From: Pseudoxanthomonas gei
Lineage (GTDB): Bacteria; Pseudomonadota; Gammaproteobacteria; Xanthomonadales; Xanthomonadaceae
DNA: 64,000 nucleotides
Reading direction: 5' to 3'
Assembly (NCBI RefSeq): GCF_010119615.1
Contig: NZ_QOVG01000005.1
Coordinates: 186,001-250,000 of the forward strand
The first letter of the stretch is position 1; every line of letters begins with the position of its first letter. Below, in pieces: positions 1-64,000 of this stretch. Both the position numbers and the translations under genes were made by a program. The notes below the pieces were generated by a model, which did not search any database, was not told the DNA's origin, and saw only the letters and a program-made list of their open reading frames with translations.

Positions 1-1126
1 CCACGAAACCGCCGTAGCCATCCAGCGCATTGACCTCGCCGCTGGCATCAAGCACCACGTCGCTGCCCAGGCCGAAAGCCAGGTAACGGCCGATGCCGCT
101 GCCGGCGTTGACCGCATAGCGGATGTCGTCGCTCTTGCCCAGGTTGAACTTGCCCGAGACGCTGACCGCCGCGCCGGTGTCGGTTTCATCCAGGTATTTG
201 AACTGGCGGACCATGCCGGCGACGCTGAAATGACCCCAGTCACCCTTGGTGACGTAGCGGCCGGTCAGGTCGGGCATGACGTTGTCCCCGCTGTTGAAGC
301 GCGCGCCCACGTTGAGGTACGGGGTGACGGTGGTCTGCGGGTTCTCGGCCGAGAACGACCAGGGCCCCTTGGTGTAGCGCAACTGCGCCTGGCGCACGAA
401 CACGGTGCCGTCGGTGACGCCGACGAAATCGACCGCGTCGGGCAGGGCTGCGGTATCCATGAAATTGGACCAGGTCTGGCCGGCCAGCCAGTTGTTCCAG
501 CTTACGTAGGCCTGGCGCAGCGACACTGCATAGGTGTTGGTCGCGGTCTCGTTGCCGGCCAGCGCATTGCTGCCGCCGCCGAACATGTCGGCCTCGATGT
601 AGGCCTTGACCTTGTTGCCGCCGTCGGTGACGGTGTCGGCGCTGAAGTAGAAGCGCGAGAACTGCGCGTGGTAGTCGGTGTACGGGTCGCCGCCATCGGC
701 CGTCGGTCCGCCCACCGGGATCGAACTGGGCAGGTAGAACAACCGGCCCGACGAGCCATCGGCGATGCGCCCGTCGCTGGTGTCGGTGTACATGCCGTCC
801 ATCTTGATGAAGCCGCCGTAGGTAAACGACGTGCCCGGATTCGCGCCCGGCATGATCGGCCCGGTCTGGATGCGTGGCTTGCCGTCGGCCGGCGCGGCCT
901 GGGCGGTCTTCACTTCGGTGATCTGCGCCTGGGTGTCGGCAAGCACCGTCTGTTGCTGTTGCTGCGATGACAGCAGCGCCTGGATCTGCTGCTCCAGCGC
1001 GGCGACGCGCGCCTCCAGTTCCTTTTCCTTGGCCGTTTCGGCAAAGGCCATGCCAGGCGCGACCAACGCGACGAACAATGCCGCGGCCAATGGCCGGCGC
1101 GACATGGATACGATGGTTTTTCTCAT
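1..1126 (-). CDS. DcaP-like trimeric outer-membrane porin (5' part; C-terminus outside window)
   Basis: This is an outer-membrane beta-barrel porin of the DcaP type, which lets small carboxylates and similar solutes through the outer membrane. The ATG at 1126 follows a good ribosome site (GGGAGAGGG). Residues 1-29 form a signal peptide ending AFA. A short coiled coil (about residues 30-65) with a run of glutamines follows, as in trimeric DcaP proteins. The rest alternates aromatic and polar residues typical of barrel strands. About 375 codons are present and the gene continues off the left edge. It is divergent from acs, which fits a role in uptake of acetate or another acid, but the substrate is inference. 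Confidence 0.85.
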   Translation of the reverse strand, partial: MRKTIVSMSRRPLAAALFVALVAPGMAFAETAKEKELEARVAALEQQIQALLSSQQQQQTVLADTQAQITEVKTAQAAPADGKPRIQTGPIMPGANPGTSFTYGGFIKMDGMYTDTSDGRIADGSSGRLFYLPSSIPVGGPTADGGDPYTDYHAQFSRFYFSADTVTDGGNKVKAYIEADMFGGGSNALAGNETATNTYAVSLRQAYVSWNNWLAGQTWSNFMDTAALPDAVDFVGVTDGTVFVRQAQLRYTKGPWSFSAENPQTTVTPYLNVGARFNSGDNVMPDLTGRYVTKGDWGHFSVAGMVRQFKYLDETDTGAAVSVSGKFNLGKSDDIRYAVNAGSGIGRYLAFGLGSDVVLDASGEVNALDGYGGFV

Positions 1127-1381
1127 TATCCCTCTCCCGATAATGCTGATAGGCCGCGCAAAGTGCACGGTTGCGCCGCAGACTGCGCGCCGCCGCGGGC
1201 CGCGCCTATTCGCCATTAGTCGATAGCCACCACGCGAATACGGGGCCAGGGGCGAGGCTTCGACGATGGTCTAAGCGACTTGCTGCGTCGCGGCAGCAAT
1301 GAATGCGTCAAACTCCAGCCCAGTCGCCGTTCCACCCGCGCGCGATGCGCAAGGCGGCAAACGCTCTCCCAGGAGGCAACC

Positions 1382-3325
<1,944 letters not shown>

Positions 3326-3472
3326 AGGGGCGAAGAGCGAAGGGTGAATGGTGAAGGGTGAAAGCACCCGATTTCCCATTGCTCCTCTGCCGGATTACGC
3401 ATCTGCTTTTTTCGAACAACACTGCCATGAACCTCACTTTGCCCTTCACACTTTTCCATTGACCATTTACCC
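3326..3472. repeat. Imperfect palindromic intergenic repeat
   Basis: The acs-response regulator gap carries purine-rich GGGTGAATGGTGAAGGGTGA near 3341-3361. A roughly complementary pyrimidine stretch (TTGCCCTTCAC...CATTTACCC) lies near 3438-3472. Together they could fold into a long imperfect stem. It looks like a dispersed intergenic element rather than a gene, and I see no clear promoter or terminator in it. Confidence 0.35.
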
Positions 3473-4141
3473 ATGACCACCCTGCTCATCGCCGACGACC
3501 ACCCCTTGTTCCGCGAAGCCCTGCGCGGGGCGGTGCAGCGGGTGATGCCGGGGGTTCACCTGCACGAGGCCGACAGCGTCGACGCGCTGTACGCGCTGGT
3601 CGACGCGCATCCCGATGCCGACCTGTTGCTGATGGATCTCAACATGCCCGGCGCGCACGGCTTCAATGCGCTGGTGCACCTGCGCGTGCTGCACCCGCAA
3701 CTGCCGGTGGTGGTGGTGTCCGCGCGCGAGGAACCCAGCGTCATGCGCCGCGCGCTGGACCATGGCGCGCTGGGCTTCATTCCCAAGTCGGCCGCCTCGG
3801 ACACCATCGGCGCGGCCATCGGCCGGGTGCTGGACGGCGAACGCTGGGCGCCACCGGAAGCACTGGCGGCGCCGGGCATCGGTCGTGACGAATACGAAGT
3901 GGCCCAGCGCCTGCGTGAGCTCACCCCGCAGCAGTTCCGCGTCCTGCAGATGCTTGGCGCCGGTCGCCTCAACAAGCAGATCGCTTACGACCTGGGCGTG
4001 TCCGAAGCCACCATCAAGGCGCATGTCACCGCGATCCTGCGCAAGCTGGGCGTGACCAACCGCACCCAGGCCGTGCTGATGGCCGGACGCCTGTCGGTCG
4101 ATCCGGAAACCATGGTGGCGCCACCCGAAGAGCAGGACTGA
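3473..4141 (+). CDS. LuxR/NarL-family response regulator
   Basis: This is a cytoplasmic two-component regulator of 222 residues. The receiver domain (about residues 3-118) has the acidic pair in IADDHPLFRE, the phosphoacceptor aspartate in LLMDLNMPG, and the lysine in GFIPKSA. A LuxR-type helix-turn-helix (about 145-210) has the signature NKQIAYDLGVSEATIKAHV. No sensor kinase gene is adjacent. Its place directly after acs resembles the AgmR/ErpR-type regulators of acetate and alcohol metabolism, so control of acs is a reasonable inference. The target genes cannot be read from sequence. Confidence 0.9.
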   Translation: MTTLLIADDHPLFREALRGAVQRVMPGVHLHEADSVDALYALVDAHPDADLLLMDLNMPGAHGFNALVHLRVLHPQLPVVVVSAREEPSVMRRALDHGALGFIPKSAASDTIGAAIGRVLDGERWAPPEALAAPGIGRDEYEVAQRLRELTPQQFRVLQMLGAGRLNKQIAYDLGVSEATIKAHVTAILRKLGVTNRTQAVLMAGRLSVDPETMVAPPEEQD

Positions 4142-4197
4142 TCCCGGCTCGCTGCCCGCAGCTGGACCCAGGCACGCTCCGCGTCCACCGGCTCAGC

Positions 4198-4203
4198 CAT
4201 AAT
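4198..4203 (+). promoter_or_regulatory. Candidate -10 box for a leaderless diguanylate cyclase transcript
   Basis: CATAAT ends seven bases before the ATG at 4210, so initiation from it would give an essentially leaderless mRNA. I see no convincing -35 hexamer. The following gene lacks a clear ribosome binding site, which fits but does not prove this. Confidence 0.25.
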
Positions 4204-4209
4204 CAGGCG

Positions 4210-5277
4210 ATGCACAGCGATCAAGGCAAGGCCCGCCGCCTGAACTTCACCAAGCGCATGCATCCCTTGCGGGCCGCCGGCCTGGCCCTGGGTGCGCTGT
4301 GCGTGGCCGTGTCCCTGTACGAGGACGGCGTGGTGACGCCCTGGCTGTGGATGGCCCTGGCCTTCAGCGGCCTGCTCTGGCCCCACGTGGCTTACCTGCT
4401 GGCGCGCAACAGCGCCGCGTCGGTCAAGGCCGAATACCGGAACCTGCTCATCGATGCCGCGCAGGGCGGGTTCTGGATTGCCGCAATGGCCTTCGACACG
4501 TTGCCCAGCGTGCTGCTGGCCATCATCCTGATGATGAACCAGATCATCGTCGGTGGCCGCCGCTTCGCCGCCAGGTCGCTGGCCCTGCTGGGCGCCGTCT
4601 GCCTGCTGGCCAGCGCGGCGCTCGGATTCCGTTTCGATCCGGTCACCACCTACCCCACCCTGCTGGCCTGCCTGCCGATGCTGGTGGTGCTGCCATTGGT
4701 GATCGGCGGCAGCAGCCGCAGTCTTGGGCAGAAGACCCTGCAACAGAAGAAGCTGCTGGAAAAGACCTCGCGCTTCGACGCGGCCACGGGCCTGCTCAAC
4801 CGGCAGCAGTGGCTGTTCGCGGCGCGCAGCGAGTTCGACCGCTTCCTGCGCGCCGGGCGCCCGGCGGTGCTGATGATGATCGACATCGATTCGTTCAAGC
4901 AGATCAACGACGGCTACGGCCACACGGTGGGCGACCTGGTGATCGAGGAATTCGCCCGTTTGATGAAGGCCTGCCTGCGCGATATCGACAGCGGCGGGCG
5001 CTACGGCGGCGACGAGTTCTGCGTGATCATGCCGGAGACCCGCTGGGAGGAGGCCATCGTGGCCGCCGAACGATTGCGGCGCCAGGTGGCTTCCTACGAG
5101 TTCCCCCAGCCCGGGCTGCGTTGCACCATCAGCGTCGGCCTGGCTGAAATCAATCCCACCATCGCCAGCGTGAACGACTGGGTGGTGGTTGCCGACGCGG
5201 CACTGTATGCGGCCAAGGCACGGGGTCGTGACTGCATCGAAGTGGCGCGCCTGCCGGCCGCGCTGCAGGTGGGCTAG
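4210..5277 (+). CDS. MASE2-GGDEF membrane diguanylate cyclase
   Basis: This 355-residue inner-membrane protein makes cyclic di-GMP from two GTP. Residues 12-165 form a MASE2 sensor with several membrane helices and the family motifs LLWPHVAYL, EYRNLL and LPSVLL, as in AdrA/DgcC-type cyclases. The catalytic domain (about 185-345) has an intact RYGGDEF motif at 264-270. Arg257-x-x-Asp260, five residues before GGDEF, is the product-inhibition site, so feedback control is expected. The DUF924 gene starts 5 bp downstream and is probably co-transcribed. The signal sensed by MASE2 is unknown. Confidence 0.93.
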   Translation: MHSDQGKARRLNFTKRMHPLRAAGLALGALCVAVSLYEDGVVTPWLWMALAFSGLLWPHVAYLLARNSAASVKAEYRNLLIDAAQGGFWIAAMAFDTLPSVLLAIILMMNQIIVGGRRFAARSLALLGAVCLLASAALGFRFDPVTTYPTLLACLPMLVVLPLVIGGSSRSLGQKTLQQKKLLEKTSRFDAATGLLNRQQWLFAARSEFDRFLRAGRPAVLMMIDIDSFKQINDGYGHTVGDLVIEEFARLMKACLRDIDSGGRYGGDEFCVIMPETRWEEAIVAAERLRRQVASYEFPQPGLRCTISVGLAEINPTIASVNDWVVVADAALYAAKARGRDCIEVARLPAALQVG

Positions 5278-5282
5278 CAGGC

Positions 5283-5837
5283 ATGGACGGAACGCAGGCG
5301 GTCACGGCAGCGCAGGTCGTCGCTTTCTGGCGCGACGCCGGGCCGGCCAAATGGTTCGAACGCGACGATGCCTTTGACGACGACTTCCGCTGCCGCTTCG
5401 AGGCCGCCCATTTCGCGGCCGCGCGCGGCGAGCTTGCGGCCTGGGGCGGCACGTCCGAGGGCGCCCTGGCCCTGCTGTTGCTGCTGGACCAGTACCCACG
5501 CAACTGCTTCCGTGGCAATGCGCATTCGTACGCCACCGATGGGCTGGCCCGGCGGCAGGCGCGCGAGGCCATCGCCGCGGGCCTGGACCTGCAGGTGGAA
5601 ACCGCGTTACGGCTGTTCTTCTACCTGCCCTTCGAGCATTCCGAAGCGTTGCCCGACCAGGATTACGCGATGCAGTTGATCGCCGGCATTGGCCAGGACG
5701 AGTTGATGGAATACGCGCAGCTGCACCGCGACCTGATCGCGCGCTTCGGCCGCTTCCCGCATCGCAATGCGGCGCTGGGGCGGGAGCCGACCCAGGCCGA
5801 AGTCGCCTACCTGGCGGCCGGCGGCTTCAGCGGCTAG
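5283..5837 (+). CDS. DUF924 family protein
   Basis: This 184-residue cytoplasmic alpha-helical protein matches the DUF924 (TPR-like) family across its length. It shows the family landmarks VVAFWRDAGPAKWF near the N-terminus, LLLLDQYPRNCFRG at mid-protein, FFYLPFEHSE, and FGRFPHRN near the C-terminus. No enzymatic role is established for the family. It starts 5 bp after the MASE2-GGDEF gene, so the two are likely transcribed together; no functional link is apparent. Confidence 0.88.
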   Translation: MDGTQAVTAAQVVAFWRDAGPAKWFERDDAFDDDFRCRFEAAHFAAARGELAAWGGTSEGALALLLLLDQYPRNCFRGNAHSYATDGLARRQAREAIAAGLDLQVETALRLFFYLPFEHSEALPDQDYAMQLIAGIGQDELMEYAQLHRDLIARFGRFPHRNAALGREPTQAEVAYLAAGGFSG

Positions 5838-5876
5838 GCGCTGGTCCCTTGGCCAGCCGGGAGCAGGAAGCCTGCG

Positions 5877-6806
5877 TCAATATTTCGCCAGCTCCGAACC
5901 CGCTTCATCGGCCCAGGCATTGGTGCCGCCGACAACGTTGAAGACGTTGCTGAAACCAAGCGCGCGGAATTCCTCGGCGGCCTGCTGGCTGCGCCCGCCG
6001 CTGCGGCACAGGAAGGCCAGCGCGGTGTCCTTGGGCAAGGCTTCCAGTTCGGCACGGCCATTGCCGTCGAAGGTCTTGAACGGCAACGGCACCGCGGCGA
6101 CCGCGCGTTCCTCTGGCGGTCGCACGTCGACCAGCAGTACTTCGCCGGCCACCACGCGCGCACTGGCTTCAGCCGGCGACAAGCCAGCCACGGGCTTGGG
6201 CGCATTGGGATTGTCGATGGCCAGGCCCTTGCCGCGGATGTCGTCGACCCAGTCGATGGTGATGCCCTCGGCGCGGCGCGCGCTGGCCAGGTCGAACTGG
6301 ATGCGCACGCCGTTGGATTCGGCGGCGATGGCGTTGGCATCGAACTGGGCAAGCTGGAAGTTGGGCTGGAACTGGGCGTTGATCGACAGCGACAAGGCGC
6401 TGCCGGGGCCGGCGTCGGCCGCGGCGTTGGCCAGCATTTCGGCGGCCGCAGGCGTGACGGTGATCGTGGGCGGGCTGCGATCCGGTGCGGCGACGCCGAG
6501 CACCGAGGCCAGCTCGCCGGAGTTGCTCATCTGCTCGATGATGTCGCTGCCGCCGACCAGTTCACCGTCGATGTACAGCTGCGGGATGGTCGGCCAGTCG
6601 CCATAGGCCTTGATGCCTTCGCGGATGTCCTGGTCGGCCAGCACGTTGACGTGGGTGTAGTCGACGCCGAGCGCCGACAGCGCGCCCACCGCCTTGGCCG
6701 AGAATCCGCATTGCGGCATCGTGGGCTGGCCTTTCATGAACAGCACGACGCGGTTGGACTGCAGCAGGGTTTCGATGCGTGAACGCAGCGCGGGATCGAG
6801 GGACAT
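5877..6806 (-). CDS. Grx4-type monothiol glutaredoxin fused to HesB-like and rhodanese domains
   Basis: This 309-residue cytoplasmic protein has three parts. Residues 1-105 are a monothiol glutaredoxin with the CGFS motif (Cys33), the class that binds and carries [2Fe-2S] clusters. Residues 112-200 resemble a HesB/IscA A-type carrier but lack its conserved cysteines. Residues 215-309 are a rhodanese with active-site loop CRSGGRS (Cys267) and the LVDVRPPEE motif. The combination suggests iron-sulfur cluster transfer coupled to sulfane-sulfur handling. I chose MSLDPALRS as the start because the domain begins there and longer starts run into the divergent gene's region. Similar fusions occur in xanthomonads. 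Confidence 0.9.
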   Translation of the reverse strand: MSLDPALRSRIETLLQSNRVVLFMKGQPTMPQCGFSAKAVGALSALGVDYTHVNVLADQDIREGIKAYGDWPTIPQLYIDGELVGGSDIIEQMSNSGELASVLGVAAPDRSPPTITVTPAAAEMLANAAADAGPGSALSLSINAQFQPNFQLAQFDANAIAAESNGVRIQFDLASARRAEGITIDWVDDIRGKGLAIDNPNAPKPVAGLSPAEASARVVAGEVLLVDVRPPEERAVAAVPLPFKTFDGNGRAELEALPKDTALAFLCRSGGRSQQAAEEFRALGFSNVFNVVGGTNAWADEAGSELAKY

Positions 6807-6865
6807 CAGGCAACTACCGGGTTTTTCGGGAATGGCGATTTTACGCTGCATGGCATGATTGCGGC

Positions 6866-7675
6866 ATGACCACGACGGCAACACTCAGTCACGCCCCGCA
6901 CCGCGTTCCCCGCCATCCGCACGCCTGGTGGGCGCTGGCGCTGGTCCTGCATGCGCTGGTGGCGGTGGCGTGGTGGCAATGGGGCTGGCCGCTGGGCCTG
7001 GCCTGCCTGTTCGCCACCCACATGCTGTTCCTGTGGGGCACGATGCGGCCGCAATCGGGGCTGTTCAGCCCGGTGCTGAGCCGCCTGCCGACCCGGGAGA
7101 ACGCGGTCTGGCTGACCATCGACGACGGCCCCTCGCACGAGACGGCGGCCATGCTGGACCTGCTGGACCGCCACCAGGCCAGGGCCACGTTTTTCCTGGT
7201 GGCCGACCGCGCCGCCGCACAACCGGAACTGGCGCGCGAGATCCTGCGTCGCGGCCATGGCATCGGCAACCACAGCCGCTCCCATCCGCAGGCCTGGTTC
7301 TGGGCGCTGGGGCCACGGCGCATGGCCGCCGAAATCGGGCAGGCGCAGGCGACCCTGGGCGACATCACCGGGCAGGCGCCGCGCTGGTTCCGGGCGGTGG
7401 TCGGCATGGCCAATCCGTTCGTGTCGGCGGCGTTGAAGGAAAACCGGCTGGCGCGCGTGGCCTGGAGCGCGCGCGGGTTCGATGGCGTGCGCGGCGAACC
7501 TGGGCAGGTGGTGCCACGCATCGTCGGCCAGCTGCGGCCCGGCGCCATCGTGCTGCTCCACGAAGGCGCGCCACATGGCAACAACCTGGCCATCGTCGAG
7601 GGCGTGCTGCAGGCCATGCGCGAACGCGGTTACACCAGCGTGCTGCCCGAAGCCGCTCCCGACCCGGCCTGTTAG
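6866..7675 (+). CDS. Polysaccharide deacetylase (NodB homology) membrane protein
   Basis: This 269-residue protein has two hydrophobic stretches at its N-terminus (about residues 18-60) followed by a NodB-type carbohydrate esterase-4 domain. Motif 1 is WLTIDDGPSHET, with the catalytic and metal-binding aspartates. Motif 2 is NHSRSHP, with the metal-binding histidines. A late LLHEGAPHG supplies the final histidine. Family members remove N- or O-acetyl groups from peptidoglycan, chitin-like oligomers or exopolysaccharide; the substrate here is unknown. It is divergent from the glutaredoxin fusion with a gap of about 60 bp. I start at MTTTATL because upstream codons overlap the divergent gene. 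Confidence 0.87.
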   Translation: MTTTATLSHAPHRVPRHPHAWWALALVLHALVAVAWWQWGWPLGLACLFATHMLFLWGTMRPQSGLFSPVLSRLPTRENAVWLTIDDGPSHETAAMLDLLDRHQARATFFLVADRAAAQPELAREILRRGHGIGNHSRSHPQAWFWALGPRRMAAEIGQAQATLGDITGQAPRWFRAVVGMANPFVSAALKENRLARVAWSARGFDGVRGEPGQVVPRIVGQLRPGAIVLLHEGAPHGNNLAIVEGVLQAMRERGYTSVLPEAAPDPAC

Positions 7676-7801
7676 CTACCCGCTTACGCGGATGCCTCTG
7701 GTTTGTTTGCCGGGGGGCCAGCAGCTGCGGCCAGCACGCGGGGCCGCGCCATTGCATGCCGAAGGTTTAGGGTCGCAGCCTGTGCAGCTGCTGCCTGCCT
7801 C

Positions 7802-8500
7802 TTACCCGGGCCTGTGCGCGACTATCAGCCAGTTATTGAATGGCGTGTTCCCGTACAGCGGGGAGAACGTGGTTTGCAATCCGGCCGCATCCAGCTGCGC
7901 GCGCAGCGCGGGGGCGTCGGGGTAGGAACGGGGACGGAACTGCATCCAGCCGATCAGGTTGGCCAGGCGGTCGGTGATGCGGGTGGTCCTGCCGCGGCGG
8001 CTGCCGTCACTGAGGGCGGTGCGGATCACCAGGCGCCCGCCGGGCACCAGCATCGCCACCACGTTCCTGATCAGGCGCTGCTGATCGTCGATGCCCAGGT
8101 ATTGCAGGACGTCCAGGATCGCGACACTCCCCTGGTGTTGCGGGGTGACGTTGGCCAGGTCGACCACTTCGAACCGGGTATCGGCCAGTCCATTCTTGTC
8201 GGCCACTTTCTGCGCGCGCCTGATCTTGTCCGCGTCGTTGTCCACGCCGCGATAGGCCAGCGCCTGCCCGTCCAGGCGCAGCGCATGGGCCAGCAGGCCC
8301 AGCCCGCAGCCCAGGTCCAGCAGCGGTGCGTCGCTGCCGCGCAGCGCCTGCAGCACGCCCGGGTACAAGGGGTCGCTGCCCAGCTTGGCGCGGCTGTAGT
8401 AATAGTCCCAGCGATTGCCCAGCGGATGCCGCGGCAGGTAGGCGCGGGCGATGCGCGTGGCAGTGGCGGAGTCGAACGGTCGGGTGGGGGAATGGTTCAA
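7802..8500 (-). CDS. Class I SAM-dependent methyltransferase
   Basis: This is a 232-residue Rossmann-fold methyltransferase. The SAM-binding motif I is LLDLGCGLGLLA, followed by an acidic motif II (GVDNDADK) and the post-core FEVVDLANV. The substrate is not evident; members near SGNH hydrolases often act on lipids or small molecules. I favour the TTG start at 8500, which overlaps the stop of the upstream hydrolase gene in the sequence TTGA. That implies translational coupling. An ATG 48 bp further upstream, inside the hydrolase gene, is the alternative. The two genes clearly form one operon. Confidence 0.82.
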   Translation of the reverse strand: MNHSPTRPFDSATATRIARAYLPRHPLGNRWDYYYSRAKLGSDPLYPGVLQALRGSDAPLLDLGCGLGLLAHALRLDGQALAYRGVDNDADKIRRAQKVADKNGLADTRFEVVDLANVTPQHQGSVAILDVLQYLGIDDQQRLIRNVVAMLVPGGRLVIRTALSDGSRRGRTTRITDRLANLIGWMQFRPRSYPDAPALRAQLDAAGLQTTFSPLYGNTPFNNWLIVAHRPG

Positions 8501-9150
8501 ACAGCAGCCTCCATGGCGCGCACGACCGGAAGCGCCAGTCGCATCCATTCGTTATACAGGCTGGCCGAAGGGTGCAGCCCATCGTCGGCCAGCATCGCCG
8601 GTTCGGCCCCGCGCGCGCGGCTGACCGGAGTGATGTCGACGAAGGCGACCCCGCGCGCCTCGCAAAGCTGGCGCGCCGCTGCATTGAAGTCGTCGATCTG
8701 CACGGCAATGGCGGCGGCATCGTGGCTGCCCTGGCGCGCGAACGGGGTGACGCCCCAATCGGGGATCGACAGCACCAGCACGCGTTCGCGACGCCCCTGC
8801 GCGAAGCCGACCGCACGTTCCAGCAGCGCGGCGAACTGCAGCCGGTACTCTTCCACGCTGCGTCCGCGGTACTGGTTGTTGACTCCGATCAGCAGGCTGA
8901 CCAGGTCATAGCCCGGCAGCGGCGCCGCCGCGTCGATGGCCGCCTGCAGCTCGTCGGTGGTCCAGCCGGTCCGCGCGATGATCTGCGGATCCGAAACCGG
9001 AATGCCGTCGGCGCGCAATGCACGCGCCAGTTGCACCGGCCAGCGCCCGGATTCGGCAACGCCTTCGCCGATGGTGTAGGAATCGCCGAGGGCCAGAAAT
9101 CGCAATTCGACGGGGCTGTGGTGTGTGCGATGAAGTGAAAGCTCAACCAT
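8497..9150 (-). CDS. SGNH/GDSL-family hydrolase
   Basis: This 217-residue esterase/lipase-like enzyme of the SGNH superfamily has block I at LALGDSYTIGEG with the nucleophilic serine. The block III asparagine is in LIGVNNQYRG. The block V Asp-x-x-His is in DDGLHPS. There is no clear signal peptide, so it is probably cytoplasmic. The start MVELSLHRT at 9150 places the catalytic serine near residue 20, as is normal for the family. It is the first gene of a two-gene operon with the overlapping methyltransferase. A joint role in modifying an ester-linked metabolite is inference. Confidence 0.88.
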   Translation of the reverse strand: MVELSLHRTHHSPVELRFLALGDSYTIGEGVAESGRWPVQLARALRADGIPVSDPQIIARTGWTTDELQAAIDAAAPLPGYDLVSLLIGVNNQYRGRSVEEYRLQFAALLERAVGFAQGRRERVLVLSIPDWGVTPFARQGSHDAAAIAVQIDDFNAAARQLCEARGVAFVDITPVSRARGAEPAMLADDGLHPSASLYNEWMRLALPVVRAMEAAV

Positions 9151-9308
9151 ATCGGTCCCGCCATGACCCGCCATGCGGCGGTTGAAAGCCCCGCGAAGGC
9201 CGGAACCCGGCGACTGCAAGGTTTTTACCCTTGCTGGGTCTGCAAGCACCTTCCGCGACGAGCAAGGTCACTGGTTCCCCGCCTTGGCAGGGATGACAGC
9301 GGAAGAGA

Positions 9309-10586
9309 TCAAGCCGCCGCAGGCCGGGATTTCGACTTGATCGGAACGACCTTCGTCACCGCTTCGGCGCGCCGCGCCAGCACCCGATCGATGCGCGCGA
9401 ACACTTCCCGCATCGTTTCGGCTTCCGGCAACAGGGTCACCCGGAAATGGTTGCGGTAGGGCACGTTGAAACTGGAGCCGGGCACCACCAGCACGCCTTC
9501 GGTTTCCATCAGCTCCAGCGCGAAGTCGTGGTCGTCGAAGCCCTTTGCCGCATCGCCCACCACCGCCGGGAAGGCGTACAGCGCGCCCGCCGGGGCGACC
9601 AGCGAAAGATGGTCGCTGGCCTCGCAGGCTTCGATCACCGCGCGCCGTGTTTCGTACAGTCGACCACCCGGCGCGCACAGCGCCGAGATGGTATCGGGCC
9701 CGTTGACCGCCGCTTCCACCGCGTACTGGCCCGGCACGTTGGCGCACAGGCGCAGCGCGCCCAGCAGGTCCATGGCGTGGTGCAGGTTGCCGACGGCTTC
9801 GCCGTCGCCCGACAACAGGGCCCAGCCCACCCGCCAGCCACAGGCCCGGTGCACCTTGCTCAGGCCGCTGAAGGTCAGGCAGGGCACGTCGCCGGCCAGC
9901 GGCGCGACCGGCTGGAACCTGGCGTCGTCGTAGAGGACCTGGTCGTAGATCTCGTCGACCATCAGCAGCAGCTTGTGGCGCGCGGCGATGGCGACGATGC
10001 GCTCCAGCAGCTCGCGCGGATAGGTCGCGCCGGTCGGGTTGTTGGGATTGATCAGCACGATGGCGCGGGTGCGCGAGGACACCAGGTTCTCGATCTCGGC
10101 CGGGTCGGGCAGGAAGTCGTTGGCCGGGTCGCAGCGGTAATAGACCGGGCGGCCGTCATTGAGGATGGTCGCCGCCGACCACAGCGGGTAGTCGGGCGAG
10201 GGCACCAGCACTTCGTCGCCCGGGTTGAGCAGGGCGCGCAGCGACAGGTCGATCAGCTCGCTGACGCCGTTGCCGACGAAGACGCGGTCCGGGTGCGCAT
10301 TCGGCGTGCCGCGGCGTGCGTAGGCGGCGGCGATGGCTTCGCGGGCGGCCGGCAGGCCCTGCTGGTGGGTGTAGGGATCGGTGTGGTCGATGTCGCTGGT
10401 GATGGCCAGCTGCAGGTGTGCCGGGGCGCGGAATCCGAATGCGCCCGGATTGCCGATGTTCAACTTGATCAGCTTGCGCCCCTGGGCCTCCAGGTCGCGG
10501 GCGCGCCGGGCCAGCTCGCCGCGGATCTCGTAACGGACCTCGGACAGGCGTTCGCGGGTGGCGAGGGGTTTGATCGGGTTCGACAT
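9309..10586 (-). CDS. alaA: Alanine transaminase-type PLP aminotransferase (AlaA-like)
   Basis: This 425-residue cytoplasmic fold-type I aminotransferase probably interconverts pyruvate/glutamate and alanine/2-oxoglutarate. It matches the AlaA family from KLNIGNPGAFGF through GVSELIDLSLRALL, VPSPDYPLW and LINPNNPTGA to MVDEIYDQVLYDD. The PLP-binding lysine is Lys244 in FSGLSKVHR. The C-terminal 15-20 residues are lysine/alanine-rich and look non-conserved. Start MSNPIKPLAT at 10586 precedes the conserved region by few residues. It is divergent from rsgA with about 80 bp between them. Confidence 0.9.
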   Translation of the reverse strand: MSNPIKPLATRERLSEVRYEIRGELARRARDLEAQGRKLIKLNIGNPGAFGFRAPAHLQLAITSDIDHTDPYTHQQGLPAAREAIAAAYARRGTPNAHPDRVFVGNGVSELIDLSLRALLNPGDEVLVPSPDYPLWSAATILNDGRPVYYRCDPANDFLPDPAEIENLVSSRTRAIVLINPNNPTGATYPRELLERIVAIAARHKLLLMVDEIYDQVLYDDARFQPVAPLAGDVPCLTFSGLSKVHRACGWRVGWALLSGDGEAVGNLHHAMDLLGALRLCANVPGQYAVEAAVNGPDTISALCAPGGRLYETRRAVIEACEASDHLSLVAPAGALYAFPAVVGDAAKGFDDHDFALELMETEGVLVVPGSSFNVPYRNHFRVTLLPEAETMREVFARIDRVLARRAEAVTKVVPIKSKSRPAAA

Positions 10587-10655
10587 CGGGGCGGTCTGGC
10601 GGCAGGGAGAAGGAAATCGTAACGGAATTCGCGCGGGATTCCGGGACCCGGCGCC

Positions 10656-10661
10656 TAGAAT
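10656..10661 (+). promoter_or_regulatory. Candidate -10 box for rsgA
   Basis: TAGAAT ends six bases before the rsgA ATG at 10668, implying a very short or absent leader. No good -35 box is visible. The same hexamer occurs at 13577-13582 upstream of maeB. Confidence 0.3.
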
Positions 10662-10667
10662 GGCCGC

Positions 10668-11762
10668 ATGCCCGCACCTTCCCCTGATTTCACCGCCCTG
10701 CGCCTGATCGGCTGGCCGTATGCCGGCCTGCCTGAAGACGCCGCCTGGTCCGCCCTGTTTTCCCTGCATCCGCAGGCCCTGCCGGCCCGGGTCAGCGAGC
10801 AGCACCGCTCCGGCTACGTGGTCGCCGACGGCCCGGAAGCCGCGCTGAAGGCCGAGTCGCTGCCGGAATGGCAGAAGCCGCGCTTTCCCTCGCACCAGCG
10901 CGCCGCGGTCGGCGACTGGGTGCTGATGGACGGCAAGAAGATCGTCGCCCTGCTGCCGCGGCACACCGCGATCAAGCGCGGCGCCGCCGGCGAGCACTAC
11001 CACCAGCAGGTGATCGCGGCCAACGTGGACACCGTATTCATCGTCTGCGGGCTGGACGACGACTTCAATCCGCGCCGCATCGAACGCTACCTGATGCTGG
11101 TCGGTGGCGGTGGCGCCGAACCGGTGGTGGTGCTGACCAAGGCCGACCAGACCGACTACTCCGAAGATGCGGTCGAGACCCTGGCCGAGCTGGCCGCGCA
11201 GGACATCACCGTGTGCGCGGTCAACGCCAAGGACCCGGCCAGCGTGGAATCACTGCATGGCTGGCTGGGCGCGGGCCGCACCGCGGTGCTGGTCGGCTCG
11301 TCGGGCGCCGGCAAGTCCACCCTGACCAACACCCTGCTCGGCATCGACCGCATGAAGACCGCGGCGGTGCGCGAGAACGATTCGCGCGGCCGCCACACCA
11401 CCACCCACCGCGCGCTGATCCCGCTGCCATCCGGTGCCTGCCTGATCGATACGCCGGGCATGCGCGAGCTCAAGCCCACCGGCGAGGAAGAACTGAAGGA
11501 AAGCGGTTTCGCCGACATCGAGGCGCTGGCCGCCCAATGCAAGTTCCGCGATTGCTCGCACCAGAAAGAGCCGGGCTGCGCGGTGCGCGCGGCGATCGAG
11601 GCCGGCGACATCGACGAGGAACGCTTCATCAATTACCTGAAGCTGCGCGACGAGGTCGCCGCCGCCGCCGACAAGCTGGCGGTGCGGGTCGCACAGGCCA
11701 ATACCAAGGTGGGCGGCAGGCCGGCGCCGAAGCGGTCGGATGATCGGTATGGGCGCGAATAG
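10668..11762 (+). CDS. rsgA: Ribosome small subunit-dependent GTPase A
   Basis: RsgA is a circularly permuted GTPase that helps mature and check the 30S ribosomal subunit. The 364-residue protein has an N-terminal OB-fold (about 40-115) and the permuted G domain. G4 is TKAD at 157-160, the P-loop is GSSGAGKST at 210-218, and G3 is DTPG at 261-264. The C-terminal zinc knuckle is in CKFRDCSHQKEPGCAV. All essential motifs are present. It is divergent from alaA and appears monocistronic. Confidence 0.96.
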   Translation: MPAPSPDFTALRLIGWPYAGLPEDAAWSALFSLHPQALPARVSEQHRSGYVVADGPEAALKAESLPEWQKPRFPSHQRAAVGDWVLMDGKKIVALLPRHTAIKRGAAGEHYHQQVIAANVDTVFIVCGLDDDFNPRRIERYLMLVGGGGAEPVVVLTKADQTDYSEDAVETLAELAAQDITVCAVNAKDPASVESLHGWLGAGRTAVLVGSSGAGKSTLTNTLLGIDRMKTAAVRENDSRGRHTTTHRALIPLPSGACLIDTPGMRELKPTGEEELKESGFADIEALAAQCKFRDCSHQKEPGCAVRAAIEAGDIDEERFINYLKLRDEVAAAADKLAVRVAQANTKVGGRPAPKRSDDRYGRE

Positions 11763-12157
11763 CCATAAATCGAGGATCCAAACCTCAAGACTTGTTCGCG
11801 CATTATGAGAAGTAGCCCTTCCCTCGCTTGCGGGGGAAGGTGCCGAAGGCGGAAGGGGGCGCTCTTCGCGCCGTCTGTCAGAGCCAAAGCCAAAGCGTTT
11901 CGTGCTTTGCGCGAGTCACTTTTCTTTGAACGGCAAAGAAAAGTAACCAAAAGAAAGCCGCCCTGACGACGTGCCCAACGGTGAAGCCGTTGGGTCCGCA
12001 AGCGCAGCGGGAATTTCCGGAAGGCACATCCATGTGCCGTCCGGAAACGTCGCACATCCTGTGCGCCGCCCTTCGGGTTTTACCCACTGCGCTTGCCACG
12101 TCTCACGGGGTTTGGGGGCACAATCAAAAGCAAGCCCGAATCTACGCAAGGCGACGC
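11763..12157. other. Non-coding stretch with dispersed repeat hairpin
   Basis: This 395-bp gap after rsgA has no convincing gene. It holds a perfect 11-bp inverted repeat, ACTTTTCTTTG / CAAAGAAAAGT, at 11918-11944 with a 5-nt loop, followed by AAGTAACCAAAAGAAAG. That sequence pattern recurs between genes in many beta- and gammaproteobacteria. The remainder, with repeated CCGTCCGGAAA-type segments, looks like further repeat DNA. The next gene has an open upstream extension through this region, which I treat as spurious. Confidence 0.55.
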
Positions 12158-13471
12158 ATGACCCCTTACCCCGACATCACCCACCACGCCGCCCTCGACG
12201 CGCGCATGGTCCAGGCTGCGCGCGGGATCAAGCTGCTGGGGCTGGCGAGCTGGCCGGCGGCGGTGCAGGCGCCGTTCCTGGCATCCTTTGCCGCCGGAAA
12301 CCCAAGCCTGCCGCTGATCGAATATCCCAAGTTCGACTTCAGCGCAGAACGCCGCGAACTGGAAGCCATCGGCGCCGAAGCCGATCCGGCCCATCCGCTC
12401 GGCCGTTACCTGCTCGAATCCACCCGCAGCTGGGCGCTGGCCGCGCAATTGCTGGAAACTCTGGGCACGCCCGCGGCCGGCGCGCATTCACTGGCTCTGT
12501 TCGGCTCGCCGGAGGCCACCTTGCCCGGCAACGGCCCGACCACCCGCGACGCGGCGCGCCATTTCATCTCCATCGCCAACGAACTGGACCGCGAGCTGCT
12601 CGCGCCCGAGGAACAGGTCCCGATCTCGGCCACCGCCCTGCGCCTGCAGCTGCAGAACGACCTCGACGATTTCTTCGACAGCCGCGTGATCACCGTGGAG
12701 CTCGACCCGGACCTGATCGCCAAGGCCGCCGCCGGCGCCACCCGCATCCGCCTGCGCCAGGGGGCCGACTTCAGCGACTACGATCGCCGCCAGCTGTTCC
12801 ACCACGAGGCGCTGGTGCATTCACTGACCGCGCTCAACGGCCGCCAGCAGCCGCTGATGCCCAGCCTGGCGCTGTCCTCGCCGCGCGCCACCGAAACCCA
12901 GGAAGGCCTGGCCACGTTTGCCGAGCAGATCACCGGCAGCATCGACATCGCCCGCATGAAGCGCATCAGCCTGCGCATCGAGGCCATTGCCATGGCGCTG
13001 TCGGGCGCCGACTTCGTCGAGGTGTTCCGCTACTTCATCGACGCCGGCCAGAACGTGGAGGAAAGCTTCTCCTCGGCCCAGCGCGTGTTCCGCGGCGTGC
13101 CGGCCGGCGGTGGCACCGCCTTCACCAAGGACACGGTGTACCTGCGCGGGCTGATCGACGTACATACCTTCTTCCGCCGCGCGCTGCAGGATGACCAGCT
13201 GCGGCTGGGACGCTGGCTGTTTGCCGGCAAGATGACCCTGGGCGACGTGCGCGCGTTCGCGCCGCTGTTTGAAAGCGGGGTGCTGGCGCCGCCGCGCTGG
13301 CTGCCGCCGTGGGTCAGCCGCGCCAGCGGCCTGGCGGGAATGCTGGCGTTCTCGCTGTTCGCCAACCGCATCCGCCTGGACCAGTTGACCGATCCGGTGG
13401 CCGCCACTGTTCCCGCGCGGGACATGCTTCCCGGTGTGGGAGGGGCTTCAGCCCCGACCGCTTCACAGTGA
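12158..13471 (+). CDS. DUF1704 / QEGLA-motif protein, predicted MATCAP-like metallopeptidase
   Basis: This 437-residue protein belongs to the family annotated 'flavohemoglobin expression-modulating QEGLA motif protein' (DUF1704). It has a gluzincin-like HExxxH at His216-Glu217 to His221 and the namesake Q248-EGLA downstream. In eukaryotic MATCAP tubulin carboxypeptidases of the same family, the HExxxH histidines and the Glu of the QEGLA-equivalent bind zinc. A metallocarboxypeptidase activity is therefore expected here, but the bacterial substrate is unknown. The last ~12 residues ([11 protein letters not shown]) are encoded by one arm of a palindromic repeat, so the natural C-terminus has probably been replaced. 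Start MTPYPDI at 12158. Confidence 0.83.
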
Positions 13472-13500
13472 ACGCCTGTCGGGGCTGAAGCCCCTCCCAC
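13436..13500. repeat. REP-like palindrome, 23-bp arms
   Basis: Arms GTGGGAGGGGCTTCAGCCCC(GAC) at 13436-13458 and their exact complement at 13478-13500 flank a 19-nt loop. The left arm and loop overlap the end of the preceding gene. It is a xanthomonad REP-type element and could also act as a transcription terminator or mRNA stabiliser. Confidence 0.8.
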
Positions 13501-13610
13501 AACAAGCCCTCCCATCACCCGCTCTGCCAGAATTTCTTGCGCAGCCGCGCCGAACGGGCGCTTCCAGGCACTGGGTTAGAATCGCTTCCTGCCTACGGAA
13601 GCCGCGCCGC

Positions 13611-15902
<2,292 letters not shown>

Positions 15903-15914
15903 GCCCCTGCCTTG

Positions 15915-15940
15915 TAGAGCCGAGCTTGCTCGGCTCTACC
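15915..15940. repeat. GTAG-type REP hairpin downstream of maeB
   Basis: GTAGAGCCGAGC and its complement GCTCGGCTCTAC are separated by 2 nt, a perfect 12-bp stem. This is the GTAG REP class known from Stenotrophomonas. It lies 12 bp after the maeB stop and may end transcription. Confidence 0.8.
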
Positions 15941-15977
15941 TATCAAAAGCATCCGGGGCAGCTCGGACCTGCCAGAG

Positions 15978-16480
15978 CCCGAAGCAACCGCTGTTGTAGG
16001 AGCGACGCAAGTCGCGAAGCATGCAGTGCCTGATTGCCAACAAGGTGGGGAGTCATGACTTCCTGGCTTCGCGACTCGCGTCGCTCCTACAACGTCCGGC
16101 CCGCGCATTCCCGTGGAGCCGAACGTGCATGTGTCCCTACCCGCCGCTGCGCACCGACCACAGCCCGAAGCAACCGCTGTTGTAGGAGCGACGCGAGTCG
16201 CGAAGCACGCAATGCCTGATTGCGAGCAGGGTGGGAGCCAAGATTTCCTCGCTTCGCGACTCGCGTCGCTCCTACAACGTCCGGCCCGCGCATTCCCGTG
16301 GAGCCGAACGTGCACGTGTCCCTACTCGCCGCTGCGCACCGACCACAGCCCGAAGCAACCGCTGCTGTAGGAGCGACGCCAGTCGCGAAGCACGCAATGC
16401 CTGATTGCGAGCAGGGTGGGAGCCATGATTTCCTGGCTTCGCGACTCGCGTCGCTCCTGCAACGCCCAGCCGGTGAGCCT
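15978..16480. repeat. Array 1 of ~186-bp palindromic (BIME-like) repeats, three units
   Basis: Units are marked by TGTAGGAGCGACGC at 15995, 16181 and 16366, spacing 186 and 185 bp. Within each unit, TGTAGGAGCGACGCRAGTCG is answered about 60 bp later by the inverted form GACTCGCGTCGCTCCTACA, giving a large hairpin. A spacer of about 95 bp (GTCCGGCCCGCGCATTCCCG...) separates hairpins. The third unit diverges after the second arm. About 200 bp with no clear feature follow before the kinase gene. Confidence 0.85.
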
Positions 16481-16680
16481 GGCGCTGCAAGCAAGAGCGC
16501 CGGGCGAGCGCGGCTCTACAAGGAAGATGCGTCGCTCAAGCCGACGCATTTTCATCTGCGGTTGTGGAAATCTTCATTTCCCGTTCGGGTTTGCCCACGT
16601 TTCCGGCGTCTGGCTTAACACGCCACTGCAAAACTCGTCGCGTCGCGAACGACCATCGTTCGCCCGCAGCGGGAGTGCGC

Positions 16681-18372
16681 ATGACCAACAAGGAATCGAT
16701 CCTCCAGCCAGGCGTGCAGGTGCAGGATGCCCTGGGCCTGGTGGCCGCCGCCTATGACGGCACCCCGTCCACGCGTACCGCCATCGACGGCGATGCGCCG
16801 TCCGATCTTTCCGGCGCCCGCCACGACATCTTCTTCGCCGCGGTGGAAACCACGCGCATGCCGATGACGGTGACCGATCCGCGCCAGCCCGACTGCCCGA
16901 TCATCTTCGCCAACCGCGCCTTCCTGGAAATGACCGGCTACAGCCGCGAGGAAATCATCGGCCGCAACTGCCGCTTCCTGCAGGGGCCCGACACCGATCC
17001 GGCCACCGTGGACAGCGTGCGCGAGGCGATCGCGCAGCGCGCCGAGCTGGCGACCGAGATCCTCAACTACCGCAAGGACGGCTCCAGCTTCTGGAACGCG
17101 CTGTTCGTCTCGCCGATCTACGGGCAATCGGGCGAGCTGGTGTATTTCTTCGGCTCGCAGCTGGACGTCAGCCGCCGCCGCGATGCCGAGGACGCGCTGC
17201 GCCAGTCGCAGAAGATGGAAGCCCTGGGCCAGCTCACCGGCGGCATCGCCCATGACTTCAACAACCTGCTGCAGGTCATGTCCGGTTACCTGGAGCTGAT
17301 CGAGCTGCAGGCCGAAGCCGGCGCGGCCCACGTCGACCACGAGCGCCTGCGCCGCAACGTCGGCCGCGCGCGCGATGCCGCCGGCCAGGCCGGCACGCTG
17401 ACCCAGCAATTGCTGGCGTTTTCGCGCAAGCAGAAGCTCGAAGGTCGCGTGCTCAACCTCAATGGCCTGGTCAACGGCATGAGCGACATCGCCGAGCGCA
17501 CCCTGGGCAGCGACATCAGTTTCAGGCGCGAACTGGCCAGCGAGCTGTGGAACTGCCGCATCGACCCGACCCAGGCCGAGATGGCCCTGCTCAACGTGCT
17601 GATCAACGCGCGCGATGCGGTGGCCGGCAGCGAGGTGCGCGAGGTCACCGTGCGCACGCTCAACGTGACCGTGGGCGATGACGATTCCTATGCCTACGAC
17701 AACCTGGCGCCGGGCCGCTACGCCAGCGTGGCCATCACCGACAGCGGCCACGGCATGTCGCCGGCGGTGCTGGCACGGGTCATGGACCCGTTCTTCACCA
17801 CCAAGGAAGAGGGCAAGGGCACCGGCCTGGGCCTGTCCATGGTCTACGGATTCGCCAAGCAGTCCGGCGGGGCGGTGCGCCTGTATTCCGAACCCGGCCA
17901 CGGCACCACCGTGCGCCTGTATTTCCCGGCCGATGCCGAGGCCGAATACACCGCCCCGCGCGAACTGGGCCGGGCCAGCAACCGTCGCGGCAGCGAAACC
18001 ATCCTCATCGTCGAGGACCGCCAGGACGTGGCCGACCTGGCGCGGATGATCCTCGACGACCACGGCTACCGCACCCACCTGGCCCGCGATGCGAAGTCGG
18101 CGCTGGAGCTGCTCGACCGCGGCACGCCGGTGGATCTGCTGTTCTCGGACATGATCATGCCCGGGCGCATGAACGGGGTGGTGCTGGCGCGCGAGGCGCG
18201 CCGACGCCGTCCGAAGATGAAGGTGATGCTGACCACCGGTTATTCGGATGCCTCGATCGAGCGCACCGACGCCGGCGGTTCCGAGTTCGACGTGCTGACC
18301 AAGCCCTACAGCCGCAAGGAACTGCTGCGGCGCACGCGCATGGCTTTGGATGGGCCTACCGGCGTGGCCTGA
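16681..18372 (+). CDS. LOV-domain hybrid sensor histidine kinase (blue-light receptor)
   Basis: This 563-residue soluble photoreceptor kinase has a LOV/PAS domain at about residues 48-165. It contains the signature GRNCRFLQ with Cys97, which forms the flavin adduct in blue light. A HisKA/HATPase core follows with His191 in GGIAHDFNN, the N-box LINARDAV, and [13 protein letters not shown]-terminal receiver domain (about 440-555) has Asp490 in FSDMIMPG, making it a hybrid kinase. The ATG at 16681 precedes the conserved region by about 45 residues. No other gene is co-transcribed. The gene lies alone between two arrays of the same repeat. Xanthomonads use related LOV kinases to control motility and attachment. 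Confidence 0.93.
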
Positions 18373-18395
18373 TCGGCGTGGTCTTCCCTCAACGC

Positions 18396-19100
18396 TGAAG
18401 CAACCGCCGTTGTAGGAGCGACGCCAGTCGCGAAGCACGCAGCGTCGGATTGCCAACAGGGCGGGGCGCCATGATTTCCTGGCTTCGCGACTCGCGTCGC
18501 TCCTACAAAGTCCGGCCCGCGCATTCCCGTGGAGGCAAACGTGCAGGTGTCCCCACCGGGCTCTCCGCACCGACCACAGCCTGATGCAATCGCTGTTGTA
18601 GGAGCGACGCAAGTCGCGAAGCACGCAGCGCTTGATTGCCAACAGAGTGGGGGGGCCATGATTTCCTGGCTTCGCGACTCGCGTCGCTCCTGCAAGAGCC
18701 GGCCCGCGCATTGCCGTGGGGGCAAACGTGCAGGTGTCCCCACCGGGTTCTGCGCACCGACCACAGCCTGAAGCAACCGCTGTTGTAGGAGCGACGCGAG
18801 TCGCGAAGCACGCAGCGTCGGATTGCCAACAGAATGCGGAGCCATGATTTCCTGGCTTCGCGACTCGCGTCGCTCCTACAAAGTCCGGCCCGCGCATTTC
18901 CTTGGAGCTAAACGTGCAGGTGTCCCCACCCGGCTCTGCGCACCGACCACAGCCTGATGCAACCGCTGTTGTAGGAGCGACGCAAGTCGCGAAGCACGCA
19001 GCGCTTGATTGCCAACAGAATGCGGAGCCATGATTTCCCGGCTTCGCGACTCGCGTCGCTCCTACAGCGTCCGGCCCGCGCATTGGAGCGGAGCCGAACA
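18396..19100. repeat. Array 2 of ~186-bp palindromic (BIME-like) repeats, four units
   Basis: TGTAGGAGCGACGC begins units at 18411, 18597, 18784 and 18970, spacing 186, 187 and 186 bp. Each contains the inverted arm GACTCGCGTCGCTCCTACA. The spacer (GTCCGGCCCGCGCATT...CACCGACCACAGCCTGA) is close to that of array 1 upstream of the kinase gene. Units are well conserved, which points to recent tandem amplification. No coding function is visible. Confidence 0.88.
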
Positions 19101-19115
19101 TGCCCGTGCCGGCAA

Positions 19116-19505
19116 TCAGCCCTCGTCGCTGCCGTGCAGCATGTCGCGCTGCAGCTGGTCGATATAGGCGTCGGCTTCGGCGCTGCTGGTGAAGATGGCT
19201 TCCATCGGCAGGGCCTGGACCATGTCCAGGACCTTGCGGATCTGGGCCTGCGGATGCACGGCCAGCACCTTGCCGTGCAGCGGCGCCAGGGCCTTGCGCG
19301 CCTTGAGGATGGAACGGATGCCGGCGCTGCTGATGTACTCCAGCCGGCCCAGCTCCATCACCAGCACCATGCCGGGCGCGGCCGCCGACAGCAGCGGATC
19401 CAGCGCCTCGTCCAGCTGCTCGTAGGTGGCACTGTCCAGGCGACCCGTCAGCACCACGTACTGGTTGCCGTTGACCGGCGGGTAGAGGTCGATCTCCAGG
19501 CTCAT
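19116..19505 (-). CDS. STAS-domain anti-sigma factor antagonist (RsbV/SpoIIAA-like), copy 2
   Basis: This 129-residue single STAS domain probably binds the anti-sigma kinase when unphosphorylated. The core LGRLEYISSAGIRSILKARK places the serine pair of ISSAG where RsbV/SpoIIAA proteins are phosphorylated. It is the last gene of the operon, 37 bp after a paralogue with about half identical residues (for example VLTGRLD, EYISSAGIRSI, LPMEAIFTSSAEADAYID). Two antagonists for one kinase suggest alternative inputs or outputs. Confidence 0.88.
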   Translation of the reverse strand: MSLEIDLYPPVNGNQYVVLTGRLDSATYEQLDEALDPLLSAAAPGMVLVMELGRLEYISSAGIRSILKARKALAPLHGKVLAVHPQAQIRKVLDMVQALPMEAIFTSSAEADAYIDQLQRDMLHGSDEG

Positions 19506-19542
19506 GCCGTGCGGCCCGGCCTGCGTTGCACGGGTGACCGCA

Positions 19543-19926
19543 TCATTCTTCCTCGCCGGCCTGCAGCACCTTGCGCTGCATGGCGTCCAGGTAGGCATCG
19601 GCTTCGGCGGTGGAAGCGAAGATCTCGTGCATCGGCACCGCCTTGACCACGTCGAACACCTTCTGGATCTGCGCCTGCGGGTTCACCACCAGCACCTTGC
19701 CGCCATGCGCGCCCAGCGCCTTGCGCGCCTTGAAGATGGAACGGATGCCGGCGCTGCTGATGTACTCCAGCGCGGCCAGGTCCAGCACCAGCGACTGCAG
19801 GTTGCGGTCGAGCAACGGTTCCAGGTGTTCGTCCAGGTCCTCGAAGGTGTGGGTGTCCAGGCGCCCGGCCAGCACCACGCGCTGGCTGCCATTGGCGGGG
19901 GGCAGGATCTTGATGTCCAGGCTCAT
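19543..19926 (-). CDS. STAS-domain anti-sigma factor antagonist (RsbV/SpoIIAA-like), copy 1
   Basis: This 127-residue STAS protein carries the core LAALEYISSAGIRSIFKARK with the likely phosphoacceptor serine in ISSAG. The start overlaps the end of the anti-sigma kinase gene (ATGA type), so the two are translationally coupled. In partner switching, the antagonist is phosphorylated and disabled by the kinase, then reactivated by the SpoIIE-type phosphatase encoded by the first gene of the operon. Confidence 0.9.
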   Translation of the reverse strand: MSLDIKILPPANGSQRVVLAGRLDTHTFEDLDEHLEPLLDRNLQSLVLDLAALEYISSAGIRSIFKARKALGAHGGKVLVVNPQAQIQKVFDVVKAVPMHEIFASTAEADAYLDAMQRKVLQAGEEE

Positions 19927-20360
19927 GGCAGGGTCTCCGGTGCAGGCATGCGCAGGCTCACGCGCAGCAGGTTGGCGTCGTCGACGCGACGGTAATGGGT
20001 TTCCTCGGCGATCTGCCGGATCAGGTACAGGCCCAGGCCGCCGATCGGCCGGTCCATGATATCCACGTCCAGGTCCGGCGCCTCGACCGACATCGGGTCG
20101 AACGGCGCGCCCTCGTCGCGGAACTCCAGGGTCAGCAGGTCGCCGTCGATGCCGATGTTGACCGACAGTTCGTGCTGGCCGACCGGCTGGCCGTCGACCT
20201 TGCCGTGGGCGATGGCGTTGCTGGCCAGCTCCTCCACGATCAGGCGCACGTCGCCGCGCACGCCCGCATCGATGCCATGGCGCTTGAGCACCGCCTCCAG
20301 CGAGGTGTTGAGGTCTTCCACCCGCGCGGTTTCACCCGGGACGATCAGACGTATCAGCAT
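19923..20360 (-). CDS. Anti-sigma serine kinase (RsbW/SpoIIAB-like)
   Basis: This 145-residue GHKL ATPase has the N-box VEELASNAIAHGK, the G1 box DEGAPFDP, and a lid/G2 region GGLGLYLIRQIAEE. Family members both bind a sigma factor or other partner and phosphorylate the STAS antagonist. The ATG at 20360 lies inside the end of the phosphatase gene (29-bp overlap), and its end overlaps the first STAS gene. No sigma factor gene is present nearby, so the final target is encoded elsewhere or is not a sigma factor. Confidence 0.9.
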   Translation of the reverse strand: MLIRLIVPGETARVEDLNTSLEAVLKRHGIDAGVRGDVRLIVEELASNAIAHGKVDGQPVGQHELSVNIGIDGDLLTLEFRDEGAPFDPMSVEAPDLDVDIMDRPIGGLGLYLIRQIAEETHYRRVDDANLLRVSLRMPAPETLP

Positions 20361-22392
20361 GCGTGCTCTCCTCGGAGGCGATGGGGATGATCGTAACCGC
20401 TGCACGCTCGCCCGGCGTGGCAGGCGCCAGTGGTTCGTGCTCCAGCGCGCGCCGGATCGCCAGCACGGTGATGTCGTCGGACTGCGGCGCGGTGCCGGCG
20501 AACGCATGCACCGCGGCCAGCACCTGCGTGCACTGCGCCTGTGCGCTGCGGCCGGCGTGCAGAACCGCCAGCAGGCGTTCGGGGCCATAGGCCTCGTTGC
20601 CGGGATTGAAGGCTTCGGTCACTCCGTCGGTGTAGGCCAGCAGGCTGGCGCCCGCTTCCAGCTGCCCATGCCACAGGGTGAAGTCGCTGCTGACCTCGAA
20701 ACCCAGCGGCGGGCCGGCCGCCACCGCCAGGGTTTCCACGCGGCCGTCGGCATGCAGCAGCAACGGTGCGTCGTGGCCGGCATTGGCCAGCGTGCAGTGC
20801 CCGCTGCGCACGTCCAGGTGCCCGCACAGCACGGTGGCGAACATGCAGGTGTCGTTGCCTTCGACCAGCCGCCGCGACGCCTCGGCCAGCACCTCGGCCG
20901 GGGAAGCCAGCGTGTGCGCGGCCACTTCCAGCACGGTGACCGTGCGGGCCATGAACAGCGCCGCCGGCACGCCCTTGTCCGAGACATCGCCAATGGCGAA
21001 CCACAGTTCGCCATCGCCGCGTTCGATGAAGCTGTAGAAGTCGCCGCCCACCGCCTTGGCCGCTTCCAGCACCGCGTGCGCTTCCACGCTGGCGCCGCCG
21101 CGTGCGATCCGCCGCGGTGGCGACAGCATCGCGTGCTGGATGTCGCGCGCGATCGACAGCTCGCTCTCCAGCTTCTGCCGGGCCGCGCCCATCTCGCCGA
21201 TCTCCAGCAGCTGCTGCTGGATCGAGGTGCGCGCGTGCTCCAGGGTGCGCGCCATCATGCCCACCTCGTCGCGCTGGCCGGTGTGGGCCACGCGGGTGCC
21301 GTAGTCGCCTTCGCCCAGGCGCGCGGCCGCCTTGGCCAGCGCTTCCATCGGGCGGCTGATCTGCTTGGCCAGCTTGCGCACCACCCACATGCACAGTAGC
21401 GCCAGGGCCGTGCCCGCCGCCGCCAGCAGCCACAGCGCCCGGTTCAGGCGCTTGACGATCAGGCTGTAGGACTGGGCCACCAGCAGGCTCCAGCCGCTGT
21501 CGCCGACCGGGGCCACCACGGTGAAGCGCTGCTCGTGGCTGCGCGTATCGCGGTGGGTGAACTGCCCGGGCTGGTGCAGGCGTACCGCGCGCGCGGCCGG
21601 CAGCAGGTCGCTGCGGCCGCTGCGGGCGATGTACTGGTCCAGGGTCTGGGTCAGGGCCACGCCGGGCTCGGGATTGGCGGCCAGGGTGCCGCCGGGCGCC
21701 ACCAGCGACACCCGCCAGCCCGGCAGGTGGGCCAGGCTCTCGAAGCTGTCGGTCAGCGCCGCCAGTGGCAGGGTCAGGCTGACCATGCCGCGGGTGGGCG
21801 CGCCGCGGCCCGAGGGCCGCAGCGGCATGTTGTAGGTGATGGTCCAGGTGCCGCCGGCGGTTTCGTTGCGATAGGGCTCCGACCACCAGCCGCCGGGCGA
21901 ACTCAGGGTGCGCTGGAACCAGGGCTGGCGCCGGTAGTTGTAGCCGAAGGCCAGCAGGTCGCGGTCGCGCAGGCCGTCGGCGGAGATGTAACGCGCAAAG
22001 CCCGGCCGGCCCTCGCGCGGTTCCAGCACCAGCAGCCCGCCGCTGGCCCCCGGGGTGGCCTTGACCAGCGCGCGCAGGGTGGTGATCAGCTCTTCGGGAT
22101 CCAACGTCGCGTCGGCCACCAGTTCGGCCAGTCCGGTGGTGGTGATGTGCACCGAACGCAGCGTCGTCTCCAGGCGCCGGGCCGCTTCCTCGGTGCTGGC
22201 CAGGGTGTCGCGGCGGGCATTGTCCAGGATCAGGTCGCGCACGAACCAGGCCGTCGCCGCGGTCACCAGCAGCAGCACCAGCAGGTTCAGGGCGCCCGAC
22301 CACAGGGCGATGCGCGTGCGCAGGCTGCGTCGCCAATTCACCCCATCGGCGGGCGCGGCGCTGCGGCCTGGCGTTGCTGGTGTTCCGGACAT
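20332..22392 (-). CDS. Membrane SpoIIE/RsbU-type PP2C phosphatase with Cache and HAMP domains
   Basis: This 686-residue sensor phosphatase has a membrane helix at about 26-50. A periplasmic double-Cache-like region (about 55-340, with WFQRTL and PYRNETAGGTW motifs) and a second membrane helix at about 350-375 follow. Next come a HAMP domain with a short coiled coil and a C-terminal PP2C domain. Catalytic metal sites are seen in VGGDFYSF, AIGDVSDKG and LLAYTDGVTEA. It should dephosphorylate the STAS antagonists in response to an extracytoplasmic ligand. I start at MSGTPATPG (22392). It is the first gene of a four-gene overlapping operon and is divergent from aceE. Confidence 0.92.
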   Translation of the reverse strand: MSGTPATPGRSAAPADGVNWRRSLRTRIALWSGALNLLVLLLVTAATAWFVRDLILDNARRDTLASTEEAARRLETTLRSVHITTTGLAELVADATLDPEELITTLRALVKATPGASGGLLVLEPREGRPGFARYISADGLRDRDLLAFGYNYRRQPWFQRTLSSPGGWWSEPYRNETAGGTWTITYNMPLRPSGRGAPTRGMVSLTLPLAALTDSFESLAHLPGWRVSLVAPGGTLAANPEPGVALTQTLDQYIARSGRSDLLPAARAVRLHQPGQFTHRDTRSHEQRFTVVAPVGDSGWSLLVAQSYSLIVKRLNRALWLLAAAGTALALLCMWVVRKLAKQISRPMEALAKAAARLGEGDYGTRVAHTGQRDEVGMMARTLEHARTSIQQQLLEIGEMGAARQKLESELSIARDIQHAMLSPPRRIARGGASVEAHAVLEAAKAVGGDFYSFIERGDGELWFAIGDVSDKGVPAALFMARTVTVLEVAAHTLASPAEVLAEASRRLVEGNDTCMFATVLCGHLDVRSGHCTLANAGHDAPLLLHADGRVETLAVAAGPPLGFEVSSDFTLWHGQLEAGASLLAYTDGVTEAFNPGNEAYGPERLLAVLHAGRSAQAQCTQVLAAVHAFAGTAPQSDDITVLAIRRALEHEPLAPATPGERAAVTIIPIASEESTHADTSDRPG

Positions 22393-22613
22393 GCCGGTGT
22401 TCCGTGGGATCCCCACCCGATCATAGGCCTGTCGGTGGCCGCGATGTGCGCGCCCGGGACTTTTTCCCATCCGCGCGCGGTCGGGCGCAAGGACAGGCTG
22501 TTGCGCCTCCATACGCAGGCGTAGCGAGGCCTTGCCGCAGGGGCTGCGTTACACTCCAAAGCTCATAAAAAAACGATTACGGCCTTGCCACGCGGGGCCC
22601 AAGGGAGTTGGCG

Positions 22614-25304
<2,691 letters not shown>

Positions 25305-25332
25305 CCCTCGGTGGCTGATTGTCTGAGTTGTG

Positions 25333-25361
25333 AAGGGCGGCCCAGTGCCGCCCTTTCTTTT
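25333..25361 (+). terminator. Rho-independent terminator after aceE
   Basis: AAGGGCGGC, loop CCAGT, GCCGCCCTT, then TCTTTT: a 9-bp GC-rich stem with a T tract, 28 bp after the aceE stop. Confidence 0.9.
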
Positions 25362-25448
25362 GGAGCGGACCGGTAGGAAACTCCAGCTCACAAGGCTGCG
25401 GTTGTTCAAGCATCGGTAGGAAGCCAAGCAAGAAAGGAAGGTATCTGT

Positions 25449-25850
25449 ATGGGTTATGGATCACGCACCGCATTTTTCATGCTTGTTGCAGGAGTGCTGT
25501 CGATTGGCTGCCTGCCCGCCCACAGCAAGCAGCCAGGAGTGAGTTATCCAAGACAGCTCCTTGGAATCTGGCAAGGCGGGGGCAGCACGTGCCGCTTGCC
25601 TGGCAATCTGGATAGCGATAGCAGGATGGAAATCACGCCAACCAAGCTTGTCGATTACGAGCAGTGGAACGAACCTTTGGTTGTTCTGCAAATTTCAAAG
25701 AAGCCGCAAGCATGGAAAGTTAAGTCCCGCCTGCATATCGACGAACAAGCTTATGACCAGTACGAGATCTACGTGCTCAGTGGAACCGACAAGGCAACAC
25801 TGACGGTCATAGATCAAAGTCGCTCCGCGACTTATGCTCGATGCAGGTAA
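25449..25850 (+). CDS. Small exported protein, candidate immunity protein for the adjacent effector
   Basis: This 133-residue protein has a signal peptide (about residues 1-26, hydrophobic FFMLVAGVLSIG, cut near AHS-KQ), so it should be periplasmic. A cysteine in GC at 20-21 could make it a lipoprotein, though the lipobox is poor. The mature part contains GIWQGGGSTC and ends in a Cys-Arg. I do not recognise a family. It lies 48 bp upstream of a putative type IV secretion effector and shares its lower GC. Immunity proteins for such effectors are typically small periplasmic or lipoproteins encoded next door, so an immunity role is a reasonable inference only. Confidence 0.7.
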   Translation: MGYGSRTAFFMLVAGVLSIGCLPAHSKQPGVSYPRQLLGIWQGGGSTCRLPGNLDSDSRMEITPTKLVDYEQWNEPLVVLQISKKPQAWKVKSRLHIDEQAYDQYEIYVLSGTDKATLTVIDQSRSATYARCR

Positions 25851-25898
25851 TTCACACGGAATGGAATCGTGTGTTTTCAACGAATGGAGATCGTAGAA

Positions 25899-27284
25899 AT
25901 GACGAACGAAAGAACAGGCGAAGGTGACCTTCCCCGGCTTCCCCCTTACCGTCTTACCCAGGCGGGCGCAAACATAAATATCCCGGTTCCTGATTTTGAA
26001 GGGTTGGTTACTCACCATCCCGGCGACAATCGCGGAGCGCACCTAGCAAACGGGGTGGTTGTTGGCGGGCAGGTAGACAGGTCTCAGGCGCTTGTCGGTG
26101 GGGAAGTGCAGGAAATTGAGGCCAGGACGCCAGGCAACTCGTTCGGCCTGGCGCCAGATCAAGTGCTGCTGAAGAAGGATTTCATCCTGGAAGATTCGCG
26201 CATTTCGCAGGGCCGGCCCGGAGCGCGCCACGTGGATGTGCCTTCCCCTTTGACTGGATACATCGGCTTCCGGGACGATGCGAGAGGTCGGATCGACATA
26301 CTTGATAGGGAAGGTGGCGAGGTAATTGCCAGGGTTCGCCACATGCGTCCAATCGGTGTCAGTGTCGGTGACACGGTTCAGTATGGACAGTCCCTTGGTA
26401 CGCAAAGCGATCAGGCCACTGAGCGGATCCACGTTCACATGGAGGTCGACACCCGCTACTACCAGCATTACGAAAATTACGTGGCTGACCTGGTCAGTGG
26501 TCGGCTCTCCATCGATCCGGATCGGCGCACAGCTGGCATCGAAGCCCGGCCGGTGGTGGACGACGGCGTGATCCGCATCGGCGAATCGGCAGGTATCGTG
26601 CGGACTGTGCAGCAGCGACTCAACGAAGAGGGCTTTCGTGGCGCCGACAATCGTCCGCTGCAAGTGGACGGGGTCTATCGCCTTTCCATGCAGGCGGCGG
26701 TGATCAACTACCAGCAGGCGCGGGGTCTGCCGCAGACCGGGGATATCGATCCGGTCACGCTGCAGGAGATCGCGCCGCGCATCTATCCTCCCGCCGTGAA
26801 CGACGCGCATCGCCCCAACGGCAACGACCCGCCGCTACCGCCCTACATGGACCGCTACGGATCGGTGCCATCCGCCGATCCTGGGTCGCGCACGGTTGAT
26901 GATCCCCTGGTGCCACAGGCCGAGCGCGCGGTCCGCCAGTTGGAGCAAAGCCTGGGCCGCCCCTACACCGACCAGAGCGCCTGCATGGCGGCCAGTGTGG
27001 CCTGCGTCGCCAGGGCCAACGGCCTGTCGCGGATCGACCACGTGCTGCTCAGCGAGGCACGCGGTGGGATGGGTCAGGGCGAAAGCCTGTTTGTATTGCA
27101 AGGCAATCCGGGTGATCCGGCGCATCACCGGGTGATGACCAGGACGCAGGAAGCGATCAGCACGCCGGTCGAACAGTCGATGGTGCAGCTGCAGGTGTTG
27201 AACGAGGCCCAGCGGCGGGAACCCTTGCCGCAGACGATGGATGGGCCAGTGAGAGAGCCTGGTCCACAGATGCGGATGATGTGA
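25899..27284 (+). CDS. Putative X-T4SS antibacterial effector: M23-like, peptidoglycan-binding and XVIPCD domains
   Basis: This 461-residue protein has no signal peptide. Residues about 85-190 look like an M23/LytM peptidase (ARHVDVPSPLTGYIG and the HxH motif IHVHMEV at 178-180). Residues 225-295 are a PG_binding_1 domain. Residues 335-461 match the XVIPCD, the C-terminal signal recognised by VirD4 in Xanthomonadales bacteria-killing type IV secretion (PQAERAVRQLE, GLSRIDHVLLSE, LFVLQGNPGDPAHHR, STPVEQS). It is predicted to be injected into rival cells and cut their cell wall. The first M23 metal motif is shortened (HxD), so activity is uncertain. GGAGA supports the ATG at 25899. Confidence 0.83.
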   Translation: MTNERTGEGDLPRLPPYRLTQAGANINIPVPDFEGLVTHHPGDNRGAHLANGVVVGGQVDRSQALVGGEVQEIEARTPGNSFGLAPDQVLLKKDFILEDSRISQGRPGARHVDVPSPLTGYIGFRDDARGRIDILDREGGEVIARVRHMRPIGVSVGDTVQYGQSLGTQSDQATERIHVHMEVDTRYYQHYENYVADLVSGRLSIDPDRRTAGIEARPVVDDGVIRIGESAGIVRTVQQRLNEEGFRGADNRPLQVDGVYRLSMQAAVINYQQARGLPQTGDIDPVTLQEIAPRIYPPAVNDAHRPNGNDPPLPPYMDRYGSVPSADPGSRTVDDPLVPQAERAVRQLEQSLGRPYTDQSACMAASVACVARANGLSRIDHVLLSEARGGMGQGESLFVLQGNPGDPAHHRVMTRTQEAISTPVEQSMVQLQVLNEAQRREPLPQTMDGPVREPGPQMRMM

Positions 27285-27370
27285 CGACTTCGCTGCCGTA
27301 ACGGAATACGCCGGCCGGCCGGTGGCTGCGGGCGGCGAACCCATCGCAAGGAATGCGATCCCATGCCACC

Positions 27371-27528
27371 GTAGGCCCTGTAGGTTGGGTCGAGCATAGC
27401 GACACCCATCGCTCTTCCTGTCCGAAGCGACAGAGCCTCAAGCCGATACATCTGTTTCCCAAAGCCCGTGGACGTCATGGCGTCACGCGTGATGGGTGTC
27501 GCTATGCTCGACCCATCCTACGGGCCCT
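27371..27528. repeat. Palindromic repeat, GTAGG(A/T)TGGGTCGAGC family
   Basis: TAGGTTGGGTCGAGCATAGC... at 27380-27410 is matched by its complement GATGGGTGTCGCTATGCTCGACCC... at 27491-27522, a long inverted repeat of about 30-bp arms with an 80-nt interior. A single arm of the same family lies at 36796-36831. The 85 bp to the left (27285-27370) show nothing further. Confidence 0.8.
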
Positions 27529-27543
27529 GAAGAGGTGACCGTC

Positions 27544-27756
27544 ATGCGCTACGCCATCGTCATCGAGCAAGCAGGCAACGGCTACTCCGCCTATGTGCCG
27601 GACCTGCCGGGCTGCATCGCCACGGCGGCAACCAAGGCCGAGGTGGAACACCTGATCCATGACGCCATCAAGCTGCACCTGGCGGGCTTGCGCGAAGATG
27701 GCGCCGCGGTGCCGCCGCCGTCCAGCCAGGTGCAATACATCGAGGTCGCCGCGTGA
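27544..27756 (+). CDS. HicB-family antitoxin, orphan
   Basis: This 70-residue protein has the partial RNase-H-like fold of HicB: MRYAIVIEQ, YSAYVPDLPGCIATA, then a helix AEVEHLIHDAIKLHL. HicB normally neutralises the HicA mRNA interferase. No HicA-like gene (about 60 residues) is seen on either side and the C-terminal DNA-binding extension of long HicB forms is missing. The stop codon lies directly against a displaced aceE fragment, which suggests that the partner was lost or that the gene was captured alone. Confidence 0.82.
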   Translation: MRYAIVIEQAGNGYSAYVPDLPGCIATAATKAEVEHLIHDAIKLHLAGLREDGAAVPPPSSQVQYIEVAA

Positions 27757-27757
27757 A

Positions 27758-27839
27758 GGGCCCGGCCATCGCCGCCACCGATGACGTGCGTGCCTATGCC
27801 GACCAGATCCGCGCCTTCATGCCGGGCCATTACACGGTG
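27758..27839 (+). pseudogene. aceE fragment A (internal piece of the 3' region)
   Basis: GGGCCCGGCCATCGCCGCCA... matches aceE 25028-25109 almost base for base over 82 bp, then stops at TACACGGTG followed by TGA. In aceE this encodes the stretch before LGTDGFGRSD. It begins 1 bp after the HicB stop codon. Confidence 0.88.
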
Positions 27840-27867
27840 TGACCAAGACCCTGGTGCAGAAATACAG

Positions 27868-27897
27868 AAAGGCGACGAAATCCGTCGCCTTTTATTG
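27868..27897 (+). terminator. Rho-independent terminator
   Basis: AAAGGCGACG, loop AAATC, CGTCGCCTTT, then TATTG: a 10-bp perfect stem after the HicB gene and aceE fragment A. Confidence 0.8.
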
Positions 27898-28041
27898 ATC
27901 GGATGTGGGCGATGATTTGCGACCGAAGGCCGGGTCAGCTTTACCAACCCAGCCTGCCAACCGCATGGTGGGCGTCGAGCCACCTGGGCTAAGCTTCGCG
28001 CTCGCGCCGCATCGCCGCGCCCGTCACCCACAGGACTGTCC

Positions 28042-29109
28042 ATGCCCCGTTCGCACCTGCTTTGCGCCGCCTTGCTGCTGGCGCTGCTGCCAGCCGTCGC
28101 CACTGCCCGCAGCGTGGCCGCGCCGAAGACGGTCGCGCCCGGGTGCGCTTCGCCGACGCAGAAGGTGGACGAAAAAGGCTTCGTGCAGATCGGCGGCATC
28201 GAGCAGTGGGTCACCGTCAAAGGCGACCGCTGCGGCAGCCCCGTCATCCTGTTTCTCAGCGGTGGCCCGGGCAATCCGCTCAGCCCGCTGTCCGACAGCA
28301 TGTACGGCGCCTGGGCGCGCGACTTCGTGCTGGTGCAATGGGACCAGCGCGGCGCCGGCATGACCTACGGCCGCAGCCCGCCGGCCGAGGATTCCATGCT
28401 GTCCCTCCAGCAGATGAGCGATGACGGCGCCGAGCTGGCCGCCTACCTGGCGCAGCGCTTCGGCCAGCGCAAGGTGATCCTGTGGGGCAGTTCCTGGGGC
28501 TCGATCCTGGGCGTGCACCTGGCCAAGGCGCATCCGGAACTGTTCCATGCCTACCTGGGCACTTCGCAGCTGGTCGATTTCCGCGAGAACCAGGCGGTCA
28601 GCTACCGCAAGCTGCTGGGCCTGGCGCGCGCGGCCGGCGACACGGCGGCCCTTGAGGTGCTGGACGGGGTGGGCGCGCCGCCGTGGACCGATCCGCGCAG
28701 CTTCGGCAAGGTGCGCCGGGTGATCCGCCGCTACGAAGCCAAGGTCAGCACGCCGCCGCCGGCCTCCTGGCAGCCGGCCGCCGAATACACCACGGCCAAG
28801 GCGTTGGCCGACTACGAGGCGGGCGAGGAATATTCCTTCCTCAGTTTCGTCGGCCTGCACGGCGACGGCATGGCCTCGCAGGTCGATCTGCCCAAGCTGG
28901 GCACGGAGTTCGAAATCCCCATGTTCTTCGTCGAAGGCGCGCAGGACCTGCTGGCCACGCCCGACGTGGCGCAGCGCTATTACGAAAGCCTGAAGGCGCC
29001 GCAGAAAGGCCTGGTCCTGCTTGAGCACGCCGGCCATGATCCGAACCAGGACGTCATCGATGCCGAATACAAGCTGCTGAAGGAGCGCATCCTGCCGCTG
29101 GTGCGGTGA
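28042..29109 (+). CDS. Exported alpha/beta hydrolase (proline iminopeptidase-like)
   Basis: This 355-residue protein has a signal peptide (residues 1-22, cut after ATA) and an alpha/beta hydrolase fold. The oxyanion HGGP-like motif is LSGGPGNP, the nucleophile elbow is WGSSWGS, an acid follows near FFVEGAQDLL, and the catalytic histidine is in LEHAGHDP. FVLVQWDQRGAG is typical of the S33 proline iminopeptidase family. It is predicted to act in the periplasm on N-terminal prolines or small esters. It lies between two displaced aceE fragments, so it entered or was rearranged with that DNA. Its GC content is high, like the core genes. Confidence 0.9.
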   Translation: MPRSHLLCAALLLALLPAVATARSVAAPKTVAPGCASPTQKVDEKGFVQIGGIEQWVTVKGDRCGSPVILFLSGGPGNPLSPLSDSMYGAWARDFVLVQWDQRGAGMTYGRSPPAEDSMLSLQQMSDDGAELAAYLAQRFGQRKVILWGSSWGSILGVHLAKAHPELFHAYLGTSQLVDFRENQAVSYRKLLGLARAAGDTAALEVLDGVGAPPWTDPRSFGKVRRVIRRYEAKVSTPPPASWQPAAEYTTAKALADYEAGEEYSFLSFVGLHGDGMASQVDLPKLGTEFEIPMFFVEGAQDLLATPDVAQRYYESLKAPQKGLVLLEHAGHDPNQDVIDAEYKLLKERILPLVR

Positions 29110-29182
29110 GGGAACCGGCCGCGGGATGTCGGTCCATACGGGTCGGGTGGCAGTGGCCGGCAAACCGGGCGATGATGTGGCG

Positions 29183-29344
29183 CGCGCCAACCGGCGCCGG
29201 CTCTTCGAGGTTGACCGCTACTACATCGCGCATGCGGCCGTTGCGGCGCTGGCGGCGGATGGCAAGATGACCGGGAAGGATGTGGCCAGGGCGATCAAGC
29301 AGTACAAGATCGATGTGGAGAAGGTTAATCCGGTTGGGGTTTGA
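29183..29344 (+). pseudogene. aceE fragment B (displaced 3' end, including stop)
   Basis: 162 bp align without gaps to aceE 25143-25304. The encoded tail reads ARAIKQYKIDVEKVNPVGV then TGA. Identity is highest over the last ~65 bp (GATGTGGAGAAGGTTAATCC and flanks identical) and lower before. Fragment A (27758-27839) supplies the segment just upstream in aceE; 33 bp of aceE (25110-25142) are absent between A and B. An open frame starts at 29126 but has no independent support as a gene. Confidence 0.9.
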
Positions 29345-29428
29345 GGACGTGCGTGTGAGATCGAGTTGCCAAACAATGATCTATCCCAAGCAACATCTCG
29401 CCCAAAGAAATTCGCGGAGCGACACAGA

Positions 29429-30634
29429 ATGCAAGTAACTGGCGCAGGCCCAGAAATCGAGAATGACGACGCTCAAGACGAAGCGAATGCTTTGGCAGAC
29501 GAAGAAGGACTCGAGGTAGAAGTCGATCGGAATGAAGAGATTGAGGTTCCGTTCGACCCCACTAAGATCGATATCATCGTTAAGCCTATGAGTCTGAGCG
29601 CTCTTCAAGATCGACTGGAAAACCGCGAGCTAGATCTGACGCCAGACTTTCAGCGCCAAGCAAATCTGTGGAACGCAAAGAGAAAAGCGCGGTTGATTGA
29701 GTCGGTGCTGTTGCGTATTCCTTTGCCATCTTTCTACTTCAGCGAAGATGCTGAAGGGGTTTACTCCGTCGTTGATGGCCTGCAACGGCTTTGCGCAATC
29801 TTTCACTTCCAGAATGTGGAGCTGCTTAAGAGCGCAACAGGTGCATGGCTGACTCCACTTAAGCTCGAAGGTCTTCAATATCTGAAAGAGATGGAGGGGC
29901 AGTCCTTTGCCGATATCGACAGAAAGTTTCAGCGTCGGATATCAGAGCTGGAGATCACGGCAAACATCATCCGGGCGAACACGCCACCGGCAGTGAAATT
30001 CAATGTATTTGCGCGCTTGAATCAGGGTGGAATGCCTTTAAACGCCCAAGAGATCAGGAATGCAATTTTCCCCGGCGAGTGGAGGAATCAGCTGCGTGCA
30101 CTAGCTGAAAGCAGGGATTTCTTAAAGGTCACCGAAAACAAGATAAGGACGGAGAGGCAACAGGACACTGAGCTCGTTTTACGTTTCATCGCGCTTTGGC
30201 AGCTGCGCCCTCCATTTGCTAGGCCATCCAATCAAACGCTTGATGAGTTTCTCAACCACGTAGTCCAAGAAAGCTTGTTGCGATGGACTGAGAAACAATG
30301 GTCAGAGGCTGCTTATACCTTCAAAAGATCTCTCCATGCAGCCGCAGCAGTTTTTGGAAGGCACGCATTCCGCAAGAGTTACGGGCACTACTACCGAAAG
30401 CCGATAAATCGCGGACTCTTTGAGGCACAGCTACTTGTGCTTTCTGAAATGAAGGACGCGACAGTCACCGTTCTCCAAGACCGAAAGGACCTCGTGTCCT
30501 CTGCCTTTGAGGCTGCAATGACGGAAGATTCAGATTTTACGAGAGCTCTTTCATACGCGACGGGATCCGCTGAGGCTTCAGCCGTTCGGATATCAACTTT
30601 GCGTTCGCTCCTGTTAGGTATCCTCGATGATTGA
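29429..30634 (+). CDS. DUF262-domain protein (ParB-like NTPase/nuclease fold), first gene of a three-gene defence-like operon
   Basis: This 401-residue protein has an acidic N-terminus (about 1-45). A DUF262 domain follows with LTPDFQRQANLW, RLIESVLLRIPLPSFYF and VVDGLQRLCAIFHF. The family motif is usually DGQQR; here it is DGLQR at 116-120. DUF262 proteins such as GmrS and SspE couple NTP binding or hydrolysis to recognition of modified phage DNA. The HNH-type DUF1524 nuclease partner is not present, so nuclease activity is uncertain. A TTG at 29366 is an alternative start; I prefer the ATG with GGAG 9 bp upstream. GC is clearly below that of the flanking core genes. The next gene overlaps by 8 bp. 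Confidence 0.82.
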   Translation: MQVTGAGPEIENDDAQDEANALADEEGLEVEVDRNEEIEVPFDPTKIDIIVKPMSLSALQDRLENRELDLTPDFQRQANLWNAKRKARLIESVLLRIPLPSFYFSEDAEGVYSVVDGLQRLCAIFHFQNVELLKSATGAWLTPLKLEGLQYLKEMEGQSFADIDRKFQRRISELEITANIIRANTPPAVKFNVFARLNQGGMPLNAQEIRNAIFPGEWRNQLRALAESRDFLKVTENKIRTERQQDTELVLRFIALWQLRPPFARPSNQTLDEFLNHVVQESLLRWTEKQWSEAAYTFKRSLHAAAAVFGRHAFRKSYGHYYRKPINRGLFEAQLLVLSEMKDATVTVLQDRKDLVSSAFEAAMTEDSDFTRALSYATGSAEASAVRISTLRSLLLGILDD

Positions 30635-31760
30635 GAAAATAGAGTTAAGCAACTTCAAGTCAGCTAGATGCGTATCAATAAGGATCGCAGCTTTAACTGT
30701 CCTTGCAGGGCTGAATGGATCGGGAAAGAGCACGACTCTGCAGGCGCTTGCTTTGCTAAAGCAGAGTCTTGATTTATCTAAAGAAGGCGATGTGCTCGCA
30801 CTCAGAGGGCCGCTTGTAAACATGGGCCGGGTTGAAGATGTCCTTTTCGAGGGCGCGCAAGACGACACCCTTAAGATCGGTGTCGTCACATCGGAGGGAG
30901 CTTTCTCTCTCGCGGGGGCGGCAACCGCACGATCGGACACTCTCACCACAGTCAAGACTGGTGATATTGCCGCAACTTCTGGGATGTTTTCTGGCTTTCA
31001 GTTTATCCAAGCGGATCGATTGACCCCAGCTACTCAGTACGCGCAGGCGAGCACTCCCGAGCGTGCAGCGGGATGGCTTGGAGTAAGAGGAGAGTATACG
31101 GTCGACTTTCTTGAGCAGAACGCAGATACAAAAGTATCGCCAAGACGTTTTTGCCCAAAAAATCGGGGAGATCTTCCCGAGGCGTTGTATGAGCAGGTAG
31201 CCCCCACAGACTCTCTACTTGATCAAACTGCCGGTTGGATGCAGCAGCTCAGTCCAGGTGTTCGATTGAGGCCTGCAGTTGTGGAGCTAGCTGATGCCAC
31301 ATCGCTTCGTTTTGAATATACAGGAACCGGCGTTGACTCCGGAAGTCGTCAACATCGGCCTGGTAACGTGGGCTTTGGGTTGACCTACTGCCTTCCAATC
31401 GTCGTTGCGTGCTTGGCAGCACCTCCGGGGAGCCTGTTGCTACTTGAGAACCCGGAGGCGCACTTACATCCCAGAGGGCAGTTTGCGCTAGGCCTGTTGC
31501 TTGCTTCTTGTGCTTCTGACGAAGTCCAAATACTTGTTGAGACGCACAGCGACCATGTTCTTAATGGGATTCGAGTTGCGGCGAAGAGCAGTGTGATCGA
31601 CCCTGAGAACGTGGTGGTGCACTTCTTTCGGCGGGATATCGAGTCCGGCGAGTCGACGGTGTTCTCTCCTGAGTTGCTGGACAATGGCCGTTTTAGCGAA
31701 TGGCCGGAAGGATTCTTCGATGAGTGGAGCAAGGCGCTCGAAGAGCTACTGGAAGATTGA
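30627..31760 (+). CDS. AAA ATPase, OLD/SMC-like (DUF3696 type)
   Basis: This 377-residue ABC/SMC-class ATPase has Walker A GLNGSGKST at 28-36. The signature-like region is GNVGFGLTYCLPIV, Walker B is LLLENPEAHLHP, and the switch motif is VETHSDHVLNGIR. The C-terminal segment (FSPELLDNGRFSEWPEGFFD) matches the DUF3696 tail. There is no TOPRIM nuclease domain, unlike OLD proteins. Such ATPases act as sensors or motors in many anti-phage systems. The start overlaps the DUF262 gene and the stop abuts the next ATG with no gap, so the three genes are one translational unit. Confidence 0.88.
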   Translation: MIEKIELSNFKSARCVSIRIAALTVLAGLNGSGKSTTLQALALLKQSLDLSKEGDVLALRGPLVNMGRVEDVLFEGAQDDTLKIGVVTSEGAFSLAGAATARSDTLTTVKTGDIAATSGMFSGFQFIQADRLTPATQYAQASTPERAAGWLGVRGEYTVDFLEQNADTKVSPRRFCPKNRGDLPEALYEQVAPTDSLLDQTAGWMQQLSPGVRLRPAVVELADATSLRFEYTGTGVDSGSRQHRPGNVGFGLTYCLPIVVACLAAPPGSLLLLENPEAHLHPRGQFALGLLLASCASDEVQILVETHSDHVLNGIRVAAKSSVIDPENVVVHFFRRDIESGESTVFSPELLDNGRFSEWPEGFFDEWSKALEELLED

Positions 31761-32708
31761 ATGATGCCAGCGCCGGTATTATTCCTAGAGCAACACTCAG
31801 GGTACGAGGATGAGGTTGAGCATGCAGAAGCCCTCTTGGCGGCTAGACAGCTCATTAAGACCGTCCGTTTAGCGAGAAAGGCTAACCGACAGCTCGCCTT
31901 GAATGTGGCCGTACCGCTTCGAGATTGCCAAGTTTCCGTCAATTGGACTATCTCCCGTGTCTTGCACGGCCAGAGATACAGTGAAGAGTGGGACTACCTG
32001 CGACTGATAGCAGATAGGTCTCCCTTGTCGGCAGGTTTCGAGGCAGCACTGCGTGAGTCGGTTGATCGAGATGCTCGCACCCGCAGTGGAGCTTCTTCGT
32101 TAGCCCTAACTTATGCATGGGTGCTTCAAACCGGGACGGCGAGTTTCAATGGCCATCCAGACTGGCGCGACTCGTGGGTATCTGCAAGTTGTGAAGTCAT
32201 GAGCGAGGATGGGGAGATAAACAGTAGCCGACAGGCTTTGAGGAACTTCAGCGCCGCTGATCATGTTGGCGAGCACGGGGAATGGCTTACTAATCTGGGG
32301 GTGGATGGAACCCCAAGCGGTCAAGTGCTCTGGCAGGAACGAGCGGATCGATTTCCGGGAATTAGATTCTTGCCACGTGTTCGAAAAGATATTCTGGATC
32401 TGTCTACTAGCGGAGCGCCATACAAAATGCTGGTAGACAGACTAAAAGAGCTCAGCGCCGACGTTATAAGGTGGAGAGAACTCGGCATCCTAGAGATGTC
32501 TGGCAAAACCGCGCGGGGAGAGCATGAGCAACGCAAGAAGTTCTGCTATGTGGAGGATGTCGAAGTCGGAGAGACACGGTGCTTTGATGCGCACGCATAC
32601 TTTACAGGTGGGATACCTGGGCGCATCCACTTCTTCGTCGATACGGATCGGTACGAGCTCGTTGTAGCTTACGCAGGCTTCAAAATCGATCGCCATATAG
32701 GCGGCTAA
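31761..32708 (+). CDS. Unknown protein, third gene of the DUF262/AAA operon (candidate effector)
   Basis: This 315-residue protein has no family I can name. It starts directly at the stop of the ATPase gene and shares its low GC. The C-terminal 50 residues (CFDAHAYFTGGIPGRIHFF, then YELVVAYAGFKIDRHI) resemble the closing strands of RelE/ParE-like folds seen at the end of several defence-island proteins (pattern: RI.F....l.v..iG.H). That suggests a toxin or RNA-binding effector, but it is only a shape resemblance. Residues 1-200 show conserved-looking charged helices and no membrane segment. Confidence 0.7.
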   Translation: MMPAPVLFLEQHSGYEDEVEHAEALLAARQLIKTVRLARKANRQLALNVAVPLRDCQVSVNWTISRVLHGQRYSEEWDYLRLIADRSPLSAGFEAALRESVDRDARTRSGASSLALTYAWVLQTGTASFNGHPDWRDSWVSASCEVMSEDGEINSSRQALRNFSAADHVGEHGEWLTNLGVDGTPSGQVLWQERADRFPGIRFLPRVRKDILDLSTSGAPYKMLVDRLKELSADVIRWRELGILEMSGKTARGEHEQRKKFCYVEDVEVGETRCFDAHAYFTGGIPGRIHFFVDTDRYELVVAYAGFKIDRHIGG

Positions 32709-32732
32709 GGCAGCTGTGTCGCCTACTGAGGC

Positions 32733-32850
32733 CCCGTAGGATGGGTTGAGCGCAGTGCCGTAGGCTGGGTTAGCTCCACGAGCCCAGCGCCTTTGACTTG
32801 ATCCGATGCCGGGTTAATGACGCCAACCCAGCCTACGGTCCTAAGCTTGC
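32733..32850. repeat. Inverted repeat of GTAGG(A/C)TGGGTT type between two defence cassettes
   Basis: GCCGTAGGCTGGGTTAGC at about 32757 is mirrored by CAACCCAGCCTACGG at 32833-32847. It is preceded by GGCCCCGTAGGATGGGTTGAGC, which matches the element at 36796. No gene or clear promoter lies in the 240-bp gap (32709-32948). Confidence 0.65.
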
Positions 32851-32948
32851 TTGGAGCCTAGGTAAGAGAATATAGGTTCAAAAGGATGCACGTTTCGCCG
32901 AATAAGAACCGAACGTGGGGAACGACGTTCATAGCCAATCCGACTTCC

Positions 32949-33425
32949 TTAGTCTCTCAGCGCCGGCGCACTACTTGGATCAACGTCTATACAGTGGCTG
33001 TGGTCTTCTATGACGAGAAAGCTGTCAAAACCGTCACGGATGCCCTCAAACTCCGCAACGAAGTCCTGAATGTGAGCAGGCCACCTATCTTCAGCCCGGC
33101 TATGAGGGCCGGAGCGGACACGATAAAGATGTCCTGTGATGAAAGGGCCTTTGGACTCAAATAGTCTGCGTGGCACCCAAGGGCCAAAATCTGTAGGTAA
33201 TCCAGGGATGTTTCCGCTCCTTGCTTCAACAAGGTGACCGGCGGGAAAAATGGCCGGATTCTTGATGTAAGGATCCAGACAGTAAACAGGTACTCCCCAT
33301 TGGTTTTTCTTTATTTGAATGAGCACTTTGGCACGCCAGCTTTCACCATCAACGATTACATCCGGAAATGTATCCAAGATTTCTTGGCGTGCTTTCCAGC
33401 CATCAGTGTCCGTGTACTTGCTCAT
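32949..33425 (-). CDS. Hypothetical protein trailing the restriction-modification operon
   Basis: This 158-residue protein starts 9 bp after the restriction endonuclease gene on the same strand, so it is probably translationally coupled to it. I do not recognise a family. It is rich in Trp/Pro/Asp, has PGLPTDFGPWVPRRLF in the middle and no membrane segment. Its position suggests an accessory or controller role in the restriction system, but nothing in the sequence resembles a C-protein helix-turn-helix. The opposite-strand frame over this region has no support. Confidence 0.6.
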   Translation of the reverse strand: MSKYTDTDGWKARQEILDTFPDVIVDGESWRAKVLIQIKKNQWGVPVYCLDPYIKNPAIFPAGHLVEARSGNIPGLPTDFGPWVPRRLFESKGPFITGHLYRVRSGPHSRAEDRWPAHIQDFVAEFEGIRDGFDSFLVIEDHSHCIDVDPSSAPALRD

Positions 33426-33434
33426 GAGGCATAA

Positions 33435-34841
33435 CTACCAGCTTGCTTTTGAGATATCACAAGCATCAACGATGCGGCTTTTCTCATAAAGCGTAGGTAA
33501 ATCCACGCTTGCAACTCGGAATTGGCTTCGCTTCTTCCATTTTGGCTTAGGCGTCGATTCCCCTTCAAGCTTGATACCGGGGTCATAGTAGACGCGCCCC
33601 TCATAAAACGCCTTCAGGAGAAGCCCGAACTCGGCGCCTTCGCCCAAAAGTATTTTGCGCCCGTAGCGATACTGGCGCGCCGGGATAAGAAGTTGTTGAC
33701 AAGGTACATAGGCGGCTTGGGCATGCTTCTCTTTCCAGTGACTCATGAGCTTTGCAAATGACCATCCAGCCGCAACCGTATCAGTTGCGTCCATGAGCAG
33801 TATTGCGCCTGTTGAGAGATATTCTTTGGGCGCTGAAGGGTCGTAGCCATCCAAGATAAGTCGTAGGCCTGTCAAGTGATGGGCTGGCTGGCCACCTTTA
33901 TGGATGCCGCCGAAGTTCAACCTGTCATCGCGGCCTCTTCGGTCAGGATAGCCAAAGCGACGGATGAAGGCTTCAATGCCATCTTCTGCGTATATCCCCG
34001 TCGTCGGTTCGGGAGTGAACAAGGTCACGACTGTTGAGGATGGATTGTCGACACTCTTTAACTGACGAGCTTTGATTTCCCAGCCCATGAAGTCGGGAAG
34101 TGAGTAACCATTTGAGCGAATACCAAGCAAAGCTTCCAGCGTGTTTCCATTGCAATTCGACGAGGTGCAAGGCACCAACGCGCCGCTGGGATCGAGCCTT
34201 CGTGAGGAGACGAAGCCCATGTCGTGAATTCGGCACAAGTGGCGCATCAGTTCAACGAAGCCATCTTCCACCTCCTCCTCTCCAGCCATAGGCAATATGC
34301 CGAATACTTCATAGCGTGCGTGGGGACCTGTCGCCAGGATTTCTTTGGTGGCGGGCGCTTCTGGCGGTAGTGTCAAGCCTATGACCTTCTTCTCATTGCC
34401 CAAGCCAAGCAAGAGAATGCGTCCAGGTTCAGTTCCTCGCTTCTCTTTTGCCCAGAAGGTTGAGGGGGCGTGCTTGCATCCTTTCAGGAAGCCAGAAAAG
34501 CGAACTTCGGGGTACTGCGGATAAAAAATCATCTTGGCGTGAGGGGCGGGCGCCAACTGGCCTTCATCAGTCAGCCAGTAAAAATCAAGCGCGGCCTGGA
34601 AGACGGCCTCGTGGCTGCCGCTCTTTTCAGACACCGAAAGATGCGCCGTCATTTCGCCGGTGGGAAGCTTGGAAAACTGGGAAGGGTCTTGGCCGCCGAG
34701 ATAAACCTGATTTTTGCTATTGGCATTCTTGGGCAAGACTTTGTACAGAACTTCGGACACACCGTTGTTCTGCATCATTGCAAGCGCGCTTGCCAAGGTA
34801 ATTTCCGACAACCACTGGTCGTCGTTCTCGCGTCCCGTCAT
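33435..34841 (-). CDS. MvaI/BcnI-family type II restriction endonuclease
   Basis: This 468-residue protein has a C-terminal MvaI/BcnI-like nuclease domain. NTLEALLGIRSNGYSLPDFM leads into GWEIKARQ, with PD-(D/E)xK residues Asp250, Glu255 and Lys257. MvaI and BcnI are monomeric enzymes that cut CCWGG and CCSGG. The N-terminal ~220 residues are an extension not found in MvaI, probably a recognition or regulatory domain. With the adjacent 5-methylcytosine methyltransferase and Vsr, a CC(W/S)GG-like site is likely, but specificity is inferred. GAGGGG six bases upstream supports the ATG at 34841. Confidence 0.87.
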   Translation of the reverse strand: MTGRENDDQWLSEITLASALAMMQNNGVSEVLYKVLPKNANSKNQVYLGGQDPSQFSKLPTGEMTAHLSVSEKSGSHEAVFQAALDFYWLTDEGQLAPAPHAKMIFYPQYPEVRFSGFLKGCKHAPSTFWAKEKRGTEPGRILLLGLGNEKKVIGLTLPPEAPATKEILATGPHARYEVFGILPMAGEEEVEDGFVELMRHLCRIHDMGFVSSRRLDPSGALVPCTSSNCNGNTLEALLGIRSNGYSLPDFMGWEIKARQLKSVDNPSSTVVTLFTPEPTTGIYAEDGIEAFIRRFGYPDRRGRDDRLNFGGIHKGGQPAHHLTGLRLILDGYDPSAPKEYLSTGAILLMDATDTVAAGWSFAKLMSHWKEKHAQAAYVPCQQLLIPARQYRYGRKILLGEGAEFGLLLKAFYEGRVYYDPGIKLEGESTPKPKWKKRSQFRVASVDLPTLYEKSRIVDACDISKASW

Positions 34842-34915
34842 CTTATTCCCCTCACTGTCTCCCGATTGTAGCTGCAAGGGCGACCGGGGTCAGGCGGATA
34901 GATAGAAGCTTGGGA

Positions 34916-35368
34916 TCATCTCTCCACTGCGTAATCTTTCATGTCTCGCGACCGGATCCGATCTGCGAGTGCAATGATGACCTCGGCTCGTTGTTTCGTC
35001 GGGCGGGAACGAAGCTCACACTCCCAAACGGTTTCAACATTCCAGCCAGCTTCCTGCAACAGAGCTGTCTGTCGGCGATCCCGTTCGTAATTGGCGTCGA
35101 TCTTTGCCTTCCAGAAGTCTGCCCGCGTCTTGGGCAGCCGGAACAGAGGGCACGAATGGCGGTGCCAGAAGCAGCCATGCACAAACACTGCTGTGCGGTA
35201 CTTGGGCAGGACGATGTCAGGACGCCCGGGCAGTCCGGCCCCTCCCAGTCGATAGCGGAATCCCAGCGCATGCAAACCGTGCCGGACCTCCAGTTCGATC
35301 TTTGTATCTTTGCCCCGGATGCGGGACATCAGCGCGGAACGCCGTTCCGGGCTGATGATGTCGGCCAT
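34916..35368 (-). CDS. vsr: Very-short-patch mismatch endonuclease
   Basis: Vsr nicks DNA 5' of T:G mismatches that arise when 5-methylcytosine deaminates, protecting sites methylated by the neighbouring enzyme. The 150-residue protein is full length, with MSRIRGKDTKIE, the catalytic Asp51 in GRPDIVLPKYRTAVFVHG, the zinc-binding and intercalating region CFWHRHSCPLF, and FWKAKIDANYERDRR. The ATG overlaps the stop of the methyltransferase gene (ATGA), giving the usual dcm-vsr coupling. Confidence 0.96.
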   Translation of the reverse strand: MADIISPERRSALMSRIRGKDTKIELEVRHGLHALGFRYRLGGAGLPGRPDIVLPKYRTAVFVHGCFWHRHSCPLFRLPKTRADFWKAKIDANYERDRRQTALLQEAGWNVETVWECELRSRPTKQRAEVIIALADRIRSRDMKDYAVER

Positions 35369-36612
35369 CAGGCCGCTTTGCGGGGTCGACGGGCAGGTGC
35401 AGTCTGATTCGCTTCCAAGTGCGGCGCCATCAGTTCTGCAACTGCTGCGATCACCGGGACTACAACCGAGTTACCGAACTGCTTGTAAGCACGGGTATCC
35501 GACACGGGGATGCGGAACGTATCTGAAAAGCCCATCAGGCGTGCGCACTCGCGCGGGGTCAGCCGACGCGGATTTTTGCTGGAACCCTGCGACACAAGGA
35601 TTTCGGATCCGTCCTTGTAATAGCGCGCCGAAAGTGTGCGTGCCGTGTCCTTGCCGGTCACAAGGCCGAACCCGAACCCGTTGCCTTTCTCCCGGTGCTT
35701 GGCAGCGTAGTTCTGCAGGTATGCCCAGAGCTTGTCGGAGAGCGTGTATGCAGCGGAGACCTTGCGCTTCTTGCCTTCAAGGAAACTCCAGGTCTCCGGT
35801 TCGGATCCGTCCTGTGGGTGGAGGATGCTCGCCAGCTTTGGGCCGTCTGCGATATCGGGAAGTGCAAGCTTGTCCCAGCTGAATCCGACATCTTCCCTGA
35901 ACCCGACAATGATGATCCGTTCGCGGTGTTGCGGAACGAAGTGCTTTCCGTTGATCACTTTCGTCGTAACGGTATAGCCGAGCTCATTGCGGAGCACATC
36001 GAGAATCGTGGACAGGGTGCGTCCCTTGTCGTGGCTCATCAGGTTTTTGACGTTCTCCAGAAGAAACGCCTTGGGCCGCTTCTCCGCGATGATCCGCGCG
36101 ACGTCGAAAAACAGCGTGCCCTGTGTCTTGTCCGCGAATCCGTGCGGCCGACCTAACGCGTTCTTCTTTGAAACGCCGGCAATTGAGAACGGCTGACACG
36201 GGAACCCGGCCAGGAGGACATCGTGATCAGGTACATCCTTCTCATGCACCTGTGTGATATCGCCAGCGAAAACATGCTCCGGTCCGTCGTGGAAGTTCGC
36301 CGCGTAGGTCTTGCGGGCATACGAATCCCATTCGCTGGTAAACACACAGCGGCCACCTTGGCCTTCGAAGGCAAGCCGCATTCCGCCAATTCCGGCAAAC
36401 AGATCGATGAAGCTAAAAGCGGCAGAGGGGGCATCCGTGTCGCTTCTCAAAGGCAGGAGACGCTGACGGATCGCATCATCGACATAGGGCGGCGGTTCAC
36501 ATTCCCGGGCATGCCAGCGGCGGATGGTCCTGGCATCCACCCCAAGGGCCATAGCGACCTCCCTGGTGGTGTAACGCTCCAAGGTGTAGTCGATAAGCGA
36601 ATAGATATCCAT
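35368..36612 (-). CDS. dcm: DNA (cytosine-5)-methyltransferase, Dcm/EcoRII-like
   Basis: This 414-residue C5 methyltransferase protects host sites from the downstream endonuclease. A helix-turn-helix-like segment (TTREVAMALGVDARTIRRWH, residues 15-34) precedes the catalytic domain, as in Dcm. Motif I is FIDLFAGIGG at 68-77, motif IV is GFPCQPFS with catalytic Cys139, motif VI is FLLENVKN, motif VIII is QHRERIIIVGF, and motif X is QFGNSVVVPVI. GGAGA five bases upstream supports the ATG at 36612; upstream codons fall in a repeat. It is the first gene of dcm-vsr-endonuclease-hypothetical. The N-terminal HTH could also autoregulate the operon. Confidence 0.95.
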   Translation of the reverse strand: MDIYSLIDYTLERYTTREVAMALGVDARTIRRWHARECEPPPYVDDAIRQRLLPLRSDTDAPSAAFSFIDLFAGIGGMRLAFEGQGGRCVFTSEWDSYARKTYAANFHDGPEHVFAGDITQVHEKDVPDHDVLLAGFPCQPFSIAGVSKKNALGRPHGFADKTQGTLFFDVARIIAEKRPKAFLLENVKNLMSHDKGRTLSTILDVLRNELGYTVTTKVINGKHFVPQHRERIIIVGFREDVGFSWDKLALPDIADGPKLASILHPQDGSEPETWSFLEGKKRKVSAAYTLSDKLWAYLQNYAAKHREKGNGFGFGLVTGKDTARTLSARYYKDGSEILVSQGSSKNPRRLTPRECARLMGFSDTFRIPVSDTRAYKQFGNSVVVPVIAAVAELMAPHLEANQTAPARRPRKAA

Positions 36613-36795
36613 ATGGTCTCCGGGAAGCGTAGGGACATGATGTCCGTTTTTGTCCCGTGGGGGAAGGGGCGGAGTCAATGAAAGCGCACTCACGGCGCAC
36701 CACGTGAGACGACTGCTGTGATCTGAGCCTTCGAAATGATTGGTCGGACTGCTTGTCTGCGCTCTCTGAAGCCATTTGCGCAGACTGGATCCAAG

Positions 36796-36831
36796 GCCCC
36801 GTAGGATGGGTCGAGCGTAGCGACACCCATC
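36796..36831. repeat. GTAGGATGGGTCGAGC repeat at the right edge of the accessory region
   Basis: GGCCCCGTAGGATGGGTCGAGCGTAGCGACACCCATC matches the arms of the element at 27371-27528; the sequence just beyond (CTCTTTCTGTCAGAAG) also matches. It lies between dcm and the next gene, within a 246-bp gap that holds the dcm promoter region. Confidence 0.75.
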
Positions 36832-36858
36832 ACTCTTTCTGTCAGAAGTCACAAAAAC

Positions 36859-37569
36859 CTAAAGCGAATAACTCACCTTCGTTCCACTGATGACTATCTT
36901 CTTGCTGTCGGCAAGGCCTTGAATCACCGAAGCAAGCTGCTTGTCGTTCAACGCAGGCTTGAAGAAAGATTTGATCGTGGACTGCAAGGTTGCCGTGCGC
37001 GTCGGCTTGCTTGAGTTCATTCCCTTGAGGCGTTTCAATGCTTCTGTGACTCGCGATTCCGTGTTGGCTTCTGCAGCGGTCACCGCTGGCTTCGTATGGC
37101 TTGCAGGCATGATCGTGACAACGACGTTCTTGCTGGCAGCTTTCTTCGCCGGCACCGCCTTTTTTGCCGCAGCCGCAGGCGGCGTGGTGGCTACCGCTGT
37201 GCTTGGACTGGCCGCCACCGCAAGCTTATGCACGCGCTTGCAGACTATGTTGTGGGTTGCCAGGTGCCGGATCAGCGGGTCGAATCCGGTGTCCTTGGAA
37301 ATGATGGTGAAGCTCGATCCTGGAAATTCCATCGCCCATCGCCCGATGTAATACGCGATATGGAAATCCAGAGCGTTCGGTCCGGTGCCGGAGATCCGCA
37401 GTAGGTCCGCGTCCGGACCGAACGGCAGCAAGGCCTTGACCAGCTCCACCGGCACGTTCGCCTGGTTCTGCCCAATGAAGACCCTGATGCGACAATCGCC
37501 CGGCTTGAATCCACCGGCATCGGTGAACTGCACGTTCTCGTAATCGCTGAGTACGAAGTGATGGCTCAA
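36859..37569 (-). CDS. PIN-like domain protein with C-terminal helical domain
   Basis: This 236-residue protein has an N-terminal PIN-like (NYN-type) domain at about 1-125 with acidic active-site candidates in VLSDYENVQ, ALDFHIAYYIG and ISKDTGFDP. A low-complexity Ala/Pro/Lys linker (about 126-155) leads to a C-terminal domain with TESRVTEALKRLKGM and SFFKPALNDKQLASVI, probably a winged helix. It is a predicted RNA-directed nuclease or RNA-binding protein, possibly related to the DUF88/LabA group. No ATG is near; the TTG at 37569 has a strong GGGGAAG ribosome site 5 bases upstream and starts SHHFVLSDYE. Confidence 0.78.
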   Translation of the reverse strand: MSHHFVLSDYENVQFTDAGGFKPGDCRIRVFIGQNQANVPVELVKALLPFGPDADLLRISGTGPNALDFHIAYYIGRWAMEFPGSSFTIISKDTGFDPLIRHLATHNIVCKRVHKLAVAASPSTAVATTPPAAAAKKAVPAKKAASKNVVVTIMPASHTKPAVTAAEANTESRVTEALKRLKGMNSSKPTRTATLQSTIKSFFKPALNDKQLASVIQGLADSKKIVISGTKVSYSL

Positions 37570-37570
37570 G

Positions 37571-37775
37571 CTGCTTCCCCAAGTGCTTGTGCGTCGAGTG
37601 TATCGACTGCATGCCGCCCCAAACCCCGCGTGCATGCGAGAAAAATTTTTACTCGTTACGCAATGCTTCGATGCGCCCGCCCTTTGGAAGCGCGTTCAAC
37701 GCCGCCTGTTTGGCCCGCACCAACCCTAACGCCATCCCGAGCCAGATGCGCCATGCCGAGTATCGCGACGGCTAA
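37571..37775 (-). pseudogene. Decayed copy of the Excalibur gene 3' end plus leader (direct repeat, left copy)
   Basis: This stretch is closely similar to 38430-38640 (shared TTCCCCAAGTGCTTGTGC, GCGTGCATGCGAGAAAAATT). On the minus strand it can be read as GMAHLARDGVRVGAGQTGGV, a degraded form of the Excalibur C-terminus (GTHLDRDGDGVGCEPYRGR) that has lost the Asp and Cys residues and the stop. The repeat runs into the start region of the PIN-like gene. Confidence 0.7.
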
Positions 37776-37816
37776 CCGGCACCGCGCCAACTCGTCTCAA
37801 TACTGCCAGCGCCGTT

Positions 37817-38296
37817 CTACAGCTGCCCTTCATTCTTAGGCGCAACACCAGGCTGCAGGAAAATGGGAACCAGCTTGTTCAGATCGATGTAGTTGATCAG
37901 GTGCTTCAGCTCTTGATCGACCGCAGGGTCGGCGAACATTTCGGTCATCGCCAGCTCGCCAAGGCCGCGGAAGCCCTCGCCCACCGCGCTTTGGCCTTCC
38001 AGCTTGAATGCGGCCTTTGATTCTTCCAGGCAGACTTCGGCCAAGGCTTTCTGGAAGACAGCGCCACCGGCCTTGTTGATGGCGAGACGCGTCTCGTCCG
38101 AAATGGTGCTCAATGTAGCCAGACTGCCATTCTTGGTAAGCGCGGCAAACATCCAGGTAACGATGGCAGCCCGATCCTCCTTGCTGGTCTTTTCAACTAT
38201 GCACTTGGACAGGACATCCCCATGCGGGCCTGCCAGGCATTGGCCCGATACCGCTCCCAGGGCGAGAACTAGAATGCTGCTGATAGCTCGGTTCAT
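37817..38296 (-). CDS. Exported hypothetical protein between the two copies of a direct repeat
   Basis: This 159-residue protein has a clear signal peptide (residues 1-22, SILVLALGAVSG then LAG) and is predicted periplasmic. The mature part is helical with two conserved-looking cysteines (SKCIVEK, EVCLEE) that could form a disulfide. I do not recognise a family. It sits exactly between the decayed and intact Excalibur segments, so it was probably inserted together with the duplication. Confidence 0.72.
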   Translation of the reverse strand: MNRAISSILVLALGAVSGQCLAGPHGDVLSKCIVEKTSKEDRAAIVTWMFAALTKNGSLATLSTISDETRLAINKAGGAVFQKALAEVCLEESKAAFKLEGQSAVGEGFRGLGELAMTEMFADPAVDQELKHLINYIDLNKLVPIFLQPGVAPKNEGQL

Positions 38297-38413
38297 GCAT
38301 TTCCTCGTGCGCAGTCGGTTGATCTGAAAAATAGAAAGGTCTTATCGCTGCCTGCAGGGCCGCATGTCGACTTCACTTCAGCTGCAAGCGCGCATTGCGT
38401 GCCGTCCTGTTTG

Positions 38414-38640
38414 CCGAGTACGAAGGTGGATCAAGCGGCTTCCCCAAGTGCTTGTGCAGGAAGTGTATCGACCGCACGCCGCCGCAGGCCCCGCGTGCAT
38501 GCGAGAAAAATTCTTACTCGTCACGCAATGCGTGCAAGCGTCTGCATTCTGCAAACGCGTTCAACGCCCCCTGTATGGCTCACACCCAACCCCATCGCCA
38601 TCCCGGTCCAGATGCGTCCCATACCCCGCATCGCCACGCC
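38414..38640. repeat. Direct repeat, right copy (Excalibur 3' end to PIN gene start)
   Basis: It matches the left copy ending at 37571-37775 and continues into a remnant of the PIN-like gene's start (GAGTACGAAGGTGGATCAAG at about 38415, compare 37549-37569). The right copy keeps the functional Excalibur end but has only the first bases of the PIN gene. Confidence 0.7.
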
Positions 38641-38914
38641 GCACCGGTGCGGCACCTGCCGCCCTGGCCTCGGCGCAGTTGGCAAATACGCGGCCGCCCT
38701 GTTGGCGGGCAGACGAGGGCTGATAGGGGGGAGCCGGTTGGTCTGAAGGCTGATAGCGCTGTTGCACAGGCGCCGGGGCGCTGCCGCGGTGGCAGTGGTA
38801 GCCGCCGTGCTTGCGGTCGTTGTGGCAGCCGTCCTTGTTAAGCCCGCCGCCATGCGCCCAGGCGTTGCCGGCCAGGGCGGGCAATACAAGCAGCAGCAAG
38901 ATGGTCGGTTTCAT
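38561..38914 (-). CDS. Excalibur-domain exported protein with His/Cys motif
   Basis: This 117-residue protein has a signal peptide (residues 1-20, ending AWA). A GGxNKDGCHNDRKHGGYHCH motif follows, which looks metal-binding. A Pro/Gln-rich linker leads to a C-terminal Excalibur calcium-binding motif, DRDGDGVGCEP. The combination is common in secreted bacterial proteins of unknown role. The ATG at 38914 starts MKPTILLLL. It reads toward the PIN-like gene and was probably its upstream neighbour before the duplication. Confidence 0.85.
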   Translation of the reverse strand: MKPTILLLLVLPALAGNAWAHGGGLNKDGCHNDRKHGGYHCHRGSAPAPVQQRYQPSDQPAPPYQPSSARQQGGRVFANCAEARAAGAAPVRRGDAGYGTHLDRDGDGVGCEPYRGR

Positions 38915-39235
38915 CGCGTTACTCCCGGTGGCGACGATGCAACGCAGTTGACATGCCAAGGCCCATGGCGCCGGCACGCGTGGCGTGCGCCGGCCTGCGC
39001 CGCATGTCCGGGTGCCACTGCGGGTCACATCGCGCACGCCAGGGTCGGCCGGGTTACACACTGCGCGCCACATACAACAGTCGTATGTGCGTACTTTTCC
39101 TACCCATCAACGCGCAAAACTCCTACCAAAAAACGCGGCGTTCGCCGACTTACAGGCGCCGGGCATTCCCGGACACTTCTCCTCGCCCCGCATCCCGCGG
39201 CGGCTTACATCACATGGAATGCAAAGGAGATTGTC
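38915..39235. other. Intergenic region between divergent genes
   Basis: These 321 bp separate the Excalibur gene and the 39236 gene, so both promoters must lie here. I see no repeat or convincing open frame. The AAAGGAG at 39222-39228 serves the downstream GTG start. A modest dip in GC near 39075-39130 (CAACAGTCGTATGTGCGTAC) is a candidate promoter zone. Confidence 0.4.
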
Positions 39236-39706
39236 GTGTCCCAGAACCTCATCAGCCTCACCCTGTCCGACGCCCAGCTGGCCGCTGCCGACCAGGCCCT
39301 GACCACCCTGGAAGAAGCCTTCGCCGGCTTCATCGCCCTGGAAGTCAGCGAACGCCGCAGCCTCAGCCGCATGGGCGGCAAGTCCGAACAGTTCTGCCGG
39401 CAGACCCTGACCCTGCTGGGCGACAACCCGCAGATCGTCCCGGCCAGCATCGGCGTCGGCGATGCCCAGGCCGACCTGCTGGCCCTGGACCGCCTGCGCC
39501 CGCGCCTGGTGCGCCTGCAGAAACTGGCCGAACGCGCCGAGGACTCCGAGACCGCCCTGGGCAGCGACATCATGTCCCTGGCCCTGGAGGGCTACGCCCT
39601 GCTCAAGGTCGCCGGGCGCAGCCAGGGCCTGGAAGGCGCCCGCAAGGACCTGGCCAACCGCTTCTACAAAGGCCCGCGCAAGCCCGAGCCGCCCGCCACC
39701 CCGTGA
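39236..39706 (+). CDS. Conserved-looking hypothetical protein, all-helical
   Basis: This 156-residue soluble protein is predicted almost wholly alpha-helical (LTLSDAQLAAADQALTTLEE, EVSERRSLSRMGGKSE, RPRLVRLQKLAERAEDSE). The layout suggests a four-helix bundle, possibly nucleoid- or ferritin-like, but I do not recognise the family. AAAGGAG seven bases upstream supports the GTG at 39236. A strong terminator follows, so it is monocistronic and probably well expressed. Confidence 0.78.
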   Translation: MSQNLISLTLSDAQLAAADQALTTLEEAFAGFIALEVSERRSLSRMGGKSEQFCRQTLTLLGDNPQIVPASIGVGDAQADLLALDRLRPRLVRLQKLAERAEDSETALGSDIMSLALEGYALLKVAGRSQGLEGARKDLANRFYKGPRKPEPPATP

Positions 39707-39734
39707 TCCGCGCCACAAGTGGCATGCAATACCG

Positions 39735-39764
39735 GGAAAGCCGCCTTCGGGCGGCTTTCCTTTT
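39735..39764 (+). terminator. Rho-independent terminator after the 39236 gene
   Basis: GGAAAGCCGCC, loop TTCG, GGCGGCTTTCC, then TTTT: an 11-bp perfect stem with a stable tetraloop and a T tract. Confidence 0.93.
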
Positions 39765-39790
39765 GTCCGTTGCCGGAAAACGCCCCGCCG

Positions 39791-40190
39791 CCAGCGTCAA
39801 AAGCGTCATGCATGGCGTTGAAAGCGTCATCGCTGCCACTCAAAGCGTCATCGTTGACGGTCAAAGCGCCTCCGTTGCCGCTCAAAGCGCCATCGTTGCC
39901 GTTCAAAGCGCCGTCACTGAGGGAAAAAGCGCCAGCGATGACGCTTTTTTCGTCACCACCCAGCGTCAAAAGCGTCATGCATGACGCTCAAAGCGTCATC
40001 GTTGCCGCTTTCAACGCCATCGATGCCGCTTTTTTCGCCATCGACGGCGCTTTTGACGTTGAAAGCAGCGTCGACTTCGCTATCCATTGACGCTTTGAAC
40101 GCCAGCGATGACGCTCAAAGCGGCATCGATGGGGAAAAAAGCGCCAGCGATGACGAAAAAAGCGTCACCGCTGGCGAAAAAAGCGTCATC
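39791..40190. repeat. 21-bp-period minisatellite (AAAGCGTCATCG-type)
   Basis: AAAGCG recurs at 39800, 39821, 39842, 39863, 39884, 39905 and 39926, each exactly 21 bp apart. It resumes at 39969, 39990, 40118, 40138, 40159 and 40180, with inverted copies (GATGACGCTTTT) between. The consensus is about TCAAAGCGTCATCGTTGCCG. All frames stay largely open because 21 is a multiple of three, but no frame has gene-like features. It fills most of a 610-bp gap with no gene. Confidence 0.88.
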
Positions 40191-40317
40191 CCTTCTTCCC
40201 GCCGGCTGCCCCGGCAGGGTCGGGCGCCGCCAAAAAAATTAGCGGGCAAGCCCATCACGGACCGGTAATGAGAACGGGTCCAGGCTGGCTTCCTCCTCCT
40301 TTTTCCAGGTAAACGCC

Positions 40318-40545
40318 ATGGACGATATCCCCAAGTACATCCAGGAAATCCATCGAGTCGGACACCACACCGTGGACGGCGTCGAGAGCTGGACGGCCAC
40401 GCCGGCGATCCGCGTCAACGAAAATGGCGAGACGCAAACCGTGAATCTGGATGCGGTGGAAGCAGCCAACGAGGACGACGTCAGGAACCTGGCCAGCGCC
40501 GCCTCGGAAAAATGGATCCACGAGGATATGAAAAAGCCCAGGTGA
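40318..40545 (+). CDS. Small hypothetical protein
   Basis: This 75-residue acidic protein (starts MDDIPKYIQEIHRVG) is read from an ATG with a weak AGG-containing upstream region. It contains SWTATPAIRVNENGETQTVN and a helix NLDAVEAANEDDVRNLASAA. No family is recognised and there is no membrane segment. Codon use looks genuine for this genome. Confidence is limited by length. Confidence 0.5.
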   Translation: MDDIPKYIQEIHRVGHHTVDGVESWTATPAIRVNENGETQTVNLDAVEAANEDDVRNLASAASEKWIHEDMKKPR

Positions 40546-40712
40546 GCAATGGCGCCGGGCTGATCCATATCTGCATTGGCGGCGGCCCCGCTGCTCGCAT
40601 CGGGCAGAACGTGGCGCCCATGCAATCGATCGGGCAGCCCACAACGCAGCCGTAGGAAATGAACCTGATCCCATTTCGCTAATACGCTCACCACCCCCGG
40701 CCGGATCTGGTT

Positions 40713-41624
40713 TCATCCGACAGCGCGCGCGGCCTGGTGCGAATACTGGCTGGGGGTCATGCCGGCATGGCGGCGGAACGCCACGCTGAAGGCGCTGGCC
40801 GAGGCATAGCCCACGCGCTCGGCGATTTCCGACGCCCGCAGGTCGCCCTGGCGCAGCCATTGCCGGGCCAGCTGCATGCGCCAGGCCAGCAGGTATTCCA
40901 TGGGCGCCACCCCGACCACGCGGGTGAAGCGCTCGAAGAAGCTCGAGCGTGACAGCGCGGCGGCGCTGGCCAGCTGCGCCACCGTCCACGGCCGTTGCAT
41001 GTGCGCGTGCATCAGGCTCAGCGCCACCGCCAGGCGTTCGTCACCCAGGCCCTTGAGCAGTCCGGGCGGCGCACTGCCCGCGGTGGTCGAACGCATGGCT
41101 TCGATCAACAGCAGTTCGACCAGCCGCGACAACGCGGACTCGCTTCCCGGCTGCGCCGCCACGGTTTCCTCGGCCACCATCGCCACCAGCTGCGACAGGC
41201 GCGTGGAGCCGGACACGTGCACCACCGCAGGCAGCAGCGACACCAGCAGGGCCGGGTCGCCGCGGTCGAACACGAAGGCGCCGCCCAGCGAGCGCATGTC
41301 CGGCGCCCCGTCCGCTTCGCCGTAGCGCACTTCGCTGCCGTCGCTGGGCAAGGTGTCGGGATCGCGCACCGTGGGCGTGGGCGGATCGTCGCTGCACAGG
41401 GTGAAGGCAGGCGTGGCCGGCAGCAGGATGAAATCGCCCGCACCGATGGCGAAGGGCGCGTGGCCGTCGACGGCCAGCTGGCAGCCGCCCTCGAGCACGA
41501 TGCAGAAGCTGGGCCTGCCGTATTCGGCGTAGCGCACGGCCCAGCGGCCCTTGCCGCTGATGACATTGGCGAAGGCGGCCCGCGGGTGCAGCAGGCCGAT
41601 GACCTGGGACAGGGGGTCGCTCAT
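40713..41624 (-). CDS. AraC-family transcriptional regulator with cupin sensor
   Basis: This 303-residue regulator has an N-terminal cupin (about 15-125, SFCIVLEGGCQLAVDG and AGDFILLPA) that should bind a small ligand. A C-terminal AraC double helix-turn-helix (about 205-300) has WTVAQLASAAALSRSSFFER and ASEIAERVGYASASAFSVAF. It belongs to the AraC_binding_2/cupin_6 group. It is divergent from a short-chain dehydrogenase with about 100 bp between them, so that gene is its likely target. Confidence 0.9.
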   Translation of the reverse strand: MSDPLSQVIGLLHPRAAFANVISGKGRWAVRYAEYGRPSFCIVLEGGCQLAVDGHAPFAIGAGDFILLPATPAFTLCSDDPPTPTVRDPDTLPSDGSEVRYGEADGAPDMRSLGGAFVFDRGDPALLVSLLPAVVHVSGSTRLSQLVAMVAEETVAAQPGSESALSRLVELLLIEAMRSTTAGSAPPGLLKGLGDERLAVALSLMHAHMQRPWTVAQLASAAALSRSSFFERFTRVVGVAPMEYLLAWRMQLARQWLRQGDLRASEIAERVGYASASAFSVAFRRHAGMTPSQYSHQAARAVG

Positions 41625-41726
41625 TTCCGGATGATCACGACAGGAAAGTGGACTGGTGGCTATCGATCATCCGGCGAGGCTGGCCCAAGCTGGCCGCCCA
41701 GTCAACCACTACCAGGGAGTCACCTC

Positions 41727-42512
41727 ATGAAGACCGCACTGATCACCGGCTGCTCGTCGGGCTACGGCCTGGCCACCGCCCTCCATTTCCACGCCCAGGG
41801 CTGGCAGGTCATTGCGACCATGCGTCGGCCGCGAGCCGACCTGTTGCCCGCCGCCGCAGGCATCCGCGTGCTGGCCCTGGACGTGACCGACGCCGAAAGC
41901 ATCGCCCGCGCACTGGATCACGCCGGGCCCATCGACGTGCTGGTCAACAACGCCGGCGTGGGCCTGTTCGGTGCGTTCGAGGCCACGCCCATGGCCACGG
42001 TGCGTGAGATCTTCGACACCAACACCTTCGGCACCATGGCGATGTGCCAGGCCGCCATCCCGCGTTTCCGCGAACGCGGCGCGGGCACGATCGTCAACGT
42101 GACCTCCAGCGCCACGCTCGCACCCTTTCCGCTGGTCGCCGCCTACACCGCCAGCAAGACCGCGATCGAAGGCTTCAGCGAATCCCTGGCCCTGGAACTC
42201 GCCCAGTTCGGCGTGCGCACCAGACTGGTCGAACCCGGCTATTGCCCCGACACGCGTTTCGCCGACAACGGCGCCGCGCGCACCGACGGCCTGGTCACCG
42301 AACCCTATGCGGCGTTCGCGGGAAAATTCTTCGAAGGCTTCGCCCAGCCCGCCGCCACCACCCACCCGCAGGACGTGGCCGAGGCGGTGTGGCAGGCCCC
42401 CCCCCCCACCACCCACCGCCCTCGTTTCCCCGCCCCCCCCCCCCCCGTGGGGCTGGCCCGGCGCCCCCGTTGTTCTCCGCGCCCGCCCCGGAGGCTGGCG
42501 CCACTATGGTAA
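41727..42512 (+). CDS. Short-chain dehydrogenase/reductase with aberrant C-terminus
   Basis: This 261-residue Rossmann-fold NAD(P)-dependent oxidoreductase has the cofactor motif TGCSSGYGLA, NNAG in VLVNNAGVGLFG, and the catalytic Ser/Tyr-x-x-x-Lys in VTSSATL and YTASK. After about residue 222 the sequence becomes Pro/Arg-rich because the DNA contains C runs of 11 (42397-42407) and 14 (42433-42446). Homologues would read roughly AATDTTHRLRFPAGADAVALA here. The reading frame is kept, so this looks like base substitution by C, either sequencing error or mutation. The substrate is unknown. It pairs with the divergent AraC gene. Confidence 0.82.
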   Translation: MKTALITGCSSGYGLATALHFHAQGWQVIATMRRPRADLLPAAAGIRVLALDVTDAESIARALDHAGPIDVLVNNAGVGLFGAFEATPMATVREIFDTNTFGTMAMCQAAIPRFRERGAGTIVNVTSSATLAPFPLVAAYTASKTAIEGFSESLALELAQFGVRTRLVEPGYCPDTRFADNGAARTDGLVTEPYAAFAGKFFEGFAQPAATTHPQDVAEAVWQAPPPTTHRPRFPAPPPPVGLARRPRCSPRPPRRLAPLW

Positions 42513-42833
42513 CCACACCTCCATGTGGCGCCCCAGCCATCGGCCGGATGCGCGCGAGCGTAGGAAAGGAACCTGACCCCATTTCGGTCGCTCTCCATTC
42601 CGCCGCCAACGCAATCGGATGCACGGCCATGGTGGGTCGGGGCCCACCCTATGCGCTGCATGCCGAGGTGGGCGGACGGATGGCAATGGCGGGTCAAGAC
42701 CCGCCCTGCGTTTTGTTGAGGGCAGTCTTGTCGCCCGAAAAAGGTCAGCCCCATAGGGTGGGCTCAAGCCCACCGCTCTCCATTCCGTAGCCAACGCAAT
42801 CGGATGCATGGCCAGGGTGGGCCGGGGGCCACC
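42513..42833. repeat. Cluster of TGGCGGGTCAAGACCCGCC- and GTGGGC-type palindromes
   Basis: The 321-bp gap holds GGCGGGTCAAGACCCGCC at about 42689-42706 and AGGGTGGGCTCAAGCCCACC at 42756-42775. It also has two near-identical TCCATTCCG(C/T)(C/A)GCCAACGCAAT segments (42593 and 42779). These are dispersed REP-like elements also found at about 47830, 51003, 52980, 53040 and 62930. No gene is supported here. Confidence 0.75.
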
Positions 42834-44180
42834 CTATGTTCTCCCAATCACGGTGTCCTGCCGGCGCACCAGCTTGAACACCGCCGCGACCACTCCCAGC
42901 AGCACCGCCACGGCGACGGTGAGGGTGATGTCGGGCGCACCTTCCCACATGGCGCGGTAGGACACGTGGAAGATGCGTGGCGCGACAACAATCGCCGCCA
43001 GCGGCAGCAGCAGGTCGAAGGCGATGATCTTCCACTTCTCCTTCCCGCCTGGCTGGCGGAGCGCCCGCACCAGGCCGTGCACGGCGAAGCCCAGCAGCAG
43101 CAGCGAGCCGACCGCCACCAGGGCGTACACCTGGCGCAGGGGGCGGAATCCTTCGGGACGCGGGCCCTGTTCCATCGACGCCACCACGCCGGCCGCGATC
43201 TCGCGCGTGTGGTCGGCGAACATCGTCGACATGTTGGTCAGCACGATCACCCCGCTGCGCGACTGCGGGATCATCACCACCGCGCCGCGGTAGGACGGCA
43301 CCGCGCCTCCATGCCACAGCGACGGCACGCCGGCCGTCGTGCCTTCGCGCCAGCCCATGGCGTACGAAAAATACTCCGACTTGCCGACACCGCGATGCAG
43401 CAGGGCGCGCGACTCGTCGCTGAGGATCCGCGGCTCGCCACCGAGCTGCCAGAGGACGAAACGGGACAGGTCGTCGGCCGAGGCGACGATCGAGGCGGTG
43501 GGCAGGCGGCCCGGCTCCCACCGGTAGGTCGACGGTCCCGCCCAACCCCACCAGAGGTTGTGTCCCGGAGCCGCGTTCCCGGCACCCTTCGTGGAACTCG
43601 AGGTCATCTGCAACGGATCCAGCACGCGGCGCTGCACGTAGTCGCCAAACGATTCGCCGCTGACCACCTCCACGATGCGGCCCAGCAGCTGGTAGTTGGG
43701 GCTGGAATACAGATGCTGCGTGCCCGGGGTCGAGACCAGCCGCACGCCTCGCAACGCCGCCACGTGCGCCGCCAGCGAGGCGTCATGGCCATCGGCCCTG
43801 GGCGCGTCAGCCGGCAGTCCGCTGGTCTGGTTCAGCAGCTGCCGCACGGTCACGCCAGCCATGCCCGGGTCATCGAACGTGCTGGCGGGCAGGTAACGCT
43901 GCATGGGCGCGTCGAGGTCGATCTTGCCAGCCTCGACCAGCGTCATCACCGCCGTCGCCGTGAAGGCCTTGCTGAGTGAACCGATGATGATGGGTTGCGC
44001 AGTCCCAAGCTCGCCGAAGCCGCGACGGTGCACGACCTTGCCCTCGCGGATCACCACCAGGGCCAGCCCGGGAATAAGGTGATCGGCCATCTTCGCCTCC
44101 ACGTAGCGGTCGACCTCCGGCATCGCGGCGGAGACGGACAGGGACACGGGCAACAGCAGCAAGGCCAGTAGCAACTTCAT
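42834..44180 (-). CDS. Exported serine hydrolase, beta-lactamase class C/PBP fold, with C-terminal membrane segments
   Basis: This 448-residue protein has a signal peptide (1-18). The penicillin-binding/class C fold has catalytic SxxK in GSLSKAFTA, Tyr-x-Asn in LYSSPNYQ, and a KTG-like HGG in LWHGGAVPS. The C-terminal ~110 residues contain three hydrophobic stretches (VGSLLLLGFAVHG, IIAFDLLLPLAAIVV, VAVAVLLGVVAAVF), so the enzyme is anchored with its domain in the periplasm. Family members are esterases, D-aminopeptidases or peptidoglycan peptidases; true beta-lactamase activity is not implied. It appears monocistronic. The 224-bp gap to the next gene shows nothing notable. Confidence 0.88.
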   Translation of the reverse strand: MKLLLALLLLPVSLSVSAAMPEVDRYVEAKMADHLIPGLALVVIREGKVVHRRGFGELGTAQPIIIGSLSKAFTATAVMTLVEAGKIDLDAPMQRYLPASTFDDPGMAGVTVRQLLNQTSGLPADAPRADGHDASLAAHVAALRGVRLVSTPGTQHLYSSPNYQLLGRIVEVVSGESFGDYVQRRVLDPLQMTSSSTKGAGNAAPGHNLWWGWAGPSTYRWEPGRLPTASIVASADDLSRFVLWQLGGEPRILSDESRALLHRGVGKSEYFSYAMGWREGTTAGVPSLWHGGAVPSYRGAVVMIPQSRSGVIVLTNMSTMFADHTREIAAGVVASMEQGPRPEGFRPLRQVYALVAVGSLLLLGFAVHGLVRALRQPGGKEKWKIIAFDLLLPLAAIVVAPRIFHVSYRAMWEGAPDITLTVAVAVLLGVVAAVFKLVRRQDTVIGRT

Positions 44181-44404
44181 CAGTTGAGGTCCCTGAAGGT
44201 AGAAAAAGCGGTCAGCTTCATTCTAGGCCGGTGTCCACTCCAGGCTGGCGCGCGGTCTCTGACTAAAGGACGAGGCTGTTGAACAGTCTTGGCCTCGGGC
44301 CAACCGCCTGCCTGCGAGCTTGCACCGGGCCAGGGCAAGTGGGAGCGCAGTGTGTGAGTAGCCCCTCGCAGAACGCGCCGCTGGCGATCAGGGATCGGTA
44401 GCCT

Positions 44405-47071
44405 TCAGGCGCCTGCGTCCCTGATCCTCGGCAGCAACGCCGCCAGGGATTCCGGCGGCAGCGGCGGAAAGTACACGAAGCCCTGCACGATATGGCAATC
44501 CCACGAGTTCAGAAGCTTGACCTGCTCGGAGCTCTCTACCCCTTCGGCCACGATGGTCTTGCCCAGGGTCTGGCCCAGCGCAATGATCGACCGGACTACC
44601 GCCTGGGTATCACGCGCGTGAAGTGAGCCAATGAAACTGCGGTCGATCTTGATGGTGTCCGTCGGCAGGTTGGCCAGGTAGGCAAGGGACGAATAGCCGG
44701 TGCCGAAGTCATCAATGGCCACAGTACATCCGGCCTCGCGCAGGCGCTGCAGTTGCTCGCTGGCAAACACCGAATCCTTGACCAGCACCGACTCGGTTAT
44801 CTCGATCTCCAGCTGGCTCCAATCAAGGCCGTGGGTAGCCAATGCCTTGGCAATGGAATCGAACAGGTCTCCTGCACGCAACTGATGGGGCGACACGTTG
44901 ACGGCCAACATCGGAAGATCCAATCCGGCCGCTTGCCAGGCTGCCAACTGCCGGCATGCACGATCCAGCACCAGTGCGCCGATCGCGCCGATGAGTCCGC
45001 ATTCCTCCGCCAGGCCAATGAACTCACCGGGCCCGATGTTCCCTGCGACAGGATGGGTCCACCTCAACAAGGCTTCGGCCCCGACGATGGACCCGTCCCT
45101 GCTGTCGATCCGCGGCTGGTAGTGCAGATGCAGCTGGTCCAGCTCCATGGCGAGCCGCAGATCGTGCTCCAGCTGCACGCGCTTTTCGGCGGCCTGGTTC
45201 ATCTCGGCATCGAAGGGCATGGCGCTGGCCCCGCCCAACTGCTTGGCGCGATACATCGCCAGGTCGGCGTTGCGCATCAGCATGTCGGCGTCTTCGCCGT
45301 CTGTGGGATACATGGCGATGCCACTGGAGAGTCCGATGAACAATGAATTGTTCTCGACCACCAGCGGCTCTTCGAACGCTTCGCGGATTGCGTCATCCAT
45401 GGCGATGGCAGCGGCGCGATCACGTGCGTAGGGCGCAACCACGAAAAACTCATCGCCTCCCAGGCGCGCCACCAGGGTATCGGGCCCTGCGGCGCTTCTG
45501 AGCCGGCGCGCGACCTCCACCAGCACGGTATCGCCCAGCGTGTGGCCCAGCCCATCGTTGATGGCCTTGAATCGATCCAGGTCAACGAAGAGCGTGGCGA
45601 AGCCGTGCATCGACTGCTGCGCCTGTCCGATGATGCCCGGCAGCAATTCGAAAACGGCGAGCCGGTTGGGAAGGTCGGTGAGCAGATCGTGACGGGCCTG
45701 GTGCACGAGGCGCTGTTCGTGGGCCTCTGCCGCCAGTGCTACCGCTACGCGCCCGGCGAGTTCTTCGAGTTCGCCGTGGCCGTTGTACCTGGCCGGCAGG
45801 TTCTCGCCCGCTTCTGCCTGCAATTGACCCAGGCTCACCCTGACCAGCGGCCCGCTGTCCTGGCCAACAGTAAGACACCACACCGACGCGAGTCCGAATT
45901 CGGCCAGGCCGGGCGCGATGGCCTTTGCTTCCTGCCAGTCATGGGGACGCATGCGCGAAGGGCGTCGTTCGTCCCCGGCCGGTCCGCCGCGCAGCGACAC
46001 TGTGGACAACACGCCATCGGGCCGCAGCAGGAAATCCTGTTCGGAGAAGTCTCCGACCGCGCTGGAAACGGAAATTGCGATCGGTCTTGCACCTACCATC
46101 GTCCTGATGCGTTTGAGTACCAACTCGATGACGCCGCCCAGCGGGCTACGCGCCAGGATCAGCTGGTCGATTTCCTGCAGTGTCTTCAGCGCCAGGATCT
46201 GGCCGGTAATGCGCGACTGCAGGGAGTGGAATGTCTGATGCAGCATCACGAATTCATCGTCCCCGCTTACGCTCGGGGCCCGGCCGCCGCCAAGGGCCGC
46301 GATCTTTTCAAGCAGTGTTTCCAGCGGAACCAGGATTCTGCGAATTTCAATTGAGCTCAACAGCAGTGCCGTCAGCAGCATGCCGACCGCAAGGGGCAAC
46401 AACAGGCCTGCATACTCGGAGAAAGAGTCGTGTTTCCGCCTGACCGCGAGGAAACGCCAGGCGCCCACACCGTATTCGGGTTTCAGGACCAGGTCCCACT
46501 GGTCCCGCAACACCTGGTCATCCAGCACGGAAGGGGCGCTGCCGACGCAGGTCAGGTCAATGCCTTCCGCCTGCACGCAGATCCGGCCGTTGGAGATGGC
46601 CGCCTCAGGGTCACCCCAGAGAAAGTCGGGCGCGAGTGTTCCCTGCAGCCGCCGCCGCCCCGTGTCCTGGTTGCTGGCAATGACCGCGATCTCGGGTAGC
46701 CCGGACCGCGTGCGGCGGATCAGCAGCAGCTCATCCGGCAACGCAGGCGACCCGGATTCGGGCGCAGCGGCGGCGCCAAGTTCCGTTACCGCGGTGAACA
46801 TGGAACCGGTTGCAGTGCCTGATGCGCGTTCAACGCCTTGGGAAATTCGTTCCAGCGTGGATCTTGCAATGTTCAGGCGTTCGAACACGGCAAGTGCGTA
46901 GCCCTTGTTGACCACCCTCAGGGTCTCCGCCTCGCTGGCCGAAGCCAGGTTGGCGGCGTTTCGGTAAGTCAGGTAGAAGACCAGGACCGCGGGAACGATC
47001 ACGGCCAGGCCGAACATGAAGAATATCCGCCGACCGAATCTGCTTCTGAGAAACGCCCCCTCCAATTTCAT
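44405..47071 (-). CDS. Membrane GGDEF-EAL cyclic di-GMP protein
   Basis: This 888-residue protein has membrane helices at about 16-36 and 220-242 enclosing a periplasmic sensor. A HAMP/linker and a GAF-like segment (about 295-450) follow. The GGDEF domain has LGGDEF at 537-542 but no RxxD inhibitory site. The EAL domain has EAL at 666-668 plus DFGTGYSSLAYL and VAEGVES. Both motifs look intact, so it could be bifunctional or mainly a phosphodiesterase. It starts 17 bp after a pseudopilin gene, implying an operon that links c-di-GMP turnover to pilus or secretion function. Start MKLEGAFLRS at 47071. Confidence 0.93.
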   Translation of the reverse strand: MKLEGAFLRSRFGRRIFFMFGLAVIVPAVLVFYLTYRNAANLASASEAETLRVVNKGYALAVFERLNIARSTLERISQGVERASGTATGSMFTAVTELGAAAAPESGSPALPDELLLIRRTRSGLPEIAVIASNQDTGRRRLQGTLAPDFLWGDPEAAISNGRICVQAEGIDLTCVGSAPSVLDDQVLRDQWDLVLKPEYGVGAWRFLAVRRKHDSFSEYAGLLLPLAVGMLLTALLLSSIEIRRILVPLETLLEKIAALGGGRAPSVSGDDEFVMLHQTFHSLQSRITGQILALKTLQEIDQLILARSPLGGVIELVLKRIRTMVGARPIAISVSSAVGDFSEQDFLLRPDGVLSTVSLRGGPAGDERRPSRMRPHDWQEAKAIAPGLAEFGLASVWCLTVGQDSGPLVRVSLGQLQAEAGENLPARYNGHGELEELAGRVAVALAAEAHEQRLVHQARHDLLTDLPNRLAVFELLPGIIGQAQQSMHGFATLFVDLDRFKAINDGLGHTLGDTVLVEVARRLRSAAGPDTLVARLGGDEFFVVAPYARDRAAAIAMDDAIREAFEEPLVVENNSLFIGLSSGIAMYPTDGEDADMLMRNADLAMYRAKQLGGASAMPFDAEMNQAAEKRVQLEHDLRLAMELDQLHLHYQPRIDSRDGSIVGAEALLRWTHPVAGNIGPGEFIGLAEECGLIGAIGALVLDRACRQLAAWQAAGLDLPMLAVNVSPHQLRAGDLFDSIAKALATHGLDWSQLEIEITESVLVKDSVFASEQLQRLREAGCTVAIDDFGTGYSSLAYLANLPTDTIKIDRSFIGSLHARDTQAVVRSIIALGQTLGKTIVAEGVESSEQVKLLNSWDCHIVQGFVYFPPLPPESLAALLPRIRDAGA

Positions 47072-47087
47072 CGGGTGATCGCACTCA

Positions 47088-47570
47088 TCAGAAGTCCTCG
47101 GCCAGCCCGACATAGGCACCATTGCGCGCACGGATGATGTCGTCGAGGCTGTCTTTCTGGCTGACCTGCGGCTTGTAGACCCCATTCTTGCCCGTGCTGA
47201 ACAGATCGTAGTCGCTGTTCAATGGGTTCAGTGCATGGTCCTTGCGTGCGGAGCCATTTCCCTTGACGCCTTCCAGCTTGGTGTAGATGTATGGCCGATC
47301 CCACGGGTCACGACGATCAGAGGGCAGCACATCGGGAAGTGTGCTGTTCTGGCTCTGGTAGCGCTGGATTTCCATCTGGATGATCGAAATGTCCGCCACG
47401 GCGGCTGCCACCTTGGATTTGTCGATGGCTTTGGTAAACAGGGAGATGGCCAGCACCGCCAGTATCGCCGTGATAGCCAGGGCGAACAGAAGCTCAAGCA
47501 AGGTGAAGCCGGCGGAAAGAAAAGGGGCTTTCCCGCGATCCAGATATTCCGAACGCAGCGCTGGAGTCAT
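47088..47570 (-). CDS. Type II secretion/type IV pilus pseudopilin (GspG-like)
   Basis: This 160-residue protein has a prepilin peptidase site G-FTLLELLFALAITAI preceded by an unusually long basic/acidic leader of about 21 residues. The hydrophobic N-terminal helix is followed by a GspG-like globular part with the calcium-loop region DPWDRPYIY and NPLNSDYDLFSTGKNG. It has the features of a major pseudopilin, but no other secretion or pilus genes are nearby. It is co-directional with the GGDEF-EAL gene, 17 bp upstream. It could be a dedicated partner of that signalling protein or an orphan of a dispersed secretion system. Confidence 0.87.
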   Translation of the reverse strand: MTPALRSEYLDRGKAPFLSAGFTLLELLFALAITAILAVLAISLFTKAIDKSKVAAAVADISIIQMEIQRYQSQNSTLPDVLPSDRRDPWDRPYIYTKLEGVKGNGSARKDHALNPLNSDYDLFSTGKNGVYKPQVSQKDSLDDIIRARNGAYVGLAEDF

Positions 47571-47964
47571 AGGGATCGGATCATGCGATGGAGGAGGCCG
47601 GATGCATGCCTCTCTGGACAGCGCCGATTGTCAGGGTGGGCACGGGCCGGTTCACTCTGCGTGAATCGCCTTGTACGTGCGCCGGGCATGGAAGACTTCC
47701 CAAGGCTGATACGAGGCTCACCGCGTCGGGAGAGCCTCACAACCAGCCTGGTCGTCAAGCGATCAAAGCAGCGTCGATTTGAGGATGCGTCGGCGCCTTG
47801 AGCGGCATCGATGGCGAAAAGAGCGTCATCGGGGCGGTCGTAGGGTGGGCTTCAGCCCACCGCTCTTCGCGGCCTGCCGAGGTGGTCTTACAGAGGGCAA
47901 TGGCGGTCAAGACCGCCCTACGTTTGGTGTTCGGCCGTTTTCAACGGGCAGCGTGCACCCGCGG
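47571..47964. other. Intergenic region with repeats
   Basis: The 394-bp gap has no supported gene. At 47798-47830 it carries AGCGGCATCGATGG followed by AGCGTCATCG, a two-unit relic of the 21-bp array at 39791-40190. At about 47843-47865 is GTAGGGTGGGCTTCAGCCCACC. At about 47908-47926 is a TGGCGGTCAAGACCGCC palindrome. The pseudopilin promoter must lie near 47571-47650. Confidence 0.6.
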
Positions 47965-48198
47965 TCAGTGGTAGAGGTCTTTTCCGGTGGCGTCGGATTT
48001 CTCGATGCTTACATCCGTGCCTGGCGTGGCTTGCTGGCCCGAGGGGTCCAGCGTCTCGGCGGACTGGTCGCCGTCCTTGTTCTCGCCTTCGTCCTCGCCC
48101 AGATCCTTCTCGTCCTGGCCCTCGCTGGGCTGCGGATCCTTGTCGGTAGGCCGTACGCCGTGGTCGGCCGCTGGGATGTCGCCCTGTTGAGTGGTCAT
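47965..48198 (-). CDS. Small acidic hydrophilic protein
   Basis: This 77-residue protein (starts MTTQQGDIPAADHGVR) is highly charged and probably disordered, with EDEGENKDGDQ in the centre and no hydrophobic segment. AAGGAAT upstream of the ATG at 48198 is a fair ribosome site. Similar short Asp/Glu/Gln-rich proteins are common in Xanthomonadaceae; a stress or desiccation role is conceivable but unproven. It is monocistronic. The 279 bp upstream show no other feature. Confidence 0.65.
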   Translation of the reverse strand: MTTQQGDIPAADHGVRPTDKDPQPSEGQDEKDLGEDEGENKDGDQSAETLDPSGQQATPGTDVSIEKSDATGKDLYH

Positions 48199-48477
48199 TG
48201 CCTGATTCCTTCGTATTTGATTTGAATGCGGACCGATGCAGCCCATTGGTTCGGGTGACCGTGATGACGGAGGCACCCGGGCATGGGTCCGAGCATCGGC
48301 GCGCCGGCGTTAACAAGGCGCGAGTCTGCAGAGCGTGGATCGAGCGGCGCTTCGTGGCGTCGGTCGTGGCAACGAACTACGCAGCCCCGTGCATGGCCTG
48401 CGTCAGCCAACACGCCTGGCTTCCTGCCCAATGCGCCTAGCCTGATGGCAGGGCGGGGCAGAGGCCCGGCCGGTGTC

Positions 48478-50010
48478 CTACGCCACCCGTGCCACCAGCG
48501 GCCGCCATGCCGTCAGCAGCATCGCCACGGCAATGGGCAGTGCGATGGCATGGCCGGTCAGTGTCGACATCGGGTCGGCCAGCGCGTCGAGCACCAGTGC
48601 GCCTTGCAGGCTGACGTAGGCTGCCGCCACCAGCACCAGCTCGAACGGCCGCGCATTGCGGAACAGCGCGCCCAGCGCCAGGCCCCAGACCGCGATCGAT
48701 ACACCGGCCACGGCCACCGCGACCGCCGCCGTCGGGTTCTGCACGCCCAGGCGCACCAGTGCCGGCAAGGTCACCAGCCAGGCCATGCCGATGCCGGTCA
48801 GCACGCGCGCGGCCAGCAGGCGCTGGCGCATGCCCGGGGCGGTGAACACCAGCGCCCCGGTGCGGGTGTCGTGCTCGCGCAGGACCGCGCGGGCGAAGTG
48901 GTCCATCGACAGCAGCCAGCCGGCGAGGATCGCGGCCACCAGGCCCTTTTCGGGGGCGAAGGCCTGCGCGGCGAAGATTGCCGCCATCGCCAGGAACCAG
49001 CGCCAGCGGCGCGGGCGCAGGGCCAGGCTGACTTCGGCGCTGACCAGGGCGCCGAAGGCGGTCCAGCGCAGCGGGGCCAGCAGCACGTCGAGCAGGCGCA
49101 GGCGGCGGCCTTCGGTGGACGCGGCGCGGGCGCCACCGCGATGGGCGGCGAAGCGGTCGAGCAGCGGGGCGGCGGCCAGCAGCCCAAGCACCGCCACGGC
49201 CAGCCAGAAACCGCGCGAGGCCAGCACGTCCAGCCCGACCTGCCAGTGCGTCCATTCGAACAGCACCGGCGCCTTGCCCTGCAGCGACTGCCCGCCGATG
49301 CTGAGGCCGCCCTTGGCAAATCCCGCCGGCAGGTCGGCGCCCTTGGCCAGCGCCTGCTGCACGGCCATCATCCCCTGCGGATCCCCCGGCCAGGCGCCCG
49401 CGCCGCGCACGATGCTGCCGGTCATCAGGAACGTCCACACGAAGAAATAGAGAATGTTGCCGGCGCTGCGCCGCAGCCACGGCACCAGGTCGAACCACAC
49501 CGCGAAGGTGGCGCTGATGGCCAGCGCCGGCAAGGCGATCAGCAGCACCGGCTTCAGCAGTTCGATCAGGTCCAGGGTGGTGACTTCGCCACGCACCTGC
49601 TGGGCGACCAGGCCCACCGCGATGCCGGCCGCCAGCACCAGCACGAACAGGACCACGTGGCTCAGCCACTTGGCCAGCAGGTAGCCGGCGCGATTCATCG
49701 GCGTGGCCACCAGGATCTGCCAGGTGCCGGCTTCCAGGTCACGCACCACGGTGCCGCGCACCACGTAGAAGCCGACCAGCGACAGCAGGCCGCCGTAGAT
49801 GGAGGAGATGACCAGCCCGATCCAGGCGCTGGAGTAGTAGGCACGCGCGCCGGCGCCGAACCAGACCGCCAGGTAGTCGGCATCGGCCGGTGGAAAGCTC
49901 CACCAGGACGCGGCGGCCAGCGCCCCCAGCAGCACCCACATGCGCGGGGTGCGCAGGCGCTGGCGCAGGTCGGCCATGCAGATCGCAATGATGATCCGCG
50001 CCGCGCTCAT
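48478..50010 (-). CDS. ABC-2-type transporter permease
   Basis: This 510-residue integral membrane protein has roughly 10-12 hydrophobic segments. A typical ABC-2 start (RQRLRTPRMWVLLGALAAA) and a large extracytoplasmic loop follow, then WQILVATPMNRAGYLLAKW. The gene overlaps the end of the ATPase gene (ATGA at 50007-50010), so the two proteins form one exporter. No substrate-specific gene is nearby; peptides, lipids or drugs are possible. Confidence 0.87.
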   Translation of the reverse strand: MSAARIIIAICMADLRQRLRTPRMWVLLGALAAASWWSFPPADADYLAVWFGAGARAYYSSAWIGLVISSIYGGLLSLVGFYVVRGTVVRDLEAGTWQILVATPMNRAGYLLAKWLSHVVLFVLVLAAGIAVGLVAQQVRGEVTTLDLIELLKPVLLIALPALAISATFAVWFDLVPWLRRSAGNILYFFVWTFLMTGSIVRGAGAWPGDPQGMMAVQQALAKGADLPAGFAKGGLSIGGQSLQGKAPVLFEWTHWQVGLDVLASRGFWLAVAVLGLLAAAPLLDRFAAHRGGARAASTEGRRLRLLDVLLAPLRWTAFGALVSAEVSLALRPRRWRWFLAMAAIFAAQAFAPEKGLVAAILAGWLLSMDHFARAVLREHDTRTGALVFTAPGMRQRLLAARVLTGIGMAWLVTLPALVRLGVQNPTAAVAVAVAGVSIAVWGLALGALFRNARPFELVLVAAAYVSLQGALVLDALADPMSTLTGHAIALPIAVAMLLTAWRPLVARVA

Positions 50011-50891
50011 GCGGCCAGTCCCGTGCGGTGCAGGCGCCACAGGTAGGCGTCTTCCAGGTCGGGGGCGACCGCGCGGGCGTCGTTCGACGGCAGCTGCTCG
50101 CCCACCACGCGGATCTCCACGCCGTCGCTGCGGCGCTGGGCGCGGCTGATGCGGTGGGCGGCGCGCACTTCGGCCAGGCGCTCGGACGGCACCGTCCACG
50201 ACCACACATGGCCGACGGCATCGGCGATCAGCGCCTCGGGGGTGCCGTGGAAGCGCAGCTGCCCGCCGGCCATCACCGCCAGCTCGCCGGCGCTGGCTTC
50301 GATGTCCGAGACGATATGCGTGGACAGGATGACCAGGCGGTCGGCCGCCAGCTCGGCCAGCAGGTGGCGGAAGCGCACGCGTTCCTCCGGATCCAGGCCG
50401 ACGGTGGGTTCGTCGACGATCAGCAGGCGCGGGTCGTTGAGCAGCGCCTGGGCGATGCCGACCCGCTGGCGCATGCCGCCGGAAAAGCCGCCGAGGCGGC
50501 GGTCGGCCATGTCGGTCAGGCCGACCATCTCCAGGCACTGCGCCACCCGTTCGCCGACCTGGCGCGACGGGGTGCCCTTGACCGCGGCCAGGAAGGCCAG
50601 GAACTCGCGCGCCGACAGGGCGTCGTAGACGCCGAAGTCCTGCGGCAGGTAGCCGAGCTCGGCGCGCAATGCGTCCGGCTTGCGGGCGATGTCCTCGCCC
50701 CGCCAGGTCACCCGCCCGCTGCTGGCCCGCGCGAGGGTGGCCAGCACCCGCATCAGGCTGGACTTGCCGGCGCCGTTGGGCCCCAGCAGGCCCAGGACCC
50801 CGGCCCCGAGGCGCATGCCCACCCCATCCACCGCGCGCTGCCCGCCGGGATAGGTGAAACCAACGGATTCCAACACCAGTTCGACGCCCAT
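50007..50891 (-). CDS. ABC transporter ATP-binding protein
   Basis: This 294-residue ATPase has Walker A GPNGAGKSS, Q-loop YLPQDFGVYD, signature GGFSGGMRQRV, Walker B LLIVDEPTVGLDP, and the switch histidine in LSTHIVSD. It powers the overlapping permease. The C-terminal ~70 residues form the accessory domain usual for ABC-2 exporters. I start at MGVELVLES (50891). The leader is AT-rich for this genome (TGTAGTGAGGTATAACACC near 50922-50942), and its GTGT-N11-ACAC dyad may be an operator, perhaps for an unlinked GntR/YtrA-type regulator. Confidence 0.93.
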   Translation of the reverse strand: MGVELVLESVGFTYPGGQRAVDGVGMRLGAGVLGLLGPNGAGKSSLMRVLATLARASSGRVTWRGEDIARKPDALRAELGYLPQDFGVYDALSAREFLAFLAAVKGTPSRQVGERVAQCLEMVGLTDMADRRLGGFSGGMRQRVGIAQALLNDPRLLIVDEPTVGLDPEERVRFRHLLAELAADRLVILSTHIVSDIEASAGELAVMAGGQLRFHGTPEALIADAVGHVWSWTVPSERLAEVRAAHRISRAQRRSDGVEIRVVGEQLPSNDARAVAPDLEDAYLWRLHRTGLAA

Positions 50892-51002
50892 CCCGACACT
50901 CCCAACCCTGATTGTGTTGGTAGTGTAGTGAGGTATAACACCAGATGTCTCTGTGCCGATTGGCAGGGGCGGGGGTGGCGGCGAGGCTCGGGCCATTGCC
51001 CG

Positions 51003-51092
51003 GGACTCATAGGGTGGGCTCAAGCCCACCGCTCTTGGCTGCCGACCCATGGTCCGCCGGATGGCAATGGCGGGTCGAGACCCGCCCTACGT
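51003..51092. repeat. REP-like palindromes (GTGGGCTCAAGCCCAC, GGCGGGTCGAGACCCGCC)
   Basis: AGGGTGGGCTCAAGCCCACC at 51010-51029 and GGCGGGTCGAGACCCGCC at 51070-51087 belong to the same families as those at 42513-42833 and 52915-53063. They lie between the ABC exporter and the AraC gene. Confidence 0.78.
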
Positions 51093-51112
51093 TTCAAGGA
51101 CACATGGTCTGC

Positions 51113-52009
51113 TCAAGCCGCCGCGTCCGCCCATTGCCGGGTTGCCTGCGCGTCCGTGGCCGGTGGCAGGCCGAACATGCGGCCGTATTCGCGGGTGAAT
51201 TGCGGCACGCTCTCGTAGCCTACGGCGAAGGCGGCGCTGCTGGCCGTGCGGCCTTCGGCCATCATCAAGCGGCGCGCCTCGATCAGGCGCAGCTGCTTCT
51301 GGAACTGCACCGGCGACAGCGAGGTCTGCGCGCGGAAATGCTGGTGGAACGAAGACGGGCTCATGCCCGCGACCGCCGCCAGTTCCTCGACGGCCAGGAC
51401 GCTGGCGAAACGTTCGCGCAACACGGCGACCGCGCGTCCCACCCGCTGCGCGTGGCCATCGGGCCAGCCCAGGCGGCGGATCGCGGCGCCATGCCGGCCC
51501 TCCAGCAGCCAGTAATGCAGTTCGCGCAGCAGCGGCGCATGCAGCACCGGGATCGCCGCCGGGCGATCCAGCAGGCGCATCAGCCGCAGCGCCGCGTCGG
51601 CGACTTCGGCATCGGTGGGATCCACGCGTACCGGCGCGTGCCTGTCACTGGTCGCTTCGTCCTTGCCCTGCAGCGCCAGCTCGGCGATCACCGCCGGGTC
51701 CAGTTCCACCACCAGCGACAGGTAGGGCGCCTCGGCGCTGGCGCGGGTGATCTGGCTGACGATCGGCACGTCGGCGGTGATCAGCAGCGAATCGCCGGCG
51801 CCGAAGGAAAACGACTGCGTGCCCATCGCCACCTGCTTGCGTCCCTGCAGCACCAGGCACACCAGCGGCCGCGAAATCGCATGCAGCAGTCCGCTGGGCG
51901 TGGTCGAGCGGATGGTGGTCAGGCCGGCGATGGGCGTGTGCGCCAGGCCAGCCGGATCGGCGTGGGTATCGACGTAGCGGCGCACCGCCTGCAGCAGGGT
52001 CTCGGTCAT
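51113..52009 (-). CDS. AraC-family transcriptional regulator (YqhC-like)
   Basis: This 298-residue regulator has an N-terminal AraC_N (cupin) domain (about 20-160, LVCLVLQGRKQVAMG and GDSLLITADVP). A C-terminal AraC HTH pair follows (LAVEELAAVAGMSPSSFHQHF and ASSAAFAVGYESVPQFTREY). It belongs to the group that controls aldehyde or alcohol reductases such as YqhC. It is divergent from an SDR gene with about 130 bp between them, the expected target. Confidence 0.92.
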   Translation of the reverse strand: MTETLLQAVRRYVDTHADPAGLAHTPIAGLTTIRSTTPSGLLHAISRPLVCLVLQGRKQVAMGTQSFSFGAGDSLLITADVPIVSQITRASAEAPYLSLVVELDPAVIAELALQGKDEATSDRHAPVRVDPTDAEVADAALRLMRLLDRPAAIPVLHAPLLRELHYWLLEGRHGAAIRRLGWPDGHAQRVGRAVAVLRERFASVLAVEELAAVAGMSPSSFHQHFRAQTSLSPVQFQKQLRLIEARRLMMAEGRTASSAAFAVGYESVPQFTREYGRMFGLPPATDAQATRQWADAAA

Positions 52010-52141
52010 GCCGCGATGCTAACCACGCCGGGGCAATGCGCAAGCCCGGTCTGGAGGAATGGGCAAGGACCGGCGAGGTTCCGGTAACGACGGCGCGGGC
52101 CCCGGCCGGGATCATGGCGCTCCCCCAACAGGAGCTTCCAC

Positions 52142-52897
52142 ATGAACAAGATCGCCCTCGTCACTGGAGCCAGCCGCGGGCTGGGCCGCAATACCGCCCT
52201 CAGCATCGCCCGCAAGGGCGACGACGTCATCCTCACCTACCAGCGCCGGGCCGACGACGCCCAGGCCGTGGTCGCGGAGATTCAGGCAATGGGCCGCCAG
52301 GCCGTGGCCCTGCCGCTGGATACCGGCGTGGTCGCGACCTTCGCCGGGTTCGCCGAGCGCCTGCAGTCCGCGTTGCGCGAGACCTGGCAGCGCGACACCT
52401 TCGATTTCCTGGTGAACAACGCCGGCCACGGCGACCATGCCCTGATCGGGCAGACCACCGAAGCGCAGTTCGACGCGCTGGTGAACGTGCACTTCAAGGG
52501 CGTGTACTTCCTCACCCAGACCCTGCTGCCGCTACTCGCCGACGGCGGCCGCATCGTCAACCTGTCCTCCGGCCTGACCCGCACCTCCTATCCCGGCTAT
52601 GCCGCGTACGCGGCAGCCAAGGGCGCGGTGGAAGTGCTGAGCGTGTACCTGGCCAGGGAACTGGGCGCGCGCGGCATCGCGGTCAACACGGTGGCGCCGG
52701 GCGCGATCGAAACCGACTTCGGCGGCGGCGCGGTGCGTGACAACCCGGAACTCAACAGGACCTTCGCCGAGCTGACTGCACTGGGTCGCGTCGGCCTGCC
52801 CGACGACATCGGCCCGATGATCGCCAGCCTGCTTTCCGAGGACAACCGCTGGGTCAACGCGCAGCGCATCGAGGTGTCCGGCGGGCAGCGGATCTGA
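52142..52897 (+). CDS. Short-chain dehydrogenase/reductase
   Basis: This 251-residue classical SDR has the NAD(P) motif TGASRGLG, NNAG in FLVNNAGHG, catalytic Ser in NLSSGLT, and Tyr-x-x-x-Lys in YAAYAAAK. The Arg in AYQRRADDA-type beta2 position favours NADPH. The C-terminal RIEVSGGQRI matches the FabG-like subgroup. CAGGAG nine bases upstream supports the ATG at 52142. It is probably regulated by the divergent AraC protein. The substrate is unknown. Confidence 0.92.
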   Translation: MNKIALVTGASRGLGRNTALSIARKGDDVILTYQRRADDAQAVVAEIQAMGRQAVALPLDTGVVATFAGFAERLQSALRETWQRDTFDFLVNNAGHGDHALIGQTTEAQFDALVNVHFKGVYFLTQTLLPLLADGGRIVNLSSGLTRTSYPGYAAYAAAKGAVEVLSVYLARELGARGIAVNTVAPGAIETDFGGGAVRDNPELNRTFAELTALGRVGLPDDIGPMIASLLSEDNRWVNAQRIEVSGGQRI

Positions 52898-52914
52898 GGG
52901 ACAGGTGCTGCGCG

Positions 52915-53063
52915 GGGTGGGCTTGAACCCACCGCGTTGCTGCGATCCGGTGTGGCCTGAAGGATGGCAATGGCGGGTCGAGCCCCGGCCTGCGTGGAGC
53001 TGTTTTCCGCTTGCTGCCGAAGTGGGCTGACGGATGGCAATGGCGGGTCAAGACCCGCCCTAC
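52915..53063. repeat. REP-like palindrome cluster
   Basis: GGTGGGCTTGAACCCACC lies at about 52917-52934. Two copies of GGATGGCAATGGCGGGTC lie at 52963 and 53034, the second completing the palindrome GGCGGGTCAAGACCCGCC. They separate the SDR gene from the converging methyltransferase-fusion gene. Confidence 0.78.
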
Positions 53064-53098
53064 GGTGCTTGTTTCACTCGCTGCCCTGGCTACACGGG

Positions 53099-55633
53099 CT
53101 ACGCGCCTGGCGCAAAAGCCGGGTCATCGCGCAACGCGCGCAGTGGCGGGATGACCAGCGTGGTGTATTCCTCGTAATGCGCCGCGGGCAGGTCGCACAG
53201 GGGAAGGCGCTGGCTGCGCGGGGTCTCGATCGGCAGTCGCGCTGCTTCGTAGAGGATCACCTCGTGTTCGGGCGGGTACCAGCGCAGCAGCTTGTCGACC
53301 AGCGCCTGCACGCCTTCGCGTTCCGCGTGCAGGCGGGTGCAGGACAGGTCGCCCGACAGCGCCACCTGCCACAGCAACACCAGGCCGGCGGTGTCGGGCT
53401 GGCGGTCGTAGACCAGGAAATGGGTCGCCTCCATCGACTGCACGCCGCGATGGCCCGGGTCTATGCCGAGGTCGGCGTACAGGCAGGCCTCGGCCGAAAT
53501 CCCCGGCTCCATGCGCGCCGGGAAGCCTTCGGCTCGGGCTTTGCGCACCACTTCGTGCGGCACGTCGGCGAACACGCCGGGGTGGCCGTAGAACACCGCG
53601 CAGACCTGCTTGCCGGCGCGGACCTCGGCCATGATCGCCGCGTCGATTTCGCGATAGGTCTCGCGCCGATCCTTGCCGGCGGCGTAGTGGGCGCCAAGAT
53701 TGACCACGTCGGGACGCAGGCCATGGATCATCGCCAGCGCGAACGGGTCGGTCAGGCAGAACACGACCTGGGCCTCGCGGATTTCCGACAGGCAGCGTTC
53801 GCTGGCGTGGCGACCGAACTGGATGCCGCTGCCCACCACCACCAGGCCCGCCGCCGGCGCCGATGCGAAGGCGGCATCGGCCGCGCGGACCACGCGGTTC
53901 CGACCTTCGTCCTTGGCCTGGTACAAGGCCTGGTCCGCCTCGTGGATCAATTGCTCCAGGGTGACGGCCTGCCCCTCGGCCTGGCAGACCCCGGAGCTGA
54001 TGTTGAAGCGGAACGTGTGCCCGAACACGGTGATCGGTTGCATCCGGTCGCGCAGGCGTTGCAGCAGCGCCTGGGCTTGCGCCGCGTCGGCCTCGAGCAG
54101 GATCGTGAACTCGTCGCCGCCGCTGCGCCCGGCGATACCGTCCGCGCCGACCGTTTCACTGATCCACGCGCCCAGGGCGCGCAGCGCCTCATCGCCGGCG
54201 GCGTGGCCGTGGCGGTCGTTGACCTGCTTGAACAGGTCGATGTCGGTGACGATCGCGGTGAACGGCTGCCCGCTGGCACGGGTGCGTGCGAACGCCTCCG
54301 CGCCGAGCTTGCGCACCTGCTGGTAGTTGAGCAGGCGGGTCAGGCTGTCGTGCTCGGACAGCCAGCGGTAGCGGCGGCGCTGGAGGAATGACCGGCGCAG
54401 CAGGATGGACAGCAGGATGGCGGTGACCAGGAACCCGGCCATGCCCATGGCCAGCATCAGTTGCCGGCGCTTGTTCGCGGTGACCTGCACCGCGGCCAGC
54501 GCCTTCTCGGTTTCGAGCAGGGCGATCTGCTGTTCCTTCAGCCGGGTATCGAACTGGACCTGCAGGAAGGCCAGCCGTCGCTCGCGGGCGACGACCTCGA
54601 CCGCTTCCGATACCGCCATCGCCTGCCGGGTGTGGGCCAGCGCGGCGGCGATGTCATTGCGCTTCTCGGCCAGCCTGGCGAGCAGGCGTTCGGTCTCGGC
54701 GATGGCCAGGTCCGATTCCTGTTCCCGGTAATAGCGGAGGGTGTCGACCAGCATCGCCTGGGCCTGGTCGAGCTGCCGGTTGGTAGCGATGAGGCTTTCG
54801 GCGATGACCAGCCGGGCACTGTAGGCGCCGACTTCAAAGCCCACGGCCTGGAACTCGGCCAGTGCCTCGCTCGCCCACTTCAATGCCTCTTCATGACGTC
54901 CTTGCGCGGCGGCCATCTTGCCGACGCCGTACTTGCCGTTGGCGATGAAGACCGGATCGCCGGCGCGGACACAGGCATCGATCTGGCGATGGCGCCATTT
55001 CTCCGCCTCGCTGAAATGGCCTGCGTGGTCCTCCGCCAGTCCCACGTCGCTCAGGGCCATGCACAGCGCGCGCGGGTCGTCCTGCTTTTCGACGATCTGC
55101 AGGGCCTGCAGCGCCAGTTCCCTGGCCCGCCCGGTCTCGCCGACCAGCGTATGCAGGTAGCTGGCGGCACCCAGCAGCCTGGCCGCTTCCGTGGGGGTCT
55201 CGTGCAGGTATTTCAGGCCTTCGTTGAGCCAGGCGAACGCCCGCGGCCAGTCCTCGAGGTTGGCCGCAACGCTGGTGGCCGTGGTGTAGATACGCACGCG
55301 CAACGGCACCGGCAGGTCCTGCTTCAACAGTTCGGCCAGACCCTTCAGCGCGGCAGGCTGGTCACCTGCAAGCGCGCGGTTGCGCAAGCGCACGTAATCG
55401 ATGCGGTGCCGCTGCAGTGGCGTGAGCGCATCCAGCCGCGACGCCAGCGCACCGATCTTCCTGTCCGAGTCCCGCCAGTGCGCGGTGACCGCAAGCTGCT
55501 CGATATCCTTGACCTGCGCCTCCAGCGCCATCGCCTCCGACGGCGACACGCCGGCGGAGGGCGACTGGGCCAGGGCGGCCGGCGCGCAGGCGAATGCCAG
55601 CCACAGCAATGCGATCGCGGCGGGCCGGAACAT
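53099..55633 (-). CDS. TPR - transmembrane - GGDEF - borosin-type N-methyltransferase fusion
   Basis: This 844-residue protein has a signal peptide (1-22), a TPR-like helical region (about 35-345), a coiled coil, and one membrane helix (about 391-412). A GGDEF domain (428-584, SGGDEF at 504-509, no RxxD site) follows. Residues 597-832 match the SonM/OphMA alpha-N-methyltransferase of the tetrapyrrole methylase superfamily: LVVVGSGI, RRETYREI (Arg657, Tyr660), VCAVFYGHPGVF (Tyr682), MEPGISAEACLYADLGIDPG, LLWQVALSG, EVILYEAARLPI. In borosins this enzyme uses SAM to methylate backbone amides of a peptide. Predicted topology is periplasmic TPR and cytoplasmic GGDEF-methyltransferase. A precursor-like gene lies 29 bp upstream. 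Confidence 0.9.
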   Translation of the reverse strand: MFRPAAIALLWLAFACAPAALAQSPSAGVSPSEAMALEAQVKDIEQLAVTAHWRDSDRKIGALASRLDALTPLQRHRIDYVRLRNRALAGDQPAALKGLAELLKQDLPVPLRVRIYTTATSVAANLEDWPRAFAWLNEGLKYLHETPTEAARLLGAASYLHTLVGETGRARELALQALQIVEKQDDPRALCMALSDVGLAEDHAGHFSEAEKWRHRQIDACVRAGDPVFIANGKYGVGKMAAAQGRHEEALKWASEALAEFQAVGFEVGAYSARLVIAESLIATNRQLDQAQAMLVDTLRYYREQESDLAIAETERLLARLAEKRNDIAAALAHTRQAMAVSEAVEVVARERRLAFLQVQFDTRLKEQQIALLETEKALAAVQVTANKRRQLMLAMGMAGFLVTAILLSILLRRSFLQRRRYRWLSEHDSLTRLLNYQQVRKLGAEAFARTRASGQPFTAIVTDIDLFKQVNDRHGHAAGDEALRALGAWISETVGADGIAGRSGGDEFTILLEADAAQAQALLQRLRDRMQPITVFGHTFRFNISSGVCQAEGQAVTLEQLIHEADQALYQAKDEGRNRVVRAADAAFASAPAAGLVVVGSGIQFGRHASERCLSEIREAQVVFCLTDPFALAMIHGLRPDVVNLGAHYAAGKDRRETYREIDAAIMAEVRAGKQVCAVFYGHPGVFADVPHEVVRKARAEGFPARMEPGISAEACLYADLGIDPGHRGVQSMEATHFLVYDRQPDTAGLVLLWQVALSGDLSCTRLHAEREGVQALVDKLLRWYPPEHEVILYEAARLPIETPRSQRLPLCDLPAAHYEEYTTLVIPPLRALRDDPAFAPGA

Positions 55634-55662
55634 TGGCAGGCGCCTGCCGAGGGGCCCGACGG

Positions 55663-55887
55663 CTACGCGTTGTAGGTCTTGATGGTGTGGTTGGTGGCGT
55701 ACTGCCCCTCCTCCAACCCGGTAAGTTTCCCGACCGCCGCGTAGTCACTTGCCAGCATCGCCTTGCGCTCATCGTCGGAAACCCCGGCGCGATCCAGCAC
55801 CGCCTCGGGATCCTTCAGGTATTCCGCCTCCAGCGCAGCGTCGCTTCCAAGCTTATTCATCAGGTCAAGCAGTTTCGACTTCGACAT
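55663..55887 (-). CDS. Borosin-like RiPP precursor peptide (SonA-type)
   Basis: This 74-residue protein lies upstream of, and co-directional with, the methyltransferase fusion. Residues 4-56 fit the helical borosin-binding domain of split borosins: LLDLMNKLGSDAALEAEYLKD, PEAVLDRAGVSDDERKAML, SDYAAVGKLTG. The C-terminal tail EGQYATNHTIKTYNA (60-74) is the likely core or its remnant, with hydrophobic/Thr residues as possible methylation sites. GGGAG six bases upstream supports the ATG at 55887; longer frames have no support. LigA-like helical proteins share this fold, so precursor identity rests on context. No protease or dedicated exporter gene is adjacent. Confidence 0.82.
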   Translation of the reverse strand: MSKSKLLDLMNKLGSDAALEAEYLKDPEAVLDRAGVSDDERKAMLASDYAAVGKLTGLEEGQYATNHTIKTYNA

Positions 55888-56217
55888 GTCATCTCCCTTG
55901 GGAATCAATCCGGCATCGGTCAGCGCACGCCCGCGACCCGCAGGCGATGCAGTCTCCACATGGCAATCGCCCCGGCGTGTGTGCAAGTACTCCGCCGCCC
56001 TTCGAGGCAAGCGGACATTAGCATGGAACGGCAGGCTCCCCGGCGCGCCGGCAGGGGCCCCTCGGCCCGCAGGATCGGGGCCTGCAAAACCCGGTGGTGA
56101 TGCCCTTGCTTGCCGCAGTTGCAACCGCCCAGCGCCGGATTCAACCGTGCGCGCGGAAAGGGCCGGGCCTCTACAGGCATACCTGTATAAAGAGTGCGGG
56201 CAACACCTTGGTGGCAC
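55888..56217. other. Divergent promoter region between borosin and REC-GGDEF operons
   Basis: The 330-bp gap has no supported gene and must hold promoters for both directions. On the plus strand TGTATAAA at 56184-56191 is a plausible extended -10, placing transcription start near 56197. I saw no obvious operator. Both operons being controlled from one short region makes co-regulation likely. Confidence 0.5.
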
Positions 56218-57219
56218 TTGGAAAAGAAGAGCATCATCCTGTGCGTGGACGACGATTCGACGGTGCTGAACGCGCTGCGGACCATGCTATCCAGCCATTT
56301 CGGACCCGAAGTCCAGGTCGAATTCGCAGAAAGCGGCGACGAGGCGCTGGAGATCGCAGCCGAGCTGCATGCCCAAGGGGGCGAGCTGGGCCTGGTGATC
56401 TCGGACTTCATGATGCCGGGCCTGCGCGGCGACGAGCTGCTGGTCAAACTGCATGAGGCTTCCGCCAACACCGTCAAGATCCTGCTCACGGGACAAAGCG
56501 ACATGTCCGGCGTAAAGCGCGCCATCAACGAGGCCAACCTTTACCGCTTCCTGGAAAAACCATTCCTCAACGACGACATCGTGCTGACGGTACGGGCGGC
56601 CCTGCGCGCCTACTGGCAGGAACGTGACCTGATCCGCCACAACGAGGAGCTGCGGCGCATGAATGCCGAGCTCGAGGACATCGTGGCTGCCCGCACGGAA
56701 GAACTGGTGGAAAAAAACCGCCTGCTGGAAGTGCTTTCTGTGACCGACAAGCTGACCGGCCTGTACAACCGACGCAAGCTCGACGAACTGCTCGAAGAGG
56801 AAATCGTCCGCGCCCAACGCTATCAGGCCGAGCTCTCGGTCATCATGCTGGACATCGATCGCTTCAAGCGGGTGAATGACACCTACGGCCATGGTGCGGG
56901 TGACGAGGTGTTGATCGAAGTCGCGGGATTACTGCGCCGGCATACCCGTGACGCCGATGTACTGGGCCGGCTGGGGGGTGAGGAGTTCCTGCTGGTGTGT
57001 CCGCACAGCAGCGCCGCCGCCGCCCTGGGCATCGCGGTGAAACTGCGCGATGCGATGGCCGCGCATCCTTTCCCCATTGTCGGCCAGGTGACATCGAGTT
57101 TTGGAATTGCGTCCTGCCGACCCGACGACACCGCCGCGGCCCTGCTGGCCCGTGCCGATGCCGCGCTTTATCGGGCCAAGGGCGCGGGCCGCAATCGGGT
57201 GGAGCTCGAGAATGCCTGA
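56218..57219 (+). CDS. Response regulator diguanylate cyclase (REC-GGDEF)
   Basis: This 333-residue soluble protein has a receiver domain (about 5-125) with the acidic cluster CVDDD, phosphoacceptor Asp63 in ISDFMMPG, and Lys114 in FLEKPF. A coiled coil (about 135-172) leads to a GGDEF domain with GGEEF at 253-257. Arg244-x-x-Asp247 forms an intact product-inhibition site. Phosphorylation should promote dimerisation and c-di-GMP synthesis. I favour the TTG at 56218 (starts EKKSIILCVDD), matching the paralogous receiver two genes on; a GTG at 56194 would precede the likely transcription start. The next gene overlaps by 8 bp and probably encodes its kinase. Confidence 0.9.
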   Translation: MEKKSIILCVDDDSTVLNALRTMLSSHFGPEVQVEFAESGDEALEIAAELHAQGGELGLVISDFMMPGLRGDELLVKLHEASANTVKILLTGQSDMSGVKRAINEANLYRFLEKPFLNDDIVLTVRAALRAYWQERDLIRHNEELRRMNAELEDIVAARTEELVEKNRLLEVLSVTDKLTGLYNRRKLDELLEEEIVRAQRYQAELSVIMLDIDRFKRVNDTYGHGAGDEVLIEVAGLLRRHTRDADVLGRLGGEEFLLVCPHSSAAAALGIAVKLRDAMAAHPFPIVGQVTSSFGIASCRPDDTAAALLARADAALYRAKGAGRNRVELENA

Positions 57220-59347
57220 TTCAACCGGGCAACTGGCCAGCCGCATCATTGAACTGGAGACAGAGCTGGCCGAACGCCGCCGCGCCGAGGAACTGCAGCG
57301 TGCGCTCTACGAGATTGCGTCGCTGTCGGTGGCCGACAGTCCGGAGCATGAGCACTACGTGGAACTGCATGACATCGTGGGCCGGCTGATGTATGCGAAA
57401 AATTTCATCATCGCCACCTATGATGCGGACGACGGGATGATCCGCCAGCAATACCTGGTAGACGAAGACCCAGGCGAGGTCATGGAATCCTTCCCGTTTG
57501 GCGAAGGCATTTCCTCGCTGGTCATCCGTAGCCGCCTGCCGTGGCTGCTGGACCATGCCCTGTTCCAGTCACTGGTAGAGGCCGGCGAGATTCGTGCGCC
57601 GCGCGGCCTGGTTGATTTCAACAGCTGGATGGGCGCGCCGCTGATTGCACAGGACACGGTATACGGCGTGATAATCGTGCAGAGCTACAGCACGGACGTC
57701 ACCTACACGCAGGCCGACCTCGACCTTTTGAACTACGTGGCCAGCCACGTGGCGGCGATCGTCGCGCGCTGGCAGTCGAACATCGCGTTGAAGCAGGCCA
57801 ATGACGAACTCGCCGCATCGGCTGAAACATTGCGCCTGCTGGGCGACGTGGGCAAGGATCTGACCGCCAGCCTGGACACGCTGGCGATCTGCAAGACCAT
57901 GGAGCGCCACATTGGCGCGCTGTTGCCTATGGATGCCTTCGGCGTGGCCTTGCTGTCACCGGCCGGGGACGCCCTGGATTACGCCTATTACATCGAGGAT
58001 GGCGTAGTCGATGCCTCCAACTCCTACCCGTTGGACCATCCCACCTCGCTGGCGGTATTGACCTTCCGCGAGGACCGTGAGTTGACCCTGTTCAACGACC
58101 CGCAGTTGGCCAATGCCCCAAGCGCGTCGACAATCGAAGAGTCTGCGCCAATTCGTTCGGCCGTGTTCCGGCCCCTCATCGCAAACGGCCGGCGCATCGG
58201 CGTGGTGACCGTGCAAAGCCACCAGGCCGATGCCTACGGCGAGCGCCACATCGAAGTGTTCCGGTCGGCAACGGCGTACGCAGCCATCGCCCTGGCCAAT
58301 GCCGATGCCTACGCCACTGCCGAGGCAGCGCGCAAGCAGGCAGCGCAGGCACTGCATGATCTGCACCAGGCCGAGGCCCAGCTGGTGCACTCGGAAAAGA
58401 TGGCGGCCCTGGGGCAGCTGATAGCCGGGGTCGCACACGAGATCAACACGCCGATCGGCGCGATCAAGTCCAGCGGGCGGAATATCACCGAAGCACTCGG
58501 CAGTGCCTTGCTGGATCTGCCCGCCCTGCTCGACGAACTGGATGCAGCCCATCGCGTCTATTTCAGCGAGCTGCTCACGCGTGCCAGTCGACCCAAGGCC
58601 GTGATGAGCACGCGCGAGGAGCGCGGCATCGTACGCGAGGTGACCGCCCAGCTCGAGGCGCTTGGCGTGGCCCAACCCCGCCACAACGCTGGCTTGCTGG
58701 TGCAACTGCAGTCGCACACCGACCTGGAGCAGGTGCTGCCGCTGCTGCGCCACCCGGCAGGCGACCGCATTCTGAACACCGCGTACGGCATTGCCACCAT
58801 CACCACCAATGCCGACAACATCAACACCGCGGTCGATCGCGTGGCCAAGATCATCTTCGCGCTGAAGTCCTTCTCGCGCTTCGGTGGCGTGCAGGTCTGG
58901 ACCGGGTCGGACCTGCGCGAAGGGATCGAGACGGTGCTTACGATCTACCAGAACCAGATCAAGCACGGCATCGAGCTGGTCCGCCAATTCGAAGAGGTAC
59001 CGCCGGTGCGCTGCCTGCCCGACGAGATCAGCCAGGTGTGGACCAACCTGATCCACAATGCATTGCAGGCCATGGATCAAAAGGGCGTCCTGACCCTGGG
59101 CTTGCGCCGCGACGGCGACAACGCGCTGGTGTCGATTACAGACACCGGCTGCGGCATGACGCCGGAGGTAAGGGAGCGGATTTTCGACGCCTTCTTCACC
59201 ACCAAGCCGGCGGGCGAAGGCACTGGCCTGGGCCTGGACATCGTACGCAAGATCATCGAGAAACATGGTGGCCAGATTTACGTGACCAGCGAGGTCGGCC
59301 GCGGCAGTACCTTCACGGTCAGTTTGCCAATTGCAGGAGTCGGATGA
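57212..59347 (+). CDS. Soluble GAF-GAF sensor histidine kinase
   Basis: This 711-residue kinase has a short N-terminal coiled coil and two GAF domains (about 35-185 and 205-365). A coiled coil and HisKA follow with phospho-His409 in [11 protein letters not shown]. An insert of about 130 residues precedes the HATPase domain (N-box [25 protein letters not shown]). There are no membrane segments, so it senses a cytoplasmic small molecule. The gene overlaps both neighbours (8 bp before, ATGA after), so it is translationally coupled to two receiver proteins, its probable phosphotransfer targets. The insert between HisKA and HATPase is unusual. Confidence 0.92.
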
Positions 59348-59748
59348 TGGAAAAGGGCGTGTTGCTTTGCGTTGACGACGAGATCATCGTGCTGACCGCG
59401 TTGAAGGACCAGCTTCGCCGGGCATTCGGCAGCGAGTTCCATATCGACGTTGCCGAAAGCGCCGAGGAGGCACTGGAGTTGCTCGAAGAGCTGGCGCTCG
59501 ATGGCCACACGCTGCTGGTGATCGTTTCGGATTGGCTCATGCCGGGCATGAAGGGCGACGAGTTCCTGATCCAGGCGCACGGGCGCTTTCCGTCGGTAGT
59601 GAAGATCATGCTGTCGGGCCAGGCAGAGTCAGCCGCTGTCGATCGCGCGCGCCGCGAGGCGGGCCTGCATGATTTCCTGTCCAAGCCCTGGAATGCCGAG
59701 GCGCTGGTGGAATCGATCAACCAAGGCCTGCAGGAACGAGCGGCCTAG
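59344..59748 (+). CDS. Stand-alone receiver domain protein
   Basis: This 134-residue single-domain response regulator has the acidic cluster CVDDE, phosphoacceptor Asp in IVSDWLMPG, and Lys in FLSKPW. Its opening (EKGVLLCVDDE) mirrors the receiver of the REC-GGDEF protein. It has no output domain, so it may act as a phosphate sink, a competitor for the kinase, or a protein-interaction switch. The start overlaps the kinase stop codon (ATGA). Confidence 0.93.
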   Translation: MMEKGVLLCVDDEIIVLTALKDQLRRAFGSEFHIDVAESAEEALELLEELALDGHTLLVIVSDWLMPGMKGDEFLIQAHGRFPSVVKIMLSGQAESAAVDRARREAGLHDFLSKPWNAEALVESINQGLQERAA

Positions 59749-60117
59749 TCCCAGATCGTCTGGCTGAACCAAGCGCACGCTTGGCGATTCTGCTTGATGC
59801 GGCGGGCAAGGAAATGAACCCCCGTTCCCGCAGCCGTTCCCTCCGGCGTACCACCGATGTGCCGGTATGTGCTCCGAGAAGAGCGTACGGTATCCGAACC
59901 CGGCCTTGACCCGATCTCGCGGGAAGGCGCGCCGCAGGTTCTGGTCGTCCGTGTAACCGGACAGCGCGGTTACGCGCTCGGGCTGTCGTCCGCCGGGAAA
60001 GCATGCCTGCCGGATAAGCCGTAGCGCCTGGGGTTCGCAAGCTCTTCCAGCCGGGAATGTATAGTGCGGCCGGTATGGCAGGCACGGTGCCCGGCCACGA
60101 ATTCACGGAGAGATGTC
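59749..60117. other. Intergenic region, possible relic of a receiver gene
   Basis: The 369-bp gap has no intact gene. Read on the minus strand around 59915-59980 it gives TALSGYTDDQNLRRAF, which recalls the end of a response-regulator receiver, but no longer match follows. TATAGT at 60059-60064 could be the -10 of the SPFH operon. Confidence 0.35.
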
Positions 60118-61269
60118 ATGGGTCTTGTGCAAGCGGTGGTCGGTGCGGTCGGTGGCATGCTCGGCGACCAGTGGAAGGACTTCTACACCGTGCCGGCGGG
60201 CCTGCCGTCGACGGCGGCGCTGTTCGCCGCGGTGCCGCAGGGCACCAACGCCGGACGCGGTTCCAACACGCACGGCTCCTCCAACATCATCACCAACGGC
60301 TCCAAGATCGTGGTGCCCGAAGGCTACGGCCTGCTGCTGTTCCAGGACGGCAAGATCACCGGCTTCGCCGCCGAGCCGGGTGGCTACGAATGGCGTTCGG
60401 ACGACATCAACTCGCAGTCGATCTTCGCCGGCGACGGCATCGTCAGCCCGCTGATCAAGCAGAGCTGGGAGCGCTTCAAGTTCGGCGGCCAGCCGGGTTC
60501 GCAGCAGGCGGCCTTCTTCGTCTCGCTGAAGGAGCTGCCGGACAACCGCTTCGGCACCCAGTCGGAAATCTACTGGGACGACGGCTTCCTCAACACCCAG
60601 GTCGGCGCGGTCACGCGCGGCTCGTACACGCTGAAGATCGTCGACCCGATCCTGTTCGTGAAGAACTTCGTCCCGGCCAGCTACCTGCAGCCCGGCCAGG
60701 TCTTCGACTTCACCGACATGGACAATGCCGCCGCCGGCCAGCTGTTCAATGAAGTGGTCGGCTCGCTGGCGCCGGCCTTCAGCCTGTATTCGAACGATCC
60801 GGCCAAGGGCAACCGCATCACCAAGCTGCAGCAGGATTCGCTGGGTTTCGCCCAGAGCCTGTCGGCGGCGGTGGAGAACGGCTACCAGTGGAAATCCGAT
60901 CGCGGCCTGGCCATCGTCAAGACCGCCATCGTCTCGATCGAATACGACGCCAATACGCGCGAGCTGCTCAAGACCGTGCAGCGTGCCGACGCATTGGCCG
61001 GTTCGCGTGGCAATGCCAACCTGCAGGCCAGTGTCGCCCAGGGCATCCAGTCGGCCGGCGAGAACGGCGGCGCGGCCGGGCTGGTCGGCGTGGGCATGGC
61101 CTCGGGCATGCTCGGCGGCATCGGCAACCTGCAGCAACCGGTGGCCCCGGCCGCGCCTGCGGCCGATGACCCGGTGGCCAAATTGAAGAAGGCCAAGGAG
61201 ATGCTGGACCTGGGTTTGATCACCCAGCAGGACTACGACGCGCTCAAGGCCAAGGCGCTGGGCCTGTAA
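60118..61269 (+). CDS. SPFH-domain protein with SHOCT tail (YdjI-like)
   Basis: This 383-residue protein resembles the YdjI/virion-core-like SPFH family. The N-terminus starts MGLVQAVVGAVGGMLGDQWKD. The SPFH core (about 50-260) contains GYGLLLFQDGKITGFAAEPG, and a glycine-rich linker (about 325-345) follows. A C-terminal SHOCT motif reads DPVAKLKKAKEMLDLGLITQ. SPFH proteins assemble scaffolds at membranes; YdjI in Bacillus works with PspA-type envelope stress proteins, though no pspA is seen here. It is the first gene of a three-gene operon. Confidence 0.9.
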   Translation: MGLVQAVVGAVGGMLGDQWKDFYTVPAGLPSTAALFAAVPQGTNAGRGSNTHGSSNIITNGSKIVVPEGYGLLLFQDGKITGFAAEPGGYEWRSDDINSQSIFAGDGIVSPLIKQSWERFKFGGQPGSQQAAFFVSLKELPDNRFGTQSEIYWDDGFLNTQVGAVTRGSYTLKIVDPILFVKNFVPASYLQPGQVFDFTDMDNAAAGQLFNEVVGSLAPAFSLYSNDPAKGNRITKLQQDSLGFAQSLSAAVENGYQWKSDRGLAIVKTAIVSIEYDANTRELLKTVQRADALAGSRGNANLQASVAQGIQSAGENGGAAGLVGVGMASGMLGGIGNLQQPVAPAAPAADDPVAKLKKAKEMLDLGLITQQDYDALKAKALGL

Positions 61270-61286
61270 GCCCCGGGCCCGCGACC

Positions 61287-62597
61287 ATGCCCACTCCGAA
61301 CACCCCGCCGCCGTTGCCGCCTGTCAACGGCCCGGGATCGCCGCAGGATGTCCCACCCCTGCCGGGCAGCCTGCCGATCGATCCGGCCACGCTGCCCGAT
61401 GCCATCCGCGAGGAACTCGAGGCGCCCGATCCGGTGGCCATCGACACCTCGGCCACCGAGCTCAAGGACGGCATCAACCGCTGCCCGAAGTGCGGTTCCA
61501 CCGAGATCCGCCACAAGACCGGCAGCGACCTGCTGGTGTGCCTGTACTGCCGCAACGAGTGGGATGGGGCGCGGGTCGAGGAGGAATTCGGCTTCGGCGC
61601 GGGCATCGGCGAGCTCAAGGGCACGGTCCTGGCCTCGGGTGCGCGCGACATCGCCGCCGACGCCGCCCACCTGATGAGTTTCAAGTGCACCGGCTGCGGC
61701 GCCGAAGTGACGGTCAACACCGACAACGCCATGACCGCGCGCTGCCACTGGTGCCGGCACGTGCTGGGCGTCAACGAGCAGGTGGCCAACGGCGCGGTGC
61801 CCGACGCGGTGCTGCCCTTCCACATCAGGAAGGAAGACGCGGTGGCACGCATCCGCCAGTTCGTCGACAAGCGTCGGCTGTTCGCGCTGAAGGAATTCAA
61901 GGAACAGTTCACGCCCGAAAACGTGGTCGGTGTGTACCTGCCCTACATGATCGTGGACGGCAACGTCAGCGTGGACGTCGCCGGCCACGGTGAAATCCAG
62001 ACGGCCAGCTACACGCGCGGCAGCGGCAACCAGAAGAAGACCTACTACGACGCCGACGTGTACCAGGTGCAGCGCCACGTGGACTTCACCATCGACGACC
62101 TGCCGCTGGAATCCTCGAGCGAGCGCGGCAACCTGGACACGGCCGCCAACACCAACAACATCATCAACACCATCCTGCCCTTCGACACCAAGAACGCAGT
62201 GAAGTGGAACGCGTCCTACCTGTCGGGCTTCAGCTCCGAGCGACGCAACAGCGACGTCGAGCAGCTGCGGCCGCGCCTGGAGGACCAGTTGCTGTCGGTT
62301 GGCCGCGCCCAGGTCGAAAGCTCGGTGCGCGGCTACGATCGCGGCGTGCGCTGGGAGCAGGAGCGCCTGGCCGTGCACGGCACGCGCTGGGTTTCCATGT
62401 ACCTGCCGGTCTGGCTGTATTCCTTCCACCAGCCCGGCAGCAACGGCGGCATGCTGCATTACATCGCGGTCAACGGCCGCACCGGCGAAACCATGGGCAG
62501 CGTGCCGGTGCAGCAGTGGAAGCTGCTGGCCGCCGCGCTCACCGTCGGCACCTTCCTGGAAGCCATCGCAATGTGGATATTGGTAGCCACCTCATGA
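61287..62597 (+). CDS. Zinc-ribbon (TFIIB-type) membrane-associated protein (YdjG-like)
   Basis: This 436-residue protein has a proline-rich N-terminus and two zinc ribbons: RCPKCG...CLYCRNEW near 65-90 and FKCTGCG...RCHWCRHVLG near 130-158. A long beta-rich region follows, and the C-terminal hydrophobic helix (LLAAALTVGTFLEAIAMWILV) should anchor it in the membrane. It lies 17 bp after the SPFH gene and overlaps the next gene. The SPFH plus zinc-ribbon pairing is seen in ydj-type envelope-stress operons. The ribbons probably mediate protein contacts rather than DNA binding. Confidence 0.87.
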   Translation: MPTPNTPPPLPPVNGPGSPQDVPPLPGSLPIDPATLPDAIREELEAPDPVAIDTSATELKDGINRCPKCGSTEIRHKTGSDLLVCLYCRNEWDGARVEEEFGFGAGIGELKGTVLASGARDIAADAAHLMSFKCTGCGAEVTVNTDNAMTARCHWCRHVLGVNEQVANGAVPDAVLPFHIRKEDAVARIRQFVDKRRLFALKEFKEQFTPENVVGVYLPYMIVDGNVSVDVAGHGEIQTASYTRGSGNQKKTYYDADVYQVQRHVDFTIDDLPLESSSERGNLDTAANTNNIINTILPFDTKNAVKWNASYLSGFSSERRNSDVEQLRPRLEDQLLSVGRAQVESSVRGYDRGVRWEQERLAVHGTRWVSMYLPVWLYSFHQPGSNGGMLHYIAVNGRTGETMGSVPVQQWKLLAAALTVGTFLEAIAMWILVATS

Positions 62598-62854
62598 GCG
62601 ACGACAACGGCCTCTGGCTGCTCGCCATCGGTCCCGCCGGCGCCACCGCGCTGTATTGGGCCCTGTACCGCTATTACCGCAACACCGACAAATCGCACGC
62701 CTACGAACGCGAAACCGCCGTCGAAGCCCAGCCGGTGACGGGCTCGGACGAGAAGGTGGACGAAGTGAAGGGCACGCAGAAGACCCGCATTCCCGGCAAC
62801 AACGTCGGCGAATACCGCACGCGCGTGGAGCGTCTCCGCGAAGACGACGGGTAG
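62594..62854 (+). CDS. Small single-pass membrane protein
   Basis: This 86-residue protein has one hydrophobic helix (about 7-26, LWLLAIGPAGATALYWALY) followed by a charged cytoplasmic tail. Its ATG overlaps the stop of the zinc-ribbon gene (ATGA), so the two are coupled and probably interact. No family is recognised. Confidence 0.82.
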   Translation: MSDDNGLWLLAIGPAGATALYWALYRYYRNTDKSHAYERETAVEAQPVTGSDEKVDEVKGTQKTRIPGNNVGEYRTRVERLREDDG

Positions 62855-62924
62855 CGGGTCCACCAGAGTCGGAAGCGCTCGCGTGGAGTGGGTGGGTCGA
62901 GTCATCCCGCGGGAGTACGGTTTC

Positions 62925-62990
62925 GTTCACGGCGGGTCAAGACCCGCCCTCCGGTGATGCGATGGGAGGGCGGGTCTTGACCCGCCATGG
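62925..62990. repeat. REP-like double palindrome
   Basis: CGGCGGGTCAAGACCCGCC at about 62930 and GGCGGGTCTTGACCCGCC at about 62968-62985 are two head-to-tail palindromes of the family seen at 42689, 51070 and 53042. They lie between converging genes and may act as a bidirectional terminator. Confidence 0.78.
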
Positions 62991-63014
62991 CGATCACGTA
63001 CTGCGGCAGCCCAC

Positions 63015-63845
63015 TCAGCCCGCTGCCCGAAGCTCGGCAAGCAACGCGCGCGGCGTGGCGCCGGCGATGGCGCGGAACTCGGCAATGAGGTGGGCCTGGT
63101 CGTAATAGCCCGCGCTGGCCGCGATGTCCGCCCAGCCCGCGCCTCCGCCGTTGCGCGCGGCGGCCAGGGCGTGATGGAAACGCGTCAGCTTGGCGAAGGT
63201 CTTGGGGCTGACCCCGACGGCCTGGCGGAACACCCGGCGCAGATGCCGTTCACTCACGCCCAGGTCGAAGGCCACGCCATCGAGGTTGCCACTGCCCAGC
63301 CTTTGCATGGCGCTGGAAGCAAGTTGCGCACGCGCGCCGGAGGAAGCATCAGACCGTGCAATGCGTTCGGCGATCGCCTCTTCCAGGACGGAGGCAACGC
63401 CGGCCGTGTCCCTGGCTTCGGCAATCCGGCCGAGCAGGCGCTGTGAGGCGGCGACGCCCCACAACTCCTCGATTGCGACGATGCGCCCGGCCACTTCCGA
63501 AGCCGGCATGCCGAGCACCGCCTCGCAACTGTTCCAGTGCAGGCGCGCGAACACGGTGCGTTGCCCGCCGCGGATGATCTTGCGGTGCGCCTGCGGATGT
63601 ATTCCCATTGCATGCACATCGAGGCCATCACGCGCCGCCGATCCCAGGCGAACGACCAGCTGCACCTCCGGCTGTGGAATGGCGACGCGGGGCTGGTCGT
63701 GCTCGCATTCGTGCACGAACAGATCCGCCACCGCGGTCGTGGCCGAGCGGGCGGTTCCGTGATGCGAAAGGAGGCGAGCGTGCACGCACCGGAGTCTGCT
63801 CGCGGCGCGGGGGCGGTGCAAGCCTGGCCGTTTCTTCCAATCCAT
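63015..63845 (-). CDS. AraC-family transcriptional regulator
   Basis: This 276-residue regulator has an N-terminal sensor region (about 30-165) with FVHECEHDQPRVAIPQPE. A C-terminal AraC HTH pair follows (GVAFDLGVSERHLRRVFRQA and WADIAASAGYYDQAHLIAEF). The N-terminal ~25 residues are Arg-rich and the true start may be an internal ATG. It is divergent from the gene at 63874 with only a 28-bp gap, so the two probably share a promoter region and the second is its likely target. Confidence 0.88.
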   Translation of the reverse strand: MDWKKRPGLHRPRAASRLRCVHARLLSHHGTARSATTAVADLFVHECEHDQPRVAIPQPEVQLVVRLGSAARDGLDVHAMGIHPQAHRKIIRGGQRTVFARLHWNSCEAVLGMPASEVAGRIVAIEELWGVAASQRLLGRIAEARDTAGVASVLEEAIAERIARSDASSGARAQLASSAMQRLGSGNLDGVAFDLGVSERHLRRVFRQAVGVSPKTFAKLTRFHHALAAARNGGGAGWADIAASAGYYDQAHLIAEFRAIAGATPRALLAELRAAG

Positions 63846-63873
63846 GCGCCGCGGCGGGCACTACGCTGCACCC

Positions 63874-64000
63874 ATGAAGACCATCCTTGTTACCGGTGCC
63901 ACCGGAAAAGTGGGCAGCCGACTCCTCCGTCGCCTTGCCGAACGCGGCCATCACCTGCGCGCACTGGTGCGTGACCTGGAGCGCAACGCGGCACTGCGCA
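63874..64000 (+). CDS. NAD(P)-binding (NmrA/SDR_a-like) protein, 5' end only
   Basis: The 42 residues present (starts MKTILVTGATGKVGSRLLRR) show the atypical-SDR dinucleotide motif TGATGKVGS and LRALVRD, as in NmrA-like redox sensors or NAD(P)H:quinone reductase-type proteins. The gene runs off the right edge. It is divergent from an AraC regulator. Confidence 0.85.
   Translation, partial: MKTILVTGATGKVGSRLLRRLAERGHHLRALVRDLERNAALR

Follow-up and report, generated by a model that had tools for sequence, protein, structure and literature searches.

Among described systems the closest to the locus reported here is SonM/SonA, the type IV split borosin of Shewanella oneidensis. According to the accessible text of its description (PMC8429565), a separate methyltransferase with the active-site residues Y58, R67, Y71 and Y93 is accompanied by a precursor of about 75 aa, which carries a five-helix binding domain and is methylated at L63/I65. 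As far as the accessible portions of PMC8429565 and PMC11395268 go, borosins with a known product belong to natural-product pathways, and the legend to Figure 1 in Xu et al. 2024 (PMC11395268) names a 'GGDEF-sequence-containing domain' among borosin architectures. In the accessible parts of the open literature on bacterial borosins we found no stated biological role for SonM/SonA-type systems, and gene linkage between GGDEF proteins and borosins was not found in our literature search, which missed key borosin papers. Borosin types V-X reportedly go back to Imani 2022 and Cho 2022, and the title of Lee 2024 is said to announce a borosin function.

In the Pseudoxanthomonas genome studied here (P. 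gei; the window is the analysed stretch of 64,000 nucleotides, from contig NZ_QOVG01000005.1) a small peptide gene adjoins a gene for a membrane GGDEF protein fused to a SonM-type methyltransferase. Like SonM/SonA, the window has methyltransferase and precursor as separate proteins, together with the five-helix binding domain and the four active-site residues. SonM, however, is a free enzyme of 263 aa, whereas in the window the enzyme forms the last domain of a membrane-bound TPR-GGDEF protein. The two reading frames (74 and 844 aa) and the 29-bp gap described in the original prediction are present, and the features are as follows:

55663..55887, reverse strand: 74-aa SonA-like borosin precursor, five-helix borosin-binding domain plus short C-terminal core/tail, QYATNHTIKTYNA
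55666..55710, reverse strand: predicted core/tail, aa 60-74, with putative methylation sites
55634..55662, reverse strand: 29-bp spacer from precursor stop to fusion start, both genes presumably on one transcript
53099..55633, reverse strand: 844-aa fusion protein with signal peptide, TPR-like array, membrane helix, GGDEF domain and borosin N-methyltransferase
55568..55633, reverse strand: N-terminal hydrophobic stretch, aa 1-22, read as a signal peptide from hydropathy and sequence
54662..55543, reverse strand: TPR-like helical array, aa 31-324, predicted periplasmic (Pfam TPR_12 below cut-off; AF2 helices, blocks with pLDDT 82-96)
54353..54652, reverse strand: single long helix, aa 328-427, which contains the membrane segment (aa 394-412, 54398-54454) and continues into the GGDEF domain (hydropathy, AF2)
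53894..54355, reverse strand: GGDEF (diguanylate cyclase) domain, aa 427-580, with the GGDEF motif at aa 505-509 (54107-54121) and without an RxxD I-site
53129..53845, reverse strand: SonM-type alpha-N-methyltransferase domain, aa 597-835

Pfam places GGDEF at aa 427-580 (E 3.4e-34) and TP_methylase at aa 597-798 (E 1.1e-18), and hydropathy marks the N-terminal hydrophobic stretch (4-22) and one more membrane helix (394-412). The TPR_12 match around aa 153-212 (E 6.2e-6, 26.7 bits) lies below the Pfam cut-off of 30.1, and the TPR-like array rests on the AF2 model; in the full-length model the methyltransferase part is poor (pLDDT below 50 for aa 713-769) and domain packing is not readable. Taken together, Pfam, hydropathy and the model support the predicted fusion of the methyltransferase to a TPR-membrane-GGDEF protein. 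Set beside type IV split borosins, the window has separate genes, a SonM-type active site and a five-helix precursor with a C-terminal core, and departs from them in that its methyltransferase is not free-standing, the domain being residues 597-835 of 844. The original prediction stood in its borosin enzyme, SonA-like precursor, TPR-membrane-GGDEF fusion, catalytic motif and missing I-site; it did not stand in calling the architecture undescribed, since the legend in Xu et al. (PMC11395268) already names a GGDEF architecture. That architecture and the window, compared by the legend alone, have the GGDEF domain in common, and the novelty of the fusion is limited.

Compared with the PDB, the C-terminal part matched SonM best (E 6.7e-72), followed by OphMA/dbOphMA (about 1e-40 to 2e-38) and MroMA (2.4e-33). 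Methylases outside the borosins began only at E 1.1e-4, which rules out an ordinary tetrapyrrole methylase; a best score against such an enzyme had been set beforehand as the outcome that would speak against the predicted SonM/OphMA-type backbone N-methyltransferase, and the best matches were all borosin enzymes. Identity to SonM is 47-49% in Foldseek alignments. OphMA, dbOphMA and MroMA share a homologous methyltransferase domain with the window and, by weak matches, a related clasp or binding domain, but they carry the core on the enzyme's own chain, whereas in the window it lies on a separate protein. Equivalents of the four SonM residues tested (Y58, R67, Y71, Y93) are kept in 16/16 fusions and 41/41 stand-alone enzymes, and across 15 relatives mean identity to the window is highest in the methyltransferase (79%, against 63% for GGDEF and 52% for TPR). 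Judged by its sequence, the C-terminal domain is a SonM-type methyltransferase with the active-site residues kept. Its fusion to a signalling enzyme might suggest that the domain only binds, without catalysis, and informs the cyclase of the state of precursor or SAM; given the retention of all four residues in every fusion and the strongest conservation of just this domain, we consider that very improbable. A protein search of the plasmid collection gave 20 records matching the methyltransferase, all below 60% identity, and did not find the precursor.

The small protein had been described as a 74-residue protein with a SonA-like helical leader and a short tail, and phmmer, AF2 and Foldseek agree with this. 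A phmmer search of the PDB (E up to 10) gave seven matches, each from a SonM-SonA entry, the best at E 2.5e-5. Its AF2 model (mean pLDDT 81) has five helices at residues 5-15, 17-25, 27-34, 38-45 and 49-56, and the first 24 Foldseek matches of this model came from SonM-SonA entries, with LigAB next and a best E of only 0.016. A LigA dioxygenase subunit was rejected as its identity: the Pfam LigA match (2.9e-4) is below cut-off and SonA matches better. The alignment with SonA is ungapped to residue 60 and, if extended ungapped, places SonA L63/I65 at Y63/T65. A tail motif, (F/Y)ATNHx(I/V), is present in 25 of the 43 precursors of the fused clade, and the spacer between precursor and enzyme measures 8-83 nt in 15 relatives (start codons chosen by hand). 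On this sequence evidence the 74-aa protein can be assigned as a SonA-type precursor.

Twelve residues of the GGDEF domain are invariant in 16 fusions (D464, D466, K469, N472, D473, D481, G505, G506, E508, F509, K574, R578); we take these conserved positions to be the metal/nucleotide residues of diguanylate cyclases. The motif GG(D/E)EF was found in 44 of 45 fused loci, the 45th being cut. The GGDEF part is very probably a diguanylate cyclase. An RxxD inhibitory site occurs in many diguanylate cyclases, not in all, and is where GGDEF enzymes usually bind c-di-GMP. It was found in none of 16 and none of 44 fused proteins; the window reads GADG at this position and GGDEF at the catalytic motif, in agreement with the predicted lack of an inhibitory site and the predicted intact motif. 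Where the family's stand-alone enzymes have a GGDEF protein as neighbour, 34/37 of these proteins keep RxxD. The original prediction regarded TPR and GGDEF parts as sensor and switch, with binding of c-di-GMP or GTP timing precursor methylation, and thought of a periplasmic partner of the TPRs as a possible trigger. The domain architecture, the helix that in the AF2 model continues from the membrane into the GGDEF domain, and the high conservation of the methyltransferase are in line with this. However, c-di-GMP is not an obvious ligand of the fused proteins because the I-site is absent in all 44 examined, and the kept catalytic residues point to making c-di-GMP rather than sensing it; we regard this reading as possible and rather doubtful. 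Unfused GGDEF partners keep the I-site in some cases and lack it in others, so that its loss is not tied to fusion alone.

The original prediction had also proposed a survey of genomes for the fusion beside a small precursor. In the broad scan, limited to the best 80 of 292 confirmed loci, 45 were fused, and all 42 fused loci with upstream DNA carried the precursor. The family search covered 247 genomes, with matches of E about 1e-6 or weaker taken as unrelated methylases and not counted; in addition to the window, 16 fused loci were sampled from the strong matches, together with 40 stand-alone loci and one locus with a long frame (L081, from one genome with L104 and of identical arrangement). 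From the order 20 loci were sampled out of 95 genomes with a match, and from class and phylum another 20 (G001 and G990 left out). Isolates and MAGs both contribute fused loci, and Luteimonas, Pseudoxanthomonas and Rubrivivax are among the isolates. As the pair of precursor and fusion gene recurs in other species, the find in the window is not due to chance. In related genomes the genes are separate, as a functionless accidental or assembly fusion would predict; against 45 fused loci among the best 80 of 292, from isolates and MAGs alike, in one clade and with motifs intact, this explanation is scarcely credible.

In a tree of the loci the fused rows formed one clade (47 rows, SH-aLRT 96); here L119, L164 and L185 were unlabelled, their contigs ending near the enzyme, L142 was labelled fused by hand and L133 supplied two rows. 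A second, careful tree left out L142, L151 and L165 and took in one unlinked row and, counting from L178, the first 22 rows of downstream type; its 44 fused rows again formed one clade (bootstrap/SH-aLRT 99/98), recovered in 100% of 200 bootstrap trees. Among the nearest relatives of the fusions the same genes are separate yet colinear (precursor, TPR-GGDEF, methyltransferase). Since the fusions form one clade next to such relatives, a single fusion event would be the simplest reading.

The association extends to unfused enzymes. In 77 of the best 80 loci a GGDEF protein of 500 aa or more was fused or encoded within 1.2 kb on the same strand, a figure that counts one fused locus of which only the C-terminal part is present. 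Among the stand-alone relatives sampled in family and order, most adjoin a membrane GGDEF gene, and at three loci with SonM relatives of 68-78% identity a separate gene for a GGDEF membrane protein adjoins. Where the GGDEF gene lies upstream (18 loci), the distance from its stop to the enzyme start is -4 to +26 nt in 12. The TPR part of the partners was checked with Pfam in four cases and was above cut-off in three; the other partners were identified from their GGDEF domain, their length, a membrane helix or similarity over the full length. With a Wenzhouxiangella TPR-GGDEF protein as query, the best full-length match was the GGDEF protein of the borosin cluster in 8/8 borosin genomes, and in two genomes without the enzyme only the GGDEF part was matched. 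In the class and phylum sample a same-strand adjacent GGDEF gene was absent from 9/20 loci, so the linkage is confined to one branch of borosin enzymes. For this branch, the gene arrangements indicate that the GGDEF partner is linked to the methyltransferase well beyond the fusion. As the unfused relatives keep the genes together, the tie between borosins and GGDEF proteins is stronger than the original prediction could know.

Hence we interpret the locus as probably a two-gene split-borosin module in which a TPR-GGDEF protein of the inner membrane carries the methyltransferase as a cytoplasmic domain at its C-terminus and couples methylation to c-di-GMP synthesis. The helical domain of the precursor would dock on a methyltransferase homodimer, and one or two backbone positions of the precursor's short tail, around Y63-T65, might be N-methylated. 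Because borosin methyltransferases and GGDEF enzymes both act as dimers, one dimer could read the state of methyltransferase and precursor as well as a periplasmic TPR signal, and thereby link methylation of the peptide with the synthesis of c-di-GMP. The precursor complex may equally control the cyclase rather than the reverse, and we consider this direction slightly more likely. A model for such control is reportedly provided by SiaD/SiaC, where a small activator protein, SiaC, is said to control the cyclase. SiaD (PDB 7e6g, Foldseek rank 25) resembles the window in a GGDEF domain with a preceding helix and differs in having no methyltransferase and a different partner. Tentatively, the split borosins of this branch might be parts of signalling circuits, not of natural-product pathways, with precursor docking or N-methylation switching a TPR-coupled diguanylate cyclase and setting c-di-GMP; the window would then, just as tentatively, be a form of this circuit with both enzymes on one polypeptide. 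The same three parts occur together in many relatives, which suggests a part in bacterial c-di-GMP signalling for these modified peptides, a class that is little understood. Linkage across fused, colinear and rearranged layouts, including loci 68-78% identical to SonM, leads to the hypothesis that the peptides work together with a diguanylate cyclase in the membrane, and it opens the role of split borosins to experiment. For such tests the fusion is well suited, both activities lying on one chain and the substrate gene adjoining. If the hypothesis holds, N-methylation of the backbone would serve as a signalling modification, beyond the making of drug-like peptides.

Alternatively, the peptide could be the end product of ordinary RiPP production, an antibiotic or signal, with TPR-GGDEF only tethering the enzyme to the membrane or tuning production. 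The natural-product pathways of borosins with a known product speak for this (PMC8429565 and PMC11395268, in their accessible portions), and so does a Peptidase_S66 LD-carboxypeptidase gene upstream in 10/46 fused loci. It is nevertheless unlikely: besides precursor and LD-carboxypeptidase no flanking family reached 10 of the 46 fused loci within 6 kb (29/46 have 6 kb on both sides), the window's cluster lacks the peptidase, and the core has stayed alike across genera instead of diversifying. Divergent genes for a response-regulator GGDEF protein and a histidine kinase were discarded as members of the unit, as of the listed flanking clusters only that of the precursor includes the window. The LD-carboxypeptidase loci are nine from Luteimonas and one from P. 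kalamensis, and at loci carrying that gene the product could be processed.

The predicted pair of open reading frames, a 74-aa precursor and an 844-aa fusion separated by 29 bp, is present in the window. Its features (fusion domains in residues) are:

55663-55887, minus strand: 74-aa ORF, the precursor, 29 bp ahead of the fusion ORF
53099-55633, minus strand: 844-aa ORF, the fusion
fusion aa 4-22, minus strand: N-terminal hydrophobic stretch (hydropathy)
fusion aa 31-324, minus strand: TPR-like helical array, regular, with blocks at pLDDT 82-96 (AF2 model)
fusion aa 328-427, minus strand: continuous helix that spans the membrane segment and runs on into GGDEF (AF2 model)
fusion aa 394-412, minus strand: one further membrane helix (hydropathy)
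fusion aa 427-580, minus strand: GGDEF domain (Pfam, E 3.4e-34)
fusion aa 597-798, minus strand: TP_methylase-fold domain (Pfam, E 1.1e-18)

The TPR match of the fusion lies below Pfam's cut-off; the TPR-like region is visible in the AF2 model. Against PDB sequences the C-terminal domain scored best with SonM (E 6.7e-72), followed by OphMA and dbOphMA (about 1e-40 to 2e-38), which by sequence makes it a borosin enzyme, as had been proposed. A tetrapyrrole methylase was ruled out in this position, the first non-borosin PDB match standing at E 1.1e-4. The SonA-like helical leader was likewise borne out: all seven PDB matches of the 74-aa protein at E up to 10 were SonA (best 2.5e-5), and its AF2 model (mean pLDDT 81) has five helices, as a borosin-binding domain does. 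The first 24 Foldseek matches were all SonM-SonA entries (probability 0.98-1.00), with E-values that are weak for this very short chain (from 0.016 upward, none reaching 0.001). Divergent neighbours at 56194-59748 (plus strand) are a response regulator-GGDEF protein and a GAF-histidine kinase (Pfam), then a receiver-like ORF (59038-59748, by eye); the regulator and kinase genes were not found beside the fusion in the flanking clusters listed for relatives.

The original prediction knew of no described system with this architecture; that it is undescribed was not supported. PMC11395268 defines a 'GGDEF-sequence-containing domain' among borosin architectures (Figure 1 legend) and names a type XI with a C-terminal methyltransferase, preceded at the N-terminus by a domain of unknown function. 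Among the matches listed in our literature searches, partly the best 10-12 of many and with the papers defining types V-X outside their scope, no further paper on a borosin-GGDEF linkage appeared. The GGDEF-bearing kind is thus already known; for a conserved linkage with a GGDEF gene, these searches turned up no published description.

This linkage extends well beyond the fusion. We counted a locus as linked when a GGDEF ORF of 400 aa or more lay on the same strand no further than 1.3 kb from the enzyme. This held for 35 of 40 stand-alone family loci, 19 of 20 loci sampled from the order and 11 of 20 from class and phylum, with a SonA-like precursor recognised in 34, 14 and 10 of these, respectively. 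The window's genome (3.43 Mb) has 25 other GGDEF matches; by our arithmetic chance adjacency would be expected at about one locus in a hundred if these were evenly spaced, and the loci are less than independent because of shared descent. The nine unlinked class and phylum loci mostly carry more diverged enzymes, yet L219 does not, and its GGDEF gene lies on the opposite strand. Three loci of one genus, which we infer to be Shewanella (L213, L218, L220), have enzymes 78, 69 and 68% identical to SonM. Their precursors are SonA-like, at 46-63% over 56 residues, and 208-280 nt downstream each locus encodes a GGDEF membrane protein. The sole order locus (n=20) without an adjacent GGDEF gene, L245, has a 545-aa frame with two tandem borosin methyltransferase domains (3829-5463, minus strand; genome G1083), a SonA-like precursor frame lying 3 nt upstream; genome G1146 likewise has two such matches within a 545-aa frame. 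In L224 (5400-8930, minus strand; genome G656, same phylum) the methyltransferase domain lies inside a 1177-aa frame without a GGDEF match, possibly another kind of fusion.

The fusion itself recurs, as a genome survey suggested with the original prediction revealed. Among the best 80 of 292 loci retained from the named-genome scan, 45 were fused; they come from Luteimonas, Pseudoxanthomonas, Thermomonas, Dokdonella, Rubrivivax and various MAGs. All 42 whose contig extends far enough have the precursor immediately upstream. One fused locus assigned to Sphingomonadales is a MAG, and this assignment may be a binning error. Of the named relatives, Pseudoxanthomonas yeongjuensis is the closest, with 92% in the methyltransferase. 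Within Pseudoxanthomonas the fusion occurs in 3 of 38 genomes, the window's included, and in 22 others a short open frame encodes an enzyme with 44-52% identity. Four Rubrivivax loci (Betaproteobacteria; L134, L142, L143, L182) carry fusions 81-85% identical to the window's in the methyltransferase, which suggests transfer between classes. A Dokdonella sp. MAG (L133) carries the pair in duplicate, with the copies close together.

How might the fusion have arisen? Among the 35 unfused named loci, a same-strand GGDEF gene of 500 aa or more, no further than 1.2 kb away, lies upstream of the enzyme in 16, on both sides in 2, downstream in 14 and nowhere in 3, two of which (L164, L185) end at contig boundaries. 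The distance from the upstream GGDEF stop to a possible enzyme start, measured in 17 of 18 loci (L173 being the exception), is -4 to +26 nt in 12 and 153-674 nt in 5 (L181, L186, L188, L189, L200). A quick tree built from 166 methyltransferase domains places all 47 fused rows in one clade (SH-aLRT 96); the next well-supported set (99) adds 14 upstream-type rows, one downstream, one without GGDEF and one unlabelled. In a careful tree with 92 rows, the 44 fused ones were again united (99/98; 100% of 200 bootstrap trees). Both were rooted on SonM for drawing only; with the root arbitrary, we read the direction as fusion rather than fission because the separate genes are widely spread. The simplest account is a single loss of the stop between neighbouring GGDEF and enzyme genes.

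The partner of fused and unfused enzymes is the same protein, judging from whole-genome searches with a Wenzhouxiangella TPR-GGDEF protein. Its best full-length match fell within the borosin cluster in all eight genomes having a borosin enzyme; in the window's genome this was the fusion (228 bits), the next match reaching 108 bits over the GGDEF part only. G001 and G003 have tandem GGDEF genes, the second of which, 2.5-2.9 kb from the enzyme, outscores the nearer one. From two members of the genus that lack the enzyme came GGDEF-domain matches only. For eight further genomes from two other families, the borosin-linked protein was the best match in six, not in G616 and G990; in one of the six (G746) it adjoins the enzyme on the opposite strand.

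Cyclase residues, whose roles we take from PleD/WspR, are invariant across the 16 aligned fusions. SonM residues Y58, R67, Y71 and Y93, mutation of which reduces activity (passages of PMC8429565), are conserved in 16/16 fusions and 41/41 stand-alone relatives, two of which share one genome. An intact GGDEF motif without inhibitory site, as predicted for the window, is general: of the 45 named fused loci, 44 retain GG(D/E)EF and the last is cut off before the motif, and RxxD occurs in 0/44 named fused proteins and 0/16 aligned fusions. RxxD is present in 34/37 GGDEF proteins beside stand-alone family enzymes, in 15/17 encoded downstream (named loci) and in 8/21 encoded upstream of a separate enzyme. 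Among the upstream proteins, the site is kept at three of four Undibacterium loci and at a few more; Wenzhouxiangella and Thiolapillus lack it. Loss of the inhibitory site therefore seems to predate the fusion event.

The active site of GGDEF enzymes forms between two subunits. SonM is an active homodimer binding one SonA per subunit (passages of PMC8429565). With methyltransferase and GGDEF on one chain, both reactions might take place within one dimer. It is possible that control runs from the cyclase side to methylation, or that the two activities are simply co-localised; we favour a precursor-methyltransferase complex that would tune the cyclase, the TPRs supplying a second input.

The fused-clade tail past the binding domain is short. 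Of 43 precursors, 25, the window's included, have (F/Y)ATNHx(I/V) there, and all 43 have a looser form of it. Some of the nearest unfused precursors have similar TN-STIKAYD-like tails and others do not; those of stand-alone family members with a downstream GGDEF gene tend to a hydrophobic core and acidic tail. Around 46 fused loci including the window (6 kb on both sides in 29), no gene for export or maturation is widely shared. With the core alike across genera, an intracellular role would therefore fit better than a diversifying secreted product. Besides the precursor, a single flanking family reaches 10 of the 46, an LD-carboxypeptidase (Peptidase_S66; at L125, 3132-4217, plus strand, Pfam E 2.2e-41). 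It is absent from the window's cluster; nine Luteimonas loci, L125 included, and P. kalamensis have it upstream of the precursor and in the same orientation, where it may reflect plain synteny or be a processing or resistance gene.
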